Below are positions 1 to 64,000 of a stretch of DNA of 64,000 bases, piece after piece. Position numbers and translations under genes: made by a program. This DNA is from Bacteroidales bacterium. Its GTDB lineage: Bacteria; Bacteroidota; Bacteroidia; Bacteroidales; F082. The notes beneath the pieces are model-generated. The model was not told the DNA's origin. It saw nothing but the letters and a program-made list of their open reading frames with translations, and ran no database searches. The stretch is taken from contig JAKSMX010000006.1 of the NCBI GenBank assembly GCA_024400305.1, positions 49,826 to 113,825 on the forward strand. Direction: 5' to 3'. Positions within the stretch are counted from its first letter, which is position 1. Every line of letters begins with the position of its first letter.

Positions 1-660
1 AGATTTATACGAACTATGGGCTTTAATGACTTTGCAATAGTCTGTTAAGGACTTAGATACTGAGTCCCACATTGGAAACTCCTCTTTCTTTCGTTTTTTT
101 AGTTCCTTATTAAGTTGAACAACATATTCGTTGATAATTGTCTCGAATTCCTTAGTTGTTAGGAAATTTACAACAGCACACTTCTGTGCCGAGTTACAAA
201 AAATGGTTCTTGCTGCTGTAGTCTTTCCCTTACCTGATGGAATAACAGTTTCAGGAGCTCCGGTCAACGCACGAAGGAATACACTCTTGCCTGTGCTTAC
301 AGGACCTGTAATACAAACCTCTACCTCATTCTTTGAAATCTTGTTCGCTATTGCTTCAAAATAACCTTTTGGTCCATAATTATCTCCATTTTTTATTCCT
401 ACGTTGTTGGAAACGAACTCAATAAAAGATTTGACTTTGTTTTCAATACTTTTTCCGTTTTCATCAGCAGACGTCCATACTTCATTAAATTCCGGGAATT
501 TTTCGAGTAGTACACACCAATTTTTACCGTTAATTAACGATTTGAGTTTTTGTGAAAATGCTATTACGTCTTTAACCTCGCCCCAATAGGTGTTGTACCT
601 AGGAGCGATTTCACCTTGCCTATGGGCAACGATTGACGAGATTGTGTCAGCAATTGGCAT
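1..660 (-). CDS. Dynamin-like GTPase, N-terminal part (runs off the left edge)
   Basis: The minus strand is open from an ATG at 660 to the window edge, giving 220 residues without a stop. Residues 119-126 read GPVSTGKS, a P-loop of the GxxSxGKS form seen in dynamin-family GTPases. It is followed by LRALTG and then PSGKGKTTAART, where the threonines fit the switch-I/G2 position. Residues 1-110 before the G domain look helical. The remaining G motifs and the stalk lie outside the window. Bacterial dynamin-like proteins remodel membranes; that role is inferred here. The gene points the same way as the UpxY, M48 and small membrane genes beyond the insertion sequence, so it may once have been part of their operon. 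The IS end lies only 20 bases before the ATG. Another P-loop GTPase family is possible. Confidence 0.6.
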   Translation of the reverse strand, partial: MPIADTISSIVAHRQGEIAPRYNTYWGEVKDVIAFSQKLKSLINGKNWCVLLEKFPEFNEVWTSADENGKSIENKVKSFIEFVSNNVGIKNGDNYGPKGYFEAIANKISKNEVEVCITGPVSTGKSVFLRALTGAPETVIPSGKGKTTAARTIFCNSAQKCAVVNFLTTKEFETIINEYVVQLNKELKKRKKEEFPMWDSVSKSLTDYCKVIKAHSSYKS

Positions 661-680
661 AATATATAATTTTTAATGTA

Positions 681-2027
681 TGTTCTATTAATTCATAAAT
701 TCGGGTGGAAGCCGTTCCGCAAGAGTAAATCTTTCGGAATCAGTCGCTCTTCAGAGGACTTCGGCTTTCGATTGCGTTCGTTTATCCACTCATTGGCATG
801 CTGTTTTTGACGATTTGACACGTATGGGCACAGTTATCCCTTGCAGGTGATAAGCTGTGGCTGGTAAATGTTGATCTGTAAATATCTGAATATGTTATAT
901 GCGAGGTTGGTCAGAGCGTTGGCTGCTTTGGCTCGCACCATTCCGATGCTGCGGACAAGCGAGCCGTTCATCGCTCCCTCGATGAAGCCGAAGATGTGCT
1001 CGACGCTGCACCTGTCCTTGGACTTGATGCGGTTGTTCCGCTTCTGCTCGTCGGTCAGAGGTCTGTTGCGATGTCCCTTCTCACAGATGACGGGATTCAT
1101 TCCGCATTCTTTCACGATGTCATCCTTGGATTCATAACCTGCATCAAGGAACAAATCCTGTCCTTTATCTTTCTCTTCAATGAGGGGTTTGATAACATTT
1201 GAATCATGTACGCTTGCGTCTGTTGTGTGATACTTCTCTATGAGTTTTGTCTTCTTGTCTGCTTTGACGTGATTCTTGTAACCGTAGTGATTCTCACCGC
1301 GTTTCTTCGTCCAGCGAGCATCAATATCCTTGTGTGACTTCTTGGCCAGTTTGTGTTTCTTCTCCTTCTCGGAGTCGCCATCCTCGGGATTCCACAGGCC
1401 TTTGCCGTTGCCGACTTTGATTTGTTTGTTCTCCTCCCTGGTGTTTCTCTGCTTTGGGGCTTCAACAAATGTAGCATCAATTATCTTACCCTCGTTGAAT
1501 GAAAGTCCCTTGTCGTCAAGGAAGGTGCGGAACTCATCAAACAGGCGGTCGAAGGTGCCGTCCTCAGCAAGCTTGTTCTTGCATGCCCAAACAGTCTTCT
1601 CGTCAGGAACCTCTGCCACTGTATGAATGCCAAGGAACTGGCGGAAGCTGGTACGGTCTATAATCTGATACTGTATCTGGTGGTCGCCCAAACCATAGTA
1701 ACGCTGAAGGAATATGACCTTGAACATAAGGACGACATCTATCTGCGGACGTCCCGCAAGAGTCTTGCAGTCCTTCCTGACCAGAGCCTCTTCAAGTGCG
1801 GGACGGAACATCTCAAAGTCGACCAGTGCGGCGAGCTGCTCAAGGGGGTTGCCCATCCGGGAGAGTGCCTCGATGGTGAACTCCTCCTCGAACAGGTTCT
1901 CGCCCATCGGTTTGCGGTATATAGTAGTCTTCTGCATGTTTCTGTACGATTTCTGCTGCAAAGATACGACTTTTTCCTGAAATATCATACTAAATATCTA
2001 ATTATTAGCAAGTTAATTTATAGAACA
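681..2027 (-). mobile_element. IS5-family insertion sequence (about 1.35 kb)
   Basis: A single transposase gene is flanked by imperfect 15-bp inverted repeats at 681-695 and 2013-2027; 13 of 15 bases match, starting TGTTCTAT. The size suits IS5-family elements. No target-site duplication is visible, so the exact outer ends are uncertain. The stretch 698-833 between the left end and the transposase stop holds an open frame of about 40 codons on the minus strand with no ATG, possibly degenerate. The element sits immediately upstream of the dynamin-like gene. Confidence 0.7.
834..1988 (-). CDS. IS5-family DDE transposase
   Basis: A 384-residue transposase that appears intact. The N-terminal part (about 35-130) has the DUF772-type fold sequence (LAGRPQIDVVLMFKVIFLQR) typical of IS5 elements. 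The catalytic triad is visible as D171 (IIDATFV), D282 (FLDAGYES) and E330 (SVEHIFGF). A lysine-rich insert around 185-245 is usual for this group. The ATG at 1988 gives the longest frame, but Met18 (MQKTT) is an equally good start. The protein cuts and rejoins the element's ends during transposition; no frameshift is seen, so the element may still be active. Confidence 0.9.
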   Translation of the reverse strand: MIFQEKVVSLQQKSYRNMQKTTIYRKPMGENLFEEEFTIEALSRMGNPLEQLAALVDFEMFRPALEEALVRKDCKTLAGRPQIDVVLMFKVIFLQRYYGLGDHQIQYQIIDRTSFRQFLGIHTVAEVPDEKTVWACKNKLAEDGTFDRLFDEFRTFLDDKGLSFNEGKIIDATFVEAPKQRNTREENKQIKVGNGKGLWNPEDGDSEKEKKHKLAKKSHKDIDARWTKKRGENHYGYKNHVKADKKTKLIEKYHTTDASVHDSNVIKPLIEEKDKGQDLFLDAGYESKDDIVKECGMNPVICEKGHRNRPLTDEQKRNNRIKSKDRCSVEHIFGFIEGAMNGSLVRSIGMVRAKAANALTNLAYNIFRYLQINIYQPQLITCKG

Positions 2028-2244
2028 GCCCTAAAATAATATTTCTTAATATATGACAATAAATCGGTTATTCATCTGATAGCCGTGAAAAAAAAGTATT
2101 AGTAACTCAGGTATCCTCCACTAATCTAATCATAAACTGAGGGAAAAGCGTGACTTTCGCCATCCTGATATAACTTTTTCAAAAAATATCATTCCTTGCT
2201 TCCATAGGTATCCCCCCCTCGAGTCATTGCCGCTAACCCCATCC

Positions 2245-2481
2245 TCAATTCTCCTTCACAAAATAACATATCGCCCCCGCAATCACTATAATCCCGATAA
2301 CAACCCATACCCAGACAGGAATAGAAGCAAGGAAGCTCTTATTCTGGACCGCAGCACGAGCAGCATCATCTACATAAGGGACAGCTTTCTTCGCCACCTT
2401 CGCAATTTCTTCCAGTTGGCGGCCACTTGGCGCAAGTGCGTATAACTGTGATACAGAGCCTGACAATGAAAGTAAAAACAT
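2245..2481 (-). CDS. Small membrane protein of unknown function
   Basis: A 78-residue protein with a hydrophobic N-terminus (MFLLSLSGSVSQLYAL), which may be a signal sequence, a central amphipathic stretch (residues 20-45, rich in Ala, Lys and Glu) and one strong membrane segment at about 52-74 (IPVWVWVVIGIIVIAGAICY), ending in KEN. It lies 107 bases downstream of the sigma-like/M48 gene in the same direction, and is probably the last gene of that group before the insertion sequence. No family was recognised. A membrane partner or substrate of the protease is only a guess. Confidence 0.55.
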   Translation of the reverse strand: MFLLSLSGSVSQLYALAPSGRQLEEIAKVAKKAVPYVDDAARAAVQNKSFLASIPVWVWVVIGIIVIAGAICYFVKEN

Positions 2482-2588
2482 AACATTACTAATTTAAAGT
2501 TTCATACACACTTTGATTTCATTCTCTTTGTACATCCCTGCATAACAGAAGGTCAGTCGATATCTGCCAATCTTTTTCTAATACGTTT

Positions 2589-3455
2589 TTACCTGAGATA
2601 ACAATGCGTCAGGAACCTGTTGTATTCTCCGCTCTCCATCCACTTCAGCAATTCCGCCGAACGCATCACAGTCCAAGGATGTGTTTCGTCAGCAATGGAA
2701 ATGAACTTGACCACTTTGTTCATTCCATCATAATCAAGCATCTTGAAATCCCGCGCCTGCTGGATGAATGACTCGGTTTTGATACTATTGAACTCTTTCA
2801 ATGGAAGACCAGCCATCTTGACGAAAGCGCGAATCATTGCTTCATGATTCTGGCAGCCAAGAAGTCCTGCACGGTCGGCGGTGAATTCCGACATTCGATT
2901 CCAATAATAAAGTGCATACTGCAACCCGCCAGCAAGGAGCGTCCCTCCCGGAATAGAATCAATTATTATGTCAATCATCTGAGCCATCATGTGATACAAC
3001 ATGTGATTGCTCTTTATGTGTCCCAGCTCGTGCGATACGACGAACATGATTTCGTCATCGTCACAAAGGTCAATCCAACCCGAACCAAGAATGATGACAG
3101 GGCGCTCTGCGCCAATGGTACAGGCATTTATGGAGTAATCCCAATTAATCCTCAACTCCGGGATCTTTTCCACGAACAGATGACCGGCGACCACCCCTAA
3201 CCAACTGCCAAATGACGATTTCCATCTGAACGAACGAAGAGCGCACCAGTCATTGGCCCGCAGGTGGATGAACAATTCAGCCTGTAGCTGCTCGAGATAA
3301 AAAAGGTTATCGTAATATTTACGGCAAAGCTTCTTCAGAAGTGGGACGTAACGCACATAGATGATGTAGAGGACGGCCTCCTGATTTGCATTCTCCAAAG
3401 CCAGCCGCACCAGTTCCCTGTCTTCGATGTCCTTATAATCAGCAGATAATTTCAT
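2589..3455 (-). CDS. Sigma-70 region-2-like domain fused to an M48 metallopeptidase
   Basis: From the ATG at 3455 the protein has 288 residues; a TTG at 3467 would add four. Residues 10-95 read like ECF sigma region 2: an ELVRLALENANQEAV helix, a tyrosine-rich LCRKYY helix, then LQAELFIHL and SFRWKSSFGSWLGVVA, which match the -10 recognition helix pattern (compare QExF..L, F.geSSF.tWL). No sigma region 4 follows. From about residue 97 the protein becomes an M48 (Ste24/HtpX-like) zinc peptidase: HELGH at 142-146 supplies the two zinc histidines and the catalytic Glu, and E190 in SEFTADRAG supplies the third ligand. No clear membrane anchor is seen, unlike HtpX. It begins 8 bases after the antiterminator stop, so the two are probably translated together. 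The fusion frame is intact across the join. Confidence 0.75.
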   Translation of the reverse strand: MKLSADYKDIEDRELVRLALENANQEAVLYIIYVRYVPLLKKLCRKYYDNLFYLEQLQAELFIHLRANDWCALRSFRWKSSFGSWLGVVAGHLFVEKIPELRINWDYSINACTIGAERPVIILGSGWIDLCDDDEIMFVVSHELGHIKSNHMLYHMMAQMIDIIIDSIPGGTLLAGGLQYALYYWNRMSEFTADRAGLLGCQNHEAMIRAFVKMAGLPLKEFNSIKTESFIQQARDFKMLDYDGMNKVVKFISIADETHPWTVMRSAELLKWMESGEYNRFLTHCYLR

Positions 3456-3463
3456 AAACCTTA

Positions 3464-4072
3464 TCAATTAATCTTTTCAACCTCACTCTGATTGATTCTC
3501 ACCTTGGCGAACCCCAGTGAATCAATCGCTATCACTATATATGTCCCTTGCGGATCAACGATTATATTCCCTTCAATTCCGGCCAGCGTCCCTGTCGTCA
3601 CCCTCACCGCATCTCCCAGACGGAATCGAACGTTTTCTATCGTGACAGGAGTTGTCGCTTTGGAAAGCATCTCCTTAAACCGTTGCATCTGTTTGTCAGG
3701 TATGATCGCCACAGGATAACTTCCAGCCCTTCCTTTGGTGTGATCTGACATGAATTTCTTCACATAGCCGAAGTTCACAGCTTCCTTCCGTTTCTTCTCC
3801 GTGCATTTCATAAACAGCACGGCTGGCAGCAGCACACGGTCAACATCTTTCTTCCTGCCGTTCCTCCAAACTCTCTTTTCGCGCTGTGTCGGGACATAGC
3901 ATTCGTATGCGTCTCCCATCCTCGCGTCCATGAGCCTTTCCGCCACGGAACGCTCGGAATTGTTATTGACGACAGCCACATACCAGTGGGTTTCCTCCAC
4001 GCCTACGGCGCCGTCAACGACATCCGCTGACGCAACTTCATCAACCTCGGTTCGCTCCACAGCACGTTCCAT
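3464..4072 (-). CDS. UpxY-family transcription antiterminator (NusG paralogue)
   Basis: A 202-residue NusG-type protein. After an acidic extension of about 27 residues comes the NGN domain (HWYVAVVNNNSERSVAERL, then CYVPTQREKRVWRNGRKK and VLLPAVLFMKC), and the C-terminal KOW domain begins near LGDAVRVTTGTLAGIEGNI. In Bacteroides, UpxY proteins are encoded first in long operons (capsules) and let RNA polymerase read through early terminators of their own operon. Here no polysaccharide genes follow; the next gene is the sigma-like/M48 fusion 8 bases away. It is therefore likely to drive this accessory operon. A TAnnTTTGC promoter lies 58 bases upstream. Confidence 0.85.
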   Translation of the reverse strand: MERAVERTEVDEVASADVVDGAVGVEETHWYVAVVNNNSERSVAERLMDARMGDAYECYVPTQREKRVWRNGRKKDVDRVLLPAVLFMKCTEKKRKEAVNFGYVKKFMSDHTKGRAGSYPVAIIPDKQMQRFKEMLSKATTPVTIENVRFRLGDAVRVTTGTLAGIEGNIIVDPQGTYIVIAIDSLGFAKVRINQSEVEKIN

Positions 4073-4129
4073 CTTCTTGTGTTTATGTGCTTATATCATA
4101 CCTTGCGCTTTTATTTCAAAAAACGCCTT

Positions 4130-4138
4130 GCAAATTTA
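4130..4138 (-). promoter_or_regulatory. -7 promoter element TAAATTTGC for the UpxY operon
   Basis: On the minus strand this reads TAAATTTGC, a match to the Bacteroidetes -7 consensus TAnnTTTG. It lies 58 bases before the antiterminator ATG, leaving a short leader in which an antitermination signal could act. Confidence 0.55.
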
Positions 4139-4270
4139 TCACATACATTTCAAAATACCAATCAAATTTTCTTTGAATTTGCTCTGGATTATCAAACATA
4201 AATAGCACTTATTGCGATTGTAAATAATTTATAATCAAAACAAATAAATATTTACAAATCTTTTTTCGTT

Positions 4271-4591
4271 CTATTTCTTTGAACACATTCTGTACCTACA
4301 CCCGCTGCACACGTCTCCGCTGACAAGCGCTTTCCTGCTTACTTTCACCATGATATATACATCCTCCTCACCGTCACCTTCCTCATCATTTGTAAAATGC
4401 CTGAAAAAATCATAGTCCAACGCCACAGAGACGCGCTGCAGCAACGCGACATCTATTGACTCGCGCTTCAGAATATCATACGCATTGCCCGACGAAACGC
4501 TTATTTTCGCGGCAAAGTCCCTGATTGACAGCCCGAGTTCTTTTCTCCTATTGTCAATCAATTCTCCGATGTTGATCTTGTCACAATTCAT
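4271..4591 (-). CDS. XRE-like helix-turn-helix DNA-binding protein
   Basis: The ATG at 4591 gives 106 residues; the frame extends upstream, but those codons give unlikely protein sequence. Residues 7-60 form a Cro/C1-type HTH: IGELIDNRRKELGLSIRDFAAKISVSSGNAYDILK, followed by a helix and LLQRVSVALDYDFFRHF. After an acidic linker (NDEEGDGEED) the C-terminal tail is basic and has three cysteines (CSGCRYRMC), a possible small metal site. Proteins of this shape are common beside accessory and mobile genes in Bacteroidetes and probably regulate a neighbouring operon. The target is unknown. Confidence 0.65.
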   Translation of the reverse strand: MNCDKINIGELIDNRRKELGLSIRDFAAKISVSSGNAYDILKRESIDVALLQRVSVALDYDFFRHFTNDEEGDGEEDVYIMVKVSRKALVSGDVCSGCRYRMCSKK

Positions 4592-4978
4592 TTCGAATAC
4601 TTTATTACAACACCAATAACACCGTAATCTGTAAATAAAAAAAGTGCGGCTCTTCCTTACTCTGCTTTCAAGGTATCGCCAAACACCCAAGTATCCAAAT
4701 AGGGAAGCCCGCACCGAAACCGGTGAGCCTTCGATCATATTTACATGGGATACTTCTTAATTTGGTGATTTTTGAAAACACCCGTAAATAGCGAACGCTA
4801 CTTTTTCATATATGTCATTTATACCGTATTACTGTTTCTTACTTCAATGTTTAAATTAACGCTGCAAATTTACGAAACATTTTCCATGATTCAACATGCT
4901 TGATGTTTTTTTATGAAACAATTAAAAAACACCTGTAAGGCATACATTTTCAGCAAGTTATCCTGTCTTCGTCTTCTT
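4592..4978 (+). other. Gene-free stretch
   Basis: No supported gene is present. The only structure noted is a 5-bp stem hairpin with an AA loop (TAGCGAACGCTA, 4789-4800), followed by a short T-run on the plus strand. No -7 promoter match was recognised for the HTH gene that starts at 4591. Confidence 0.4.
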
Positions 4979-5602
4979 TCAGACCATCCCAAACACCGAA
5001 TCCGATGCCAGCTCCCTTTCCTCGGAATAGAATGTGATATAACACGCCACCTCGTGATCCGGATTGATTTTGGTCTCAACCATGCCTGTCGTGTCGGAAC
5101 GCCGCCCGACGTTCTCGAATGTCTCCACGTTCATGTTGGTGGTGTCGATGAGAGCCATCATCGCAATGTCTTTTGATTTGGCGCTGCCATCGCCGCTATT
5201 GTCGGTCCAACTCACAATTACATTGCCGCCGTCACGGGAGAACGACACGCCCGCAGCTGCGGTGAGACTGCCGCGTCCCACCATTATCCTGTCGTAAAAA
5301 GTTTCAACACCCGACTCGTCCGCCTTGAAGGCGTTCCTGAAATTGTACTGCATCACGGCATTGTACGCCGACTTGTCTTTGGCAAACTCCACAAAACTCT
5401 TCTTTGCAAATGACTTCAGCTTCTTTGAGAAAGCCACCGCCGCCGAAAACTTCGCGCGATGAAGCATCTGACCTTCCGTCTTTGCATCGTGAAATTTCAA
5501 TGGAACGCTTTTCATGTACGGTTTCCCCTTCCACGAACTGCCAATAACAGCCCCTACTTTCCCTGAAAACGGGCCATTGATTCCATCTTTATATTTTCCC
5601 AT
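4979..5602 (-). CDS. DUF6266 family protein
   Basis: A 207-residue protein that begins GKYKDGINGPFSGKVGAVIGSSWKG, the pattern that opens DUF6266 proteins of Bacteroidetes. There is no signal peptide. The middle is rich in Lys, Ala and Phe (residues 45-90), and the C-terminal half (110-205) looks like a beta-sandwich, with strands such as NVIVSWTDNS and VACYITFYSEE. The family has no established function. It is transcribed alone from a TATTTTTGC promoter, 26 bases before its ATG. Confidence 0.7.
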   Translation of the reverse strand: MGKYKDGINGPFSGKVGAVIGSSWKGKPYMKSVPLKFHDAKTEGQMLHRAKFSAAVAFSKKLKSFAKKSFVEFAKDKSAYNAVMQYNFRNAFKADESGVETFYDRIMVGRGSLTAAAGVSFSRDGGNVIVSWTDNSGDGSAKSKDIAMMALIDTTNMNVETFENVGRRSDTTGMVETKINPDHEVACYITFYSEERELASDSVFGMV

Positions 5603-5627
5603 ATTGTTAAAATTTTAGTTTCTTTTG

Positions 5628-5636
5628 GCAAAAATA
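5628..5636 (-). promoter_or_regulatory. -7 promoter element TATTTTTGC for the DUF6266 gene
   Basis: The minus strand reads TATTTTTGC, an exact fit to TAnnTTTGC, 26 bases upstream of the ATG at 5602. Confidence 0.65.
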
Positions 5637-5676
5637 CAAAAAATTCCCGATCGGAATCACGCCGGAACTCAATTTA

Positions 5677-5804
5677 CATCCAATTGCATCCAAATGCATC
5701 CGTTTTCCAGTTTGTTTTTCAATATGTCAGTCAACGACAATATACTTGAAAAACAACACTCAACTTTACTAAATAGGTATAGTTGGTTATAACTTGGTTA
5801 TAAT
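5677..5804. repeat. Short phased repeats upstream of the DUF6266 gene
   Basis: CATCC occurs three times at an exact 10-base spacing (5677, 5687, 5697), that is, on one face of the helix. About 90 bases on, TTGGTTATAA occurs twice in tandem (5784-5793 and 5795-5804). Both look like possible protein-binding sites; nothing else was found in this spacer. Confidence 0.4.
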
Positions 5805-5898
5805 TTAATAGTAAGTTTTTAATTTGAATTTACACTAAAAACCCCGAGCCTTCACGAGACCCAGGGGAAATTATTAACACCATAAAAATCAAAAAAAG

Positions 5899-5984
5899 CG
5901 GAGAGAAAGGGATTCGAACCCTTGGAACGCATAGCGTTCAACGGTTTTCGAGACCGCCCCGATCGACCACTCCGGCATCTCTCC
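5899..5984 (-). tRNA. tRNA-Ser (anticodon CGA)
   Basis: The minus strand folds as a class II tRNA: acceptor GGAGAGA paired with TCTCTCC and discriminator G, D arm, anticodon loop CTCGAAA (CGA), a long variable arm (GAACGC with GCGTTC) and the T arm GGTTCGAATCC. CCA is not encoded. Confidence 0.95.
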
Positions 5985-6005
5985 AACGCTTTACTTCTAC
6001 AGAAT

Positions 6006-6033
6006 GAAAGCAACCCATCTTTGAGTTGCTTTC
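6006..6033 (-). terminator. Hairpin between the two tRNA-Ser genes
   Basis: GAAAGCAAC and GTTGCTTTC form a perfect 9-bp stem around a 10-base loop. It may end transcription or guide processing of a transcript carrying both tRNAs; there is no strong T-run. Confidence 0.45.
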
Positions 6034-6038
6034 CTCAG

Positions 6039-6123
6039 CGGAGACAGAGGGATTCGAACCCCCGATACATTTCTGTATAACGGTTTTCAAGACCGCCGCG
6101 ATCGACCGCTCTGCCATATCTCC
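6039..6123 (-). tRNA. tRNA-Ser (anticodon TGA)
   Basis: A class II tRNA on the minus strand: acceptor GGAGATA with TGTCTCC and discriminator G, anticodon loop CTTGAAA (TGA), variable arm, and T arm GGTTCGAATCC. CCA is not encoded. It lies 54 bases upstream of the other tRNA-Ser. Confidence 0.95.
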
Positions 6124-6208
6124 GCTGCAAAAATACAAAACTTTTTAATGCCACAACTTTTTTTTGAAAAATTTTTCTCGACATTCATTTTTTCTCGAAA
6201 ATTATGCC

Positions 6209-6217
6209 TATCTTTGC
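6209..6217 (+). promoter_or_regulatory. -7 element TATCTTTGC very close to the start codon
   Basis: TATCTTTGC ends 8 bases before the ATG at 6226, so the transcript should start within a few bases of the codon. Confidence 0.65.
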
Positions 6218-6225
6218 CACCGTAA

Positions 6226-7821
6226 ATGAACAGATTTTTAGCACATATCGTCCGTATCGCATTGTTAATCATTGTTTTAGGTTTTGCAAGCTGCAACAAC
6301 CAAGACATCCCTGACGACATGCGGAATTTTCAGAAAAACCATCAAAATAATGTCGTTTTTGTTGAAAATTTAGCCCGTTTAGCCGACAGCTGCACCTCAA
6401 AATACTCTAAAAATTACGCTTTTTTTGAAAAAAAATCGGAAATCTTTTTCCAAAAAGGCATGAACAACCTAAGGAAAAACGACCTGAAAACCGCTTCCGA
6501 TGACCTTTTCACCGCCCTTGATTCCGAAAAAAATTCGATAAGACTCAAAGGAAACGCCACAAACGACGACCTGCACTACCTCGGACAGATATTTGAAAGC
6601 ATCGGCGACGTATATAATAACGTGAACAGCGTGAAACCGGCATCGTATTTCTACGACGAGGCACTCTCACAATTCGAAAAAGCCAGCCGACATCACGAGG
6701 TAATCGACATGCTGCTGAAAATCGGCGACCTCTACCAGAAAAATCACATCTCAAACATCGCACTTCTCAACTACGAAACCGCAGAAGCCAAGAAGAACCT
6801 GACCGAGACACAACTCAACGAAATTCTAATCAAGAAAGGAATAGCACTTTACGACATTTCAGATGTCGAAACCGCCGATTCGATACATGAATTAATATCG
6901 CAAAAATCCTTGCAAAGCATTGAATACAACTATTTTACATCACTTCATTTTTACAATCGGAACGAATTTGAGAAAGCCTTGCCCGACCTGCTGTACTGCT
7001 TCAAGTACGGTTCACCGAGCATGAAAATCAGCACAGCCGAGCTGCTCGCCGACATATATTTCCGCATGGGAAACCGTTACGAGGAACTTCAATACGCCCA
7101 ATACCAAGCAAAAGTGACCTCAGCCGAGGCCCGACTCACACCAATGAAAATGGAGCTTGAAGCAACTTACGACAGATACATCGAAAGCGTTTCTGACAAA
7201 AATCCCACAAAATCAGGCCACCTCAACAAAATAGGCTGGATATTGCTCATCGCCGCCTTCATTTTATTAATAGGTGTCGCTTCGGCATATTTCATTTCGA
7301 AAAAGAAAAACAGAGAATCGCATATAGTAATTCAGAATATTGAAAAAATAATTGATGATAAAGAAAAGATTATCAACGACATATCAAAAAAACTTGAGAA
7401 TGCGGGCAACAACGTCCCGACACATTCCTTCGATGAGGATTACAAAGTCTTTTCAGAAACGAACATATTCAAGGAAATAAAAAGCTCCCTTGAAGGCAAG
7501 ACCATCATGACAAAGACCGTAGGCGACTACCCGCGTCTCGCATTGTCGAACGTAAGGCTCATCACGCTGACAAAAAAGTTCAACGAGTGTTTCCCGAACC
7601 TCGTACATACGCTAAATGAAGTCCATCCGCAACTGACGACGAACGACATCAAATACATAATTCTCGGAACAATGGGGTTTTCCTGCCAGGAAATCGCCGT
7701 TCTTTTGCAGCTTACATACAGCACCGCCAACAAAAGAAACAAGCATATCAGGTCGATTTTGGGCACAGAAGAGGCTCTCGAACACTATTTACCCAACTAT
7801 TTACGTTCATTAAAATACTAA
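6226..7821 (+). CDS. Membrane-bound TPR protein with cytoplasmic LuxR-like HTH
   Basis: A 531-residue protein. The N-terminus is a lipoprotein-type signal (VLGFASC, lipobox Cys near 23). Residues 60-310 are helical repeats of TPR type, with pairs such as DDLHYLGQIFESIGDVYNN and VIDMLLKIGDLYQK. One membrane segment follows (about 333-353), then a charged coiled linker, and a C-terminal HTH around 460-505 (LTTNDIKYIILGTMGFSCQEIA, then STANKRNKHIRSILG). This architecture is common in Bacteroidetes and suggests a sensor with an outer TPR domain and an inner DNA-binding domain. The target is unknown. The gene at 61335-62960 has the same design. It is probably transcribed alone. Confidence 0.75.
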   Translation: MNRFLAHIVRIALLIIVLGFASCNNQDIPDDMRNFQKNHQNNVVFVENLARLADSCTSKYSKNYAFFEKKSEIFFQKGMNNLRKNDLKTASDDLFTALDSEKNSIRLKGNATNDDLHYLGQIFESIGDVYNNVNSVKPASYFYDEALSQFEKASRHHEVIDMLLKIGDLYQKNHISNIALLNYETAEAKKNLTETQLNEILIKKGIALYDISDVETADSIHELISQKSLQSIEYNYFTSLHFYNRNEFEKALPDLLYCFKYGSPSMKISTAELLADIYFRMGNRYEELQYAQYQAKVTSAEARLTPMKMELEATYDRYIESVSDKNPTKSGHLNKIGWILLIAAFILLIGVASAYFISKKKNRESHIVIQNIEKIIDDKEKIINDISKKLENAGNNVPTHSFDEDYKVFSETNIFKEIKSSLEGKTIMTKTVGDYPRLALSNVRLITLTKKFNECFPNLVHTLNEVHPQLTTNDIKYIILGTMGFSCQEIAVLLQLTYSTANKRNKHIRSILGTEEALEHYLPNYLRSLKY

Positions 7822-7905
7822 TTTCGCATCGTCATAAGTTACGTTGTCTCAATTGGTTACAAGGATTCTTGCGACATTTTTCAACAAAATACAGCGTCAA
7901 AACAC

Positions 7906-7937
7906 TTGACAAAATTTTAATGGTGTTGTATTTTTGC
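7906..7937 (+). promoter_or_regulatory. Promoter of the GWxTD gene (TTGAC and TATTTTTGC)
   Basis: TTGAC at 7906-7910 and TATTTTTGC at 7929-7937 fit the Bacteroidetes -33/-7 pattern with suitable spacing. The ATG lies 22 bases after the -7 box. Confidence 0.7.
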
Positions 7938-7959
7938 AGCCGAAACAACAAAAATTTGA

Positions 7960-9447
7960 ATGATGAAAAAATTGATGTTTATCTGCTTGACCGCCTTGAT
8001 GGCATTCAGCGCAAAAGCACAGTCTGCGAAGACTCTCAACTCATACATATCATACGCAACTTTCAACGTGACAGGCGAGAACGCATCACCTTATATAGAA
8101 ACGTACATCACGTTTGAGAGAGGAAGTCTGATCTATGCGAAGAACGCCGACGGGCAGTACAACGCCACCATCAACATCACGATGCTTTTCAAGCAGGGCG
8201 AATCAATCAAGAACTACGGCAAATACACGCTCAACAGCCCGGCGGTGACAGACACGACGGCGATTTCGGGTTATTTCATGGACATGCAGCGTTACCAGCT
8301 CGCCAACGGCACATACACCCTCGAAGTGACACTTGAAGACGAAAACAACAAGACGCAAAATCCATTGAGAATCGAGGACCAAATTGTTGTCGATTTCCCT
8401 GAAAAGATTTGTTTTTCAAGCATCATCGGACTTGAGAGCTTCGCAAAGGCTGAAACCGAGTCGTCATGCACAAAGAGCGGCTTCGATGTCGTCCCGATGA
8501 TGATACCTTATTATCCAGAAACGGCCAACAAACTCTCATACTATTGCGAGATTTACAACACGAAGAAACAGCTCGGTGCCGAAGGGAAATACCTTCTCAA
8601 CACCTACATCTGCGCCTTCGAAAACGGGACGAAACTCTCCAACTTCTTCATAACGAAGAGAATGAACGCCAAAGACACAGAGGTCGTTCTCGGGACGATG
8701 GACATAAGCAGCCTTCCTTCAGGCAACTACTATCTTGTCCTTGAAGCACGCGACAGAAACAACGACATCATCGGACTGAACAGGTTTTTCTTCCAGAGAA
8801 GCAATCCGAACTATCATGTTGACCCACAGGCGTTGCAGGCGATCGACACGGATTTCATCTTCAGCGGTAAAATCAACAGCATTGACAGCCTCAGAAAATA
8901 TATCGTCAGCTGCTATCCGGTGTCAACACAGGTTGAAAGGGAGTACGCGGAAGAGCTTATCAAGACTGATGATATCAAGACCATGCAGCAGTATTTCTAC
9001 ACATTCTGGTCGAGCAGAAACACCATCGAGCCGGAGAAGGCGTGGCTGCAATATCTCGCGCAGGTTCGCAGATGCGATTTGTCATTCAAATCCGTCAACA
9101 GCCCGGGCAGCCGCACTGACAGAGGCGTGATCTTCCTGAAATACGGCGCACCAGACAGAATCGTCCAGGAATACAACGAGCCGGGTGCTTATCCATACGA
9201 AATATGGCACTATTATGTCCTCGGCACACAACGAAACAAGAAGTTTGTCTTCATGACAAAAGACCTCGCCACCAACGACTTCCAGCTGATACATTCAGAT
9301 GCAGTCGGAGAAGTGAGCAACTTCAGATGGACCAACGAGATATACTTCAGGACATACGGCACCTACTACGATTATAACGTGGACGATGTAGTGAACCCGA
9401 ATTCTTATGGCGACAGAGCCAAGGATTACTACGACAATCCGAGATAA
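7960..9447 (+). CDS. GWxTD domain-containing secreted protein
   Basis: A 495-residue protein with a signal peptide (KKLMFICLTALMAFSAKAQ, cut near residue 21). Residues 25-290 are beta-rich, with strands such as YIETYITFERG and LANGTYTLEVTLEDE. The GWxTD domain follows at about 330-440: ELIKTDDIKTMQQYFYTFW, then SPGSRTDRGVIFLKYGAPDRIVQ, the family's conserved core, here with S-R-TD in place of G-W-x-TD. GWxTD proteins are widespread in Bacteroidota and of unknown molecular role. The C-terminal part is rich in Tyr, Asp and Asn. It is transcribed on its own. ATG codons at 7960 and 7963 are adjacent, and either may be used. Confidence 0.8.
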   Translation: MMKKLMFICLTALMAFSAKAQSAKTLNSYISYATFNVTGENASPYIETYITFERGSLIYAKNADGQYNATINITMLFKQGESIKNYGKYTLNSPAVTDTTAISGYFMDMQRYQLANGTYTLEVTLEDENNKTQNPLRIEDQIVVDFPEKICFSSIIGLESFAKAETESSCTKSGFDVVPMMIPYYPETANKLSYYCEIYNTKKQLGAEGKYLLNTYICAFENGTKLSNFFITKRMNAKDTEVVLGTMDISSLPSGNYYLVLEARDRNNDIIGLNRFFFQRSNPNYHVDPQALQAIDTDFIFSGKINSIDSLRKYIVSCYPVSTQVEREYAEELIKTDDIKTMQQYFYTFWSSRNTIEPEKAWLQYLAQVRRCDLSFKSVNSPGSRTDRGVIFLKYGAPDRIVQEYNEPGAYPYEIWHYYVLGTQRNKKFVFMTKDLATNDFQLIHSDAVGEVSNFRWTNEIYFRTYGTYYDYNVDDVVNPNSYGDRAKDYYDNPR

Positions 9448-9532
9448 AATAGAGTAATTTTAAACATACCATATACCACACATACTTTGTTTTTGATTTG
9501 GGGCTTGACGCGAGTCGGTCCCAAGTCGCATT

Positions 9533-9606
9533 TAAGGAGTTTGAGGTGGTTAGGAGTTTAAGGAGTTTGAGGTGGTTAGGAGTTTGAGGAGTTTAAGGGG
9601 GTTCAG
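9533..9606. repeat. Low-complexity GGAGTTTGAGG-type direct repeats
   Basis: Repeats of GGAGTTTGAGG/GGAGTTTAAGG joined by TGGTTA follow one another about four times. Related sequence appears at 25035-25065 and 38299-38385, so this is a dispersed family. The rest of the spacer 9448-9671 shows no gene. Confidence 0.75.
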
Positions 9607-9671
9607 GGGTTGAAAGTGTATGATTTTTTTATAATTTCAAAAAAACGATATATCCATAAAAGAAAAAATTC

Positions 9672-9680
9672 TATTTTTGC
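9672..9680 (+). promoter_or_regulatory. -7 element TATTTTTGC three bases before the start codon
   Basis: TATTTTTGC ends 3 bases before the ATG at 9684, which implies a leaderless or nearly leaderless transcript. Confidence 0.65.
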
Positions 9681-9683
9681 AGC

Positions 9684-10703
9684 ATGAAAAAAACGGCGGT
9701 AGTCATATTGAATTACAACGGGCGAAAGTTATTGGAGAGGTTCCTTCCGAACGTCATCGAGAACAGCTCCGACGTGGCCGATGTCATCGTCGCCGACAAC
9801 GACTCCACCGATGACTCCGTTGAGTTCATGCGTACAAATTTCCCCGACATCAGACTGATTATCAACGATAACAACGGCGGTTTCTCCACCGGATACAACA
9901 TTGCGTTACGTCAGGTTGAAGCAGAATATTACTGCCTTCTAAACTCCGACATCGAGGTGACTCCGCATTGGATTGACCCCATAATCAAGCTGATGGACGA
10001 AGACAAGAGCATCGCTGCGTGCCAGCCGAAACTCCTATCCTACTTCGACAAAGAAAAGTTCGAATATGCCGGAGCGGGCGGCGGCTACATCGACAAATAC
10101 GGCTATCCGTTCTGCCGCGGCAGGGTTTTCCAGGAGTTGGAGAAAGACAACGGACAATACGACGACGTGAAAGAAGTCTTTTGGGCGACAGGCGCGTGCA
10201 TGTTCGTCAGAGCCGAGCTTTATCATCGGTTCGGCGGCCTTGATGACAGATTCTTCGCACACATGGAAGAGATTGATTTCTGCTGGCGCATGAAAAACAA
10301 CGGCTATAAGATAATGTACTGCCCCGACTCCAAGGTCTATCACATCGGCGGCGGCACACTGCCGAAGTCATCAGCGAGAAAGACTTACCTCAACTTCCGC
10401 AACAACCTCTCGCTGCTCATGAAAAACCTTCCCGACTGGAAAGCGTTCCCGATAATAACATACAGAATCGGCCTCGACTGGATCGCCGGATTGAAGTTCC
10501 TCGCCGACGGCAGCTTCGCCGACTTATGGGCTGTGACGAGGGCACATTTCAGCTTCTACAGACACCTGCCTTTGCTTATAAAGACAAGAAAAGCCCTGAA
10601 ACGCACGAAAGTCTCACAGGTTTACCAAAAAAACATCGTGTTCAAACATTACCTCGAACACAAAAAGCTGTTCACCGAGTTGGAAGAAAAGGATTTTTCG
10701 TGA
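9684..10703 (+). CDS. Family 2 glycosyltransferase (rhamnosyltransferase-like)
   Basis: A 339-residue GT-A enzyme. It begins VVILNYNGRKLLERFL, the usual first strand, then VIVADNDSTDDSVEFM (nucleotide-sugar site) and LLNSDIEVTPHWI (the metal-binding D-x-D region). The acceptor region GACMFVRAELYHRFGGLDDRFFAHMEEIDFCWRM with the E-D pair is typical of the WcaE/RfbN-like GT2 group. It transfers a sugar from a nucleotide donor, probably to cell-surface glycan or lipid. The C-terminal 80 residues are basic and amphipathic and may touch the membrane. No other glycan genes adjoin it, so the pathway is not evident. The start follows directly on a promoter box. Confidence 0.85.
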   Translation: MKKTAVVILNYNGRKLLERFLPNVIENSSDVADVIVADNDSTDDSVEFMRTNFPDIRLIINDNNGGFSTGYNIALRQVEAEYYCLLNSDIEVTPHWIDPIIKLMDEDKSIAACQPKLLSYFDKEKFEYAGAGGGYIDKYGYPFCRGRVFQELEKDNGQYDDVKEVFWATGACMFVRAELYHRFGGLDDRFFAHMEEIDFCWRMKNNGYKIMYCPDSKVYHIGGGTLPKSSARKTYLNFRNNLSLLMKNLPDWKAFPIITYRIGLDWIAGLKFLADGSFADLWAVTRAHFSFYRHLPLLIKTRKALKRTKVSQVYQKNIVFKHYLEHKKLFTELEEKDFS

Positions 10704-10844
10704 TTATGGACAATCGACGCACTATATTCAACCGAGCGGCGAAAACCGCAGTCAGGCACACCGACTTCAGGACCGGGGAATAATTCTCAAAATTGCAATA
10801 GTGCAGGAAAACATCACAGACAGATAACTTTCTTGAAAGACACA

Positions 10845-12083
10845 ATGTCAACCAATGATTACATAAAATTTTCGGAAGCGCAGAAACTCTCTAATACACT
10901 GAATTTCAGCACGATGGCAAAACCCATAGGTTCAGCCTGCAACCTAAATTGCAAGTATTGCTACTATTCCGGCAAGGCGAATTTATATAACAAGGTGCAG
11001 CCCAAAATGAGCGAAAAGATTCTGGAACTCTATGTAAGACAATACATTGAGGCCGTCGAAGGACCCGAAGTGTCGTTTTGCTGGCACGGCGGCGAGCCGC
11101 TTCTTGCAGGATTGGATTTCTACAAAAAGGCAATTGACTTCCAAAAAAAATATTGTGACGGAAAGAAAATCAGCAACTCGCTGCAAACCAACGGACTGCT
11201 GATAAACGACAACTGGTGTGACTTCTTCCGTGACAATAACTTCCTAATCGGTGTTTCAATTGACGGTCCTCGCCACATCCACGACGCTAACAGACTGGAC
11301 TTCAACCGTCAGCCGACATTTGAAAAAGTAATCAAGAACATCGAACTGATGTTTCATAAAGGCGTGGAATACAACACCTTATGCACTATCAATTCACGCT
11401 CGGAAGGGCTTGGCGTCGAGATTTACCGTTTCCTTCGCTCAATCAGCAAATTCATTCAGTTCCTGCCAGTTTACGAACATTCTGACGAAGACGGAAACAT
11501 TGTCAACCCGAGTTCAACTTATTCAAAACCAACGCCTTACTCCGTATCATCCCATGGCTTCGGACAGTTCATGATTGACGTTTTCGACGAATGGATTCGC
11601 CATGATGTCGGTGAGACCTTTGTACAACTTTTCGACATCACGCTGTCGCAATGGTACGGAATGCCTTCTACTTTATGCGCTTTTTCGGAGACGTGCGGCG
11701 ACGGACTCGTGGTCGAACACAACGGCGATGTCTATTGCTGCGACCATTTCGTCTATCCGGAATACAAACTCGGAAATATTCTGAATCAATCACTTGCAGA
11801 ATTAAGAACAACATTGAAGCAGTTCCGTTTCGGGATGGACAAACGCGACACCTTGCCGACAGAATGCCAAAATTGCAGGTATCTGTTTTTATGTCACGGC
11901 GAATGTCCGAAACATCGTTTTGACAAAACGAATACCGGCGAGTCGGGTCTTAATTCGTTGTGCGAAGGCTACAAGATGTTTTTCAGGCACACGGAACCTT
12001 ACATGAAAAAGATGTGTGAACTGTTGGACAGAAACCAAGCTCCTGCGGAGATAATGCGAATTATTCAGGCAACGTCACTTTGA
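10845..12083 (+). CDS. Anaerobic sulfatase-maturating enzyme (radical SAM)
   Basis: A 412-residue protein from the ATG at 10845; a TTG at 10833 lies in the same frame. C32, C36 and C39 in CNLNCKYCYY bind the radical SAM cluster. The SPASM-type C-terminus carries further cysteines (LCAFSETCGDG, VYCCDHF, CQNCRYLFLCHGECPKHRF) for two auxiliary clusters, as in AtsB/anSME. These enzymes oxidise a Ser or Cys of a sulfatase to formylglycine without oxygen. The convergent neighbour is a sulfatase with a Ser-type site, and the two coding ends overlap by 23 bases, which strongly supports the pairing. The enzyme acts in the cytoplasm before sulfatase export. Confidence 0.9.
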   Translation: MSTNDYIKFSEAQKLSNTLNFSTMAKPIGSACNLNCKYCYYSGKANLYNKVQPKMSEKILELYVRQYIEAVEGPEVSFCWHGGEPLLAGLDFYKKAIDFQKKYCDGKKISNSLQTNGLLINDNWCDFFRDNNFLIGVSIDGPRHIHDANRLDFNRQPTFEKVIKNIELMFHKGVEYNTLCTINSRSEGLGVEIYRFLRSISKFIQFLPVYEHSDEDGNIVNPSSTYSKPTPYSVSSHGFGQFMIDVFDEWIRHDVGETFVQLFDITLSQWYGMPSTLCAFSETCGDGLVVEHNGDVYCCDHFVYPEYKLGNILNQSLAELRTTLKQFRFGMDKRDTLPTECQNCRYLFLCHGECPKHRFDKTNTGESGLNSLCEGYKMFFRHTEPYMKKMCELLDRNQAPAEIMRIIQATSL

Positions 12084-13569
12084 AAATCGGACTTTCAACA
12101 TGTTCGTTTTCAATTATTTGCAGCATCTTATCAACGATTTCACGATTTTCGGAAGCGACATCGTGGTCTTCGTGAATGTCAGTTGACAAATTATACAAAT
12201 ATGGTCTTCCACCTTTCACGACCATCTTCCAGTCGCCCATCCGCACCCCAATCTGGTCGGTCTCCTCGAACTCCCAATACAGAAATTCGTGTTCACGCTG
12301 TTTGCCTTTCTTCAACAAAGTCGGCGCAAAGGAGATGCCGTCGAAATATTCATCAATTGCCACATTACCATAGACTTTCTCGTAATCTTTCACTCCAATC
12401 AAATCGCACAATGTCGGCATGACATCGTAAAACGCAAGCTGATGATCGCTCTCCCCCGCCACGATTTTTCCCTTCCAATAAACGATGAATGGAATGCGGA
12501 TGCCGCCCTCATAACATTGACGTTTGAGGCCGCGGAGCTTGCCATCGCGTCCGAAAAATTCAGGGTCCGCGCCGCCTTCCTCGTGAGGACCGTTGTCGGA
12601 AGTGAAGAAAACCACCGTGTTTTCATCAAGACCTTTCTCACGAAGTTTGGTCATTATTTCGCCCACGTATGCGTCAAGGCGCGAAATCATTGCCGCAAAC
12701 TGCGCATGAGTGTGAATCACAGGGTTATAACGTGAACCATCATTTCCGCCCCAGTCTTTATCCTCAACAAATTGATTTTCATAAAAATGCAAAATCGAAT
12801 CATGAGGTTGCGCCAACTCTGCATGAGGCAAAGTGTATGTAAACATCCCGAAAAACGGTTGTTTTTCATCTTGACTGTCAAGCCATTCGAGGGCTTTCTG
12901 GTGGATGATGTCAGCGGAATATTGCGAGCGTTTGAAATAATCGTCGCCAAACATCGGATAATTCACGTTCTCCCCAAGGACTTCGCGGACCACGCCACGG
13001 TCGCCTTTCGACTTGCTGTAACGGTTCAGGAAATTCGGGTAATAAAGATGCGCCTGATACTGGCAGATGTAGCCGTAAAACTCATCAACACCACGCTTGT
13101 CTGGAGTGGAGACGCTGCCTTCAAATCCGCCGGCCCACTTACCAAAAACGCCGGTTGTGTAGCCGTTATCTTTCATTATCTCTGTGATAATGATGTGGTC
13201 GGGGTCATACGGATGCTGTCCTGTCACAGCGTATTCCTGATTGATGCCGTATTTGACTTTTGAAGATTTCGGCCAATATTCCTTGTTCCCGCGCACCTCA
13301 CAATGGCCTGTGTGTTGTCCTGTCATCAATGATGCACGCGACGGCGCACTGACGGGACTTCCGGCGTAAGCCTGAGTGAAACGAAGCCCGTGATGCGCCA
13401 TGCTATCGATGTTAGGAGTCTGAATATACCTCTGTCCGTAGCAGCCCAAGTCACCGTAACCCATATCATCGCACATAATAAAAATGACATTGGGTTTTGA
13501 CTTATGTGAGCATGATGCCGCCGAAATTGCAATTGCACCGCCGATTGTCAAAAACAATTTACATTTCAT
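12061..13569 (-). CDS. Arylsulfatase-type sulfatase, lipoprotein, Ser-type active site
   Basis: A 502-residue S1-family sulfatase. The signal ISAASC (Cys20) is a lipobox, so the protein is probably membrane-anchored outside the cytoplasm. The metal-binding start NVIFIMCDDMGYGD (D34, D35) is followed by SAPSR at 74-78, the S-x-P-S-R formylglycine motif with Ser74 as the residue to be converted. Later motifs FFTSDNGPHEEGG and LRGLKRQCYEGGIRIPFIVYW are standard. Ser-type sulfatases need an anSME, and one lies next door. The substrate, such as host mucin or another sulfated glycan, cannot be told from sequence. Confidence 0.9.
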   Translation of the reverse strand: MKCKLFLTIGGAIAISAASCSHKSKPNVIFIMCDDMGYGDLGCYGQRYIQTPNIDSMAHHGLRFTQAYAGSPVSAPSRASLMTGQHTGHCEVRGNKEYWPKSSKVKYGINQEYAVTGQHPYDPDHIIITEIMKDNGYTTGVFGKWAGGFEGSVSTPDKRGVDEFYGYICQYQAHLYYPNFLNRYSKSKGDRGVVREVLGENVNYPMFGDDYFKRSQYSADIIHQKALEWLDSQDEKQPFFGMFTYTLPHAELAQPHDSILHFYENQFVEDKDWGGNDGSRYNPVIHTHAQFAAMISRLDAYVGEIMTKLREKGLDENTVVFFTSDNGPHEEGGADPEFFGRDGKLRGLKRQCYEGGIRIPFIVYWKGKIVAGESDHQLAFYDVMPTLCDLIGVKDYEKVYGNVAIDEYFDGISFAPTLLKKGKQREHEFLYWEFEETDQIGVRMGDWKMVVKGGRPYLYNLSTDIHEDHDVASENREIVDKMLQIIENEHVESPIFKVTLPE

Positions 13570-13601
13570 TGCCCGAATACGTTTCTTAAATTTGAAAAAA
13601 A

Positions 13602-13625
13602 GAGGACGCTCTTCCGAACGTCCTC
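13602..13625 (-). terminator. Rho-independent terminator after gdhA
   Basis: GAGGACG and CGTCCTC make a 7-bp stem with a 10-base loop. On the minus strand a run of seven Ts follows, 24 bases after the gdhA stop and before the sulfatase ATG. Confidence 0.85.
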
Positions 13626-13648
13626 ATATTTTAAAATCAATCTAAAGA

Positions 13649-14992
13649 TTAGATGATGCCCTGAGCTAACATAGCTTTTGCAACTCTCATGAAGCCGGCG
13701 ATGTTTGCGCCCTTCACGTAGTTGATTGTACCGTCAGCCTGTTTGCCGTACTCAACGCACATGTCATAAATGTCGTTCATGATCTTGTGGAGTTTCTGGT
13801 CAACTTCCGGAGCTGTCCAGTTGATGTGACCGGCGTTCTGGCAGATTTCGAGGCCTGATGTTGCAACACCACCGGCGTTGACAGCCTTACCTGGTGCGAA
13901 CGGGATACCTGCGTTCTGGATGTAAGCGATAGCTGCAGCCTGGCAACCCATGTTGGAGATTTCAGCAACATACTGGACGCCGTTGGCAACCAACATCTTA
14001 GCATCTTCTTCGTTCATTTCGTTCTGGAATGCTGATGGGCATGCGATGTCGCACTTCACTGACCAAGCTTTCTTGCCAGGTGTGAAGACAGCCTTGCCTG
14101 GGAATTTGTCGGCCATATCCTGAACTTTGTTACGACGTGAGTCACGCATGACGAGCATGTAGTCGATCATTTCTTTGTCGATACCATTTGGAAGTTCGCA
14201 GACACCGTCCGGGCCGGAGATAGCGACGACTTTAGCGCCGAGTTCTGTAGCCTTTGTTGCAGCGCCCCATGCCACGTTACCGAAGCCTGAGAGAGCGACT
14301 TTCTTGCCCTGCATTGTCTCACCCTTCTGGTGAACCATGCGGTCAACATAGTACATTGCGCCGAAGCCTGTTGCTTCAGGACGGATCAATGAACCACCCC
14401 AGCCGTAGCTCTTGCCTGTAAGAGCGCCTGTGCTGTGTTCGCGTGCGAGTTTCTTGTAAGCACCATAAAGGTAACCGATTTCACGGCCGCCGACACCGAC
14501 GTCACCGGCTGGTGAATCCTGGTCAGCACCGATGTTTCTCCAGAGTTCATACATGAAGGCCTGGCAGAAACGCATGATTTCAGCGTCTGATTTTCCTGTT
14601 GGGTCGAAATCAGCACCACCTTTACCGCCACCGAGCGGGAGGTTTGTCAATGAGTTCTTGAAGATCTGCTCGAAGCCCAAGAATTTAAGCATGGAAACGT
14701 TAACTGCCGGGTGGAAACGGAGACCGCCTTTGTATGCGCCGAGAGCGGCGTTGTACTGAACACGGTAACCGAGGTTGACCTGAACCTGACCTTTGTCATC
14801 AACCCATGTGACACGGAATGTGAAGATACGATCCGGTTCAACAAGACGTTCAACGATTTTTGCATCTTCGAATTCAGGATGCTGGTTGTAAACTTCTTCG
14901 ATTGATTCCAAAACTTCGCGTACTGCCTGGAGGTATTCGCTTTCACCTGGATGTTTCTTTTCCAGGTTTTCCATGATAGTTTGTACTTTCAT
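13649..14992 (-). CDS. gdhA: Glutamate dehydrogenase, probably NADP-specific
   Basis: A 447-residue enzyme from the ATG at 14992; a GTG lies just before it. This matches the length of bacterial GdhA. The substrate site GAYKGGLRFHP and the catalytic lysine region LPLGGGKGGADFDP are present, then the Rossmann region KVALSGFGNVAWGAATKATELGAKVVAISG. It interconverts 2-oxoglutarate plus ammonia with glutamate, the main ammonia-assimilation or glutamate-catabolism step in Bacteroidales. It is transcribed alone, with its own promoter and a strong terminator. Cofactor preference is inferred from the subfamily. Confidence 0.95.
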   Translation of the reverse strand: MKVQTIMENLEKKHPGESEYLQAVREVLESIEEVYNQHPEFEDAKIVERLVEPDRIFTFRVTWVDDKGQVQVNLGYRVQYNAALGAYKGGLRFHPAVNVSMLKFLGFEQIFKNSLTNLPLGGGKGGADFDPTGKSDAEIMRFCQAFMYELWRNIGADQDSPAGDVGVGGREIGYLYGAYKKLAREHSTGALTGKSYGWGGSLIRPEATGFGAMYYVDRMVHQKGETMQGKKVALSGFGNVAWGAATKATELGAKVVAISGPDGVCELPNGIDKEMIDYMLVMRDSRRNKVQDMADKFPGKAVFTPGKKAWSVKCDIACPSAFQNEMNEEDAKMLVANGVQYVAEISNMGCQAAAIAYIQNAGIPFAPGKAVNAGGVATSGLEICQNAGHINWTAPEVDQKLHKIMNDIYDMCVEYGKQADGTINYVKGANIAGFMRVAKAMLAQGII

Positions 14993-15052
14993 CACTTTTT
15001 AATTTTAAGTTATTATAATGTGTTATAACAAATTTATTCTTTCAATTTTTGT

Positions 15053-15061
15053 GCAAAAATA
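15053..15061 (-). promoter_or_regulatory. -7 element TATTTTTGC for gdhA
   Basis: The minus strand reads TATTTTTGC, 60 bases before the gdhA ATG; the leader between them is AT-rich. Confidence 0.65.
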
Positions 15062-15126
15062 GCATTTTAATTCATTCATAACACCTTTTTGCAAAAATAT
15101 TTTAAAATAATTTTATTTTTTTGTAT

Positions 15127-15792
15127 TTACCTATCAACCAACACGTTACCAAGATACTCACCTTTACTCCATATCAGAATCTCCTCAACACTTCCGTCAA
15201 CTGCATATCTGTACTCCCGCCCGTCCTTAAGATTATCCTTGTAATGTATCATCGCGTTCTTGTAAAGCCCGCCCTGACTGTAACCATATTGAATCCCGGT
15301 ACCCTTGTCATAATCAGCAGTGCTTCCAATGCTGCCGTCCTGATAGTACACCATCCATTTGCCGTGCATCATGCCATTGAGATATTCACCCTCAACGTAT
15401 GGTTTCCCGTCATCGTACCACTGATAAAACAGGCCGTTCAACACGCCGACCATGTAAGTCGATTTCTTGACAAGTACTCCAGCCACATTGTACTCCTCCA
15501 CCACTCCTTCGTATTGATTTTCCTTGTAAGTGGCCTTTATCATAACCTGACCGTTTTCAAACCAGCGTGTAGATTCCCCATTGAGAACGTCCATGGTGTA
15601 ATTGGCCTCCATCATCGGTGTTCCTGTCGCGTAATACCATTTGCAATAGCCGTCAAGTTTGCCGTCAGTTTTGTGAAGCTCCGACCTCACATTGCCATTA
15701 TCCCAATACGAAATCAATGCTGCATTCCTGCTTTTGCACGAGAACATCACAAAAATCAAAACGACAACAGCGTAAATCAGATTCTTTTTCAT
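15127..15792 (-). CDS. MORN-repeat lipoprotein (YwqK-like)
   Basis: A 221-residue lipoprotein (signal ending FVMFSC, Cys19). From residue 28 onward it consists of MORN-variant repeats of about 22-24 residues, for example YWDNGNVRSELHKTDGKLDG, ENGQVMIKATYKENQYEGVVEE and YQDGSIGSTADYDKG; about seven copies are visible. Database names for this family often say toxin-antitoxin YwqK antitoxin, but no toxin gene is present and the protein is exported, so I do not adopt that role. It is the last gene of a likely operon, 10 bases after the periplasmic binding protein. Confidence 0.75.
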   Translation of the reverse strand: MKKNLIYAVVVLIFVMFSCKSRNAALISYWDNGNVRSELHKTDGKLDGYCKWYYATGTPMMEANYTMDVLNGESTRWFENGQVMIKATYKENQYEGVVEEYNVAGVLVKKSTYMVGVLNGLFYQWYDDGKPYVEGEYLNGMMHGKWMVYYQDGSIGSTADYDKGTGIQYGYSQGGLYKNAMIHYKDNLKDGREYRYAVDGSVEEILIWSKGEYLGNVLVDR

Positions 15793-15802
15793 GTTGATAG
15801 TT

Positions 15803-17176
15803 TTATTCAGTTGTTATTTTTAGTTCAATCGGGATTTTGTCATAATCCCTGAATTGATAGACATTCCAGAAAACATTCTCATATCCGTCATTTTCTCCAT
15901 TTTTCCTGAAATGAAATTCAGACTGAAGCAACGGAACGCTGAAATATTGCAAAACATCTTCAACATCGGCTCCGTAATATTTGCAAGCATTCAGAAAATA
16001 CCAGCCAATATCAAATCCTTGAAAAGCTTGTTTTTGTGGTTCAGACCCATATTTCGCTCTGAATTTATTGACGAAGCTCAAAACCTTTACAGATTGATAA
16101 TCAATAAAATTATCATCGAAATATATCGCCTTCATCTTCATCAGATTCTCATTGAAAAGCCTGTCGAACTTACTCCATTCAGGAAGCATGACCACCGTAA
16201 TAGGATAATACTCGGTGAGTTTTGTCAACTTGTTCACAACTTCATCAGCAAAAATCTTGTCATTTCCATAGACAATAAAAAGATTATTTCTCAACAACGA
16301 AGCATATTTTTTCACATTGTGCAGACTGTCGCGGCTGTAATTTATATTCACAATATAATTCTTGAACGAAGTGCTGTCGTTGATGTTCCGCTTCAGCATT
16401 TCAATGTTCAGACTCACATTATCCGTGAGGAAATCAGACTCATCAAAGTCAACTTCGAGCATTGACCATCTCTTTTGATGCCTTTTTATCACATTGACAA
16501 TGTGACTATTATCGACGTATGACACCTCATCAATGTTATTTTCAACAACATCGTTGATTTGCACCATCATTTCATCATCAACCAAGCCGTCACGACCAAC
16601 TATGAACACATTGTTTGAATGGTAATGTTTTTTTATCAACGATTCGAGATATATAACTTGAGACTCCAACGACGGTTTGACCTTCACCACCTTCGGATGA
16701 TTCTCCACTATATTCGAACGTTGCGTTATTGGATTGACAATCAATATGTTATTTTGATTAGCATATTCTTTCACTTTCTCAAACGGCTTGATGTAGAACG
16801 GTCCGACAATAACATCAGCTTCGGCCATCCACGGATCACCGATAGCAGTCAACGCCTTATTCACATCATTATCAACGTCATACACTTTCAAATCCAAATT
16901 CATTCCACGGCTGTTCACCATCGAATCGACGGCAATCATGAAACCTTCGTAAAAATGCAGGAACGAAAACGGCTTTGTCAGAAGCATCTTGTTATTCGGC
17001 GTTTCCTCGCAAAACTCCCCATCAACCAGTTCAAGATACAGCGGCACCATCAACGCCACATGACACACATCATCACTTGAAGACCGCCCGCACTTGAAAT
17101 CATAATCCTGCGCATTGGATGTTTTTCCAACGAGCAAGACCATAATGGTTATCAACAATATAACGTTTCTTTTCAT
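15803..17176 (-). CDS. Periplasmic binding protein-like protein
   Basis: A 457-residue secreted protein (signal LLITIMVLLVGKTSNAQ). It resembles the type 1 periplasmic-binding fold of the Peripla_BP_6/LppC group: VALMVPLYLE, then FLHFYEGFMIAVDSM, DADVIVGP-like EADVIVGPFYIKPF, NILIVNPITQRSN and VFIVGRDG. Bacteroidetes relatives often carry an N-terminal LysM domain and have been suggested to act at the envelope; LysM is absent here. No ABC permease genes adjoin, so an uptake role is doubtful. It starts two bases after the yitT-like stop and is presumably co-transcribed with it and with the MORN lipoprotein. Confidence 0.65.
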   Translation of the reverse strand: MKRNVILLITIMVLLVGKTSNAQDYDFKCGRSSSDDVCHVALMVPLYLELVDGEFCEETPNNKMLLTKPFSFLHFYEGFMIAVDSMVNSRGMNLDLKVYDVDNDVNKALTAIGDPWMAEADVIVGPFYIKPFEKVKEYANQNNILIVNPITQRSNIVENHPKVVKVKPSLESQVIYLESLIKKHYHSNNVFIVGRDGLVDDEMMVQINDVVENNIDEVSYVDNSHIVNVIKRHQKRWSMLEVDFDESDFLTDNVSLNIEMLKRNINDSTSFKNYIVNINYSRDSLHNVKKYASLLRNNLFIVYGNDKIFADEVVNKLTKLTEYYPITVVMLPEWSKFDRLFNENLMKMKAIYFDDNFIDYQSVKVLSFVNKFRAKYGSEPQKQAFQGFDIGWYFLNACKYYGADVEDVLQYFSVPLLQSEFHFRKNGENDGYENVFWNVYQFRDYDKIPIELKITTE

Positions 17177-17178
17177 AT

Positions 17179-18144
17179 TTATTTCTCCGATGTCGGAAGC
17201 GGAATGAACCCCTTACCCATAACTTCAGTGCTCTCCATGACATTCACAAACGCATTCGGATCAATGTCAGCAAGAGTGTTTTTCAACTTAATCAAATCCG
17301 AACGGTTGAGGTTGATGTAAATCATCCTGCGTTCCTGCCCTTTGTAAAGGCCTGTTCCGACGAAGCAAGTTCCGCCTCTCTTGATGTCGTTGACAATGAA
17401 ATCCCTTACCGCATCCACCTTCTCGGTAATCACAAATGCCGTCTTATATGCAGCGACACCTTCAACAACAATGTCAATAATCTTGCCTTCAATCACAATC
17501 ACAAGGATTGAATAGATTGGCAGACGGAGTTGCCCGAAAGCGATGAGTGTCGTCAATGTGATGCAAGAATCAACAATCATCACTAACGTACCGAGTGATA
17601 TTTTAGTATATTTATGCAAAATCATGGAGATGATGTCACTGCCGCCGGATGTCGCTCCAGATTTGAAAATCAAGCCGATAGCAACTCCGTAAATACCACC
17701 GGCGACCAATGTGTTCAGAAAATAGTCAGGCATGTAATACGACTCGCTGTGAGGAATCTGTACCATGATGTTACGCAACGTCTCGTCCATTCCAGATACA
17801 TCTGCAAAAATCCCTTCATGAATCACCGGATTGTAGCCCCATATTGTTTCTATAACCCATGTGAATCCGAATATCATGAATGTCGAAAGAATGGTCTTGA
17901 AACCGAATTTCGGTCCGAGAACCCAAGTTCCGATTATCAACAGAGGAATATCCATGCACAAGGCGTAATACGAAATCCTCCACGGCCACAATGTGTTGAA
18001 CACGTTCGACAAACCGTAAGTGCCGCCCGGAGCAAGCAAATACGGGTTCACAAACATAACATCACCTATTGCGAACAATGCACTTCCCAATATCAAATAT
18101 ATGTACGCGTTAAATTCGCGTTTCCAATTAATTTGCTTTTCCAT
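17179..18144 (-). CDS. YitT family membrane protein (DUF161/DUF2179)
   Basis: A 321-residue integral membrane protein. The N-terminal two thirds hold about five membrane segments with the family pattern YLILGSALFAIGDVMFV, APGGTYGLSNV and GLIFKSGATSGGSDIISMILHK. The C-terminal DUF2179 domain lies at about 235-310 (AAYKTAFVITEKVDAVRDFIV, TGLYKGQERRMIYINL). The family is common in Bacteroidetes and Firmicutes; the function is not established. It lies 74 bases downstream of guaA in the same direction and 2 bases before the binding-protein gene. Confidence 0.85.
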   Translation of the reverse strand: MEKQINWKREFNAYIYLILGSALFAIGDVMFVNPYLLAPGGTYGLSNVFNTLWPWRISYYALCMDIPLLIIGTWVLGPKFGFKTILSTFMIFGFTWVIETIWGYNPVIHEGIFADVSGMDETLRNIMVQIPHSESYYMPDYFLNTLVAGGIYGVAIGLIFKSGATSGGSDIISMILHKYTKISLGTLVMIVDSCITLTTLIAFGQLRLPIYSILVIVIEGKIIDIVVEGVAAYKTAFVITEKVDAVRDFIVNDIKRGGTCFVGTGLYKGQERRMIYINLNRSDLIKLKNTLADIDPNAFVNVMESTEVMGKGFIPLPTSEK

Positions 18145-18218
18145 TTCTTATTTCTTTTTCACCCAATAGTACCAAAAAGCATTCAAATGTTACAAAATTT
18201 TTCAATTTTTTTAAAAAA

Positions 18219-19793
18219 TTATTCCCATTCAATTGTCGCTGGCGGTTTTGATGAAATGTCATAACAAACGCGGTTGACACCTTTCACCTTATTTATGATG
18301 TCATTCGACACCTTTGCCAGGAATTCGTACGGAAGGTGCACCCAATCTGCGGTCATTCCGTCTGTTGAGATGACGGCACGGAGTGCGATCGTATATTCAT
18401 AGCTGCGTTCATCGCCCATCACGCCGACGCTCTTGACAGGAAGCAGTATCGTGCCGGCCTGCCAGATGCTATCATACAGATTGTCAGCCATTTCGTTCGG
18501 ATAAGAAGCACTCGGAAGTTCACATTTCCATTCGCGGAGACCTTTGATGAAAATATCATCGGCATCGCGTAAGATACGGAGTTTTTCTTCCGTCACCTCA
18601 CCTAAGATTCTGATTCCCAAGCTCGGGCCGGGGAACGGATGACGTCCGACCAATTCGCGTTTGATACCCAAGGCGCGGCCCACTCTTCTCACTTCGTCCT
18701 TGAACAAAGTGCGCAGCGGCTCAACGATTTTCAGATTCATCTTTTCAGGCAGGCCGCCGACATTATGATGCGATTTAATCTTACAGGCCGGACCGTTAAC
18801 ACTCACGCTTTCAATGACATCCGGATAAATAGTACCTTGTGCGAGCCATTTTGCGCCTTGTATCTTCTGTGCCTCGGCATCGAAAACCTCGATAAACGTG
18901 CCGCCTATGGCCTTGCGTTTGGCCTCCGGATCCGTCACGCCAGCGAGCTTCTTCATGAACAAATCGCCGGAATGAACGCCTATAACATTGAGTCCCAAGT
19001 CTTTATATGAATCAAGAACATCTTCAAACTCATTCTTCCTGAGAAGTCCGTTATCGACAAAAATACATGTCAGGTTCTTGCCTATCGCCTTGTTCAGGAG
19101 CACAGCGGCGACGGTGCTGTCAACGCCACCCGAAAGTCCGAGAATGACCTTGTCGTCACCGAGTTTCTTGCGCATCGCCTCAACGGTGGTGTCCACGAAC
19201 GAGTCAGGGGTCCAGTTTCCGTGACAGCCGCAGATTGTCTTGGCGAAGTTCTCGAGCATCTTCGGACCTTCCTTGCTGTGGAAAACCTCCGGATGGAACT
19301 GCACGGCGTAAGTATCTTCATTATCAACCTTATAAGCGGCGTTTTCGACATTGTCGGTGCTTGCGATAATGTGAGCGTTTGCAGGCAGTTTCGCTATCGT
19401 GTCGCCATGCGACATCCACACCTGACTTGTCTTGGAGACACCTTTGAACAACAGTGAATTTTCCTCTACAACCGTCAACATTGCGCGGCCGTATTCTCTT
19501 GACAACGAAGAATTTACCTCACCTCCAAAATGATATGCCATGAATTGTGCGCCATAGCAGATGCCAAGCAGCGGCAGTCTGCCTTTTATATTTGACAAAT
19601 CAGCGAACGGAGCCTTCTCGTCGCGTACCGATGACGGGCTTCCGCTTAAAATAACGCCCTTGATATCCTCTGTTATCTCCGGGATTTTGTTGTATGGATG
19701 AATTTCACAATAAACATTGAGTTCGCGGAGACGACGACCTATGAGCTGCGTCACTTGCGAACCGAAATCCAAAATCAGAATTGTTTCCTGCAT
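18219..19793 (-). CDS. guaA: GMP synthase (glutamine-hydrolysing)
   Basis: A 524-residue full-length enzyme that aminates XMP to GMP. The N-terminal class I amidotransferase has the nucleophile in [17 protein letters not shown] and the His/Glu pair in [11 protein letters not shown]. The ATP-pyrophosphatase P-loop is [12 protein letters not shown]. The C-terminal dimerisation domain runs to the family's ending ([16 protein letters not shown]). It uses its own TACTTTTGC promoter, back to back with that of the gene at 19866. Confidence 0.97.
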
Positions 19794-19813
19794 ATTTTTG
19801 AAAATTTTCGGTG

Positions 19814-19853
19814 CAAAAGTACGAAATAATTCAATGGAAACCGTATCTTTGCA
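19814..19853. promoter_or_regulatory. Back-to-back promoters between guaA and the 19866 gene
   Basis: TACTTTTGC on the minus strand (19814-19822) points at guaA, and TATCTTTGC on the plus strand (19845-19853) points at the 19866 gene. They are only 22 bases apart, so the -33 region of each falls on or near the -7 box of the other. Confidence 0.6.
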
Positions 19854-19865
19854 AAAAAAAGAAAT

Positions 19866-20426
19866 ATGGCGAAAAAAAATTCAAAAAAGAAGAAAAGCTC
19901 TTCAAAAAAGAAACATTCAGGCAATGTTTTCACAAAGATTTTAACAATCGTTTTTGTTGTCGTTTTTGTTGGTTTCATTGCTTTTAAATACTTCCCGAAG
20001 ATTAATTCAAGCAAAAACCAAAAATCTGAAACACAATTAGTTAAAGAAGAAAGGAAGCAAACGCCGAAAGATTCAATCATCAAGCCGGAGAAAAAACCGG
20101 ACGCAAAACCAATTGTAAAATCAACGGTCGCGAGAAGCATCGAAGGCTGCTGGATGAGCACCACCGGCGGCGCAGTCCTCACAATGAAAGATTTTGAATA
20201 CCGCATCGATTTCATGGGCGTTGACAGCGGGGAACCTATCATCGGAACTTATCTTGTCGAAGACAACACTATCACTTTCTCTAACAGAAGCGAACCTTGC
20301 AAAGAAGAAAAAGGCATCTATGAAGTTGACTTCAACAAAAATGAAATCAGCTTCAGATGCAAGGACGACGGCTGCACGAAACGCAAATCAACCTTGGTGA
20401 CTGACTGGGAGTGGCTTGATGAATAA
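19866..20426 (+). CDS. Membrane-anchored protein of unknown function
   Basis: A 186-residue protein with a very basic N-terminus (17 Lys/Ser-rich residues), one membrane segment at about 25-45 ([19 protein letters not shown]), a Lys/Pro-rich linker (50-92), and a C-terminal beta-rich domain (98-186) of about 90 residues: [39 protein letters not shown] and [11 protein letters not shown]. The domain resembles a small lipocalin-like or META-like barrel, but I do not recognise the family. The orientation is probably N-in with the barrel outside. It is transcribed alone. Confidence 0.65.
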
Positions 20427-20435
20427 CATTGATTA

Positions 20436-21728
20436 TCAAGCTCCTATCAGTTCTTTAAAAATCTCGTCAACGCCACCATTGTCAATGATGTTCTTCGCGA
20501 TATATCCTCTGAAGAACAGCAGCACAGATTCTTTGCCGTCATTGACAGGCCATATCTTCACCATATCAGGCAGGTCGTTCGGGATTGCAATGACAGGTTT
20601 TCCCGAACCGAAATTGAGGTCATATACCGGCATCTTGCGCTGGTCGTTCACGTAAAGTGTAGTCGGGGTTTTCGCATTCATTCCAGGAAGGTCAAATCCG
20701 ACGTATGGGAGCTTGTATTTCAAAGCGTTCAGACTCAAGTCTATCCGCTCATCCATCATGCCGTCCTTGTTTTCAATATGGTCATTGACATTCACCTGGA
20801 TTAGTTTTGCGATCTCAAAAATATCATACCCCTCTTTCAACGAATTTGTCACGATATTGTTAGAAGCGTTTCCGATAAAGTCGACGGCGATGTTTCTATA
20901 CCTTCCGCGCAAATCAGTGACAGTTACCAACGAATAATCTTTCTCACCATTAAATTCATTGAGTATCATATTGGTTTTCAACACTATAGCCGACAGCAAA
21001 GCGTTAGTTCCGATTCTGACGCCGGTTTTCCTGAATGCAAACGCCTTTAGTTGTCTGATCTTGTCGCCATTAATCAATAAAGGTGTGCAGCTCGCCTTTG
21101 AATTTTGCGACATGCCATAAAACATCATCTTGAAAATGTCCTTGAATCCGAGTTTCGTCCAGTTTTTCCTTTCTAAAATCGCGGCGGTCTGCGACTTCGA
21201 CATGAACTCTATTTCAGGAAATTCCAACTGTGTTTTCTGTTGGATATCAACGTCTTTGCCCTGACAAAGAAGCGCCCATTCATGCAGCATCCTATACAAT
21301 GTATGTCCATCAACGCAGATATGGGCGACCTGCACGCCAAGCACGGCTCCGTCTCTCAAATTGGTGACGCGAAACGTAATCGGTGCGCTTTTCCCGGTCT
21401 TAAAGTCTTTAACAATAAGCTCTTGCGAAAAATCGTCATAAATATGCAGACTTTTCAATGCTACTTTTATAATCAAATCGGGACGCTCGACGACATCAAA
21501 CGGACAACCTTCGTTGCTGCACGAAATTCCATCCGCGGATTTCAGACGACCAGCCAGAAACGGATACTTTTCAAGCAAAACGGAGAGTTTCTCACTCATC
21601 AGCTCCGTGTCAAGTTTCTTGTTATAAATCCATATCGCCTTGATAATCATGTCGCCGCAAGCCATGTCAAGCAGCGAGAACCTCCAGGTTTTGATGATGT
21701 TTTCCTTATTTGAAATGATGTTTTTCAT
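20436..21728 (-). CDS. BAHD-like acyltransferase (transferase family, PF02458-type)
   Basis: A 430-residue enzyme with the architecture of BAHD/condensation-fold acyltransferases. HICVDG at 136-141 is the H-x3-D-G catalytic motif. NFGSGKP at 372-378 sits where BAHD enzymes have DFGWG. In between are YPFLAGRL (55-62), LSAIVLKTNM (245-254, compare the SAxxW helix) and DFIGNASN (283-290, compare FGN). The N-terminal SLLD matches the plant LSxLD opening. Such enzymes move an acyl group from CoA to an alcohol or amine. They are typical of plants and fungi and unusual in Bacteroidales. A condensation-domain or polyketide-associated PapA relative is the main alternative. The array of 23-bp repeats lies directly upstream. 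Confidence 0.7.
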   Translation of the reverse strand: MKNIISNKENIIKTWRFSLLDMACGDMIIKAIWIYNKKLDTELMSEKLSVLLEKYPFLAGRLKSADGISCSNEGCPFDVVERPDLIIKVALKSLHIYDDFSQELIVKDFKTGKSAPITFRVTNLRDGAVLGVQVAHICVDGHTLYRMLHEWALLCQGKDVDIQQKTQLEFPEIEFMSKSQTAAILERKNWTKLGFKDIFKMMFYGMSQNSKASCTPLLINGDKIRQLKAFAFRKTGVRIGTNALLSAIVLKTNMILNEFNGEKDYSLVTVTDLRGRYRNIAVDFIGNASNNIVTNSLKEGYDIFEIAKLIQVNVNDHIENKDGMMDERIDLSLNALKYKLPYVGFDLPGMNAKTPTTLYVNDQRKMPVYDLNFGSGKPVIAIPNDLPDMVKIWPVNDGKESVLLFFRGYIAKNIIDNGGVDEIFKELIGA

Positions 21729-21734
21729 ATTTTT

Positions 21735-21870
21735 TTAGACACAAGTTGCACGAGTTTTTTAACACAAGTTGCACAGGTTTTTTAACACAAGTTGCACAGG
21801 TTTTTAACACAAGTTGCACGAGTTTTTTAACACAAGTTGCACGAGTTTTTTTAACCAAGTTGCACGAGTC
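21735..21870 (-). repeat. Six tandem copies of a 23-bp element upstream of the BAHD-like gene
   Basis: Read on the minus strand, six copies of AACTCGTGCAACTTGTGTTA (or CCTGTGCAACTT in two) are joined by AAA tracts, ending 7 bases before the ATG at 21728. The last copy before the small membrane gene is truncated. Single copies occur in front of genes at 35427-35450 and 46206-46229, in the same orientation relative to the gene. Confidence 0.9.
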
Positions 21871-21897
21871 CGACCGTTTTAGTCGCTTGAGCTTTTG

Positions 21898-22200
21898 TTA
21901 TTTCTTCCAGTTTTTCTGTTTCAAAAAATAGCTGTAGCAGAACATGATGACTGATACAACGATGAGGCAGACTCTCGTTGCCTTGAACTCGCCGCTCAAG
22001 ATAAAGTCGCCGCCACAAAGTTCGTACAAGATGTAGCCAATCAAGCCGATTGTGAATGTCAAGTAAATGATATTCATCACTTTAATCGCCTTGATGCGTC
22101 TGTCGAGATTCTCAAATTCCCTTGCGATGAACGGCATCCCGAAATACATCCCGAACACCAAAACTATAAGTACATACTCGATGATAGTTGTAATTTCCAT
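21898..22200 (-). CDS. Small three-span membrane protein, unknown function
   Basis: A 100-residue protein with three membrane segments (about 6-24, 41-62 and 74-92) and a charged loop AREFENLDRRIKAIK between the first two. No family is recognised. It is the last gene of the SPFH operon, 30 bases after the Arc-like gene, and ends before the repeat array. Confidence 0.65.
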   Translation of the reverse strand: MEITTIIEYVLIVLVFGMYFGMPFIAREFENLDRRIKAIKVMNIIYLTFTIGLIGYILYELCGGDFILSGEFKATRVCLIVVSVIMFCYSYFLKQKNWKK

Positions 22201-22230
22201 CTCTTTTAACTTTAATCTTTTAACTTTTAA

Positions 22231-22389
22231 CTAAACTCTTTTGTTCTTTTTAAGTGCTTCATTTATAATCCATTGCAGTTGGCCGTTGACGGAGCGGAAA
22301 TCGTCGGCGGCCCACTTCTCGACAGCCTCCATTGTCTTGGCATCGAGACGCAGAACGAAATTTTTCGTGTTTTCTTTTTCCTTTGCCAT
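22231..22389 (-). CDS. Arc-like ribbon-helix-helix DNA-binding protein
   Basis: A 52-residue protein. The strand NFVLRLD is followed by helix A (KTMEAVEKWAADD), the turn FRSVNGQ and helix B (LQWIINEALKK), the classic ribbon-helix-helix layout of Arc repressors. It starts two bases after the CPBP protease stop, so the two are translationally linked. From general knowledge, tiny Arc-like proteins with WAADDxRSVN are often encoded next to SPFH genes, and here the SPFH gene heads the same operon. It probably autoregulates that operon. Confidence 0.8.
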   Translation of the reverse strand: MAKEKENTKNFVLRLDAKTMEAVEKWAADDFRSVNGQLQWIINEALKKNKRV

Positions 22390-22391
22390 AA

Positions 22392-23321
22392 TTAATTTTC
22401 TCCAGCTGATTTTCCGCAGATGTTCAACGTTTCCTCAACCGTTTTTGACATGATGTTGTCTTCGGTGAAGTACTTGTCAACTATGAAAATAATTGCGGTT
22501 ACGATCAACATCGTGATGATTCCCGAAAGGCCCTGGCATCCGTTGAGCAAATCGTTTCCGCCACTGACAAACAACATGTTAGCTCCTCCAAGAGCATTGA
22601 TTGTGCCATGGAAAATCGCCGCCGGATAAACCGATTTCGCCTTTAGAACCAAATAAATCTCTATCGGCGTCATCGCAAGACACATCGCGACCATCATGAA
22701 AACGCCGCCGACACGGTGAACCGGATAGTTGTGCCCCATCAGGATAATCGGGAAATGCCAGAATCCCCAGACAACACCAACGAACAGGCACACAATCCAG
22801 AAGTTCTTCTTTTTCAACGCATTGACAAGATAATTGCGCCAAGCGTACTCCTCACCGAAAGCGAAAAGAGCGTTTATTGTTATTCCGGCAATCAAGCCTG
22901 AAATCAAAGTCGTCAGAATCACGAATTTCGGATTGCTCATCTTCAGCATCATCTCCTGCTGTTCTTCAGGAAAATCTTCAATGTTCGGAATCTGCGGCAA
23001 ATGGAATCCCAGCTCCGTGTCGGGCATGAACGAGTTTACGACAATTGTCAGGGCGACAATCAAAACAGGCAGAATCCAGGCCACGAGCCAAGTCCAGTTG
23101 ATCTTGAATTTGAGCAAACACGTATCGCCAAGTTTCTCACCATTAATCAATTGCATCGGCATTGCGCAAAGCATCGGCAAAATCATGTAAAACGTAGCGC
23201 AGACAGTGTAAAGAAGCGGCTTGTCGTAAGTGCTGTGGATTCCGATTCCGAAATACATCAAGGCGGCGAACGCCCAGCTCACGAGGCAGACGACAAATGT
23301 GAATATAAGTGATCTTTTCAT
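22392..23321 (-). CDS. CPBP-family intramembrane metalloprotease
   Basis: Taken from the ATG at 23321 (309 residues); the frame is open further upstream, but those codons are AT-rich leader. There are about seven membrane segments. The three CPBP (Abi/Rce1) motifs are present: EExxxR at 157-162 (EEYAWR), the FWHF motif with H189, and HxxxN at 238-242 (HGTIN). Such proteases cut near membrane surfaces and are known in prenyl-protein processing in eukaryotes and in bacteriocin immunity in bacteria. The setting within an SPFH/PH operon suggests a role in membrane homeostasis or stress; the substrate is unknown. Confidence 0.85.
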   Translation of the reverse strand: MKRSLIFTFVVCLVSWAFAALMYFGIGIHSTYDKPLLYTVCATFYMILPMLCAMPMQLINGEKLGDTCLLKFKINWTWLVAWILPVLIVALTIVVNSFMPDTELGFHLPQIPNIEDFPEEQQEMMLKMSNPKFVILTTLISGLIAGITINALFAFGEEYAWRNYLVNALKKKNFWIVCLFVGVVWGFWHFPIILMGHNYPVHRVGGVFMMVAMCLAMTPIEIYLVLKAKSVYPAAIFHGTINALGGANMLFVSGGNDLLNGCQGLSGIITMLIVTAIIFIVDKYFTEDNIMSKTVEETLNICGKSAGEN

Positions 23322-23377
23322 TTTTCTAATTTTTTTGATTTGACAATTTACAATTTTACATTGATTTTCAATAATAT

Positions 23378-23914
23378 TCAATTTTTCATACTGAACAGCG
23401 GAAGCAGCGAAACAATCGTGACAATCACGATGAAAGCCACAATTATCAAGATGCTCTTGAACGGCGAAGCATCGTCGATGACAATCAGGTCTTTTTCATC
23501 CACGAACTTCACAGTTGACATGATTTCGTCGTAAAGCTGACGGGTACGCTCTTCGTCTGCCAAGTTGATGAAATACAGTCTTTTTGTCGTCTCAATCTTG
23601 ATGAAAGGGCCTTTCCTGTAATTTTCGAGATACAGCAACGCATCGGATTTCCCGCCATTTTTGATCCGAAAAAATCCTTTCCACGTCTTAAGACCGCCGT
23701 AACCGTTGCTGCGGAACATCACCTTCGGCTTCTCGTCGCACAACGAAACGGATTTTATTGTTTCGGCGAAAATCTTTGACGAATACATGAAATCCTTGAT
23801 GAAGATTCCTTCTTTTTCAACAAAAATCTTCGGTTTTCTGCCGCTGTAAATCACAAGCAGAACAACCATAACGATTATCAAAATGACTGATAACGGTATA
23901 GCAATTACTGACAT
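23378..23914 (-). CDS. PH-like domain membrane protein, paralogue 3 of 3
   Basis: A 178-residue protein with a membrane segment at each end (about 5-24 and 150-172) around a soluble beta-rich domain that resembles a bacterial PH domain: IFVEKEGIFIKDFMYSSKIFAETIKSV, then GFFRIKNGGKSDALLYLEN, IKIETTKRLYFINL and a closing helix DEERTRQLYDEIMSTV. It is clearly homologous to the next two genes. The gap to its upstream paralogue is 4 bases. Because both ends are in the membrane, the domain must face one side, probably the cytoplasm. Confidence 0.7.
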   Translation of the reverse strand: MSVIAIPLSVILIIVMVVLLVIYSGRKPKIFVEKEGIFIKDFMYSSKIFAETIKSVSLCDEKPKVMFRSNGYGGLKTWKGFFRIKNGGKSDALLYLENYRKGPFIKIETTKRLYFINLADEERTRQLYDEIMSTVKFVDEKDLIVIDDASPFKSILIIVAFIVIVTIVSLLPLFSMKN

Positions 23915-23918
23915 GGCT

Positions 23919-24461
23919 CTAATTTTTTAACATGTAATACAAAATCAACCCAATCAAGGCCACCAATCCGATTGACAGGCTTATGATTCTATATTTTTTC
24001 GCCGATGACTCTGCGAGTTCAGATTCGCCGACGATTTGCACTGTCTTTTGCATCTCGTTGAAAAGTTCTTCGGTGAGTTCATCTTTTTTCAAATTAACGT
24101 AAAAAACTCCGTCAACCGTTTCAATTTCGATGAAACGCCTTGATTTCCTTGCATTGTCCAAGAACAACGACACCGCTATTTTCTTCGGGCCGTCGTCGGT
24201 CATCTTCTTGACTAAAAACGTGCCTCTGCGACGGTTCCAGATTCTAAATCCCTGTGCTTGAACACCAAACAAAACTTTCGGCAATTCCTCGACGAGTCTC
24301 ATGGATTTAATCATGTTGTTCTTGATTTTCACCGGATTAAATCCAAACATAATGACAATCCCACTTTCGTCGAAACGAATACGGTTCCTGCCTACGCACG
24401 TAATTATTGAAGTAAGCAGTGCAGCGAAAGCGAAAGAGACAATGTAACCCAGTACATACAT
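23919..24461 (-). CDS. PH-like domain membrane protein, paralogue 2 of 3
   Basis: A 180-residue paralogue with the same plan: membrane segments at about 3-23 and 160-178, and a PH-like core with IRFDESGIVIMFGFNPVKIKNNMIKSM, GTFLVKKMTDDGPKKIAVSLFL, IEIETVDGVFYVNL and DELTEELFNEM. It is separated by 3-4 bases from each neighbour, so all three are surely co-transcribed. Sequence identity with its siblings is low although the pattern is kept, which indicates old duplication. Confidence 0.7.
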   Translation of the reverse strand: MYVLGYIVSFAFAALLTSIITCVGRNRIRFDESGIVIMFGFNPVKIKNNMIKSMRLVEELPKVLFGVQAQGFRIWNRRRGTFLVKKMTDDGPKKIAVSLFLDNARKSRRFIEIETVDGVFYVNLKKDELTEELFNEMQKTVQIVGESELAESSAKKYRIISLSIGLVALIGLILYYMLKN

Positions 24462-24464
24462 GAT

Positions 24465-25013
24465 TCAACCAAGTAAATTGTGTATAACAAAAGTAAACAA
24501 ACCTGTCGCGACAGAAATTATTCCAATAATAATCCACAACATTTTTTGCGTCCTCTTGTCTTTATAGACAACGAGTTCGTCAGCCGCAACAATCTTAACT
24601 TTTTCAGTAATTTCGTTGAACAAATTCCTTGTCATTTCTTCATCGCCCAGGTTAATATAAATGAGATTTGAAGTTGTAACCAATTCAATAACAGGACATT
24701 TAGTATAGTCTTCAATTAAGAGCAGCGATTCCTTGACACCGTTGTCGAGTTTGACCATAAAGTTCCCTCTACGAATGTTTTTCCATTTGGTCGCACTATT
24801 TTTCGCAATGATTTTCGGCAATTTGTCAATTAATTTCACGGATTTGATGGTATTGTTCGGAATGTTTATGGCGCATGACAGGTCATCAACAAAAATACCG
24901 TCTTCAGCGACAACGTATTTAGGTGCTTTTTTGATAAAAAATATCACAGACACAATCACCACGGTCAAATAAGCCAACAATGTGACTATCATTGAAGAAA
25001 TTAACGTTTCCAT
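24465..25013 (-). CDS. PH-like domain membrane protein, paralogue 1 of 3
   Basis: A 182-residue paralogue, first of the three after the SPFH gene (51-base gap). Membrane segments lie at about 8-28 and 158-178. The core reads YVVAEDGIFVDDLSCAINIPNNTIKSV, GNFMVKLDNGVKESLLLIED, IELVTTSNLIYINL and DEEMTRNLFNEITEKV. The final helix motif (D/E-E-x-T-x-x-L-[FY]-[ND]-E) is the most conserved part of the trio. Function unknown; bacterial PH domains are usually protein-protein or membrane-sensing modules. Confidence 0.7.
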   Translation of the reverse strand: METLISSMIVTLLAYLTVVIVSVIFFIKKAPKYVVAEDGIFVDDLSCAINIPNNTIKSVKLIDKLPKIIAKNSATKWKNIRRGNFMVKLDNGVKESLLLIEDYTKCPVIELVTTSNLIYINLGDEEMTRNLFNEITEKVKIVAADELVVYKDKRTQKMLWIIIGIISVATGLFTFVIHNLLG

Positions 25014-25064
25014 AACATCAGCTTTTATATGAAATTCCTCAATCTCCTTAAACTCCTCAATCTC

Positions 25065-26024
25065 CTACTGATACAGCGTTCCGGTGTTCACGACAGGCTG
25101 TGCGGCGTCGTCGGCGCAGAGCACGACCATGAGGTTGCTCACCATAGCGGCTTTCTTGTCGTCGTCGAGTTCAACGACCTCGTCAACTTTGAGCTTGTCG
25201 AGGGCCATCTTGACCATCGAGACCGCGCCTTCCACAATCTTCTCACGAGCCGCGATGATGGCCGCCGCCTGCTGACGGCGAAGCATAACCGCCGCAATCT
25301 CAGGGGAATACGCCAGATAGTTGATTCTCGCCTCGATGACTTCCAAGCCCGACATCGCGAGACGGTCGTTGAGTTTGTTGAGGAGAATGTCGTTGATTTC
25401 CGAACCGCCCGAACGAAGCGTCAGCTCGCCCGATTTCGTGTCGTCGTTGTCATCGTAGGCGAACATTCCAGCGACTTCACGAAGCGCGGCGTCGCTCTGC
25501 ACCCTGACGAAACTCTCGAAAGCACGCATACGGCTTGAAACCGCCGCATTGCCTCCGACACTTGCACCCATGGCATTGACGGCAATCGTCTGAGAATCAA
25601 TTTCAAACATCGCCTTGTAGGTGTCTTTCAGCTTCCAAACGAGAATCTGGCCGATCATAATCGGGTTGCCGGTCTTGTCGTTCACCTTGATGGGATCGAC
25701 GTTGAGATTACGTGCGCGGAGAGAGACCCTCTTTGATGACATCAGCGGGTTGATCCAGTAGAAACCTGTCTTCGTGAACGTGCCGCGGTACTTTCCGAAG
25801 AAAAGCATCACCATTCCCTCATTCGGTTCGAGCATCCTGAAACCGATTGCAAGAAAGATGTCGATCAAAATCAAGGCAATTCCGCCTATCAGCAAGCCGA
25901 CAGGCTCTCCTTCAGTACATCTTGTAAATCCGAATATTGCAACAGCAATAATGGCGATAACCACAAACAACATGACGAAACCATTGAGTTTCAATCCTTT
26001 GAATTCAAATTCCTTGTTTTCCAT
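25065..26024 (-). CDS. SPFH/Band 7 domain protein (stomatin/flotillin-like)
   Basis: A 319-residue protein. A double hydrophobic N-terminus (about 14-33 and 40-62) precedes the SPFH domain at about 70-270: NEGMVMLFFGKYRGTFTKTGFYWINPL, KTGNPIMIGQILVWKL, and the end helix LEVIEARINYLAYSPEIAAVMLRRQQAAAIIAARE, which is highly typical. SPFH proteins form ring-shaped membrane assemblies and often work with membrane proteases. This gene heads the operon, from a TATCTTTGC promoter, and the operon includes a CPBP protease. Confidence 0.9.
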   Translation of the reverse strand: MENKEFEFKGLKLNGFVMLFVVIAIIAVAIFGFTRCTEGEPVGLLIGGIALILIDIFLAIGFRMLEPNEGMVMLFFGKYRGTFTKTGFYWINPLMSSKRVSLRARNLNVDPIKVNDKTGNPIMIGQILVWKLKDTYKAMFEIDSQTIAVNAMGASVGGNAAVSSRMRAFESFVRVQSDAALREVAGMFAYDDNDDTKSGELTLRSGGSEINDILLNKLNDRLAMSGLEVIEARINYLAYSPEIAAVMLRRQQAAAIIAAREKIVEGAVSMVKMALDKLKVDEVVELDDDKKAAMVSNLMVVLCADDAAQPVVNTGTLYQ

Positions 26025-26075
26025 ACGTTTATTTTTTTAGTTAATTTGATATTATTTTGATATTACTTTGATGGC

Positions 26076-26165
26076 GCAAAGATACAACATTTTTTTAATG
26101 TGCAAGAAAAAATTTAATTTTTTTTATCATAGCAAGATTTTTCAAAAAATTACAAGTATCTTTGC
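26076..26165. promoter_or_regulatory. Divergent promoters between the SPFH operon and the TA pair
   Basis: TATCTTTGC on the minus strand at 26076-26084 points at the SPFH operon, and TATCTTTGC on the plus strand at 26157-26165 points at the antitoxin gene. Both fit TAnnTTTGC exactly. Confidence 0.65.
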
Positions 26166-26180
26166 AGAAAATTAAATGGT

Positions 26181-26387
26181 ATGAAAACATCAGGAAATTC
26201 AAAAACCAAACAAGCTAACGAGTTGAACATCAATCATAATTCAAACGTCACAAGCAAAAAGAAGAAATATCCAAAATCAATAAAAGGCTGCATTTCGGTT
26301 GAGGAGTATTTTGATATTTTTAGGGAGGAATTAAAGAAGAGATATGAAGAATTACAAAATACAAATCAACAAAAGGTGTCTGTATGA
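26181..26387 (+). CDS. Probable antitoxin of a type II toxin-antitoxin pair
   Basis: A 68-residue protein. The first 35 residues are polar and basic, likely disordered, and the C-terminal half has YPKSIKGCISVEEYFDIFREEL, a pattern I associate with Bacteroidetes antitoxins (GxISxEEyF). It overlaps the next frame by 44 bases, which is normal for toxin-antitoxin pairs. It would neutralise the toxin and probably repress its own promoter at 26157. Confidence 0.65.
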   Translation: MKTSGNSKTKQANELNINHNSNVTSKKKKYPKSIKGCISVEEYFDIFREELKKRYEELQNTNQQKVSV

Positions 26388-26652
26388 CATGTATGAGGTC
26401 ACACTTTACGTGGCACTCAAAACGTCAATTGAATATTCAGAAGTTTATTCTGTTAAACTCAAAGAAGAAATAGTTCGTCTTTCTTATCTTGCCGATGTGA
26501 TAAAGGAATCAGATTTTGAAACCGCAAAGAAATACAACAAAAAAGCAAAAATTTTAGTGACCAAAAATCGAAAATGGAGCATCATTTTCCATACTTTTAG
26601 AAATTATGTTATCGTTGATCGGATAATTCCAGCAAAAATGATGACCCACTAA
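26344..26652 (+). CDS. RelE/ParE-like toxin
   Basis: A 102-residue protein with a ParE/RelE-like fold pattern: the first strand YKIQINKRCLYDMYEVTLYV, helices with SVKLKEEIVRLSYLA, then KILVTKNRKWSIIFHTFRNYVIVDRIIPAKMM, whose last strands (W-x-IIF and VxVDRIIPA) are typical of this superfamily. RelE members cut mRNA at the ribosome and ParE members poison gyrase; which applies here cannot be told. It follows its antitoxin with a 44-base overlap. Confidence 0.65.
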   Translation: MKNYKIQINKRCLYDMYEVTLYVALKTSIEYSEVYSVKLKEEIVRLSYLADVIKESDFETAKKYNKKAKILVTKNRKWSIIFHTFRNYVIVDRIIPAKMMTH

Positions 26653-26689
26653 AGCATCAATTTCAAATTACAATTATTAAGACGTTTTT

Positions 26690-27805
26690 ATGATAAACTG
26701 CACACCTACCGATAAAAAAAGTCATTATCTTTTTCTCGACGGTCTGCGCGGCGTGGCGGCGTTGATGGTCTTGGGCTTTCATCTTTTTGAGGCGGTCGCC
26801 TTTGCCGCCGGAGAACCCGAACAAAACATGTTCCACGGCTTTCTCGCCGTTGATTTCTTCCTGATTCTGTCGGGTTTCGTGATGGGTTATGCGTATGATA
26901 ATGAATGGGATAAGATGTCGGTCGGGCAGTTTTTCAGGAAACGTCTGATACGTCTTCATCCCATGGTCGTGATGGGTGCCGCCGTCGGATTGGCCGCGTT
27001 TCTCTTTCAAGACGGATTGAAATGGGACGGAAGCGTCAACAGCTGGGTAAACATCGCACTCAGCACAATATTGGCATTGCTTTTATTGCCGTCGCCCGCA
27101 AGATTAGATGTCCGCGGAAACACCGAGATCTTCCCGCTCAACGGACCGCATTGGTCACTGTTCTTCGAATACATCGGAAACATACTTTACGCATTGGCAA
27201 TCAGGAAGTTCTCAGCGAAAACATTGAAAGTCTGGGTGGCTGTCACTGGTGTCTCATTCCTTTGTGTCGGGATTTTCGGGCCGTACGGCAGCCTCGGCTA
27301 CGGCTGGTCGTCGCAGCCGGTGAGTCTGCTCGGCGGCTTCCTCAGGATGTCATTCGACTACGGCCTCGGAATGCTGCTGATCAGGACTTTCAGAGAGAAA
27401 AACGTCAAGTCTTCCGAAAGAAAACACACCTTTATTATATATGCGGCGTTGCTCGTCATGCTTCTCTGCGTCCCGTCGCTCGGAAAACTGAACGTTTACT
27501 TTGAATTCTTATGTGTCGCAATCTGCTTCCCGACGATAATCTGGTTTGGAGCCAAAGGCGTTGCGCAAAGCGGTTTCGAACACAAGTCGTTGAAATTCAT
27601 CGGTGACCTCTCCTACCCGCTTTACGCGATCCATTATCCGTTCATCTATCTTTACATCGGCTGGATCAACGAAGGCCGTCATCCTTTCGGCCCTTACGGA
27701 TGGTGCACGCCGGCAGCCATCGCATTGATTGCCATCGCGACAGCTGCGATTTTAATGAGGTTTTACGATATTCCGATAAGGAAAAGGCTCACAAAAAAGT
27801 CCTGA
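26690..27805 (+). CDS. Acyltransferase 3 family membrane protein
   Basis: A 371-residue membrane protein with about ten membrane segments. The family opening LFLDGLRGVAALMVLGFHLFE carries the essential His (near residue 27), and FFLILSGFVMGYAYD follows. Acyltransferase-3 proteins O-acetylate or O-acylate sugars of surface glycans or peptidoglycan, passing acyl groups across the membrane. No glycan cluster adjoins it, so the acceptor is unknown. It starts 37 bases after the toxin gene but is probably not functionally linked to it. Confidence 0.85.
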   Translation: MINCTPTDKKSHYLFLDGLRGVAALMVLGFHLFEAVAFAAGEPEQNMFHGFLAVDFFLILSGFVMGYAYDNEWDKMSVGQFFRKRLIRLHPMVVMGAAVGLAAFLFQDGLKWDGSVNSWVNIALSTILALLLLPSPARLDVRGNTEIFPLNGPHWSLFFEYIGNILYALAIRKFSAKTLKVWVAVTGVSFLCVGIFGPYGSLGYGWSSQPVSLLGGFLRMSFDYGLGMLLIRTFREKNVKSSERKHTFIIYAALLVMLLCVPSLGKLNVYFEFLCVAICFPTIIWFGAKGVAQSGFEHKSLKFIGDLSYPLYAIHYPFIYLYIGWINEGRHPFGPYGWCTPAAIALIAIATAAILMRFYDIPIRKRLTKKS

Positions 27806-27902
27806 ATCGAATTCAGTCCTTGTTGTCCGTCGCCATCAGTCATCATCTATAAAAATATTTCAAACGAGTCAACAAAATGCTCGTCATGACAGATTTTTTT
27901 CG

Positions 27903-27911
27903 TATTTTCGC
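27903..27911 (+). promoter_or_regulatory. Probable -7 element TATTTTCGC for lpdA
   Basis: TATTTTCGC differs at one base from TAnnTTTGC and lies 56 bases before the lpdA ATG. Confidence 0.45.
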
Positions 27912-27967
27912 AATTTGTAATTTTGGAATAAAGACAAAAAATAATTTAACATAAAATATTGATTATC

Positions 27968-29359
27968 ATGAAGTACGATGTTATTGTCATTGGCAGCGGT
28001 CCTGGCGGATATGTCGCTGCAATCAGAGCCTCGCAGCTCGGAAAGAAAGTCGCTGTCGTCGAGAAGTCAGAGATTGGCGGCACATGCCTCAACTGGGGCT
28101 GCATCCCGACCAAGGCCTTGCTGAAGAGCGCGGCGGTTTATACATACATGAAACACTCTGAAAACTACGGCATCAAGCTCGAAGGCGAAGCGAAGCCCGA
28201 CATGGACGCTGTCGTCGCCCGCAGCCGCGGCGTCGCCGATGGCATGAGCAAAGGTGTGCAGTATCTATTCAAGAAAAACAACGTCGAACTGATTAACGGT
28301 TTCGGCTCGCTCACAGCGGAGAAGACAGTGAAAGTCGTTGACGCAGAAGGCGTTGAGACGATTTATGAAGCCGACCACATCATCCTCGCGACAGGCTCGC
28401 ACGTGCGTCAGCTTCCGGCATTGCCGATAGACGGGAAGAAAATCATCAGCTACCGTGAGGCGTTGGTTCTCAACAAGTTGCCGGAGACAATGGTCGTTGT
28501 CGGTTCAGGCGCCATCGGTTCGGAGTTCGCATTCTTCTTCACCTCGATGGGTGTGAAGGTGACTCTCGTGGAGTTCCTGCCGAACGTGCTTCCTGTCGAA
28601 GACGAAGAGGTTTCAAAACAAATCGAGCGTTGCTTCAAGAAGTTGAAGATGACCGTCATGACGGAGGCGTCTGTGACGAATGTCGATACCACCGGCGAGA
28701 AATGCGTCTGCACCATTGAGACGAAGAAAGGCGAGAAAATCGTTGAGGCTGACATCGTTCTCTCGGCTGTCGGCGTGCAGACCAACCTCGAAGGCCTCGG
28801 ACTCGAGAACCTCGGCATCACTAACGAGCGCGGCAAAATCAACGTTGACGAATATTACAGAACCAATGTCGAAGGTGTTTACGCCATCGGCGACATCGTC
28901 CACGGACCCGCATTGGCGCACAAGGCATCGCACGAAGCCATCATCTGCGTGGAGAAGTTCTGCGGCATGAATCCAAAACCATTGAATTACAACAACATCC
29001 CCGGATGTACATACATCACTCCGGAAGTCGCTTCAGTCGGTTTGAGCGAGGCGAAGGCAATTGCGGCGGGTTATGAGGTGAAAGTCGGGAAGTTCCCGTT
29101 CACGGCGTCAGGCAAGGCGGCGGCGGCGGGCAACAAGGACGGCTTCATCAAAGTCGTGTTTGACGCCAAGACAGGAAACTGGCTCGGATGCCACATGGTG
29201 GGCGAAAACGTGACGGAGATGGTCGCGACAGCAGTGCTCGGCCGCGAACTCGGCGCAACAGGCCGCGACATCATCGAGAACATCTTCCCGCACCCAACAA
29301 TGTCAGAGGCGATGATGGAAGCAGCCGCGGCAGCTTACGGCGAAGTGGTTCACCTTTAG
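27968..29359 (+). CDS. lpdA: Dihydrolipoyl dehydrogenase
   Basis: A 463-residue flavoprotein from the ATG at 27968. The FAD site is VIVIGSGPGGYVAAIRASQLG. The redox-active disulfide is C40/C45 in GGTCLNWGCIPTKAL. The NAD site is VVVGSGAIGSEFAFFF, and the C-terminal His-Glu pair is in PHPTMSEAMMEA. It reoxidises the lipoyl group of 2-oxoacid dehydrogenases or of the glycine cleavage system. No E1 or E2 subunits are nearby, so it serves complexes encoded elsewhere. A hairpin follows the gene. Confidence 0.95.
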   Translation: MKYDVIVIGSGPGGYVAAIRASQLGKKVAVVEKSEIGGTCLNWGCIPTKALLKSAAVYTYMKHSENYGIKLEGEAKPDMDAVVARSRGVADGMSKGVQYLFKKNNVELINGFGSLTAEKTVKVVDAEGVETIYEADHIILATGSHVRQLPALPIDGKKIISYREALVLNKLPETMVVVGSGAIGSEFAFFFTSMGVKVTLVEFLPNVLPVEDEEVSKQIERCFKKLKMTVMTEASVTNVDTTGEKCVCTIETKKGEKIVEADIVLSAVGVQTNLEGLGLENLGITNERGKINVDEYYRTNVEGVYAIGDIVHGPALAHKASHEAIICVEKFCGMNPKPLNYNNIPGCTYITPEVASVGLSEAKAIAAGYEVKVGKFPFTASGKAAAAGNKDGFIKVVFDAKTGNWLGCHMVGENVTEMVATAVLGRELGATGRDIIENIFPHPTMSEAMMEAAAAAYGEVVHL

Positions 29360-29399
29360 GAATTTATAAAGTTTTAAAGTTAAAAGCAGAAAACAGGAA

Positions 29400-29437
29400 G
29401 AGATTGCTCGACTGAGTGAAATTGGTGGGGCAATCTC
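29400..29437 (+). terminator. Possible terminator hairpin after lpdA
   Basis: GAGATTGC and GCAATCTC form an 8-bp stem with a 22-base loop; only a weak T-run follows. Confidence 0.45.
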
Positions 29438-29453
29438 ATTTATAAAAAAGATT

Positions 29454-30518
29454 ATGGAGAAGAGAACGAAAACGCTTCTGATAGTTTTGACAGCATCCAT
29501 CTGTCTGATGGCGATATTGGCTGTCATCTTAAGCATCAAGGCGATAAATTTAGTAAACAAACGTCCGACATCAGGGAGCATCTGCATACAGAGCCACGAC
29601 ATCGAGTTTGAAAAAGACATCTCCTTCGCCGGCGAGATGGTGCCGCTTGAGATGTTCAACATCAGGGAGAGATATGAGCGCGAGCTGCTATCGAACTGCT
29701 ATTTCCACAGCAACACGATGCTTTTGGTGAAACGCTCGAAGCGTTGGTTTCCGGTCATCGAGCCGATTCTCGCCAAACATCAGGTTCCTGACGACTTCAA
29801 GTACCTCTGTGTCATAGAGAGCATGCTCACCAACGCCGTCTCCCCTATGGGAGCCGTGGGTTTCTGGCAGTTCATGGAGTCAACCGGAAAAGACTTCGGA
29901 TTGGAAATCAACAAGGACGTTGACATGAGGTACAACGTCGAGCTTGAGACGGAGGCGGCATGCAAATATTTCCTTCAGGCATACAAGAAATTCAACAACT
30001 GGACACTCGTCGCCGCCTCGTTCAATGCCGGCACAAACCGCGTCGAGAAATTCATGAAAGAGCAGAAGGTCAGCTCATACTACGACCTGCTGATGGCCGA
30101 CGAAACCGAACGTTACATATTCAGAATACTTGCCATAAAGACCATTTTGGAAAACCCGGAACGCTACGGCATCTACGTGAGCAAAAGCCTTGAATATCAG
30201 CCGTTCAAATATAAAACAACCGTCATCACAAAAAGCGTTGACAACTGGGCTGACTTTGCGAAAGAACACGATATAACTTATAAACTTCTCAAGGTTTTCA
30301 ACCCGTGGCTGCGTTCCAACAAATTGAAAATCAAAAAAGGAGAGACATACGAAATAAAGATTCCCGTGAAGCCGTTCAACATTACGGCGGCGTACAGCCA
30401 GGAGGCACTTGGAGAAGACGACAACGCAGAAACAAGAAACGATTCGCTGCAGGAAGACAACATTCCCGACGTTGAAACAGCAGAATATGACTGCGAAGAC
30501 GAGCTTCCGGAGAACTGA
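29454..30518 (+). CDS. Membrane-anchored lytic transglycosylase (SLT, MltD-like)
   Basis: A 354-residue protein. An N-terminal membrane anchor (about 8-30) is followed by the SLT domain at 95-225: YLCVIESMLTNAVSPMGAVGFWQFM with the catalytic Glu122, then AASFNAGTNRVEKFM. It cleaves peptidoglycan glycan strands without water. The region 235-310 (VDNWADFAKEHDITYKLLKVFNPWL, ETYEIKIP) looks like one degenerate LysM module. The C-terminal 40 residues are acidic. The gene lies 50 bases before uvrA and may be co-transcribed with it. Confidence 0.85.
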   Translation: MEKRTKTLLIVLTASICLMAILAVILSIKAINLVNKRPTSGSICIQSHDIEFEKDISFAGEMVPLEMFNIRERYERELLSNCYFHSNTMLLVKRSKRWFPVIEPILAKHQVPDDFKYLCVIESMLTNAVSPMGAVGFWQFMESTGKDFGLEINKDVDMRYNVELETEAACKYFLQAYKKFNNWTLVAASFNAGTNRVEKFMKEQKVSSYYDLLMADETERYIFRILAIKTILENPERYGIYVSKSLEYQPFKYKTTVITKSVDNWADFAKEHDITYKLLKVFNPWLRSNKLKIKKGETYEIKIPVKPFNITAAYSQEALGEDDNAETRNDSLQEDNIPDVETAEYDCEDELPEN

Positions 30519-30568
30519 TCTTTTTTGACGAAAAGTTTAAATCAACACCTAAAACACCTAACGTACCA

Positions 30569-33406
30569 ATGAAGGCCGAAGATGAATTTTTAGAGATATA
30601 CGGAGCACGTGAGAACAATTTGAAAAACATCGACTTACGTATCCCAAGAGACGAGTTGGTCGTCATAACGGGGTTGAGCGGCAGCGGCAAGTCGTCGTTG
30701 GCGTTCGAGACCATCTATGCGGAGGGCCAGCGGCGTTATATGGAGTCGTTTTCGGCCTACGCACGTCAGTTCATCGGCAACATGGAACGCCCCGACGTTG
30801 ACGAAATAAACGGCCTCAGTCCTGTCATCTCAATCGAACAGAAATCGGTGAACAAGAATCCGCGCTCGACGGTCGGGACAATCACCGAAATTTACGATTT
30901 CATGCGATTGCTTTTCGCGAGAGCGGCAGAACCGTTTTCATACAACACCGGCGAAAAAATGGTCAGGTATTCCGAAGAGCAGATCACCACTATGATAATG
31001 GAGCAATATAAAAACAAGAGAATCAACATCTTGGCTCCTGTTGTAAGAGGAAGGAAAGGACATTACCGTGATTTGTTCGAGCAGATTCGTCAGCAAGGCT
31101 ACATCAAGGTGCGCGTTGACGGTGTCATCCGCGAGTTGGTTTTCGGGATGCAGCTCGACCGCTACAAGACGCACGACATCGAAATCGTCGTTGACCGCGT
31201 GGAGGTTCACAGCGACAGCAAGGAGCGTATCACGAAGTCGGTGGAGACGGCGTTCCGCAGAGGCAAAGGCATGCTTTACGTCCTTGAAGAAGGAGCCGCC
31301 GATGTCCGTTACTACAGCAAGCTGCTGATGTGTCCGACAACAGGCCTCGCCTATCAGGATCCTGAACCTAACACGTTCAGTTTCAACAGCCCCTACGGCG
31401 CCTGTCCGAAATGCAACGGACTCGGCACCGTAATCAGCGTTGACATGAACAAAATCATCCCCGATGACAGCAAGAATCTCAGGCAAGGCGGCCTCGCACC
31501 TCTCGGCGAATACAAGAACAACTGGGTGTTCTGCCAGCTCGAAGCCATCGGGCAACGCTACGGCTTCAACCTCGACACGCCTATCAACGAGATACCCGAA
31601 GCCGCGATGAGCATCATACTCTACGGAAGCAACGAATCGTTCACCGTGGTGAAAGAATATCTCGGCACAAAGTCAACATATTCAATGCCTTTCGAGGGCA
31701 TCGTCAACGTGATACGGAAACAGAGCGAAGACAACGCGCCGGCCTCCATCTTGAAATGGGCAAACAGTTTCATGAACGAAATCGAATGCCCGGAATGCCA
31801 CGGCAGACGCCTGAAGAAAGAAGCACTGTATTTCCGTCTCAACGGTAAGAACATCTCCGAACTCGCCGAGATGGATGTCAACACGCTCGCACGGTGGCTC
31901 GACGACCTTCCTAACCATCTGAATGACAATCAGAAAGAGATTGCGCACGACATCATCACCGAGATAAAGAAACGAATCAGTTTCCTGCTCAACGTCGGTA
32001 TAGATTACCTCAACATGAACCGTCCGGCAAAGAGTCTCTCCGGCGGCGAGGCGCAGCGCATCCGTCTCGCCACACAGATCGGCTCGCAGCTCACGGGAAT
32101 CCTTTACATCTTGGATGAGCCGAGCATCGGGCTTCACCAGCGTGACAATCACCGACTTATAGAATCCCTGAAAGAGCTGCGCGACATCGGCAACAGCGTC
32201 ATCGTGGTGGAACATGACAAAGACACCATGTTGGCGTCCGATTACCTTGTCGATATAGGGCCGGGCGCAGGTGTCAACGGCGGCGAAGTGATTTTCCAAG
32301 GCAGGCCGAAAGACTTCAAAAAAGGCAAAGGACTCACCTGCGACTACCTCAACGGGAAACGCCAGATTAAAGTTCCAGAGACACGCCGCAAACCTATCGA
32401 CGGACAACACCTTGTATTATATAACGCCACCGGCCACAACCTCAAGGACGTGACACTTAAGCTCCCTCTCGGCATAATGGTCTGTGTGACAGGCGTTTCC
32501 GGCTCTGGAAAGTCAACGCTCATCAACGAGACGCTCTACCCTATCCTGTCGAAACATTTCTACCGCTCGGAGAAAAACCCGCTGCCGTACAAGAAAATCG
32601 AGGGGATTGAGTTCATCGACAAGGTGATTGAAATCGACCAGGCACCAATCGGAAAGACACCGAGGTCGAATCCGGCTACTTACACGAAAGTCTTCGACGA
32701 GATAAGAAAACTCTACGGCGAACTGCCGGAATCGAAGATAAGAGGCTATAAATCAGGACGTTTCTCGTTCAACGTGAAAGGCGGACGGTGCGAGACATGC
32801 CAAGGCGCCGGGGTGCGTGTCATCGAGATGAATTTCCTGCCCGACGTGCAGGTGAAATGCGAGACGTGTCATGGCATGCGTTACAACCGCGAGACGCTCG
32901 AAGTGCGTTTCAAGGGGAAATCCATCAACGACGTGTTGAACCTCACCATCGACGAGGCCGTGACGTTCTTCGAGAACTTCCCAGCCATTTTACAGAAAAT
33001 CAAGACATTGCAGGATGTAGGTCTCGGTTACATCACTTTGGGGCAGCCATCAACGACACTGTCGGGCGGCGAAGCGCAGCGCGTGAAACTCGCGGCGGAA
33101 CTGTCGAAACGCGACACAGGCAAGACGCTTTACATCCTCGACGAACCGACGACAGGACTGCATTTCGAGGACATCAAGGTGCTGATGGACGTTCTGAACA
33201 AACTCGTTGACAAAGGCAACACCGTACTCATCATCGAACACAATTTAGACGTGATCAAGATGGCCGACTACATCATCGACATGGGTCCTGAAGGCGGCGA
33301 GCGGGGCGGCATGATTCTGGCTGAGGGCACGCCGGAGGAAATCGTGAAAGAGAACGCCGGATATACCGCGAAGTATTTGAAAGAGGAACTACCTCAACCT
33401 AATTAA
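30569..33406 (+). CDS. uvrA: Excinuclease ABC subunit A
   Basis: A 945-residue complete UvrA. The two ATPase halves have Walker A motifs GLSGSGKSS and GVSGSGKST and signature motifs SLSGGEAQRIRLA and TLSGGEAQRVKLA. Zinc-finger cysteines lie in CPKCNGLG, CPECHGRR and CETCQGAG/CETCHGMR. It recognises DNA damage and loads UvrB in nucleotide excision repair. Its last 18 bases overlap the 3' end of the convergent glucosaminidase gene. Confidence 0.97.
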   Translation: MKAEDEFLEIYGARENNLKNIDLRIPRDELVVITGLSGSGKSSLAFETIYAEGQRRYMESFSAYARQFIGNMERPDVDEINGLSPVISIEQKSVNKNPRSTVGTITEIYDFMRLLFARAAEPFSYNTGEKMVRYSEEQITTMIMEQYKNKRINILAPVVRGRKGHYRDLFEQIRQQGYIKVRVDGVIRELVFGMQLDRYKTHDIEIVVDRVEVHSDSKERITKSVETAFRRGKGMLYVLEEGAADVRYYSKLLMCPTTGLAYQDPEPNTFSFNSPYGACPKCNGLGTVISVDMNKIIPDDSKNLRQGGLAPLGEYKNNWVFCQLEAIGQRYGFNLDTPINEIPEAAMSIILYGSNESFTVVKEYLGTKSTYSMPFEGIVNVIRKQSEDNAPASILKWANSFMNEIECPECHGRRLKKEALYFRLNGKNISELAEMDVNTLARWLDDLPNHLNDNQKEIAHDIITEIKKRISFLLNVGIDYLNMNRPAKSLSGGEAQRIRLATQIGSQLTGILYILDEPSIGLHQRDNHRLIESLKELRDIGNSVIVVEHDKDTMLASDYLVDIGPGAGVNGGEVIFQGRPKDFKKGKGLTCDYLNGKRQIKVPETRRKPIDGQHLVLYNATGHNLKDVTLKLPLGIMVCVTGVSGSGKSTLINETLYPILSKHFYRSEKNPLPYKKIEGIEFIDKVIEIDQAPIGKTPRSNPATYTKVFDEIRKLYGELPESKIRGYKSGRFSFNVKGGRCETCQGAGVRVIEMNFLPDVQVKCETCHGMRYNRETLEVRFKGKSINDVLNLTIDEAVTFFENFPAILQKIKTLQDVGLGYITLGQPSTTLSGGEAQRVKLAAELSKRDTGKTLYILDEPTTGLHFEDIKVLMDVLNKLVDKGNTVLIIEHNLDVIKMADYIIDMGPEGGERGGMILAEGTPEEIVKENAGYTAKYLKEELPQPN

Positions 33407-34483
33407 CTGTCCGATCGAAAGCACCGAGTTCTCGTCCAAGTCGTTCATTTTGAACAGTCTGTCAAGTTGCACGGCGTAGAGGCGCGACAACAGCGAGAGC
33501 GTCTCGCCTTTTTGTATGACGTGGTATTTGTAGCAGTCGGCGGCGCGAAGTCGCTTCGGCTCGATGTAAAGCACCTCGCCGTCCTTGAATGTCTTCTTGT
33601 CGCCGAGGTCGTTGTATTTCACGAGCTGATATTTATAGACGCCGAGTTCCTTTGCCAAATTTTGCAAAGAGTCGTTCTCTTTGGTGTAGATGAATTTCAC
33701 GCCGAAATTCTCGCGGATATAATGATTGCCGTCGGTGATTCCGACAACGGCACATTCGGCGAGTACCGGGATCACATCACGCTGGCGCGCGAGGCGTCTC
33801 TCAATGCGTTTTTCCCTCCTCTCCTTCTTTCTCTGATTCACCTTTTTGTGCTTTGCCTTATCCATCGAATGTTGTCCGCCGACCGTGGTCTGCTGTTCAT
33901 CCACTTTTGTCTGCTGCCCGCCGTTCGACTGCTGTCCCTTGACCTTGAATTTTCCACTCACGACCATCTCATCATAATTGTAAAGCTCATAGTTTTCAAT
34001 GAGTTTTATCAAAACGGAGGCGTATGTCGGCAGCGTGGCGTAACCTGCTTTCTTGAGACCCTTCGCCCACCCTTCATAGTCGGTGATCTTCAAGCTGAAA
34101 AGGTCTTTGTATCTGTCGCGTTTCAGAAATTGCGAATGGTCGCGGTACGAATCTTCGGCCTTGTCATAGACTCGAAAACATTCCTTCGGGGCATCGTCAT
34201 CGACCCGCATCGTGCGTCCTTTCCAGTCGTCATGGCATTTTATTCCGAAATGATTGTTACCTTTCGTGGCGAGGACGCTCCTCCCGTTGCCCGATTCGAG
34301 AATTCCCTGCGCGAGCGTTATCGACGCCGGAATCTTGTTTTTCACCATCTCGGTCATGGCAATATCCTTGTATTTGTCAATATAATCAAGGGTTTCCTTG
34401 CTCTGCTGCTTATTTTGCGCAAAGCAATTCAAACTCATGAAAATCACGGCAGACAAAGCAATTATACAAATTTTCCTCGTCAT
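33389..34483 (-). CDS. Glucosaminidase with LysM (FlgJ-like peptidoglycan hydrolase)
   Basis: Taken from the ATG at 34483 (364 residues), which opens a clean signal peptide (ICIIALSAVIFMSLNCFAQ). The glucosaminidase domain lies at about 30-175: TLAQGILESGNGRSVLA with the catalytic Glu, NNHFGIKCHDDWKG, then YDKAEDSYRDHSQFL and GWAKGLKKAGYAT. A Gln/Lys-rich linker with basic repeats follows (185-245). Two LysM modules end the protein; the last reads YHVIQKGETLSLLSRLYAVQLDRLFKMN. It cleaves the glycan backbone at N-acetylglucosamine, probably in cell separation or wall turnover. Confidence 0.85.
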   Translation of the reverse strand: MTRKICIIALSAVIFMSLNCFAQNKQQSKETLDYIDKYKDIAMTEMVKNKIPASITLAQGILESGNGRSVLATKGNNHFGIKCHDDWKGRTMRVDDDAPKECFRVYDKAEDSYRDHSQFLKRDRYKDLFSLKITDYEGWAKGLKKAGYATLPTYASVLIKLIENYELYNYDEMVVSGKFKVKGQQSNGGQQTKVDEQQTTVGGQHSMDKAKHKKVNQRKKERREKRIERRLARQRDVIPVLAECAVVGITDGNHYIRENFGVKFIYTKENDSLQNLAKELGVYKYQLVKYNDLGDKKTFKDGEVLYIEPKRLRAADCYKYHVIQKGETLSLLSRLYAVQLDRLFKMNDLDENSVLSIGQLIRLR

Positions 34484-34650
34484 TCTTAACTCAAAAAACG
34501 TGCAAAAATAATAAAAATTATCAATGCCGACATCAAATTTATTCAACAATAAATACCGTTGCCACCAATGTGGAATTTTTCATGCGCTTCCATCATGCAA
34601 TTTTTAAAACTTTTAACTTTAAAAACTTTATAACTTTACAACTTTTTTTG

Positions 34651-34659
34651 TATTTTTGC
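34651..34659 (+). promoter_or_regulatory. -7 element TATTTTTGC for rsmG
   Basis: TATTTTTGC lies 16 bases before the rsmG ATG. The rest of the spacer back to the divergent glucosaminidase gene is AT-rich and shows no gene. Confidence 0.65.
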
Positions 34660-34675
34660 GATTTAAATTGAAAAA

Positions 34676-35302
34676 ATGAATCATCTTTTAATTAAAAAAT
34701 ATTTCCCGGATTTAAATGAGACGCAACTGTCACAATATGAACAGCTTGCACCGCTTTATGAAGATTGGAACAGCAAAATCAACCTGATTTCGCGCAAGGA
34801 CATGGAAAACTTCTACGAGCATCATGTCCTTCATTCTCTTGCCATTGCAAAATATTTCGACCTGCTTCCGGGCATGAAGGTGATGGACATCGGCACAGGC
34901 GGCGGCTTCCCAGGAATCCCGTTGGCTATAATGTATCCGCAGACTAAATTCCTGCTTGTTGACAGCATCGGCAAGAAGATAAAAGTCGTCCAGGACGTGA
35001 AGGAAAAGCTTGGTTTGGAGAACGTTACGGCTGTCAACGACCGCGCCGAGAACATCAAGGAAAAATTCGATGTCATCGTGAGCCGCGCCGTCACGCAGCT
35101 CCCCGACTTCGTAAAATGGTGCAACGGGAAATTAAGAATCACCAACGACATCGAGGCCGGCGGCATCTTGTATCTAAAAGGTGGCGACATCGAAGAAGAG
35201 CTGCGCAGCGTCCCGAAAAACTGGAAACGCAAGACGGCGGCTATCAGCAAATGGTTTGAGGAACAGTATTTTGAGGAGAAACACGTTATTCATCTTTATT
35301 AG
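34676..35302 (+). CDS. rsmG: 16S rRNA (guanine-527-N7) methyltransferase
   Basis: A 208-residue GidB/RsmG. The N-terminal helix region (YEQLAPLYEDWNSKINLISRKDMENFYEHHVLHSL) is typical, the SAM site is VMDIGTGGGFPGIPLAI, and ISRAVxxL-type VSRAVTQLPDFVKW follows. It methylates G527 of 16S rRNA in the 30S subunit. The gene is transcribed alone and followed by a heptanucleotide repeat. Confidence 0.93.
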   Translation: MNHLLIKKYFPDLNETQLSQYEQLAPLYEDWNSKINLISRKDMENFYEHHVLHSLAIAKYFDLLPGMKVMDIGTGGGFPGIPLAIMYPQTKFLLVDSIGKKIKVVQDVKEKLGLENVTAVNDRAENIKEKFDVIVSRAVTQLPDFVKWCNGKLRITNDIEAGGILYLKGGDIEEELRSVPKNWKRKTAAISKWFEEQYFEEKHVIHLY

Positions 35303-35303
35303 T

Positions 35304-35402
35304 TAAGAGAGGAGAGAGGAGAGTTAAGAGAGTGGAGTGTTGAGAGTGGAGAGTTGAGTGTTGAGAGTGGAGAGTTGAGAGTGGAGAGTTGAGAGTGGAG
35401 AG
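35304..35402. repeat. Heptanucleotide repeat (GTTGAGA/GTGGAGA)
   Basis: Units GTTGAGA, GTGGAGA and GTTGAGT alternate about a dozen times at a strict 7-base period. Related heptads occur at 45643-45675 inside a gene and at 49748-49980, 52858-52983 and 61240-61321. Confidence 0.85.
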
Positions 35403-35426
35403 GGAATTTGTGAAATTCGTGTTAAA

Positions 35427-35450
35427 AACTCGCGAAACTTGTGTTAAGAA
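35427..35450 (+). repeat. Single copy of the 23-bp dispersed element upstream of the M16 gene
   Basis: AACTCGCGAAACTTGTGTTA differs at two positions from the element repeated at 21735-21870. It lies 32 bases before the M16 ATG and is preceded by a half copy. Confidence 0.6.
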
Positions 35451-35482
35451 ATAATAAACCAAATAATTTAAACAAACAAAAA

Positions 35483-38287
35483 ATGAAAAAGTTATTCTTA
35501 TCATTGCTGCTCATCGCGACATTCGCAGTGAGCGGCTTCGCCCAGCAGGCGATGCCATGTCCGATGGACCCGAACGTGCGTTACGGGAAGTTGGACAACG
35601 GCATGACGTACTACATCCGTCACAACGAGAAACCGGCCAAGCGTGCCGACTTCTACATTGCACAGAAGGTCGGCTCGGTGCTTGAAGAAGAGAGCCAGCG
35701 CGGCCTCGCACACTTCCTCGAGCACATGGCGTTCAACGGCACCACCAACCTTCCGGGCATGATGCTCCGCGAATACCTCCAGAGCCGCGGCATCAAGTTC
35801 GGCGAGAACCTCAACGCCGGCACAGGCATCGACCAGACAGTGTATATGGTGACGGAAGTCCCGACAGACCTTCCGGGCCTCGTTGACACCTGCCTCCTCA
35901 TCCTCCATGACTGGTCAAGCTTCATCGCACTCGAAGAAAGCGAGATCGACAACGAACGCGGTGTCATCCTCGAAGAACTCCGCACACGCGAGGACGCAAG
36001 CGAGCGCATCATGAAACAGATTCTCCCTGTCATGTACCCCAACAGCCCATACGCGAACCGTCTCCCGGGCGGACTGCCGGAAGTCGTCGCCAACTTCGAG
36101 TACCAGACACTCCGCGACTACTATCACAAATGGTATCGCCCTGACCTCCAAGGTCTTATCATCGTCGGTGACGTTGATGTCGATGCCATCGAAGCACGCA
36201 TCAAAGAGATGTTCGCCGACATCAAGGCACCGGTCAACCCGGCACCGAGACCGCAGTTCATGATCGACGACAACGAAGAGCCTATCGTCGCCATCTGTTC
36301 AGACCCCGAACAGACCAACTACGAAGTCAACCTTTATTACAAATGCGACGCGACTCCGGATTCATTGAAGAACGACATGCAATACTGGATGGCACAATAC
36401 ATGCTCAACATGATTTCGACGATGCAGATCAACCGTTTGAGAGAACTCACACAGAAAGCCAACCCGCCTTTCGTCTATGGTTATAGCTATTATTCAAATT
36501 ATTATATCTCCCCAACCAAAGACGCATGGACAAGCATGGCGATGGCGAAAGACGCCGCCGGCCTCGACGAGGCACTCACAGCCCTCGTAACCGAAAACAA
36601 ACGCATGCAGCAGTTCGGCTTCACGGCTTCAGAATACGAGAGAGCCAAGGCCGACTTCATGAAACAGGTTGAAAGCCAATACAAAGAGAGAAACAACACC
36701 AAGAACGGCAGCTACGTCAGCGAATGCCTCAGCCACTTCCTCAGCAACGAGCCGATGATGGGCATCGAGACGGAATATGCACTCTACGGCCAAATCATGC
36801 CGAACCTCCCGCTCGAAGTCATCAACATGGTGGCAAAGCAGCTCATCCCTGAAAACAACCTTGTCATCACCGTCACAGCCCCTCAGAAAGAAGGCGAAGT
36901 GCTTCCAACCAAAGAAGAGATCCTCGCCGCTTACGAGAAAGCCAACGCAGCCGAAGTCGAGGCTTATAAAGAAGAGGTGTTCGACGGCCCTATCGTCGCC
37001 AACATGCCAAAGCCTGGCAAGATCAAGAAAGAAGAAGCCATCGCCGAGCTTGACGCCACAGTGCTGACACTCAGCAACGGCATGAAGGTCGTTTACAAGA
37101 AGACCAACTTCAAGGAAGACGAAATCCGTTTCAGTGCGACGAGTTACGGCGGTCTCTCCGCACTCCCGCAGGACGACCCGATCACGCTTCAGTCACTCCC
37201 TGAACTCATCAGCATCGGCGGCGTCGGCGACTTCAGCGCAATCGACCTCCCGAAAGTGCTTGCAGGAAAGAAAGTCAGCGTGAGACCTTCAATCTCGACA
37301 TATTCAGAAGGCATGGGCGGCATGAGCACACCTAAAGACCTCGAGACGATGATGCAACTCATCCACCTGTATTTCACCAGCCCACGCGCCGATGAGGAGG
37401 CGTTCCAGTCATACATCGAACGCAGCCGCGGAATGCTCGAGAACGCCGAACTCGACCCGATGGTCAGATTCGCCGACTCACTGACGAGCGTCATGTACGG
37501 CAACCACCCGCTCCGCATGAGGATGAAAGCCGCCGACCTCGACAAGATCGACTACGCAAAGGCGATGGAATACTACAAGAACCGTTTTGCAGACCCGAAC
37601 AACTTCACGTTCTACTTCGTAGGTAACATCGACGAGAATCAGTTCAAGCCGCTTGTCGAGCAATATCTCGCATCATTGAAGAAGAACAAACGCAAAGAAA
37701 ACTGGAAGGACATCAACCTCAACATCCCGGAGAAAGACAACATCTGCCATTTCACCAACCAGATGCAGAACCCGAAGACCACAATCTATATGATTATCAA
37801 TGGCAAGATGGATTACAATTACCGCAACGAGCTTTACATGGACGCTCTCGGCGACCTGATGGACATCTACTACACACGCACCATCCGTGAGGAGGAAGGC
37901 GGCACTTACGGCGTCGGCGTCATGGGTCAGGTCATTGACAAACCGAAGAACGCTTACCTGTTCCTCATCGCCTTCGACACGAACGACGAGATTTACAAGA
38001 AACTCATGGGCAAGGTCTATGACGGCTTGAACGACGTCGCCACAAACGGCCCTGCGGCTGAAGACCTCAACAAAGTCATCGAGAACTTCTACAAGAAACG
38101 CGCCGAGCAGCTCGAAGAGAACAGCTTCTGGATGAGCGCGTTGAAGAGATACGACGAGGACGGTGTCAACATCGACGCCGAATACAACGGCATCGTGAAG
38201 AGCATCAACCCGCAGACACTCGCCGACTTCACGAAGGAAGTGATCAAAGGCTGGAAGAAGGAAATCGTACAGCTTCCAGTTAGGTAA
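35483..38287 (+). CDS. M16-family zinc metallopeptidase, two-domain
   Basis: A 934-residue secreted protein from the ATG at 35483, with a signal peptide (LFLSLLLIATFAVSGFAQ). The active inverted zinc motif HFLEH is at 77-81 (H77, E80, H81), with the distal Glu in NERGVILEEL. A second, inactive M16 half begins near residue 515 (VLTLSNGMKVVYKKTNFKEDEIRFSA). Such pitrilysin-like proteins degrade peptides in the periplasm. The codon use is strongly biased and suggests high expression. The MFS gene follows after a short repeat-bearing spacer. Confidence 0.9.
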   Translation: MKKLFLSLLLIATFAVSGFAQQAMPCPMDPNVRYGKLDNGMTYYIRHNEKPAKRADFYIAQKVGSVLEEESQRGLAHFLEHMAFNGTTNLPGMMLREYLQSRGIKFGENLNAGTGIDQTVYMVTEVPTDLPGLVDTCLLILHDWSSFIALEESEIDNERGVILEELRTREDASERIMKQILPVMYPNSPYANRLPGGLPEVVANFEYQTLRDYYHKWYRPDLQGLIIVGDVDVDAIEARIKEMFADIKAPVNPAPRPQFMIDDNEEPIVAICSDPEQTNYEVNLYYKCDATPDSLKNDMQYWMAQYMLNMISTMQINRLRELTQKANPPFVYGYSYYSNYYISPTKDAWTSMAMAKDAAGLDEALTALVTENKRMQQFGFTASEYERAKADFMKQVESQYKERNNTKNGSYVSECLSHFLSNEPMMGIETEYALYGQIMPNLPLEVINMVAKQLIPENNLVITVTAPQKEGEVLPTKEEILAAYEKANAAEVEAYKEEVFDGPIVANMPKPGKIKKEEAIAELDATVLTLSNGMKVVYKKTNFKEDEIRFSATSYGGLSALPQDDPITLQSLPELISIGGVGDFSAIDLPKVLAGKKVSVRPSISTYSEGMGGMSTPKDLETMMQLIHLYFTSPRADEEAFQSYIERSRGMLENAELDPMVRFADSLTSVMYGNHPLRMRMKAADLDKIDYAKAMEYYKNRFADPNNFTFYFVGNIDENQFKPLVEQYLASLKKNKRKENWKDINLNIPEKDNICHFTNQMQNPKTTIYMIINGKMDYNYRNELYMDALGDLMDIYYTRTIREEEGGTYGVGVMGQVIDKPKNAYLFLIAFDTNDEIYKKLMGKVYDGLNDVATNGPAAEDLNKVIENFYKKRAEQLEENSFWMSALKRYDEDGVNIDAEYNGIVKSINPQTLADFTKEVIKGWKKEIVQLPVR

Positions 38288-38298
38288 ACAGGTAATCA

Positions 38299-38338
38299 GG
38301 AGTTTGAGGCATTTAGGATTTTTAACACCTCAAACTCC
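38299..38338. repeat. Inverted repeat built from the GGAGTTTGAGG family
   Basis: GGAGTTTGAGG (38299-38309) and its exact complement CCTCAAACTCC (38328-38338) can form an 11-bp stem with an 18-base loop just after the M16 stop. More CCTCAAA units follow to 38385. Confidence 0.75.
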
Positions 38339-38400
38339 TTAAATTCCTCAAACACCTCAAATACCTCAAAACACCTGAACAACTAATAAACTATAGCAAT

Positions 38401-40062
38401 ATGACAGAAAAAATTCAAACTTTGCGTGACAGCGCGGCGATGAGATGGACCGCGTTGTTGCTCTTGGCGTTGGCGATGTTCTGCGCCTACATTTTCATGG
38501 ACATCTTGTCACCTATCAAGGACCTCATGATGCTCGCGCCTGAGCACGGCGGGCGTCTTTGGGACTCCACAGCATTCGGCACGATGCAGGGTGCCGAGAC
38601 ATTCCTCAACGTATTCGTGTTCTTCCTCATCTTCGCAGGTATCATCCTCGACAAGATGGGAGTCCGTTTCACCGCGATTCTCTCTGGTGCCGTGATGCTT
38701 TTCGGCGCGTTGATTGAATATTACGCAATATCAAAGGCTTTCATGGGCAGCAGCCTTGAGGCCTGGTTCACCAACAACCTCAACTACATCCCATTGTTCG
38801 ACGAACTCGGCGTCTCACCGTTCTACAGAGGTATGCCGGCGTCGGCGAAGTTGGCGGCTGTCGGTTTCATGTTCTTCGGCTGCGGCGCTGAAATGGGCGG
38901 CATCACCGTGTCGCGTGGTATCGTGAAATGGTTCAAGGGTCGTGAGACAGCCTTGGCGATGGGTTCAGAGATGGCTTTGGCACGTCTCGGCGTCGCCACC
39001 TGCATGATTTTCTCACCTTTCTTCGCGAAGCTCGGCGGCGAAGTCGAAGTCTCACGTTCAGTGGCATTCGGCGTGGTGCTTCTCTGCATCGCATTGATAA
39101 TGTTCATCGTTTATTTCTTCATGGACAAGAAGCTCGACGGTCAGACCGGAGAGGCGGAAGAAAAAGACGACCCGTTCAAGGTGTCAGACATCGGCAAGAT
39201 CCTCTCGAGCCTCGGCTTCTGGCTCGTCGCCCTTCTCTGCGTGCTTTACTATTCAGCGATTTTCCCGTTCCAGAAATATGCTGTCAACATGCTCCAGTGC
39301 AACCTCACGCTAACACCAGGTGAAGGCTTCTGGGCAAGCAACGCCGTGACCATCGTGCAGTACATCATCATGCTCGTCGTAGCAGCCGGCGCTTTCGCAA
39401 GCAACTTCTCGAAGAAGAAACCGATGAAGATCGGTCTCATGGCATTGGCCATCGTCGCCCTCGTTGTTTACTGCTACATGGGCTACATGCGCGGCACTGC
39501 TGAAACCATCTTCGCGGTGTTCCCGCTGCTCGCAGTAGCTATCACACCTATCCTCGGCAACGCCGTTGACCACAAAGGCAAGGCGGCCACAATGCTGATG
39601 GTCGGCTCACTGCTGCTCATCCTCTGCCACCTCACCTTCGCATTCATACTCCCGATGTTCAAGGGCAACGCTGTCGGCGGTGTCGTCGTGGCCTACGTCA
39701 CAATCCTCGTCCTCGGCGCGTCATTCTCACTCGTACCGGCGGCTCTGTGGCCGAGCGTCCCGAAGCTCGTTGACGAGAAAATCATCGGTTCAGCCTACGC
39801 ACTCATCTTCTGGATCCAGAACATCGGTCTGTGGCTGTTCCCATTGCTCATCGGAAAGGTGCTCGACAACAGCAACAGAACACTCGTCGATGCAGTCGCA
39901 AATGGCGAAATCACTCCGGAAGTAGCCTCTGTGTCATACAACTATACCGCCCCGTTAATCATGCTCGCCTGCCTCGGCATCGCGGCACTCATCATCGGAG
40001 TCATCCTCAAGGCTGTTGACAAGAAGAAACACCTCGGACTCGAAGAGCCGAACATCAAGTAA
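38401..40062 (+). CDS. Major facilitator superfamily transporter
   Basis: A 553-residue membrane protein with about twelve membrane segments. The loop motif between spans 2 and 3 is IILDKMGVRFTAIL (the MFS D-x-x-G-x-R/K type), and a charged cytoplasmic insert (about 242-262, KKLDGQTGEAEEKDDPFK) separates the halves. The long first periplasmic loops (residues 115-140) are unusual for the family. The substrate cannot be told. A strong hairpin terminator follows. Confidence 0.85.
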   Translation: MTEKIQTLRDSAAMRWTALLLLALAMFCAYIFMDILSPIKDLMMLAPEHGGRLWDSTAFGTMQGAETFLNVFVFFLIFAGIILDKMGVRFTAILSGAVMLFGALIEYYAISKAFMGSSLEAWFTNNLNYIPLFDELGVSPFYRGMPASAKLAAVGFMFFGCGAEMGGITVSRGIVKWFKGRETALAMGSEMALARLGVATCMIFSPFFAKLGGEVEVSRSVAFGVVLLCIALIMFIVYFFMDKKLDGQTGEAEEKDDPFKVSDIGKILSSLGFWLVALLCVLYYSAIFPFQKYAVNMLQCNLTLTPGEGFWASNAVTIVQYIIMLVVAAGAFASNFSKKKPMKIGLMALAIVALVVYCYMGYMRGTAETIFAVFPLLAVAITPILGNAVDHKGKAATMLMVGSLLLILCHLTFAFILPMFKGNAVGGVVVAYVTILVLGASFSLVPAALWPSVPKLVDEKIIGSAYALIFWIQNIGLWLFPLLIGKVLDNSNRTLVDAVANGEITPEVASVSYNYTAPLIMLACLGIAALIIGVILKAVDKKKHLGLEEPNIK

Positions 40063-40094
40063 ACAGGCTTCGCAGATTTTGCGCGAATATCAAC

Positions 40095-40127
40095 AAAACA
40101 GGACGACCAAGACGGCCGTCCTGTTTT
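40095..40127 (+). terminator. Terminator after the MFS gene
   Basis: AAAACAGGACG and CGTCCTGTTTT form an 11-bp stem, followed by a T-rich tail (ATTTTAAT). Confidence 0.85.
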
Positions 40128-40211
40128 ATTTTAATCTGAAATTCCGCCTGCAACCGGGTTGCAAATCTCAAAAAAGTCATGCATGTTATCACACGTTTCC
40201 GAAATAATGTG

Positions 40212-40220
40212 TATCTTTGC
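40212..40220 (+). promoter_or_regulatory. -7 element TATCTTTGC for the DUF4160/DUF2442 pair
   Basis: TATCTTTGC lies 58 bases before the DUF4160 ATG. A seven-codon frame (ATG at 40240, MAIRLTK then stop) sits in the leader and may be chance. Confidence 0.6.
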
Positions 40221-40278
40221 AGCGTGAAATTTTTAAATTATGGCAATAAGACTAACAAAATAAAACAACAGCAAACTT

Positions 40279-40569
40279 ATGCCTAAAATTTTTCTCTATA
40301 TAACAGCAAAAGCGACATGGACTTTCGTTGTGTGGGGAACTGACAACAACGAGAACCGCCCGCACGTCCACGTAGGCCAAAAAGACACCGAACACTTCTG
40401 CAAAATCTGGCTCGAACCTGATGTTGAAATTGCAAAGCAAGGCTCACTCACCAAAAAACAAGCCAACGACGTGCTGGAAATAACGAAAAGATTCAGAGTT
40501 AAACTGCTTAACCAGTGGAATATATTTAAAAAAGGTGATAAGATAACAATACTAAAAATAAAGGAGTAA
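40279..40569 (+). CDS. DUF4160-like protein, probable toxin-antitoxin partner
   Basis: A 96-residue protein. NRPHVHVGQKD and AKIWLEPDVE-like CKIWLEPDVEIAKQGSLTKKQANDVLEITKRF match the DUF4160 pattern (xPHVHV, xKIWLxP, then a helix). It ends 4 bases before a DUF2442 gene. DUF4160-DUF2442 pairs are widely regarded as toxin-antitoxin-like modules. Which partner is toxic is not settled; nothing here decides it. Confidence 0.7.
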   Translation: MPKIFLYITAKATWTFVVWGTDNNENRPHVHVGQKDTEHFCKIWLEPDVEIAKQGSLTKKQANDVLEITKRFRVKLLNQWNIFKKGDKITILKIKE

Positions 40570-40573
40570 GACA

Positions 40574-40840
40574 ATGTACCAGATTGAAGGCTATTGGGAT
40601 GTGATCCCGAAAATAAAGTGTGTGTCGTTCCCGATGCGTGGAAAGATGCAGGTTGACCTCGAAGACGGACGTATCATAATTGTTGACGTGGCGAGATTTC
40701 CCAGTGTGAAGAAACTCTCAATGGAGGAACGCAAAAACTGGTGTCGTATGGATAATGGCTTCACATTCGACAACTGCGACGAGGTGATTCACATAGAACA
40801 GATTCTCGGTAACTTTCAGAACTACGCACACGAAGCATAA
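40574..40840 (+). CDS. DUF2442-like protein, partner of the DUF4160 gene
   Basis: An 88-residue protein with the DUF2442 layout: strands KIKCVSFPMRGKMQVDLEDGRIIIVDVARFP, then helix VKKLSMEERKNW and the final strand region FTFDNCDEVIHIEQILG. DUF2442 proteins bind DNA in some systems and may regulate the pair. A clear terminator lies 5 bases after the stop. Confidence 0.7.
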   Translation: MYQIEGYWDVIPKIKCVSFPMRGKMQVDLEDGRIIIVDVARFPSVKKLSMEERKNWCRMDNGFTFDNCDEVIHIEQILGNFQNYAHEA

Positions 40841-40845
40841 GTAAG

Positions 40846-40868
40846 GAGCCGCAACAGCGGCTCTTTTT
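40846..40868 (+). terminator. Rho-independent terminator after the DUF4160/DUF2442 pair
   Basis: GAGCCGC and GCGGCTC form a 7-bp stem with a 4-base loop, followed by five Ts. Confidence 0.9.
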
Positions 40869-40904
40869 GATCTAAGCAATAGACTTTCTCTCCCGAAAAC
40901 ACAG

Positions 40905-41096
40905 TCAGAACCTTGGCACCCTTTCCTTTATCGTCTCAACAAGATGCGTGTCGGCGTGGTTGGCATAGCGTGTCGTCATGCTCAAGTCATGATGGTCGGC
41001 GTGCTGCATCACGGTAAACGGGTCGATGCCCGACTTCAGCATCTCATTGATGCAGGTGTCCTTCAGCTCGCCGGGACGGCCTTGAATGTTGTCATG
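40905..41096 (-). pseudogene. C-terminal remnant of a tyrosine recombinase (integrase)
   Basis: On the minus strand an open stretch of about 63 codons ends in TGA at 40905. It reads ELKDTCINEMLKSGIDPFTV, then MQHADHHDLSMTTRYANHAD and a final helix ETIKERVPRF, the pattern of the catalytic C-terminus of phage-type integrases (xGHxxxxMTxRYxH), with Tyr in TTRYANH. A stop codon lies just before it and no upstream integrase sequence is found. It lies about 150 bases from tRNA-Val, a usual type of integration site. Confidence 0.7.
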
Positions 41097-41246
41097 TCAT
41101 CCTGTTTTTTTGGTAAATATTTGGCAAACAAAACAGCCGCAAAATTACGCAAAAAGCGTTTCAAATGCAAATGAAACCGTTTTAAATTCCGTAACGAAGC
41201 AGGCGAAAAGATAAAAAAAAGGCTGACTCTCAATTAGTTAGCCTTG

Positions 41247-41321
41247 TGGAAACTAATGGGCTCGAACCATTGACCCCTTGCTTGTAAGGCAAGTGCTCTG
41301 AACCAACTGAGCTAAGCTTCC
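41247..41321 (-). tRNA. tRNA-Val (anticodon TAC)
   Basis: Acceptor GGAAGCT pairs with AGTTTCC, discriminator A. The D arm is AGCTCAGTTGGTT, the anticodon loop CTTACAA (TAC), and the T arm GGTTCGAGCCC. CCA is not encoded. Confidence 0.95.
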
Positions 41322-41387
41322 CTGCTTTTTGCGAGTGCAAAAGTACTACTTTTTTCGACACCCACAACATTTATTTTTATTTTTTTG

Positions 41388-41460
41388 AGCGGATTACGAG
41401 GTTCGAACTCGCGACCTAAAGCTTGGGAAGCTTTCGCTCTGCCAACTGAGCTAAATCCGC
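41388..41460 (-). tRNA. tRNA-Gly (anticodon CCC)
   Basis: Acceptor GCGGATT pairs with AATCCGC, discriminator T. The anticodon stem AAAGC/GCTTT encloses TTCCCAA (CCC). The T arm is AGTTCGAACCT. CCA is not encoded. Confidence 0.95.
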
Positions 41461-41571
41461 ATTGCCTTAACTTTTCAGGCCGCAAAGATACAACTTTTTA
41501 TCGTTCACTGACATTTTAAAATAAAAATTTATCAACATTTTATTTGTTATCCATTTTACAAAAATAATGAG

Positions 41572-41580
41572 TATATTTGC
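41572..41580 (+). promoter_or_regulatory. -7 element TATATTTGC for the LOG gene
   Basis: TATATTTGC lies 20 bases before the ATG at 41601. Confidence 0.6.
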
Positions 41581-41600
41581 AAAATTTTAAATGATGAGTT

Positions 41601-42302
41601 ATGGATATCAACAGTCTTAAGAATGCGACAGAGTTAAGGGTCTGGAGCGACATGAAAGCAAACGATTCATGGTCTGTTTTCAAGATAATGTCAGAGTTCG
41701 TGAATGGTTACGAGACACTTTCGAGGATCGGGCCTTGCGTGGCCATTTTCGGCTCGGCCAGATTGCCGAAGGAAAGTCCGTATTACAAGATGGCGGAAGA
41801 CACCGCCTCAAAGCTCGTGAAGAAAGGCTTCGGCATCATCACCGGCGGCGGCCCCGGCATCATGGAGGCCGGCAACAAGGGCGCATCGAAAGCTCACGGC
41901 AAGAGCGTCGGCCTGAACATCGTGCTTCCGCACGAGCAGCATCCTAACAAGTACATCGACCCCGACAAATCCATCGATTTCGATTACTTTTACGTGAGGA
42001 AGACCATGTTCACGCGTTACGCGCAGGGCTTCATCGCCTTCCCCGGCGGCTTCGGCACGCTCGACGAACTGTCGGAGGCGCTCACGCTCATCCAGACAAA
42101 GAAAATCAAGAACTTCCCGATAGTGATGGTCGGAAAGGAGTTCTGGAGCGGTTTGGTCGATTGGTTCAAGAACACGCTTCTCGCGAACGAACTCGTCTCC
42201 GACTTCGACTTCGACATCTTCCACGTCGTTGACACCGCCGACGAAGCCGTGGACATCATCGACAAATATTACAACGAGACGTCGCCGGGACTCAACTTCT
42301 AA
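41601..42302 (+). CDS. LOG-family (TIGR00730) Rossmann-fold protein
   Basis: A 233-residue protein. ITGGGPGIMEAGNKGA and FPGGFGTLDELSEALT are the two signature motifs of the LOG/lysine-decarboxylase-like family, whose members release free base from nucleoside 5'-monophosphates (cytokinin-type phosphoribohydrolase). The N-terminal 45 residues form a helical extension. The gene has its own promoter. The substrate in bacteria is unsettled, and older annotations as lysine decarboxylase are wrong for this family. Confidence 0.9.
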   Translation: MDINSLKNATELRVWSDMKANDSWSVFKIMSEFVNGYETLSRIGPCVAIFGSARLPKESPYYKMAEDTASKLVKKGFGIITGGGPGIMEAGNKGASKAHGKSVGLNIVLPHEQHPNKYIDPDKSIDFDYFYVRKTMFTRYAQGFIAFPGGFGTLDELSEALTLIQTKKIKNFPIVMVGKEFWSGLVDWFKNTLLANELVSDFDFDIFHVVDTADEAVDIIDKYYNETSPGLNF

Positions 42303-42375
42303 AAGATTTTGGCGGCAGATTTTCAGATTGCAAAATCTTTTTTTTGAAAAACATGATTTTTTGAAAAAAAAGTAG

Positions 42376-42384
42376 TATTTTTGC
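42376..42384 (+). promoter_or_regulatory. -7 element TATTTTTGC for tmRNA
   Basis: TATTTTTGC lies 33 bases before the mature tmRNA 5' end, so a short leader must be removed by processing. Confidence 0.7.
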
Positions 42385-42417
42385 ACGCTTTTTGAAAGGG
42401 AAGCATGCAACTATCTT

Positions 42418-42815
42418 GGGGTTGACCGGTTTTGACAGCTTGCAGGATGGTTATGTAAGCATACCGAGCCATGCGGTGACGCTCGCAAATCTTGACCGCG
42501 GAAAATTAATTGGCGAAAACAACTACGCTCTCGCTGCTTAACCGAAGCACAGTAGGTTGAAGCTCAATCCCCACACAAGGTGAGGGGACGAGACATCTCG
42601 CGGATGGAGGCTCCTGATTCCGGTCCGGCAACGAGGTGCTCATCAATTTCGGGATAGCGGCGCGGAAGCCCCGGCAACGTCGCGAAGCTCAAGGGGATAA
42701 GGGCCGGCTCAGGGCGTTCGCTCCCTTGCCAGCCACGAAAAGCAACAGCGGAATAAGTATGTAGAAAGCATGATTGTTCCAAGTTTGGACGAGGGTTCGA
42801 CTCCCTCCAGCTCCA
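42418..42815 (+). ncRNA. ssrA: Transfer-messenger RNA (tmRNA)
   Basis: The 5' end GGGGTTGACCGGTTTTGACAG and the 3' tRNA-like end (GGGTTCGACTCCC, then CAGCTCC and A) pair as an acceptor stem. The internal frame ends GGC GAA AAC AAC TAC GCT CTC GCT GCT TAA, encoding the degradation tag GENNYALAA. tmRNA frees stalled ribosomes with SmpB. The 398-base length is normal. CCA is not encoded. Confidence 0.96.
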
Positions 42816-42819
42816 CGAT

Positions 42820-42891
42820 GGTCCCGTAGTCTAATGGATAGAATTAAGGATTCCGGTTCCTTCGGTCCGGGTTCGACCCCCGGCGGGATCA
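42820..42891 (+). tRNA. tRNA-Arg (anticodon CCG)
   Basis: Acceptor GGTCCCG pairs with CGGGATC, discriminator A. The anticodon loop is TTCCGGT (CCG) and the T arm GGGTTCGACCC. It begins 4 bases after tmRNA, so both are cut from one transcript. Confidence 0.95.
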
Positions 42892-42897
42892 CAAAAG

Positions 42898-42930
42898 AAG
42901 CGCCTTGACATTCAGGGCGCTTTTATTTTT
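42898..42930 (+). terminator. Terminator of the tmRNA/tRNA-Arg transcript
   Basis: AAGCGCC and GGCGCTT form a 7-bp stem, followed by TTATTTTTT. Confidence 0.9.
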
Positions 42931-43064
42931 TCTTTGCAAGAAACATTATGATTTAAAAAATGTTTTTCCCAAAAATCACTCCCCCATTGCCGCGAACAGT
43001 GCATCAATATTACAAACTATGCGACACTGCCCGGGAAAATCAGATGTTTTCCGGTAAAACAGAG

Positions 43065-43592
43065 TCAATTCTCAATCTTAATCTTTTTAACATATTCGAG
43101 ACTGTATTGTACATGTTTGCCATCATTTTTCATTCCAATAACTACCTCAATCGTAAAATTCATGTAAGGTATCTCTCTATTATTGAAAATGTAACGAAGT
43201 TTTATCAGTTCAACATACCTGTTTTTCTTCTGATTACCATCCTTGATATCATTAGTCCTATAGTTTTCATCATGTGGAACTGCATATTTCAAAACATCAA
43301 ATAATTTCAGCACTGAATATGTTGATTGCCAATGTCTTGTCGCATTATTTGTTGCCTTTTGGAAGCTTTCCTTCCAAATTATGTATATATCTTCTTGCAG
43401 GAAATCGTTTCTCACATAGTTTTTCCCATCCAATTTCGAAAGGATTAACCTGTAGGCATCTCTAATTATTTTTCGTCTATCACTTCTAACCTCAACATTA
43501 TCGCTCGTCGGTATTTTAAAAAATATGTTGCTCCCTTGTAAATTTGTTTCGATGAAGTCCGGCAAGTCAGCTGTATTGTAAGCAATGTTCAT
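43065..43592 (-). CDS. Orphan protein of unknown function
   Basis: A 175-residue protein from the ATG at 43592; the frame extends 8 codons upstream. It has no signal peptide or membrane segment. Residues 35-60 are helical and basic (RSDRRKIIRDAYRLILSKL), 75-110 helical (IYIIWKESFQKATNNATRHW), and the C-terminal part forms strands (RYVELIKLRYIF, MNFTIEVVIGMK, HVQYSLEYVKKI). The composition is AT-rich and unlike the nearby core genes, and it lies just past the tRNA-Arg terminator, so it may be acquired. The final strand pattern recalls small nuclease-fold domains of mobile elements, but I cannot assign it. Confidence 0.6.
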   Translation of the reverse strand: MNIAYNTADLPDFIETNLQGSNIFFKIPTSDNVEVRSDRRKIIRDAYRLILSKLDGKNYVRNDFLQEDIYIIWKESFQKATNNATRHWQSTYSVLKLFDVLKYAVPHDENYRTNDIKDGNQKKNRYVELIKLRYIFNNREIPYMNFTIEVVIGMKNDGKHVQYSLEYVKKIKIEN

Positions 43593-43960
43593 TTTATTTT
43601 TTTCGCAAAAATACAATATGCTTAAAAACTATCCGTAAGAAAAACGTTTTTGGTTTATCATATTATGCAACCAATTGACACACAACACATTTTAATGCAA
43701 ATTTAACAAATCATACTAAAAATCAATTGTTATTAAATTTTTACATTTTTTGAAAAAAAAATATAGATTGTTTCTAATCAGATATTAAAAAAATCAGTAT
43801 TTTTGCACCTTGAATTTGCAGATCGGCTTACGCATGGATTAACTGCCAATTCAAAATTCAAAGCGTGTAGATCGGCTTATGCATGGATTAACTACTCGCT
43901 TTTTAATTTTATGAGAACGCACAGAAAACTCAACCCACCGCCACGAACAACGCATCTCTC
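43593..43960 (+). other. Gene-free stretch holding a promoter and a paired direct repeat
   Basis: No protein frame is supported. A TATTTTTGC box (43798-43806) on the plus strand is followed by two copies of a 24-base repeat (next entry). The plus strand then runs into the 3' end of the DUF2027 gene, antisense to it. Confidence 0.5.
43821..43893 (+). repeat. Paired 24-base direct repeat with stem-forming flanks (candidate small RNA)
   Basis: GATCGGCTTAYGCATGGATTAACT occurs at 43821-43844 and 43870-43893, differing at one base. The first copy is closed by GCAG/CTGC and the second by GTAG/CTAC, so both paired ends changed together. A promoter box ends 14 bases before the first copy. It may be a small RNA with two similar hairpins; no known family is recognised. 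Confidence 0.5.
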
Positions 43961-45043
43961 TCATCTCTTATCGCTAATCATCACGTCCAGCGCCCCGACG
44001 CCGAACTTTGAGATTGATGCCATCTTATTGGAGGTGTTCTCGTAATTCCTGAGTTCCTGAATGATGTGGTTCTTCAGCACGCCGTTGCCGACGCCGTGGA
44101 TGAAAGTCACCTTCGAGTAGTCGTTCTCGATCGCGCTGTCGAGCATCTTCTTGAAATACTCGACCTGCACCCTGAAGATGTCGTTGCTCGACATCCCGAG
44201 GATGTTGTCAACCAACTCGCCGATGTGGAGGTCAACGATGGCCTCGCCAGGTGCTGTCTGATGTCTGTCAATCAACGCCTTCTCCTTGACGATTTCCTTT
44301 GAAGGCTTCGGCTGCATCACGCCGTCTTTCATCAGTTTGGTGAAGTCGGCCTCCGAGCCTTTGAGCGCGACCAACGACGAGAGGCTTATCATCATCGCCT
44401 TCTCGCCCAAGACACCCGACTCGACGAAGCTGCCGTCCTTGAAGAAACGGCTCGACCGCAGCGCAAACGGCGCATGAAGCGGATGATAGACGAAGTCGAT
44501 GTCATCCTGGCAGAGGACGACCTGCACCAGACCCTCGCACCACTGCTCGATGTCGTCGCGCGAGATGGCCTCGACCACGACCTTTGAATAAGCCGCGATG
44601 CTGCCGTAATCGACGTTAAGGTAACGTCCCTCCTGCTTGAGGTTGAAACTGTACAAAGCGTCGGCCGGGGTGTGGTTCACCACCGCCACGTCGATGAGGC
44701 CTGTCATGAGCCATTGCTGGTCGTGCGGGATGAACGCGAGATATACGCCTTCCTCCTCGACGTTACGCGCAAAACGGCGAAGCCCCGTGCGGCGCGCCTC
44801 ATTCTTCGCCTCCTGCTCCACTATCTGCTGGTTCCTGATCTCCTGCTGCACCTTCTGCGCCGCCTCCTGCTGACGGCCCGGCTGCGAGCGGAAGTCGAGG
44901 ACCAGGTCGCTCACCACCACCGGGATGTTGAACCCGTCTTCAATCTCAACCTCCACCATGCGCGTGTCGATGATTTTTCTCACAACGCCGCCGCCTTTGT
45001 CATTCAAGAAACTGACTCTGTCGCCTATTTTAAAACTTTCCAT
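43961..45043 (-). CDS. DUF2027 and Smr domain protein
   Basis: A 360-residue protein. The N-terminal part (2-55) is a KOW/Tudor-like strand region (FKIGDRVSFLNDKGGGVVRKI) and the middle is DUF2027 (residues 95-250). The C-terminal Smr domain lies at about 275-345: AIVDLHIGELVDNI, then KVTFIHGVGNGVLKNHIIQEL. Smr domains are MutS2-type nuclease or nucleic-acid-binding modules; here the DLH and HGxGxG motifs are intact. The family is conserved in Bacteroidetes; its cellular role is unknown. Confidence 0.85.
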   Translation of the reverse strand: MESFKIGDRVSFLNDKGGGVVRKIIDTRMVEVEIEDGFNIPVVVSDLVLDFRSQPGRQQEAAQKVQQEIRNQQIVEQEAKNEARRTGLRRFARNVEEEGVYLAFIPHDQQWLMTGLIDVAVVNHTPADALYSFNLKQEGRYLNVDYGSIAAYSKVVVEAISRDDIEQWCEGLVQVVLCQDDIDFVYHPLHAPFALRSSRFFKDGSFVESGVLGEKAMMISLSSLVALKGSEADFTKLMKDGVMQPKPSKEIVKEKALIDRHQTAPGEAIVDLHIGELVDNILGMSSNDIFRVQVEYFKKMLDSAIENDYSKVTFIHGVGNGVLKNHIIQELRNYENTSNKMASISKFGVGALDVMISDKR

Positions 45044-45072
45044 GATATTTTCTTTTTATGAATTTTCAGGCT

Positions 45073-45100
45073 GCAAAATTAACATTTTTTGTATTTTTGC
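45073..45100. promoter_or_regulatory. Divergent promoters between the DUF2027-Smr and radical SAM genes
   Basis: TAATTTTGC on the minus strand at 45073-45081 and TATTTTTGC on the plus strand at 45092-45100 lie 10 bases apart and point away from each other. Confidence 0.6.
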
Positions 45101-45211
45101 GGACTTAATTTTTTATGTAATTTTTAAACAAAGGAGTTTTCCCACCTCGCGGAAAAAACGTCGTGCGCCAAGTTCCTTTAAACTTTATAAACTTTCAAAC
45201 TTTAAACTGAA

Positions 45212-46189
45212 ATGTATCCTTGGGGAGACGACAGGCGGTTCAACAGCTACAATTCGTATTTCACGCGCGAATTCGGCGGGCGCGTGCAGAAGATAAGCAT
45301 AGACGCGGGCTTCAGCTGCCCGAACCGCGACGGCAAGATCAGCGCCGGCGGCTGCACTTTCTGCCGCAACGACGCGTTCAACCCGTCGTACTGCCGTCCC
45401 GAAAAGAGCATCCGGCAACAGATCGAGGAAGGCATGGAGTTTCATCAGCGGCGTTACCGCAGGGCAAAGTCGTATCTCGCCTATTTCCAGCCTTACAGTA
45501 ACACTTACAAACCCGTCGGCGAGCTTGAAAAGCTGTACCGCGAGGCGCTTTCCGTTGACGGCGTCATCGGCATTGTGATAGGCACGAGGCCAGACTGCAT
45601 AAGCGAGGAGATCCTGGAGATGCTCTCGGAGTTGCAAACGAAGAGTGAGGTTTGGAGTGTTGAGAGTGGAGTTAAGAAGCCGGTGATAATTTTAGAATAC
45701 GGGATCGAGTCGGTTTATGACGAGACGCTGAGGCGCGTGAACCGCGGCCATGACTTCGCGGCGGCGCGCACGGCAATCGAGCTTACTCACAGATACGGCT
45801 TCCCGTGCGGCGGACACTTCATCTTCGGGCTGCCCGGCGAAACACGCGACATGATGCTCCACGCCGCCGGCATAATATCCGGGCTGCCTCTGACAACGGT
45901 GAAGTTCCACCAGCTTCAGATCTTCAAGGACACCGCGATGGCCGAAGAATACCTCTCCCACCCCTCCGACTTCCGGCTGTTTTCGCTCGAGGAATACATC
46001 GAGTTCGTCATCGACTTCGTTGAAAGGCTAAACCCCAACATCGTGATAGAACGTTTCGCCGGCGAGGTGCCGCCCCGTTTCCTCGTCTCGAAGCCGTGGG
46101 AGAGCCTGCGCTACGACTCCGTGCTCGCGATGATAGAAAAACGGATGGAGGAACGCAGCACGTGGCAGGGACGGAAATCAGGTGATTAG
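45212..46189 (+). CDS. TIGR01212-family radical SAM protein with a repeat-derived insertion
   Basis: A 325-residue radical SAM protein of the YhcC/TIGR01212 type. The opening NSYNSYFTREFGGRVQKISIDAGF and the cluster region CPNRDGKISAGGCTFC fit the family, as do ILEYGIES and VNRGHDFAAA. Function is unassigned. Between SEEILEMLSEL and ILEYGIES there are about a dozen extra residues (SEVWSVESGV), encoded by the same GTTGAGA/GTGGAGT heptads that fill the intergenic repeats. The frame remains open. Divergent promoters separate it from the DUF2027-Smr gene. Confidence 0.85.
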   Translation: MYPWGDDRRFNSYNSYFTREFGGRVQKISIDAGFSCPNRDGKISAGGCTFCRNDAFNPSYCRPEKSIRQQIEEGMEFHQRRYRRAKSYLAYFQPYSNTYKPVGELEKLYREALSVDGVIGIVIGTRPDCISEEILEMLSELQTKSEVWSVESGVKKPVIILEYGIESVYDETLRRVNRGHDFAAARTAIELTHRYGFPCGGHFIFGLPGETRDMMLHAAGIISGLPLTTVKFHQLQIFKDTAMAEEYLSHPSDFRLFSLEEYIEFVIDFVERLNPNIVIERFAGEVPPRFLVSKPWESLRYDSVLAMIEKRMEERSTWQGRKSGD

Positions 46190-46205
46190 GTGGTTAGGAT
46201 TTAAA

Positions 46206-46229
46206 AACTCGTGCAACTTGTGTTAAAAA
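46206..46229 (+). repeat. Single copy of the 23-bp dispersed element
   Basis: AACTCGTGCAACTTGTGTTA, identical to the core unit repeated at 21735-21870, lies 4 bases before the TACTTTTGC promoter box of the amidohydrolase gene. Confidence 0.75.
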
Positions 46230-46233
46230 TTCT

Positions 46234-46310
46234 TACTTTTGCAGCCGCAATTTGAGACGCGAAGGTCTCGCAACGCCAAAGCCGGATAATGGGTTCTGCC
46301 GGTTCTGGCG
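46234..46310 (+). promoter_or_regulatory. Promoter and structured leader of the amidohydrolase operon
   Basis: TACTTTTGC at 46234-46242 is followed by two hairpins in the leader: GAGAC/GTCTC (46254-46269) and a longer one with CGCCA/TGGCG enclosing CCGG/CCGG (46274-46310). The ATG is 36 bases further on. It resembles a structured 5' leader, but no known riboswitch is recognised. Confidence 0.5.
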
Positions 46311-46346
46311 GTGAAATGAAATAAACAGAGCCTGCATTCAGTTAAA

Positions 46347-48167
46347 ATGAAAAAAGTATTTTTAGTATTGGTGGCTGCTGCAGCCATCGCCCTCACGGGG
46401 TGCAAAAAAAACATCGCCCCTCAGACTCCTCAGGAGTGTGGCAACATCATCGTTTACGGAAAAATCTACACCGCCGAAACAGACCCGGACAAGACCCCGG
46501 CGGACAGCGGCTACTACAAGATGGCGGAAGCAATGGTGATTAGGGACGGCAGGTTTGAATATGTTGGTACCGAAGCCGGCGCCAACGCTTTTAAAACGGA
46601 CAACAGCCGTATCATAAACTGCAACGGCCAAGGCATCATCATCCCCGGCATCACCGATGGCCACGCCCATTATATGCTGAAATACATCAACGAGCAAATG
46701 GAAGGTAACACCATCCAATTCAACGACCAGCAGAATTATGATGAAGTAATTGCTAAAGTGCGCGATTTCGTGGAGAATGCCAAGAAAAACGGCAGGCACT
46801 TAGACTATGTTTATGGCGAAGGATACAGCGTCGCCATGATGACAGAAGACGGCAAGGACTTACGCCACAGGAAGGACTTGGACGCCATCACCACCGACAT
46901 ACCCGTCTATCTCACCGGTTTCGACCACCACAGCACGCTCGTGAACACCCGTACGATGATCAATGCCGGCATCGTGGACGAAAATGACAGCATCATCCGT
47001 GACCATATCGCCGGCGGATTCATGTATCGGGACGACAACGGCGATTTGAACGGCGTGTTTGCCGAACGCGCCATATCCCTGCTCCAAGGCCCAGGTCTGA
47101 ACAACAAGATGCGCCCTACATCTACGCAAATCTCGCAGGGTATCGGCAACATGCAGAGATACCTGCTGTCGGTAGGCATCACCAATATCATCGAAGGATG
47201 GACCAACAACTACAGCGCAGATGATGAGTCCCTGTTCCAGGCATTGACCGCAATGGACGCCAGCGATGATTTGCACCTGAACGTCTCGCTTACGTACGAG
47301 ATTGAGCCGTGGTTCAACGACAACAAACCTTTCTGCTATGTAAAAAATGCGGCATCTGTCCAAAAAAGATATCAATCTAAGCACGTGCACCCCGACTACG
47401 TCAAACTCTTCATGGACGGATGTGTGGAACTTGGTACAGGTTTCCTGTTGGGCAACTATCCCTTCGGAACGACCGACAGCGTTTTCTCCGGTCATGGCAC
47501 TGCCCTGTGGACAGAAGATGACATGAGGACACTGGTGTTTTTGGCGAATGCCGAAGGGCTTTCTGTCCATACACACGCGATGGGAGACGGAGCCGTACAC
47601 CGCTGCGTAGTGGCATACAGCGAGGAAGGAAATGACGAATTGCGCAACAGCATCTGCCATCTCCGCAATGTCTCTCCTAATGATTATCCGTTGATTAAAC
47701 GCCACAACATCGCTGTCAGCTCCAATATGAACTGGCATTGTTTCACTGCAGCAGAAGAGAATTACTTTGGGAACATACTTTCATATCCATACGATAAAGA
47801 GGCGTATCCCATGCAGTCTTTCTTTGAGCATGGCATCCTGGTGAGCCAGTGCACAGATACTCCGGCGGATAGTGGTATCAATTACCCCTTCTATTGCATG
47901 ATGGTTGCCGTTACCGGCGCATACGAAGCGAGTTCGTATGTCTGGCAGCCGGCGGAACTGATCAACCGCTGCCAGTTCCTGCAAGCCGCGACATATAACG
48001 GCGCATGGCAACTGCATTTGGAGAAAGAACGTGGCAGTATCAAGGAGAACAAGTATGCAGACTTTGTCATCTTGGATCAGGACATCCTGACGTGTGATGT
48101 GCAAATGCTTTGCGACACCAAAGTGCTGAAAACTTTCTTCGAAGGCAAGGAAGTGTATTCAAGATAA
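46347..48167 (+). CDS. Amidohydrolase-family lipoprotein (YtcJ-like)
   Basis: A 606-residue lipoprotein (AAAIALTGC, Cys19) of the amidohydrolase-3 type. The entry strand AMVIRDGRFEYVGT and the metal motif ITDGHAHYML (HxH) are clear. Later pieces LFMDGCVELGTGFLL, LSVHTHAMGDGAVH and VSQCTDTPADSG supply further metal and catalytic residues, and the protein ends with the usual AGSI-type ERGSIKENKYADFVILDQD. YtcJ-like enzymes hydrolyse N-acyl or amide bonds. It is followed after 49 bases by an Ntn hydrolase, and the two lipoproteins probably form an operon working on related amide substrates outside the cytoplasm. Confidence 0.85.
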   Translation: MKKVFLVLVAAAAIALTGCKKNIAPQTPQECGNIIVYGKIYTAETDPDKTPADSGYYKMAEAMVIRDGRFEYVGTEAGANAFKTDNSRIINCNGQGIIIPGITDGHAHYMLKYINEQMEGNTIQFNDQQNYDEVIAKVRDFVENAKKNGRHLDYVYGEGYSVAMMTEDGKDLRHRKDLDAITTDIPVYLTGFDHHSTLVNTRTMINAGIVDENDSIIRDHIAGGFMYRDDNGDLNGVFAERAISLLQGPGLNNKMRPTSTQISQGIGNMQRYLLSVGITNIIEGWTNNYSADDESLFQALTAMDASDDLHLNVSLTYEIEPWFNDNKPFCYVKNAASVQKRYQSKHVHPDYVKLFMDGCVELGTGFLLGNYPFGTTDSVFSGHGTALWTEDDMRTLVFLANAEGLSVHTHAMGDGAVHRCVVAYSEEGNDELRNSICHLRNVSPNDYPLIKRHNIAVSSNMNWHCFTAAEENYFGNILSYPYDKEAYPMQSFFEHGILVSQCTDTPADSGINYPFYCMMVAVTGAYEASSYVWQPAELINRCQFLQAATYNGAWQLHLEKERGSIKENKYADFVILDQDILTCDVQMLCDTKVLKTFFEGKEVYSR

Positions 48168-48216
48168 AGACAAATTACTGATTATAAATCATTCGTGTAT
48201 AATAACCAACAAAAAA

Positions 48217-49500
48217 GTGAAAAAATTATTCTTAGTGTTAATGGCAGTTGCAGCTGCCACACTGGTAGGCTGTAAGAAAAACACCACAATCGTTGAGGCA
48301 CCCAAAGACGTGCTGAACATCATCAATCTTCGTGCCGCAGGCAATGTGGTGACGGAAGCCGGGTACAACTTGGCAAACTGCAAACCCGAAAAGGCAAAAG
48401 AGACCTTGGAATCGTTCAGATATGTAGGTCCGATGCCGGTGTATTATATGGACTATGCGGCAGATGTAGATTGGAATAAGTTACTTAACGATACTAGTAA
48501 CCGTATAGATCGTTATGATGCAAACGAAGAGAAAAGACGCAGGTATGATCTGGTATTATTCACTCCGCCTACTGACGCCCAGCCGAAACGGAACGCATGT
48601 TCCGGATTCATTTGCCACAACAAAGCGGGCGACTTGCTGTTCTGCCGTAATTTTGATGACGATTCAGATCCCATGGTTGTTATCTTCAATAAAGACGTCA
48701 AACCAGGTGAGTATAAGAATGTGATGATGTGTCCTTGGTCAGAAGTTAATTTTGCCAACCTCGAAAATGTTCTTACCCTGCCGACAGTAGCGTTGGATGG
48801 CATGAATGAAAAGGGCTTCTGCGCTGCTATTTATCAATTGCCAGACTTCCAGAATTATGGCGACGACACCATTGTGGATCCGGTGGAAAACATGACGCCA
48901 AGACCTTTTGGCCCTGACCAGAAAACCGGCAAAAAACAAATCACGACTCTGTTTATTGTCAACCGCCTGCTGGCCAACTGCGCCACTGTGGACGATGCCG
49001 TCAGATACCTCCAATCCCTTGACTATACAGCCATGTCACAGCATCTTAACGCCCATTTCTATATCGCCGATGCAAGTGGCAAGTGCCTCACCTTGGAATA
49101 CTGGAAAGGCAGTCATGGTCAGGATACGCTGTTAGCCCTCACGCCCGAAGACCGTTTCAAATCTATGCATAATTCTCTTATTCAAGCGCCATACGAGTAC
49201 AATAGCATAGAGAACTATTATTGCAATATCGAAGCGTCCACGACACACAGCGAAGATTTCTGGCAGTATTACTTTTCAAGCAAGACACGTGTGAGTAATA
49301 TGATGAGACATTATTCGCTTGTGATGGACGAAGAAGATGCGTTACGCTGCCTGCAGCATGGTTGCTTCGCCGCAGATGAGATAAATAAATTAACCGATTG
49401 GTCATGCGTTTATAATCCTGTAAAGCAAACGGTGCTGTTCAATATGCACAACGACCTGTCGAGCGTCTATTCGATTGATTTAAAGGAGGATTTGAAGTAA
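48217..49500 (+). CDS. Choloylglycine hydrolase/penicillin acylase-like Ntn hydrolase, lipoprotein
   Basis: A 427-residue protein starting at GTG 48217, which alone opens the signal LFLVLMAVAAATLVGC (Cys20). The linear-amide hydrolase core is visible: NACSGFICHNKAGDLLFCRNFDDD, where the Cys before SGF is the likely nucleophile and RNFD is the family's substrate-site motif, then GMNEKGFCAAIY. Members include bile salt hydrolase and penicillin V acylase. A lipoprotein form with about 125 residues before the Cys is not the classic bile salt hydrolase layout, so the substrate should not be assumed. It lies directly after the amidohydrolase. Confidence 0.8.
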   Translation: MKKLFLVLMAVAAATLVGCKKNTTIVEAPKDVLNIINLRAAGNVVTEAGYNLANCKPEKAKETLESFRYVGPMPVYYMDYAADVDWNKLLNDTSNRIDRYDANEEKRRRYDLVLFTPPTDAQPKRNACSGFICHNKAGDLLFCRNFDDDSDPMVVIFNKDVKPGEYKNVMMCPWSEVNFANLENVLTLPTVALDGMNEKGFCAAIYQLPDFQNYGDDTIVDPVENMTPRPFGPDQKTGKKQITTLFIVNRLLANCATVDDAVRYLQSLDYTAMSQHLNAHFYIADASGKCLTLEYWKGSHGQDTLLALTPEDRFKSMHNSLIQAPYEYNSIENYYCNIEASTTHSEDFWQYYFSSKTRVSNMMRHYSLVMDEEDALRCLQHGCFAADEINKLTDWSCVYNPVKQTVLFNMHNDLSSVYSIDLKEDLK

Positions 49501-49603
49501 CGTTGAGCAATGAAATTATGCGGAAACGGTTATTAACAGTACCATAATACCAGAAACGGTTTCTTCTGTCAAACAGACTTGTCTCGAAAAATCGAAAATT
49601 CTG

Positions 49604-49747
49604 GTCAGATGCTATAATTCAGGCAAGACAGATGCCTTCGGCACTCTCGGCGAGGAGCATTCCGACCCCGCAGTGAAGGTGACGAAAGGCGACAAGGAGG
49701 TGATACTCTATCTGCCGGATAAGGTGGAGTATATTATTGGGAAATGA
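49604..49747 (+). pseudogene. 3' remnant of a cassette-type secreted protein
   Basis: The frame ending at 49747 reads VRCYNSGKTDAFGTLGEEHS and DPAVKVTKGDKEVILYLPDK, then KVEYIIGK. It matches the ends of the proteins at 51410 and 55840 almost base for base. No start or signal peptide remains; the frame is closed by a TGA about 100 bases upstream. It marks a lost copy of the secreted-protein cassette. Confidence 0.75.
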
Positions 49748-49980
<233 letters not shown>

Positions 49981-50047
49981 ATGGAAATATTTTGCCGGTT
50001 TTTCCTGCGGATATGAAAAAAAAAGCAGTACCTTTGCAGCCGGATTT
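49981..50047 (+). promoter_or_regulatory. Duplicated promoter block, copy 1, before the AAA gene at 50121
   Basis: About 66 bases (ATGGAAATATTTTGCCGG, TTTCCTGCGG, a long A-run, TACCTTTGC at 50029-50037, then AGCCGGATTT) recur almost unchanged at 52984-53048, also upstream of an AAA/DUF4143 gene. Confidence 0.75.
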
Positions 50048-50120
50048 TTAAAGTAGAATAATATAAAATGTTTGTCTTTAATTAAAATTATTGGCATCTG
50101 TGCCATAAATATTAAGCAGT

Positions 50121-51359
50121 ATGAACATAAATCGTGATTATTACCTCAATAAACTGATAAATGCGCGTGGAATAGGAATGATAAAGATTCTTACAGGCGT
50201 GCGTCGGTGCGGCAAGTCATATTTGTTGTTCACCATCTTTAAGGAATGGCTGATGAATAATGGGGTGAGAGAGGATCATATTATTGCCATAAACCTTGAG
50301 AACAGAGCCAATAAAGAGTTGCGCGACCCTGATAATCTATTGGCATATATTCACGCAAGGATGATTGATGAGGCGACCTATTTTGTCTTGTTAGACGAAG
50401 TGCAGCTGGTCTCCGAATTCGTGGATGTGCTTAATTCTCTCTTACATGTGTCCAATGCCGAGACATACGTGACAGGGTCCAACTCCAGGTTTTTGAGCAA
50501 AGACGTGGTGACAGAGTTCCGTGGCAGAGGATGGGAAATCCGCCTGTATCCGTTATCTTTCAAGGAGTTCATGAGTGTGTTCCCGGGAGACAAAATAACA
50601 GGATGGGAGCAGTATGTCCGTTATGGCGGGTTGCCGCAAATTCTTAATTATCATACGGAGAAGGAGAAACAAGAGTTCTTGCAGTCCATCTGGAAGACCG
50701 TTTATCTATCCGATGTTGTCGGACGCTATAAGTTGCGAAACAGGCAGTTGCTGGACGAACTGCTACAAGTCGTCGCGTCTCAAGTAGGCAGTTCGGTTAA
50801 TCCGGCCAATCTTAGTAATACATTCCGCAGTTCGGCTGGGAAAACGGTTTCGGCTTTGACGATAGCCAAATGGTTGGAATACTTGGAGGATTCGTTCTTG
50901 ATTGAACGTGCGCAGAGGTACGACATACGCGGGAAACACTATATCGGCACGCTGCCAAAATATTTCTTTGTTGACCCCGGCATCCGCAATTCCATTCTGC
51001 AATTCCGGCAAATGGACAAGGGACATCTGATGGAAAATGTCGTCTATACCGAACTTCGCCGCCGTGGGGGACAAGTGGATGTGGGGCAGATAGAATACAG
51101 GTCGCGCCAGCCTGACGGGTCTCAGCCAAGAAAACAGCTGGAGGTGGATTTCGTCGTGAATGAGGGCGGTCAAAGGACGTACTACCAATCTGCATATACA
51201 CTATATGACGACGAACAGGTCGATCGCGAGAAGCGGCCGATGCTTCAGATACACGACTCTTTCCGCAAGGTACTGCTGACTTCCGATGTTGATATGCCTT
51301 GGAATGACGAAGATGGAATACTCCATCTCGGGCTGTTCAATTTTCTTTTGGAACAGTGA
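50121..51359 (+). CDS. AAA ATPase with DUF4143 (AAA_14 type)
   Basis: A 412-residue protein. Walker A is GVRRCGKS (26-33) and Walker B is YFVLLDEVQ (87-95), with VTGSNSRFL as sensor and RLYPLSFKEFM next, all typical of the AAA_14/DUF4143 ATPases. The C-terminal DUF4143 half ends in a degenerate PD-(D/E)XK-like region (LEVDFVVNEGG), here without a clear E-x-K. The family is abundant and often scattered in Bacteroidetes genomes; its function is not settled. The gene at 53112 is a distant relative with a nearly identical upstream promoter block. Confidence 0.85.
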   Translation: MNINRDYYLNKLINARGIGMIKILTGVRRCGKSYLLFTIFKEWLMNNGVREDHIIAINLENRANKELRDPDNLLAYIHARMIDEATYFVLLDEVQLVSEFVDVLNSLLHVSNAETYVTGSNSRFLSKDVVTEFRGRGWEIRLYPLSFKEFMSVFPGDKITGWEQYVRYGGLPQILNYHTEKEKQEFLQSIWKTVYLSDVVGRYKLRNRQLLDELLQVVASQVGSSVNPANLSNTFRSSAGKTVSALTIAKWLEYLEDSFLIERAQRYDIRGKHYIGTLPKYFFVDPGIRNSILQFRQMDKGHLMENVVYTELRRRGGQVDVGQIEYRSRQPDGSQPRKQLEVDFVVNEGGQRTYYQSAYTLYDDEQVDREKRPMLQIHDSFRKVLLTSDVDMPWNDEDGILHLGLFNFLLEQ

Positions 51360-51409
51360 ATGGTGGAATATATTAATTAAAGCAAGAAATTTATAAAATT
51401 AGAAAAAAT

Positions 51410-52855
51410 ATGCGCAAACTATTTTTATCATTCATCGCCCTGACCCTCGGCATCGGCGCACGGGCACAGGAGACACAATCTGTCGATTACATCGATGCCG
51501 ATGGAATTGAGCAGACTTGCCCATCTGCAACCGTAGTTACGAACGAAACCACCACTTTGTCTGGTTGGAATGTAGTTCTCGGCAGCGATGTGCAAACAGG
51601 AACTCTCGTATGTAACGGTGACGTTCACCTCATCCTTGCCGACGGCGCGAAACTCACCGCAACGGGAAATGATGACAATAAAACTCCCGGTATCCAGGTT
51701 TCGGGCGACGGCAACTCCCTCGCCGTCTATGGCCAATCCGCTCAATCGGGCCAACTGATAGCAACTGGTGGAAAGTATGCAGCCGGCATCGGTGGCGGAT
51801 ATCATAGTTCTGGCTCTAACATCACCATCAATGGCGGTACGGTTACGGCAAATGGTGAATATTTGGGTGCCGGGATCGGTGGAGGAAATGGTGGTTCTGG
51901 CTCAAACATCACCATCAATGGCGGTAAAATTACGGCATCCGGCGGAGGCTATGGTGCCGGCATCGGTGGAGGAGATGACGGTTCTGGCTCAAACATCACC
52001 ATCAATGGCGGTAAAATTACGGCATCCGGCGGAGGCTATGGTGCCGGCATCGGTGGAGGAGATGACGGTTCTGGCTCAAACATCACCATCAATGGCGGTA
52101 CGGTAACAGCAACTGGTGGAGAGTATGCAGCCGGCATCGGTGGCGGAGAAAAAGGTTCTAGCTCTAACATCACCATCAATGGCGGTAAAATTACGGCATC
52201 CGGCGGAGGCTTTGGTGCCGGCATCGGTGGAGGATCTGGTGGTTCAGGCTCAGACATCACCATCAATGGCGGTACGGTAACAGCAAGCTGTGAGAAATAT
52301 GGTGCCGGTATCGGTGGAGGAAATAGAGGTTCAGGCTCTAACATCACCATCAATGGCGGTACGGTAACAGCAAGCGGTGGGGAATATGGTGCCGGAATCG
52401 GTGGAGGATATTATGCTTCCGGTTCTAACATTCGCATAGCTTTTGAACTCGCCGTTTACGCAGACAACCAAAATCCTCCTACGACCGAAATACCACACGC
52501 TACCGGTTACGATATTGCACAATATTTGAATGGAAGGCGGTATGTAATAGTGAAAGATGTCATCACAGGTTTAAAAAGTGATGCTATTGCAGCCATCAAT
52601 GCAGCAATTTTCGACACTGACAACGACAATGTGAAAGCCATCGCCGCCAATGCAGAAACTGCTATCAATGCGGCTACCAGCATACATGAAATTGATGCCA
52701 TCAAGACACAAGCCCTCGCTGCCATCGCTTCCGCCAAGGCCATCCTCGGCCCCCTCGGCACGGAGCATCCCGGCCCCGCCGTGAAGGTGACGAAGGGCGA
52801 CACGGAGGTGATACTATATCTGCCGGACAAGGTGGAATACATTATCAGGAAATGA
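51410..52855 (+). CDS. Secreted glycine-rich repeat protein with cassette ends, copy A
   Basis: A 481-residue protein with a signal peptide (RKLFLSFIALTLGIGARAQ). Residues 25-125 form strands ending in LTATGNDDNK and IQVSGDGNSLAVYGQSAQSG. Seven 29-residue repeats follow (about 128-335), each with SGSNITINGGTVTASGG and GAGIGGG, which suggests a beta-solenoid. The region 375-450 is Ala-rich and helical (AIAANAETAINAATSIHEID). The last 25 residues (VKVTKGDTEVILYLPDKVEY, then IIRK) are the shared tail. The first 20 residues and the tail are nearly identical to those of the 55840 protein. It is probably a surface protein. No family beyond this repeat type is recognised. Confidence 0.8.
   Translation: MRKLFLSFIALTLGIGARAQETQSVDYIDADGIEQTCPSATVVTNETTTLSGWNVVLGSDVQTGTLVCNGDVHLILADGAKLTATGNDDNKTPGIQVSGDGNSLAVYGQSAQSGQLIATGGKYAAGIGGGYHSSGSNITINGGTVTANGEYLGAGIGGGNGGSGSNITINGGKITASGGGYGAGIGGGDDGSGSNITINGGKITASGGGYGAGIGGGDDGSGSNITINGGTVTATGGEYAAGIGGGEKGSSSNITINGGKITASGGGFGAGIGGGSGGSGSDITINGGTVTASCEKYGAGIGGGNRGSGSNITINGGTVTASGGEYGAGIGGGYYASGSNIRIAFELAVYADNQNPPTTEIPHATGYDIAQYLNGRRYVIVKDVITGLKSDAIAAINAAIFDTDNDNVKAIAANAETAINAATSIHEIDAIKTQALAAIASAKAILGPLGTEHPGPAVKVTKGDTEVILYLPDKVEYIIRK
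51793..52430 (+). repeat. 87-bp intragenic tandem repeats
   Basis: Seven full units and a partial one of 87 bases (29 codons). Neighbouring units starting GGTTCTGG at 51893, 51980 and 52067 are nearly identical, so recent duplication is likely. The related gene at 55840 has four units. Confidence 0.9.
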
Positions 52856-52857
52856 AG

Positions 52858-52983
52858 TTTTTAGTCTTTAGTTTTTAGGGTTGAGGGTTAAGGGTTGAGA
52901 AATCTTTAAACTAACAACTAATGACTAAGGACTAAAGACTAACGACTAAAGACTAACGACTAAAGACTAAGGACTAAAGACTA
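52858..52983. repeat. Heptanucleotide repeat tract, second copy
   Basis: TTTTTAG, GGGTTGA and ACTAAAG/ACTAACG units repeat in the same order as at 49748-49980, but in smaller number. Confidence 0.85.
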
Positions 52984-53048
52984 ATGGAAATATTTTGCCG
53001 GTATTTCCTGCGGATGTGAAAAAAAAACACTAATTTTGCAGCCGGATT
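52984..53048 (+). promoter_or_regulatory. Duplicated promoter block, copy 2, before the AAA gene at 53112
   Basis: Nearly the same 65 bases as 49981-50047, with TAATTTTGC at 53031-53039 as the -7 box and AGCCGGATTT after it. Confidence 0.75.
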
Positions 53049-53111
53049 TGAGTAATTTGTCTTATAGAATTGAGTAAAATGTTTTGTAGATTTGAGTAAT
53101 TTGTAGTTATA

Positions 53112-54299
53112 ATGTACATTCGTCCATATTATACTGTTGTTCGTGAACGCTTGTTAGAGCCGAAAAACAAAATGCAAGTGATTGCGGGTCCTCGCCAAGT
53201 AGGTAAATCTACATTGGTGGAGCAGGTGTGCCGGTCTCTGGAACTTCCCAGTTTTATTTTTAATGCCGATGCCATCCCTGCAGATGATAATGACTGGATT
53301 CGTCGTGTGTGGGAGTCGGTTCGTATTCAAGTTCGCAACCAATCGCTCTCGGAAGCGATATTGGTTATCGATGAGATCCAAAAACTTAAGCAGTGGAGCG
53401 AAGTTGTTAAACGGGAATGGGATGCTGATATTCGGAATAAGGTGCCCATTAAGGTTCTGTTGTTAGGTTCATCGCGCCTTTTACTTCGCAAGGGGCTTAC
53501 TGAGTCATTGGCAGGTCGATATGAACTGATTCGAATGGGGCACTGGTCCTATCCTGAAATGCGGGATGCTTTTGGTTTTACGTTAGAGCAATGGATATAT
53601 TTCGGTGGTTATCCCGGTGCCGCCGATTATATTGCCGATATGCGTAGATGGAAAAAGTATATAAAAGATTCATTGGTGGCGCCGGCTATAGAAAAAGATG
53701 TTATCATGACTGCCAACATCTATAAGCCGGCATTGATGAAACAACTCTTTGAATTGGGTTGCTCTTATTCGTCTGAACAGATTTCCCTGACAAAACTATT
53801 GGGGCAGTTGCAAGATGCAGGTAATGTCACCACATTATCGTCTTATTTGGAGGTCTTGGGGCAGTGCAATCTTTTGACGGGTTTGCATAAATATGCATTC
53901 GACGAAGCCCGGAAACGCCAATCCATACCCAAAATATTGACGTATAATAATGCGCTTATGACCGCATACCGAGGTAAAGGATTGGAGCGAGACATGGCTG
54001 ATCCGATGGTGTGGGGACGATGGATTGAGTCGGCTGTCGGTGCATACTTGTTGGATTTTGCAGAAGAGCAGGATGCACACGTGTATTACTGGCGGGATCG
54101 CAATGATGAGGTGGATTTTATTGTGGAATGTCAAGGTGATGTGGTGGCGATAGAAGTAAAAAGTGGCCGACGGGGAATGAATAGCGGTTTGCCGGAATTT
54201 GTACGTCGTTACCATCCGCATCGCTCTTTTGTTGCCGGGACAGATGGCATTCCGTTTGAAACATTCTTTCAAATGGATCTGACAACATTGTTTGAATAG
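53112..54299 (+). CDS. AAA ATPase with DUF4143 and PD-(D/E)XK-like end
   Basis: A 395-residue protein. Walker A is GPRQVGKS (26-33), Walker B is AILVIDEIQKL, and sensor LLLGSSRLLL follows, then ESLAGRYELIRMGHWSYPEM. The DUF4143 part closes with RNDEVDFIVECQGDVVAIEV and KSGRRG, a plausible intact PD-(D/E)XK site (D, then E-x-K). It is only distantly related to the 50121 protein, although the two upstream blocks are almost identical, which points to duplication of the spacer rather than of the gene. Function unknown; some members of the family are thought to act against or with mobile DNA. Confidence 0.85.
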   Translation: MYIRPYYTVVRERLLEPKNKMQVIAGPRQVGKSTLVEQVCRSLELPSFIFNADAIPADDNDWIRRVWESVRIQVRNQSLSEAILVIDEIQKLKQWSEVVKREWDADIRNKVPIKVLLLGSSRLLLRKGLTESLAGRYELIRMGHWSYPEMRDAFGFTLEQWIYFGGYPGAADYIADMRRWKKYIKDSLVAPAIEKDVIMTANIYKPALMKQLFELGCSYSSEQISLTKLLGQLQDAGNVTTLSSYLEVLGQCNLLTGLHKYAFDEARKRQSIPKILTYNNALMTAYRGKGLERDMADPMVWGRWIESAVGAYLLDFAEEQDAHVYYWRDRNDEVDFIVECQGDVVAIEVKSGRRGMNSGLPEFVRRYHPHRSFVAGTDGIPFETFFQMDLTTLFE

Positions 54300-54337
54300 C
54301 AGAAACAAACGAAAAATATAAATAAAATCTCAAAACA

Positions 54338-55333
54338 ATGAAAAGAAAATTCACAAGACTTCTCCTTTCCGCAGTGCTGATGATGTGCTGCACAGTGATG
54401 GCGAATGCCATTAACTCAAATGCCACAAAGATTGACAACATTTATTACATCCTTGACGATGCAACCCTTACTGCCGCTGTCACTTGGGGAGGTGATAATG
54501 AATTGTTGGGCACAGATGAGTATTCTAACAATATTGACATACCATTTGCAATCACTAATAGTGGTAAGACATACAAGGTTACAAGTATTGGACAAGACGC
54601 ATTCCGCAACTGCAATATGCTGCAATCTGTAACCATTCCAAGCGGTGTCACGAGTATTGGATCTAACGCGTTTTATAAATGCATAACACTGAATAATGTC
54701 ACATTCCTTCCCTTCAATCCTCCGGCCATAGCTACTACCGCATTCAGACAAAATTCGTCAGATATAAAACTTTGGGTTCCAGACGAGTCAAAATATGTGG
54801 GTATGGAAAATATACCTTCAAACATTAGCTACATGTCAACTAACGAATATGCACCATATATCTTAGATGAAATAAACGCTGTATGGAACAGAGAGTCTCT
54901 TACGGCACAAGATAACGAAATAATAGAATCATACATAACAGAAATTGAGGGTTCAGAAAGCAACGCTCAAATTTATGCCGACGAGCAAACCATCTTTGAA
55001 ATTATCCGCTTGCGCCCATTGAAGAATGAAGCCATTGCCACAATAAACAATGCGATGGAAGACGCGCCAAGCAGTGCATACCTTAGCGGACTTGTGCAGG
55101 AATATATTGACATTATTAACGCAGCTACAGATGAGAACGCCTTAACCAGCAAGAAGAACGAGATAATCGCCGGACTTACATTCGCCATACCTGCCTACAA
55201 TGCCGGAGTCACCGAGACCTTGGAATCCTTGCCTTCCTCTGGCACAACAGGCAACGGCGTGAGGATAACAAAGGGCAGTCAGACCATAGAACTGATGAAC
55301 CCCGACAAGGTGGAATATTTTATTAGGAAATAG
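54338..55333 (+). CDS. BspA-like leucine-rich repeat secreted protein with cassette tail
   Basis: A 331-residue protein with a signal peptide (LLLSAVLMMCCTVMANA). Residues 80-140 carry two to three BspA/LRR_5 units (VTSIGQDAFRNCNMLQSVTI, SGVTSIGSNAFYKC, LNNVTFLPFNPP). The region 165-290 is helical and the last 25 residues (VRITKGSQTIELMNPDKVEY, then FIRK) are a diverged version of the shared tail. BspA-type repeats bind host or microbial surfaces in some species. It starts 38 bases after the AAA gene. Confidence 0.8.
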   Translation: MKRKFTRLLLSAVLMMCCTVMANAINSNATKIDNIYYILDDATLTAAVTWGGDNELLGTDEYSNNIDIPFAITNSGKTYKVTSIGQDAFRNCNMLQSVTIPSGVTSIGSNAFYKCITLNNVTFLPFNPPAIATTAFRQNSSDIKLWVPDESKYVGMENIPSNISYMSTNEYAPYILDEINAVWNRESLTAQDNEIIESYITEIEGSESNAQIYADEQTIFEIIRLRPLKNEAIATINNAMEDAPSSAYLSGLVQEYIDIINAATDENALTSKKNEIIAGLTFAIPAYNAGVTETLESLPSSGTTGNGVRITKGSQTIELMNPDKVEYFIRK

Positions 55334-55453
55334 GGAACTCTGCGAGTAAGCGAGAGCAGAGGATGAAACTTGTTTCGATTCTATGCCGAGCGAGAGCAGA
55401 GTCGATGCAACGCATCAACTTAGAAAATCAGGGAATAAAAACATTAAGCATTT

Positions 55454-55789
55454 ATGGATAATACCAATTTGACTCCATCTTATCGTAACTTGCTGACAGA
55501 TATTGGCAAAATATTACAGCAGGCGCGGCAACAGGTAGCCCATGCTGTTAATACGACCATGCTGACGACATATTGGACTATTGGCCAATACATTGTTGAG
55601 TTCGAGCAGCAAGGAAATGAACGTGCAGAATATGGGTCGGATTTGATAAATCGTCTTTCACGCGATTTAACCGAACGATACGGAAAAGGTTTTAGCAAGA
55701 GCAATTTGCTATATATTAGAAAGCTCTACATCGCATTCCCAATAAGTGAGACGGTGTCTCACCTTTTGACGTGGAGCCATTCTGCATAG
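55454..55789 (+). pseudogene. Truncated DUF1016 (YhcG-type) nuclease, N-terminal part only
   Basis: The 111 residues match the DUF1016 N-terminal domain: TTYWTIGQYIVEFEQQGNER, LSRDLTERYGKGFSKSNLLY and ETVSHLLTWSH, after which two foreign residues and a stop follow. Full-length relatives have a PD-(D/E)XK nuclease domain next, which is absent. The block shared with 58278-58346 begins only 12 bases after the stop, so the gene was probably cut off when the secreted-protein cassette arrived. It is not the same gene as the intact copy at 57152, which is more distant. Confidence 0.75.
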
Positions 55790-55800
55790 AACCCTGTGCG

Positions 55801-55869
55801 ATAATTACGAAATAGATTAATAAATAAATTAAAACAAATATGCGCAAACTATTTTTATCAATCATCGCC
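55801..55869 (+). repeat. 5' cassette, copy 1 (leader plus signal-peptide start)
   Basis: A block of about 68 bases covers 39 bases before the ATG and the first ten codons. It is identical to 58278-58346 except for about one base before the two genes diverge. It carries no -7 box, so it may act in translation or just mark recombination. Confidence 0.85.
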
Positions 55870-57036
55870 CTGATATTCAGCATCAGCGCGTGGGCACAAG
55901 AGACACAAACAGTCAATTACATCGATGCCAATGGCGAAAAAACTGTTACAGCTACCGTAATCACTAACGAAACCAACACTTTAAGTTCAGGTTGGTATGT
56001 TGTTCTCGGCAATGATGTGCAAACCAATACGCTCACCTGCCGAGGTGCCGTCAACCTCATCCTTGCCGATGGCGCCAAGCTCACGGCAACGGGAGGAGAT
56101 AGAGAAGCCGGAATCAACGTATCAGGCGAAGGCAACTCGCTAACTATCTACGGTCAAGCCAGCCAAAGTGGGCAACTCAGAGCAATTGGTGGAGACCGTG
56201 GTGCCGGTATCGGTGGAGGATTTCAAGGTTCTGGATCTAACATCACCATCTATGGCGGTCTGGTTAATGCAACAGGTGGAGAATATGGTGGTGCTGGTAT
56301 CGGTGGAGGATATCATGGTTCTGGATCTAACATCACCATCAATGGCGGTAAGATTACGGCAAACGGAGGAAGTTATGGCGCTGGGATTGGTGGTGGATGG
56401 GACTGTTCTGGCTCAAACATCACCATCAATGGCGGTACGGTAACAGCTAATGGTGGATCGCGGGGTGCCGGAATCGGTGGCGGAGATGAAGGTTCAGGCT
56501 CTAACATCACCATCAATGGCGGTATCGTAACAGCAGTTAGTGGGGAATTAGCTGCCAGTATCGGTGGAGGATTTAAAGGTGCAGGTTCGAACATAAAGGT
56601 CAGCGCAGATTGTAAGGTTTTTGCAGATGGTAATGATCCTCCAACTACTGAAATTGCGCACGATTCAGACACAGACCTTGCGCCCGCTTTAAGTGCATGT
56701 TATGCATTCATAGAAATTGACCAAACCATACTATCAGAATTACGAGCCGAAGCCATCGCCGCCATAGATGAAGTTATAGAGGGAGTGGCCAATGCTGAGA
56801 TTCTCGCTATTGCAAGAGAAGCGAAGAATAAGATAATGAACGCTAATGGTAGAATGGCCATAACAGGGATTAAAGACGCAGCATTGGCCGAACTGGGGAT
56901 AGCCGTCAGATGGTATAATTCCATCCTCGGCCCTCTCGGCGAAGAGCATCCCGGCCCCGCCGTCAAGGTGACGAAGGGCGACACGGAAGTGATACTCTAT
57001 TTGCCGGATAAGGTGGAATACATTATCAGGAAATGA
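55840..57036 (+). CDS. Secreted glycine-rich repeat protein with cassette ends, copy B
   Basis: A 398-residue protein built like the 51410 product: signal peptide RKLFLSIIALIFSISAWAQ, strand region to about 125, then four 29-30-residue repeats with SGSNITINGG and GAGIGGG (about 128-250), a helical Ala-rich region, and the tail VKVTKGDTEVILYLPDKVEY plus IIRK. It has three repeats fewer than copy A. The flanks are shared: its start with the 58317 gene and its end with the 51410 gene. Its role is probably on the cell surface; no catalytic motif is seen. Confidence 0.8.
   Translation: MRKLFLSIIALIFSISAWAQETQTVNYIDANGEKTVTATVITNETNTLSSGWYVVLGNDVQTNTLTCRGAVNLILADGAKLTATGGDREAGINVSGEGNSLTIYGQASQSGQLRAIGGDRGAGIGGGFQGSGSNITIYGGLVNATGGEYGGAGIGGGYHGSGSNITINGGKITANGGSYGAGIGGGWDCSGSNITINGGTVTANGGSRGAGIGGGDEGSGSNITINGGIVTAVSGELAASIGGGFKGAGSNIKVSADCKVFADGNDPPTTEIAHDSDTDLAPALSACYAFIEIDQTILSELRAEAIAAIDEVIEGVANAEILAIAREAKNKIMNANGRMAITGIKDAALAELGIAVRWYNSILGPLGEEHPGPAVKVTKGDTEVILYLPDKVEYIIRK
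56220..56580 (+). repeat. Intragenic 87-90-bp tandem repeats of copy B
   Basis: Four units and a partial one, each starting near GGTTCTGG and ending in GGTGGAGGA or similar. Units are more diverged than those of copy A. Confidence 0.8.
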
Positions 57037-57151
57037 AGTCTTTAGTCTTTAGTTTTTAGGGAATTAGGAATTTAGGAAATAGGGAACTTAGGGAAATTAT
57101 ATGAAATATTTTTCTGGTTTTCTTGCATAATTAGGAAAAAGTTTTTGAATT
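57037..57151 (+). other. Spacer with decayed heptad repeat and AT-rich upstream region
   Basis: TCTTTAG/TTTTTAG heptads follow the copy B stop, then degenerate TTAGGAA units. A diverged version of the duplicated promoter block (GAAATATTTTTCTGGTTTTC) lies at about 57102-57122. No exact TAnnTTTGC box is seen. Confidence 0.5.
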
Positions 57152-58237
57152 ATGGCAACACTCGAAAAAGTTGATGAAAGTTATCTCTCTTGGATTAGAC
57201 AAATAATAGAACGCTATCGTTCAAGTCAGACAAAAGCGGCAGTCAAAGTAAATCGTGAAATGCTACGCTTTTATTGGTCGTTGGGTGAAGATATTGTCCG
57301 ATTGAAATGGGAAAGCGTATATGGAGACGGTATTTTGGAACGCATTAGTTCTGATTTGAAGCAGCAATTCCCTTCTGCCAAGGGATTTTCTGTCACAAAT
57401 CTGAATTACATGAAACGATTTTTTCTAACTTACAATCAAGTGGTTGAAAACCGCCCACAACTTGTGGGCAATTCTTCAGACCCAAACCACCCACAACCTG
57501 TGGGCATTTCTTTTGAGCAACTGTTTAGCGTTCCGTGGGGACATCACCGCTATATCATCGACCATTTCTATAATGCAGATCCTGACATCCCCTTATTTTA
57601 TGTACGTCAAACTATAGAACATGGCTTGTCCCGTGACACATTGCTTAACTTGATGGACGCAAACCTGCATTTACGGGAGGGAAAAGCGATCTCCAACTTT
57701 GAACAACAGTTGCCACCTTTGCAGAGCGATTTGGCTAAGCAAATCACACGTGACCCATATCAGTTTGATTTCTTGACAATTCAAGAACCTTATGAGGAAA
57801 AGGCATTGAAAGACCAATTAGTCCAAAATGTTGAAAATTTCTTGTTGGAAATGGGTACCGGATTCGCCTATATGGGTCGAGAATACAGGCTGGTGGTTGG
57901 AAACACGGAACAATTCTTAGATATGCTTTTTTATAACACCAAGACACATTCTTATGTAGTTGTAGAAGTAAAAGCGCGTAAATTTGAGCCAGGCGATTTG
58001 GGTCAGTTAGGAACTTATGTGGTTGCGGTTGATGAAATATTACGAAGTGAACAAGACAATCAAACAATCGGTCTGCTGATTTGTAAAACGAAAGACGAGG
58101 TGCTGGCTCAATATGCACTGAAAGCATCTAATCAACCCATAGGAGTATCTGAATACACGCTAAATCAAATCTTACCCGAACAGTTAAAAGAAGCATTGCC
58201 GTCCGTAAAAGATTTGCAAGAACATTTGGAAAAATAA
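57152..58237 (+). CDS. DUF1016 (YhcG-type) PD-(D/E)XK nuclease
   Basis: A 361-residue complete protein. The N-terminal DUF1016 domain (10-180) has LRFYWSLGEDIVRLK, LSSDLKQQFP-like ISSDLKQQFPSAKGFSVTNL and PWGHHRYIID. The C-terminal nuclease domain (195-340) has FLLEMGTGFAYMGREYRL, then LDMLFYNTKTHSYVVVEVKA, where D and E-x-K form the metal site. The sequence between them contains HPQPVG-type repeats (PQLVGNSSDP, PQPVGISF). YhcG-like nucleases are linked to mobile elements and restriction-type loci, but their role is not proven. It lies between two secreted-protein cassettes. Confidence 0.85.
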   Translation: MATLEKVDESYLSWIRQIIERYRSSQTKAAVKVNREMLRFYWSLGEDIVRLKWESVYGDGILERISSDLKQQFPSAKGFSVTNLNYMKRFFLTYNQVVENRPQLVGNSSDPNHPQPVGISFEQLFSVPWGHHRYIIDHFYNADPDIPLFYVRQTIEHGLSRDTLLNLMDANLHLREGKAISNFEQQLPPLQSDLAKQITRDPYQFDFLTIQEPYEEKALKDQLVQNVENFLLEMGTGFAYMGREYRLVVGNTEQFLDMLFYNTKTHSYVVVEVKARKFEPGDLGQLGTYVVAVDEILRSEQDNQTIGLLICKTKDEVLAQYALKASNQPIGVSEYTLNQILPEQLKEALPSVKDLQEHLEK

Positions 58238-58277
58238 TGCAATTACATTTTTAGTAACCATTACTAAATCAGAAAAG

Positions 58278-58346
58278 ATAATTACGAAATAGATTAATAA
58301 ATAAATTAAAACAAATATGCGCAAACTCTTTTTATCAATCATCGCA
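58278..58346 (+). repeat. 5' cassette, copy 2
   Basis: Nearly identical to 55801-55869 over about 68 bases (39 before the ATG, then ten codons). The two coding sequences then diverge completely. Confidence 0.85.
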
Positions 58347-61208
58347 GTCGTGTGCTGCATGACTGCAAGTGCAGACCCTCAAAATGTAAATGGGGTCTAT
58401 CAATTAGGGTCTAAAGAAGACCTGATGTGGTTCGCCGATCATGTGAACTCGGGAAACACTACCGCCAATGCCATACTCACGGCAGACATCACGATGAACG
58501 CGAATGTGCTAAACAGATATGGAAACCTCAACAGTGAAAATTTCGTTGCATGGACCCCGATAGGCGGACATGGAGTGGATTACTCAGGCGAATTCAACGG
58601 CAACGGCCACACCATCAGTGGACTTTACTTCAATGATGAAGAAAGGAACAACGTGGGGCTTTTCGGCAAGCTTGTTGGCAATGCCCACATCCACGACCTC
58701 GGTGTCAGCGACAGCTACTTCTATGGCCAAGACCACGTGGGCGGCATCTGCGGCGACTTCGCAAGCGGACAGATTGAGAACTGCTGGAACGGTGCGACCG
58801 TCTATGCCAAAAATTGGAATGCAGGTGGCATCTCCGGCTCATGCTGGATATACGCATCCATAAGGGATTGCTACAACATCGGAAGGATAAAGCCATGCGA
58901 CAATGGCAACCCAAGTTATGGCGGCATCTGCGGCGCCGTTTATGAAAACACCGGCGTTGACTACACCATCAGCAACTGCTTTACGCTATACGGGAAATGC
59001 GACAAGGGCGTGTATGGCTCTTTGGACGAAGGCTGCCCGGCGTCAAAAATCAACCATTCATTCGTAAAGGACGACGATGCTTTCGCCTCCGGCGAGATAT
59101 GCTACCAACTCAACCATGGCGTGACCGGCAGCAGCCAGAAATGGTACCAGACATTAGGCACTGACGATTTCCCTGTCCTGAACAACAGCCACGGCACTGT
59201 ATATTACGGCTACGACGGCGATGTGTTGAAATATTCAAATTCACCCATATCCGTTGGCGCCACCCACCGCGATGTATGCGCCGCCACCTGCAACTCAGTA
59301 GGCTATACTATGGAATGCTGGGAAGACACAAGGTCGGGCAGAGTCTTTGCCGATGAGGCTTGCGCCACGGAACTCAATGCGGCGTATGTTGTCATATACT
59401 CACCTGTGATGACTACGCCTGAATACAGCAGCAGTATTGCTGGATGGCCATGGAGCATGAAAGATGACGTGACATACGATGGCGTGACCTTTATCAACCC
59501 CTTGGAAAAGGTGTATTCAGACGGCGCATCCTACTATTCCAATGAATATGTTTGGTTTAAGGTGAAAGATGCTACCGCAAGCAATGTACGTCTCAAATGG
59601 CATTTGGACAAAAACACCCTAAATGGCGAGATGTATTATAAGATAAACGATGGCGAGGAGACAAGGATAGACATGTCGCCAGAGATGTGGGTGCAGAACC
59701 TGCCGGATTTGACGCAAGACGACAAAGTGACAATTTACTTTAGGATCACTTCCATGTGGAGCCTCCCGCTGACTTGGACAATGAGTCTGGAATATTGTCC
59801 AGGACACAATCTGCAACATAATCCGGCCATGGCGCCAACCTGTACGGAAAACGGCAACTATGAAAACTGGTACTGCAAGAAGTGCGACAAACATTTCGCA
59901 GACGCTGAATGTACGACAGTGATGACCGACTGGGAAATACCCGCACTCGGCCATACTACGGAATATAGGGCACAGAAAGACGCCACCTGCACCGAAGACG
60001 GATATACCAAGAACCACTGGCATTGCACGGTGTGCGGACGCAACTATGCTGACGTGGCTTGCACAAACCTCATAACGGAAGATGTGGTGCTGCCGAAAAT
60101 CAACCATCAGCACAAACAGCACCATGACCGTCTTGAAGCGACTTGCCTCACCGCCGGAAACATAGAATACTGGCACTGTCCCGACTGCAACACGCATTAC
60201 ACGGACGAGGCTTGCACGACCCCGACGACGGATATCACCATTGCCGCACTCGGGCATGACTTCACCCACACTCCATATACGACCTCGACTTGCACGAGCG
60301 AAGGCGTGGTGGAACACTGGCACTGCGGACGTTGCGGCCACGACTTCGACACCGGCGACCCAACAGCGTCGGAAGACCACGTGATTGACGGAAATATCAC
60401 TGTTCCGCTCAAGGTGTCGGATGTGATACTTGTGGGAATGGACAACGGTGCGACCTATGACGACTGCCATACGTTCACGCCTCCGACAGAAGAAGGTGAG
60501 ACGCTTATTGCCACTGTCACGTTCGACGAGGAAACGGTGATGATGAAAATTAAAAATGGCGAGGAAACTCCATATTCCCTTAATGACGAAAGGCCGTTAG
60601 AGACATTCTTCGCCCACACCTTCAAACTCACCGCCGACCAGGACCCCGCGAACACGTCCGACTACTACGTCACGTTCTACACGAGCGAAGGCGCGTATAA
60701 GGTGCCGAAAACAGCAAAGGCATACGCCGGAGCCATGAATGATGAACAGCTGATGATGACCAACACAGGCGACATCATCCACAAGAGCGAAGCCGTGATG
60801 CTGAAGGCCGGTCAAAGCGACATCACCCTCATGCCGTCGTGCAACAAGACAGCCGCGTCCGAAAGCAACGACCTCGTCGGCACGGATGTCGCAAAGACCC
60901 TTGGAGAAGGCGACTTCGCCCTGTCGTTCGGTGATAACGGCGTAGGTTTCTACAACTGGAAAGGCAAGGGCATCGGCGACAACACGGCCTATCTGACAGG
61001 CGGCCCGGATGCGGAAAGCATTGCGGTTGTCGTGTACGACGGTGTGCTTGTGAAAATCACCAATCAGGACGACAGCGTCGTGACACTCTGCGACTTGAAG
61101 GAAGTGGAGTTCATCGAGGAGAACAATATGCCGGCCGTGCGCGTGACATACAAAGACGGCAGCACTGTAACGTATGATAATCCAAAGAAGGTGGAGTTCG
61201 GGAAATAG
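58317..61208 (+). CDS. Large secreted protein with GLUG motifs and four cysteine-rich repeats
   Basis: A 963-residue protein with a signal peptide (RKLFLSIIAVVCCMTASA). Residues 60-235 carry GLUG-like units (GEFNGNGHTISGLYFN, HVGGICGDFASGQIENCW, AGGISGSCWIYASIRDCY). A jelly-roll-like region follows (350-495). Residues 497-690 hold four repeats of about 48 residues, each C-x9/10-C-x2-C-x8-C with H-W-H-C or NWYC; the fourth lacks the last Cys. The rest (700-940) is a beta-rich region common in secreted Bacteroidetes proteins, and the end (AVRVTYKDGSTVTYDNPKKV, then EFGK) is a diverged cassette tail. The repeats may bind zinc or form disulfides. It is probably a cell-surface protein. Confidence 0.8.
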   Translation: MRKLFLSIIAVVCCMTASADPQNVNGVYQLGSKEDLMWFADHVNSGNTTANAILTADITMNANVLNRYGNLNSENFVAWTPIGGHGVDYSGEFNGNGHTISGLYFNDEERNNVGLFGKLVGNAHIHDLGVSDSYFYGQDHVGGICGDFASGQIENCWNGATVYAKNWNAGGISGSCWIYASIRDCYNIGRIKPCDNGNPSYGGICGAVYENTGVDYTISNCFTLYGKCDKGVYGSLDEGCPASKINHSFVKDDDAFASGEICYQLNHGVTGSSQKWYQTLGTDDFPVLNNSHGTVYYGYDGDVLKYSNSPISVGATHRDVCAATCNSVGYTMECWEDTRSGRVFADEACATELNAAYVVIYSPVMTTPEYSSSIAGWPWSMKDDVTYDGVTFINPLEKVYSDGASYYSNEYVWFKVKDATASNVRLKWHLDKNTLNGEMYYKINDGEETRIDMSPEMWVQNLPDLTQDDKVTIYFRITSMWSLPLTWTMSLEYCPGHNLQHNPAMAPTCTENGNYENWYCKKCDKHFADAECTTVMTDWEIPALGHTTEYRAQKDATCTEDGYTKNHWHCTVCGRNYADVACTNLITEDVVLPKINHQHKQHHDRLEATCLTAGNIEYWHCPDCNTHYTDEACTTPTTDITIAALGHDFTHTPYTTSTCTSEGVVEHWHCGRCGHDFDTGDPTASEDHVIDGNITVPLKVSDVILVGMDNGATYDDCHTFTPPTEEGETLIATVTFDEETVMMKIKNGEETPYSLNDERPLETFFAHTFKLTADQDPANTSDYYVTFYTSEGAYKVPKTAKAYAGAMNDEQLMMTNTGDIIHKSEAVMLKAGQSDITLMPSCNKTAASESNDLVGTDVAKTLGEGDFALSFGDNGVGFYNWKGKGIGDNTAYLTGGPDAESIAVVVYDGVLVKITNQDDSVVTLCDLKEVEFIEENNMPAVRVTYKDGSTVTYDNPKKVEFGK

Positions 61209-61334
61209 CGGGGAAGTGGAGTTCAGGAAAATGGAATAAAGTTTTTAGTTTTTAGTCTTTAGTCTTTAGTTTTTAGGGTCAACGGACTAACGACTAACGA
61301 CTAAAGACTAACGACTAAACGAAAACTCTTTTCA
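61209..61334. repeat. Duplicated gene end and heptad repeat tract
   Basis: The last codons of the 58317 gene are repeated just after its stop (AAGTGGAGTTCAGGAAAATGG against AAGGTGGAGTTCGGGAAATAG). TTTTTAG/TCTTTAG heptads (61240-61276) and ACTAACG/ACTAAAG heptads (61285-61319) follow. Confidence 0.7.
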
Positions 61335-62960
61335 TCAATCCTCTATTATCTGTTTGAGGTCGCGTCCGTCGTTGATTTTGTTTCTGATCCGCTGGCATCG
61401 TTTCTGGAATGACTTCAGTTCCACGCCGCACAGCTTCGCCGTCGTCGAGTCGCTGAAACCGTGCCTGCTGCAGCAGCACGTCTCGATGTCACCGGCGGTC
61501 AGGCTCGGATACAGTTCTTTGAGCCTCAGTGAGAAGCCGTCATACACGATGTCGGTTATGTGGACGAACTCCTTCCAGTCGGCGTCAGAGATCACGATGG
61601 GTTTGTCCTTGTACCCTCCGTTTTCTATGGCGGCCGCTTTCTGGTAGATCTTGTTCTTCGCCAGCCAGTTCTCCTTCACGTTGCGTTTCTGGGCGTTCAC
61701 GGCTTCCATGGCCCTGACTTTCTCCTCTTCCTCCCTCCTTATCTTCGCCTGGTACAGCACGGTTATTGTCAGCGATATGACAATCAGCGAGGCCGCCGCC
61801 ACTACGATTATCGCGGCCCTGCTTCTCTTCTCATAGACCCGTTTCTCGTGCTCGAGTTCCTTGCGGTAGGTCTCGAAGACGTTGGTGATGTCTTCCTTGC
61901 TCGTGTCACGGTAAAAGATTGAGAGGCATCTGATCGCGAAGTCGGCTGACTTCTCGTAGTCGCCCGTCGTCCTGTAAAGCCTTGCCAGCGTCCTGTAGAT
62001 GTTCCTTTTCTTATAGTCGGAGCCTGTGTTGTTTTCGAGTGCCTTGTTTGTGTAGAAGAGTGCGGAGTCGTATTCTTTCAGTTCGAAATAGAGCTGTCCT
62101 ATCGGCTCGTTGAGGTTGTGTGCCAGCCCGTTGGCCTCCGACACCTCGTTGGCTTCCTTGAACACCTCTATGGTCCTGTGCTTGTCGGACCTCCTGAAAC
62201 CGAGTCCGTAGGTGTATAAGCTGTTGTATATGAGCTGGCTGTCGTTGTTCTTCCTGCTTTCCCCGAGAGCCTTGAGGGAATAGTGCTTGCAGCTGTCATC
62301 TTCGTTTATCATGAAATACGACAGTGCTAAAAGCACCTGGTTGGGTGCGAGCATGTCGCCGCCGTGTTCTTCAAAGAACGCCGTGGATTCCTTCAGTACG
62401 TCATTCATGTCCTGGTACAGCCCCATGTCGATGTATGTCCTGCCGACGAAATACATGATTGTCTGTTTGAGCTGTTCTATGACGAGCGCGTCGTCGGCGT
62501 TCTCGAGCCGTGAATATTCCACGAGACGCCTGTCAACTTTCTTTGTCTTGTCGATGGTCCTCAACGCTTCGAGGAGCAGTTTGGTGTTGTCCTCGTCGGT
62601 CAGGTTGTCGTTCGCCACCCTGTCGTGGTCATACATCAGGAGGAGCGCCTGCGCCTTCATGTAGCTGTCTTTCCCTTTGAGGTAAAAAGCCCTGATGTTC
62701 TCTACAAGCGAGTCCGCATCCTTCCCGTAGTCCGACCTGTACATGTGTCTCATCAGGCTGACGAGGCAGAAATGCGCCTTCTGTTCTTCGTTGAGGTCGC
62801 CGAACCGCAGCGAGTCGAGCGCGTCCTTGATGCCGTCGTCTTTTTTCATCCGGGCCTGCAGCCGGTACAAAGTGTCGTCAACATCGCAGGCATCCCCGCA
62901 GGCGGCAAAAGCGAGTGCCAAGAGAAACACTATGGCTGAAAAACATAAAAATCTACGCAT
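61335..62960 (-). CDS. Membrane-bound TPR protein with cytoplasmic LuxR-like HTH
   Basis: Taken from the ATG at 62960 (541 residues), which opens a lipoprotein-type signal (CFSAIVFLLALAFAACGDAC). Residues 40-380 are helical repeats of TPR type (LLLALSYFMINEDDSCKHYS, YNSLYTYGLGFRR, YKKRNIYRTLARLYRTTGDYEKSADFA). One membrane segment is at about 385-408 (AAIIVVAAASLIVISLTITVLY), a charged coil follows, and the C-terminal HTH is at about 475-525 (LTAGDIETCCCSRHGFSDST, LCGVELKSFQKRCQRIRNKI). Its architecture equals that of the 6226 protein. It lies at the island's edge, facing the other way, and might control it; this is a guess. Confidence 0.75.
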   Translation of the reverse strand: MRRFLCFSAIVFLLALAFAACGDACDVDDTLYRLQARMKKDDGIKDALDSLRFGDLNEEQKAHFCLVSLMRHMYRSDYGKDADSLVENIRAFYLKGKDSYMKAQALLLMYDHDRVANDNLTDEDNTKLLLEALRTIDKTKKVDRRLVEYSRLENADDALVIEQLKQTIMYFVGRTYIDMGLYQDMNDVLKESTAFFEEHGGDMLAPNQVLLALSYFMINEDDSCKHYSLKALGESRKNNDSQLIYNSLYTYGLGFRRSDKHRTIEVFKEANEVSEANGLAHNLNEPIGQLYFELKEYDSALFYTNKALENNTGSDYKKRNIYRTLARLYRTTGDYEKSADFAIRCLSIFYRDTSKEDITNVFETYRKELEHEKRVYEKRSRAAIIVVAAASLIVISLTITVLYQAKIRREEEEKVRAMEAVNAQKRNVKENWLAKNKIYQKAAAIENGGYKDKPIVISDADWKEFVHITDIVYDGFSLRLKELYPSLTAGDIETCCCSRHGFSDSTTAKLCGVELKSFQKRCQRIRNKINDGRDLKQIIED

Positions 62961-62978
62961 GATACCGATATTTTGGCT

Positions 62979-62987
62979 GCAAAGATA
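62979..62987 (-). promoter_or_regulatory. -7 element TATCTTTGC for the TPR-HTH gene
   Basis: The minus strand reads TATCTTTGC, 18 bases before the ATG at 62960. Confidence 0.65.
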
Positions 62988-63137
62988 TATGTTTTTTCGC
63001 AAATATCGCGATTTTTTTGGAGACATTTTTTGTGGTGCGAAATATTATTGTCTTGATTTTCAATAACCTGAAAAGAAAAATTGGCGACAATTAGGGGGTT
63101 GACGCTCCGGGATGTGAAAAGCGTCTTGGCTTTTGCA

Positions 63138-63146
63138 TATTTTTGC
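63138..63146 (+). promoter_or_regulatory. -7 element TATTTTTGC for the DUF6261 gene
   Basis: TATTTTTGC lies 66 bases before the ATG at 63213. Confidence 0.65.
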
Positions 63147-63212
63147 CGTCGGAAATATCCAGACAACATTCATACGTTAAACTTAAACACATAACAGTAA
63201 AATTACATCATC

Positions 63213-63905
63213 ATGAAACACTTCTCAAATGCATTAAGAAGAGATGAGGCTGTTGACGGCGCAAACGCGTTGACAAAAGCCATGAAGCAGTTCAGCAACA
63301 AAGACGTCATCGTCGAAGTAATCAACCAGATCGAAGAGATCAACACGCAGCTCGCCGATGCGAACAGCAAGGTGTTATTCAACCATCAGTTGAATGAGCG
63401 AAACAAAGAGGTCAACGCATGTTTCCTTGTCATAAAGGGCCTTGCCGAAGCCTACATGAAGTCGTCCGACAGCACCCTGAAGGATGCCGCGGCGAAAATC
63501 ATGGCGGTGCTGGTGAACCACAAGACTCTCACCCACCTCAACGTGGCCGAGAAATCAGGTAAGTTGGACGCCCTGATGCTCGACTTCGCCGCCGACGACG
63601 TGAAAACAGCCGCAGCCGCCATCCCCGGACTCAACGACTGCATCGCAAGGCTGAAAGCCGCCGGCGACGACCTCGCGGAACACCGCTACATGGCTCAAAA
63701 AGAACGCTCCGATGCCAACGCCACGAAAACGTCAGACCTCAAAAAACAACTGTACCACCTCATCAACAACAAACTCATTGTCATGCTGACCAACGCCGCA
63801 ATCACCGAACCGGAACTGTACCAGCCTGAACTCAAAATGGTCGAAGACATAATCGACGAATACAACAACCTCGCAAAGTCGCACCGCAACAACACGAAGA
63901 AATAG
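63213..63905 (+). CDS. DUF6261 family protein
   Basis: A 230-residue protein, helical along its whole length, with no signal peptide or membrane segment. The opening MKHFSNALRRDEAVDGANAL and the heptad-like helices (VIVEVINQIEEINTQLADAN, LKDAAAKIMAVLVNHK) fit the DUF6261 proteins of Bacteroidetes, which often occur in several copies per genome and have no known function. The C-terminal 30 residues are Asn/Lys-rich. It is transcribed from its own promoter, and a tandem palindromic repeat lies downstream. Confidence 0.75.
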   Translation: MKHFSNALRRDEAVDGANALTKAMKQFSNKDVIVEVINQIEEINTQLADANSKVLFNHQLNERNKEVNACFLVIKGLAEAYMKSSDSTLKDAAAKIMAVLVNHKTLTHLNVAEKSGKLDALMLDFAADDVKTAAAAIPGLNDCIARLKAAGDDLAEHRYMAQKERSDANATKTSDLKKQLYHLINNKLIVMLTNAAITEPELYQPELKMVEDIIDEYNNLAKSHRNNTKK

Positions 63906-63922
63906 ACAAAGCCAGCGTTTTC

Positions 63923-64000
63923 GGTGATACGTATCATGTTTTTCGGTGAAAATGACTGAATGATGGTGATACGCATCACTTTTTTCAGTGAAAATGACTG
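63923..64000. repeat. Tandem 36-bp repeat containing a palindrome (continues past the edge)
   Basis: Two copies of GGTGATACGTATCATGTTTT plus CGGTGAAAATGACTG (63923-63958 and 63965-64000) at a 42-base period. The first contains the perfect 12-base palindrome TGATACGTATCA; the second has TGATACGCATCA. Confidence 0.85.

Follow-up and report, generated by a model that had tools for sequence, protein, structure and literature searches.

ECF sigma factors are the members of the sigma-70 family that contain only regions 2 and 4, and their function requires region 4 and the linker. The gene described here is a chimera whose residues 1-97 are an ECF region 2, closest to the ECF factor of a homologous locus designated L068; in contrast to that family it lacks region 4 and the linker, and no anti-sigma-like gene stands behind it. 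The rest of the protein resembles the M48 metallopeptidases (HtpX/Ste24/LoiP-like), with the HExxH motif, the presumed third zinc ligand and the core from its first strand to the C-terminus. It differs from them in that sigma region 2 takes the place of the first 33 of 186 Pfam positions and of about 85 N-terminal residues of M48b, the second of two M48 proteins encoded in a conserved row of genes.

Among described systems, a review of non-canonical ECF factors treats SnoaL, TPR, cysteine-rich and anti-sigma extensions and ascribes to extensions an action on sigma2 and sigma4; a peptidase domain is not named as an extension in the part of that source consulted (PMC8999054). To judge from the same part, the chimera is like these proteins in joining a sigma part to a further domain, and unlike them in having lost sigma4 and in having a peptidase as the added domain. 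The GTPase/Hsp70 conflict systems form a second point of comparison (PMC7159879, Kaur et al. 2020; PMC8195603), and the consulted portion of PMC8195603 includes gene neighbourhoods in which ECF sigma factors and caspase domains occur. The likeness to the systems of PMC7159879, as far as the portion consulted goes, lies in the Hsp70 and DO-GTPase type genes found downstream in some relatives of our locus, whereas a word search of the text of PMC7159879 returns "sigma factor" and "dynamin" 0 times. Among the literature matches listed, neither a fusion of sigma region 2 to M48 nor a row of UpxY, ECF, anti-sigma-like, M48a and M48b genes was found.

Architecture of the chimeric frame

The window, meaning the whole 64-kb stretch analysed (G000:C56:49826-113825), carries the chimera as a single frame of 288 codons with its ATG at 3455, its stop at 2589-2591 and no internal stop; an in-frame TTG upstream of the ATG would give a protein of 292 aa. 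The initial annotation had placed an intact frame at 2589..3455, correctly, and the strand, which it did not give, is minus. Its domain reading, sigma region 2 followed by M48 with region 4 missing, also proved right on Pfam and NCBIfam matches and on relatives; a gene with a sigma front and a zinc-protease back is confirmed as a real feature of the window (Table 1). Neither of the two outcomes that the annotation had named as fatal to this reading was obtained.

Table 1. Features of the chimera and its neighbours, in window coordinates.
Feature	Positions	Strand	Basis
UpxY-family antiterminator, directly upstream of the chimera	3464..4072	-	NF033644, 111.2 bits, cut-off 100
Chimeric ORF, 288 aa: ECF sigma region 2 and M48 metallopeptidase, in frame	2589..3455	-	Translation, Pfam/NCBIfam, relatives
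Sigma region 2, residues 1-97, including the segment SFRWKSSFGSWLGVVA, which we take to be region 2.4-like	3165..3455	-	58% identity to L068 ECF
Join, residues 98-101 (IPEL)	3153..3164	-	Alignment of ECFs and M48b relatives
M48b peptidase, first core strand to C-terminus, residues 98-288	2592..3164	-	Alignment with M48b relatives
HELGH zinc-binding and catalytic motif, residues 142-146	3018..3032	-	Translation, alignment
E190, presumed third zinc ligand, in MSEFTADR	2886..2888	-	Translation, alignment
78-aa protein between chimera and IS; hydrophobic stretch by eye	2245..2481	-	No family match above cut-off
IS5-family transposase, between chimera and GTPase-like gene	834..1988	-	NF033581, 264.8 bits
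N-terminal part of an 828-aa dynamin/GTPase-like protein, running off the window	1..660	-	Homologues in relatives

The separate Pfam search of the sigma part that the annotation had proposed gives Sigma70_r2 on residues 33-94 at 1.5e-4 and 22.0 bits, under the cut-off of 24. NCBIfam SigX matches residues 6-90 (3e-6, 26.9 bits, far under its full-length cut-off of 194), and a search of solved structures with the single sequence returns SigW as a weak match (E 0.48). The sigma assignment is instead supplied by relatives: the sigma half is 34-58% identical to the ECF products of nine homologous loci, highest for L068. These are real ECFs, since sigma70-ECF is matched by each of the eight tested with an E value no worse than 0.01 (the L068 ECF at 35.9 bits, under the cut-off of 42.9) and a profile of eight of the nine hits ECF sigma factors of known structure (sigma-E 1or7, E 1.6e-9), spanning region 2 and extending into region 4. 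On the strength of that identity and that profile match, residues 1-97 are taken as ECF region 2 despite the sub-cut-off matches, in keeping with the annotated extent of about 95 residues; a chance likeness is excluded by identity at this level over almost the whole length. The full-length L068 ECF used as a query covers the chimera up to query residue 103, and region 2 is represented almost end to end. Region 4, which recognises the -35 element, was found by neither Pfam nor NCBIfam in the chimera, as annotated, and the residues past 97 are M48. With both region 4 and the linker gone, the protein is not expected to work as an ordinary ECF sigma factor.

Turning to the peptidase, Pfam M48 (PF01435) matches residues 107-272 at E 1.5e-17 (64.5 bits, cut-off 20.3), and H142, E143, H146 and E190 are invariant across 15 aligned sequences, comprising the chimera and 14 M48b relatives; the annotated M48 identity with HELGH and a third zinc ligand is thereby upheld, E190 being presumed to fill the latter role as in M48/HtpX. 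The match begins at profile position 34 of 186, which leaves the domain incomplete by its first 33 positions. About 85 native N-terminal M48b residues that precede what we take, from knowledge of the M48 family, to be the first core strand are absent. This segment is well conserved in the M48b family and, in the 16 relatives aligned (L077 left out), is unlike the sigma segment of the chimera. Since these residues are lost, peptidase activity is uncertain, even with the zinc site kept. The last helix of region 2 probably occupies the place of the M48b segment before the first core strand.

A conserved gene row in relatives

One scan of 84,980 species genomes, restricted to loci in which either of two heptapeptide patterns occurs exactly, gave 124 stretches, 17 of them relatives whose M48b protein is 55-74% identical to the back of the chimera (75% for the M48b of L075 in the comparison of the loci). 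The matches of these 17 loci begin at window-protein residue 85-98, and none has the sigma half. In several Bacteroidales the M48b gene ends a row that runs from a UpxY antiterminator through a full ECF sigma factor, an anti-sigma-like gene and M48a to M48b, followed by variable genes. An ECF gene lies upstream of M48b in nine of the 17 loci (L061, L062, L063, L065, L066, L067, L068, L071 and L072); all nine have M48a, and eight, L068 being the exception, have the anti-sigma-like gene. UpxY precedes the ECF gene in six of the nine (L061, L062, L063, L066, L067 and L071; not in L065, L068 and L072). The label "anti-sigma-like" rests on position behind the ECF gene and on the look of the protein, and the one such protein tested, that of L061, has no Pfam match. 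In seven of the 17 loci an ECF gene was not recognised in the DNA covered, which in one of them, L070, comprises only about 150 bases upstream; the remaining locus, L064, is cut by its contig end. The L065 locus lies on the same contig as G026:C133, with proteins 100% identical, and the G026 row reads ECF, a 121-aa anti-sigma-like protein, M48a, M48b (66% identical to window-protein residues 92-282) and a 562-aa gene that is Hsp70-like by eye.

The genes after M48b vary. Among ten downstream proteins tested, Pfam recognised Hsp70 twice in L061, DUF4407 in L062, PP2C in L067 and TIR-FGE in L069, a locus without a recognised ECF gene; DO-GTPase2 was above cut-off in one of the two L064 genes tested, and VWA-like genes were seen by eye. 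MAGs that bear the names of several genera carry the row, as does Bacteroides salyersiae DSM 18765 (L071). In L067 the ECF gene consists of two overlapping frames of 141 and 107 aa (L067:4580-5288), a split that is likely a frameshift or a programmed site between regions 2 and 4. Taken as a whole the row looks like a regulated conflict or stress module. The presence of two M48 proteins beside a sigma/anti-sigma pair suggests protease-controlled sigma release, and these M48 proteins are natural candidates for the proteases that control the pair. PADLOC gives a weak match of the L061 M48a to RmrA (18.6 bits) and none for the chimera or for the L061 M48b.

In the window, UpxY adjoins the sigma part in the same place as in the six relatives. 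Its stop lies 8 bases from the chimera ATG; the distance to the ECF start is 13, 9, 9, 15 and 12 bases in L061, L062, L063, L066 and L071, and in L067 the two frames overlap as called. Separate ECF, anti-sigma-like and M48a genes are absent from the window locus. On the downstream side, a homologue of the 828-aa protein (22-24% identity) is the first gene recognised past M48b in both L062 and L064, and another is found farther downstream in L072, so that downstream synteny extends to three of 17 loci at that level of identity. The upstream neighbour, and one downstream neighbour shared with three relatives, are in place, and the chimera occupies the spot that the ECF, anti-sigma-like, M48a and M48b genes have in relatives. 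The 828-aa gene is below cut-off for Dynamin_N and just above it for MMR_HSR1, and PADLOC gives it a weak match to LeoA (18.1 bits). Genes for DUF4407, an AAA ATPase, Hsp70 and FGE-domain proteins follow on the same strand past the window.

Several observations concern the wider surroundings. A cluster of about 40 kb (G000:C56, approximately 16250-55430, or window 1-5602 and leftward) holds TIR-like (by eye), FGE, Hsp70, AAA ATPase, DUF4407 and dynamin-like genes, and is bordered by housekeeping genes, with an RpoD-like sigma gene by eye, and by a tRNA-Ser pair at window 5898-6123. Tail repeats of the tRNA that would mark the end of an island were not found at a length of at least 15 bases in four pieces covering contig C56. 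The AAA ATPase gene of the cluster (G000:C56:41671-43515) matches PADLOC IetA at 53.6 bits. The cluster region also holds a second M48 type of 302 aa, with zinc-ribbon-like cysteines at the C-terminus by eye, followed by a 165-aa gene (L033:7013-8501, equal to G000:C56:27012-28500). By eye a like pair is present in G022, and in G026:C32 a pair occurs with a 174-aa gene between its members and a 208-aa sigma-like gene upstream.

Distribution of the fusion, the lost parts and the join

Of 99 genus genomes, 53 of which gave a match, the chimera's own is the only one with both halves in one frame. Elsewhere in the genus the front matches frames of 92-227 aa, mostly about 195 aa, the size of an ECF sigma factor, and the back matches separate M48 proteins. 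Outside its own genome the fusion was likewise not found among 395 genomes of the phylum (60 with a match), where strong M48 matches begin at residue 93 or later, or among the genomes of 60 relatives (21 with a match). Four weak matches to frames of 631-680 aa in G202, G233, G260 and G375, at 21-27% identity, do cross the join, and their proteins proved to be BlaR1-type M56 peptidases (103-131 bits) without a sigma match. Nine IMG/VR stretches matched a pattern and none was a relative, ten plasmid records match the M48 half with none covering 80% of the query, and phages gave no match to the chimera; these scans, like that of the 84,980 genomes, may leave out records of this genome or very near ones. 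A family of such fusions was therefore set aside, none having appeared in the viral, species, plasmid, phage, genus or phylum searches. The survey of other Bacteroidales genomes and their neighbours, which had been proposed as a check on the annotation, thus found no further case of the fusion in the genomes covered, and relatives that have its halves as separate genes of one row.

The missing parts were also sought in the chimera's own genome. With the L068 ECF as query, the chimera is matched over query residues 7-103 at 58% and a single further ECF gene at 30%, with no second close copy; the L068 M48a finds the chimera and two other M48 genes at 27-30% identity, with no M48a orthologue; and the L071 anti-sigma-like protein finds no copy (best E 0.55). 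Translocation of the missing parts was rejected, as these queries found no copies elsewhere in the genome.

The join can be read by aligning the L068 ECF (...GVVAGNLFIKKMPELIG), the chimera (...GVVAGHLFVEKIPELRINWDYSINACTIG) and the L068 M48b (...CKILDISNIPDLYLQWDYDINACTIG). The matching point in the L068 ECF is MPEL, and PEL is present in this one, the closest, of nine ECFs, others having for example DEL, SEL or PQM; P-(E/D)-L stands at the join point in 15 of 16 M48b relatives. The codons are CCG GAA TTG in the L068 ECF, CCG GAG TTG in the chimera and CCA GAT TTG in the L068 M48b, so that the L068 parent pair shares seven of nine bases. Between the matching join points the nine loci span 1,680-2,852 bases, six of them within 1,680-1,822.

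Origin and significance of the chimera

The chimera is very probably the product of an in-frame deletion of about 1.7 kb in an operon-like row of UpxY, ECF, anti-sigma-like, M48a, M48b and variable genes. Both parent families, their conserved order, the upstream neighbour, a downstream neighbour shared with some relatives and the failure to find copies of the lost parts elsewhere in this genome are matters of observation. The deletion itself we infer across species, the closest parents being 58% and 75% identical. In such an event the ECF gene, broken just past region 2, would have been fused to M48b from the first core strand onward, with loss of sigma region 4, the anti-sigma-like gene, M48a and about the first 85 residues of M48b. 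A route through the short shared Pro-Glu-Leu-like stretch is possible, weakly supported as PEL stands in one of nine ECFs. The outcome would be at most an M48b variant expressed from the start beside UpxY, its N-terminal helices exchanged for sigma region 2. Because the locus has neither region 4 nor an anti-sigma-like gene, no working cognate ECF sigma factor would be left and sigma control would presumably be lost there.

Whether the product has decayed was judged from conserved positions. In the sigma half, the chimera changes two of 16 columns invariant in eight ECFs (L067 left out because it is split; two of 15 with it added). When each ECF is left out in turn, L065 changes 7 of 23, L068 6 of 22 and L072 10 of 26, with 0 of 16 changed in each of the remaining five. 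In the M48 half, two of 64 invariant positions are changed, and the 16 relatives change 0-4 of 64-68. The changes in both halves thus fall inside the range of intact relatives. Relative-rate maxima are 2.25 for the sigma half (against L068, eight outgroups) and 3.57 for the M48 half (against L075 with 15 outgroups, 14 of which place more changes on the window branch); no count reaches the threshold of 3.84, and the outgroups are not independent. Decay is seen in neither the invariant-position nor the relative-rate counts. Given the few invariant changes and the absence of a significant rate excess, long neutral drift after the fusion appears unlikely. Since both halves keep their conserved residues, either the deletion took place recently or the protein remains in use; synonymous sites are saturated, and a recent deletion is therefore indistinguishable from selection. 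That both halves look constrained would be unexpected in an old, useless remnant, and to that extent it counts against reading the chimera as a deletion remnant. It is most likely an altered M48b peptidase, possibly still useful, or a recent remnant, and its gene is probably an accident of genome evolution and not a novel type of regulator.

An unlikely alternative is a fusion kept by selection, in which region 2 would recruit the peptidase to the RNA polymerase beta' clamp, or compete with sigma factors, and the peptidase would act on a transcription-linked target. Conserved residues kept in both halves with no significant rate excess, the nearly end-to-end coverage of region 2 and the adjoining UpxY, another transcription factor, are consistent with it. 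However, the fusion occurs in one genome only, loss of the intervening genes already explains its structure, and a recent deletion would appear just as conserved. The more specific form of this idea, a sigma-guided zinc protease docked on RNA polymerase through region 2, kept by selection and replacing the sigma/anti-sigma switch in one step, is improbable. The distinct regulatory arrangement proposed in the initial annotation accordingly finds no support, as the architecture is confined to one genome and the relatives have separate genes in the same order; the same applies to the suggested steering of a protease to RNA polymerase and to self-release of a sigma fragment.

An error of assembly or a chimeric read, in an organism whose gene row is intact, has a similarly slim chance of being correct. 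The assembly is in 76 contigs, and a structure observed once is suspect. Against this, the join keeps the reading frame and falls at the corresponding point ahead of the first core strand, the lost parts were not found elsewhere in the assembly, and the parents share just a short stretch there, the seven of nine bases of the L068 pair; the words used in assembly are usually longer than this stretch. Finally, that the sigma-like segment is the ordinary N-terminus of an M48 family, with no fusion at all, has practically no probability and is refuted: an aligner does pair helical portions of one N-terminus with those of the other, but the 16 M48b relatives aligned share a conserved N-terminus of another kind, and the segment is 34-58% identical to ECF sigma factors.

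The case of this chimera shows that a domain fusion seen in one genome can stem from a deletion between two genes of one row, and that synteny separates such cases. Its locus also points to a conserved Bacteroidales row with two M48 peptidases and variable Hsp70, GTPase and other genes. Should the chimera work, it would connect RNA polymerase to a protease through a link of natural origin.
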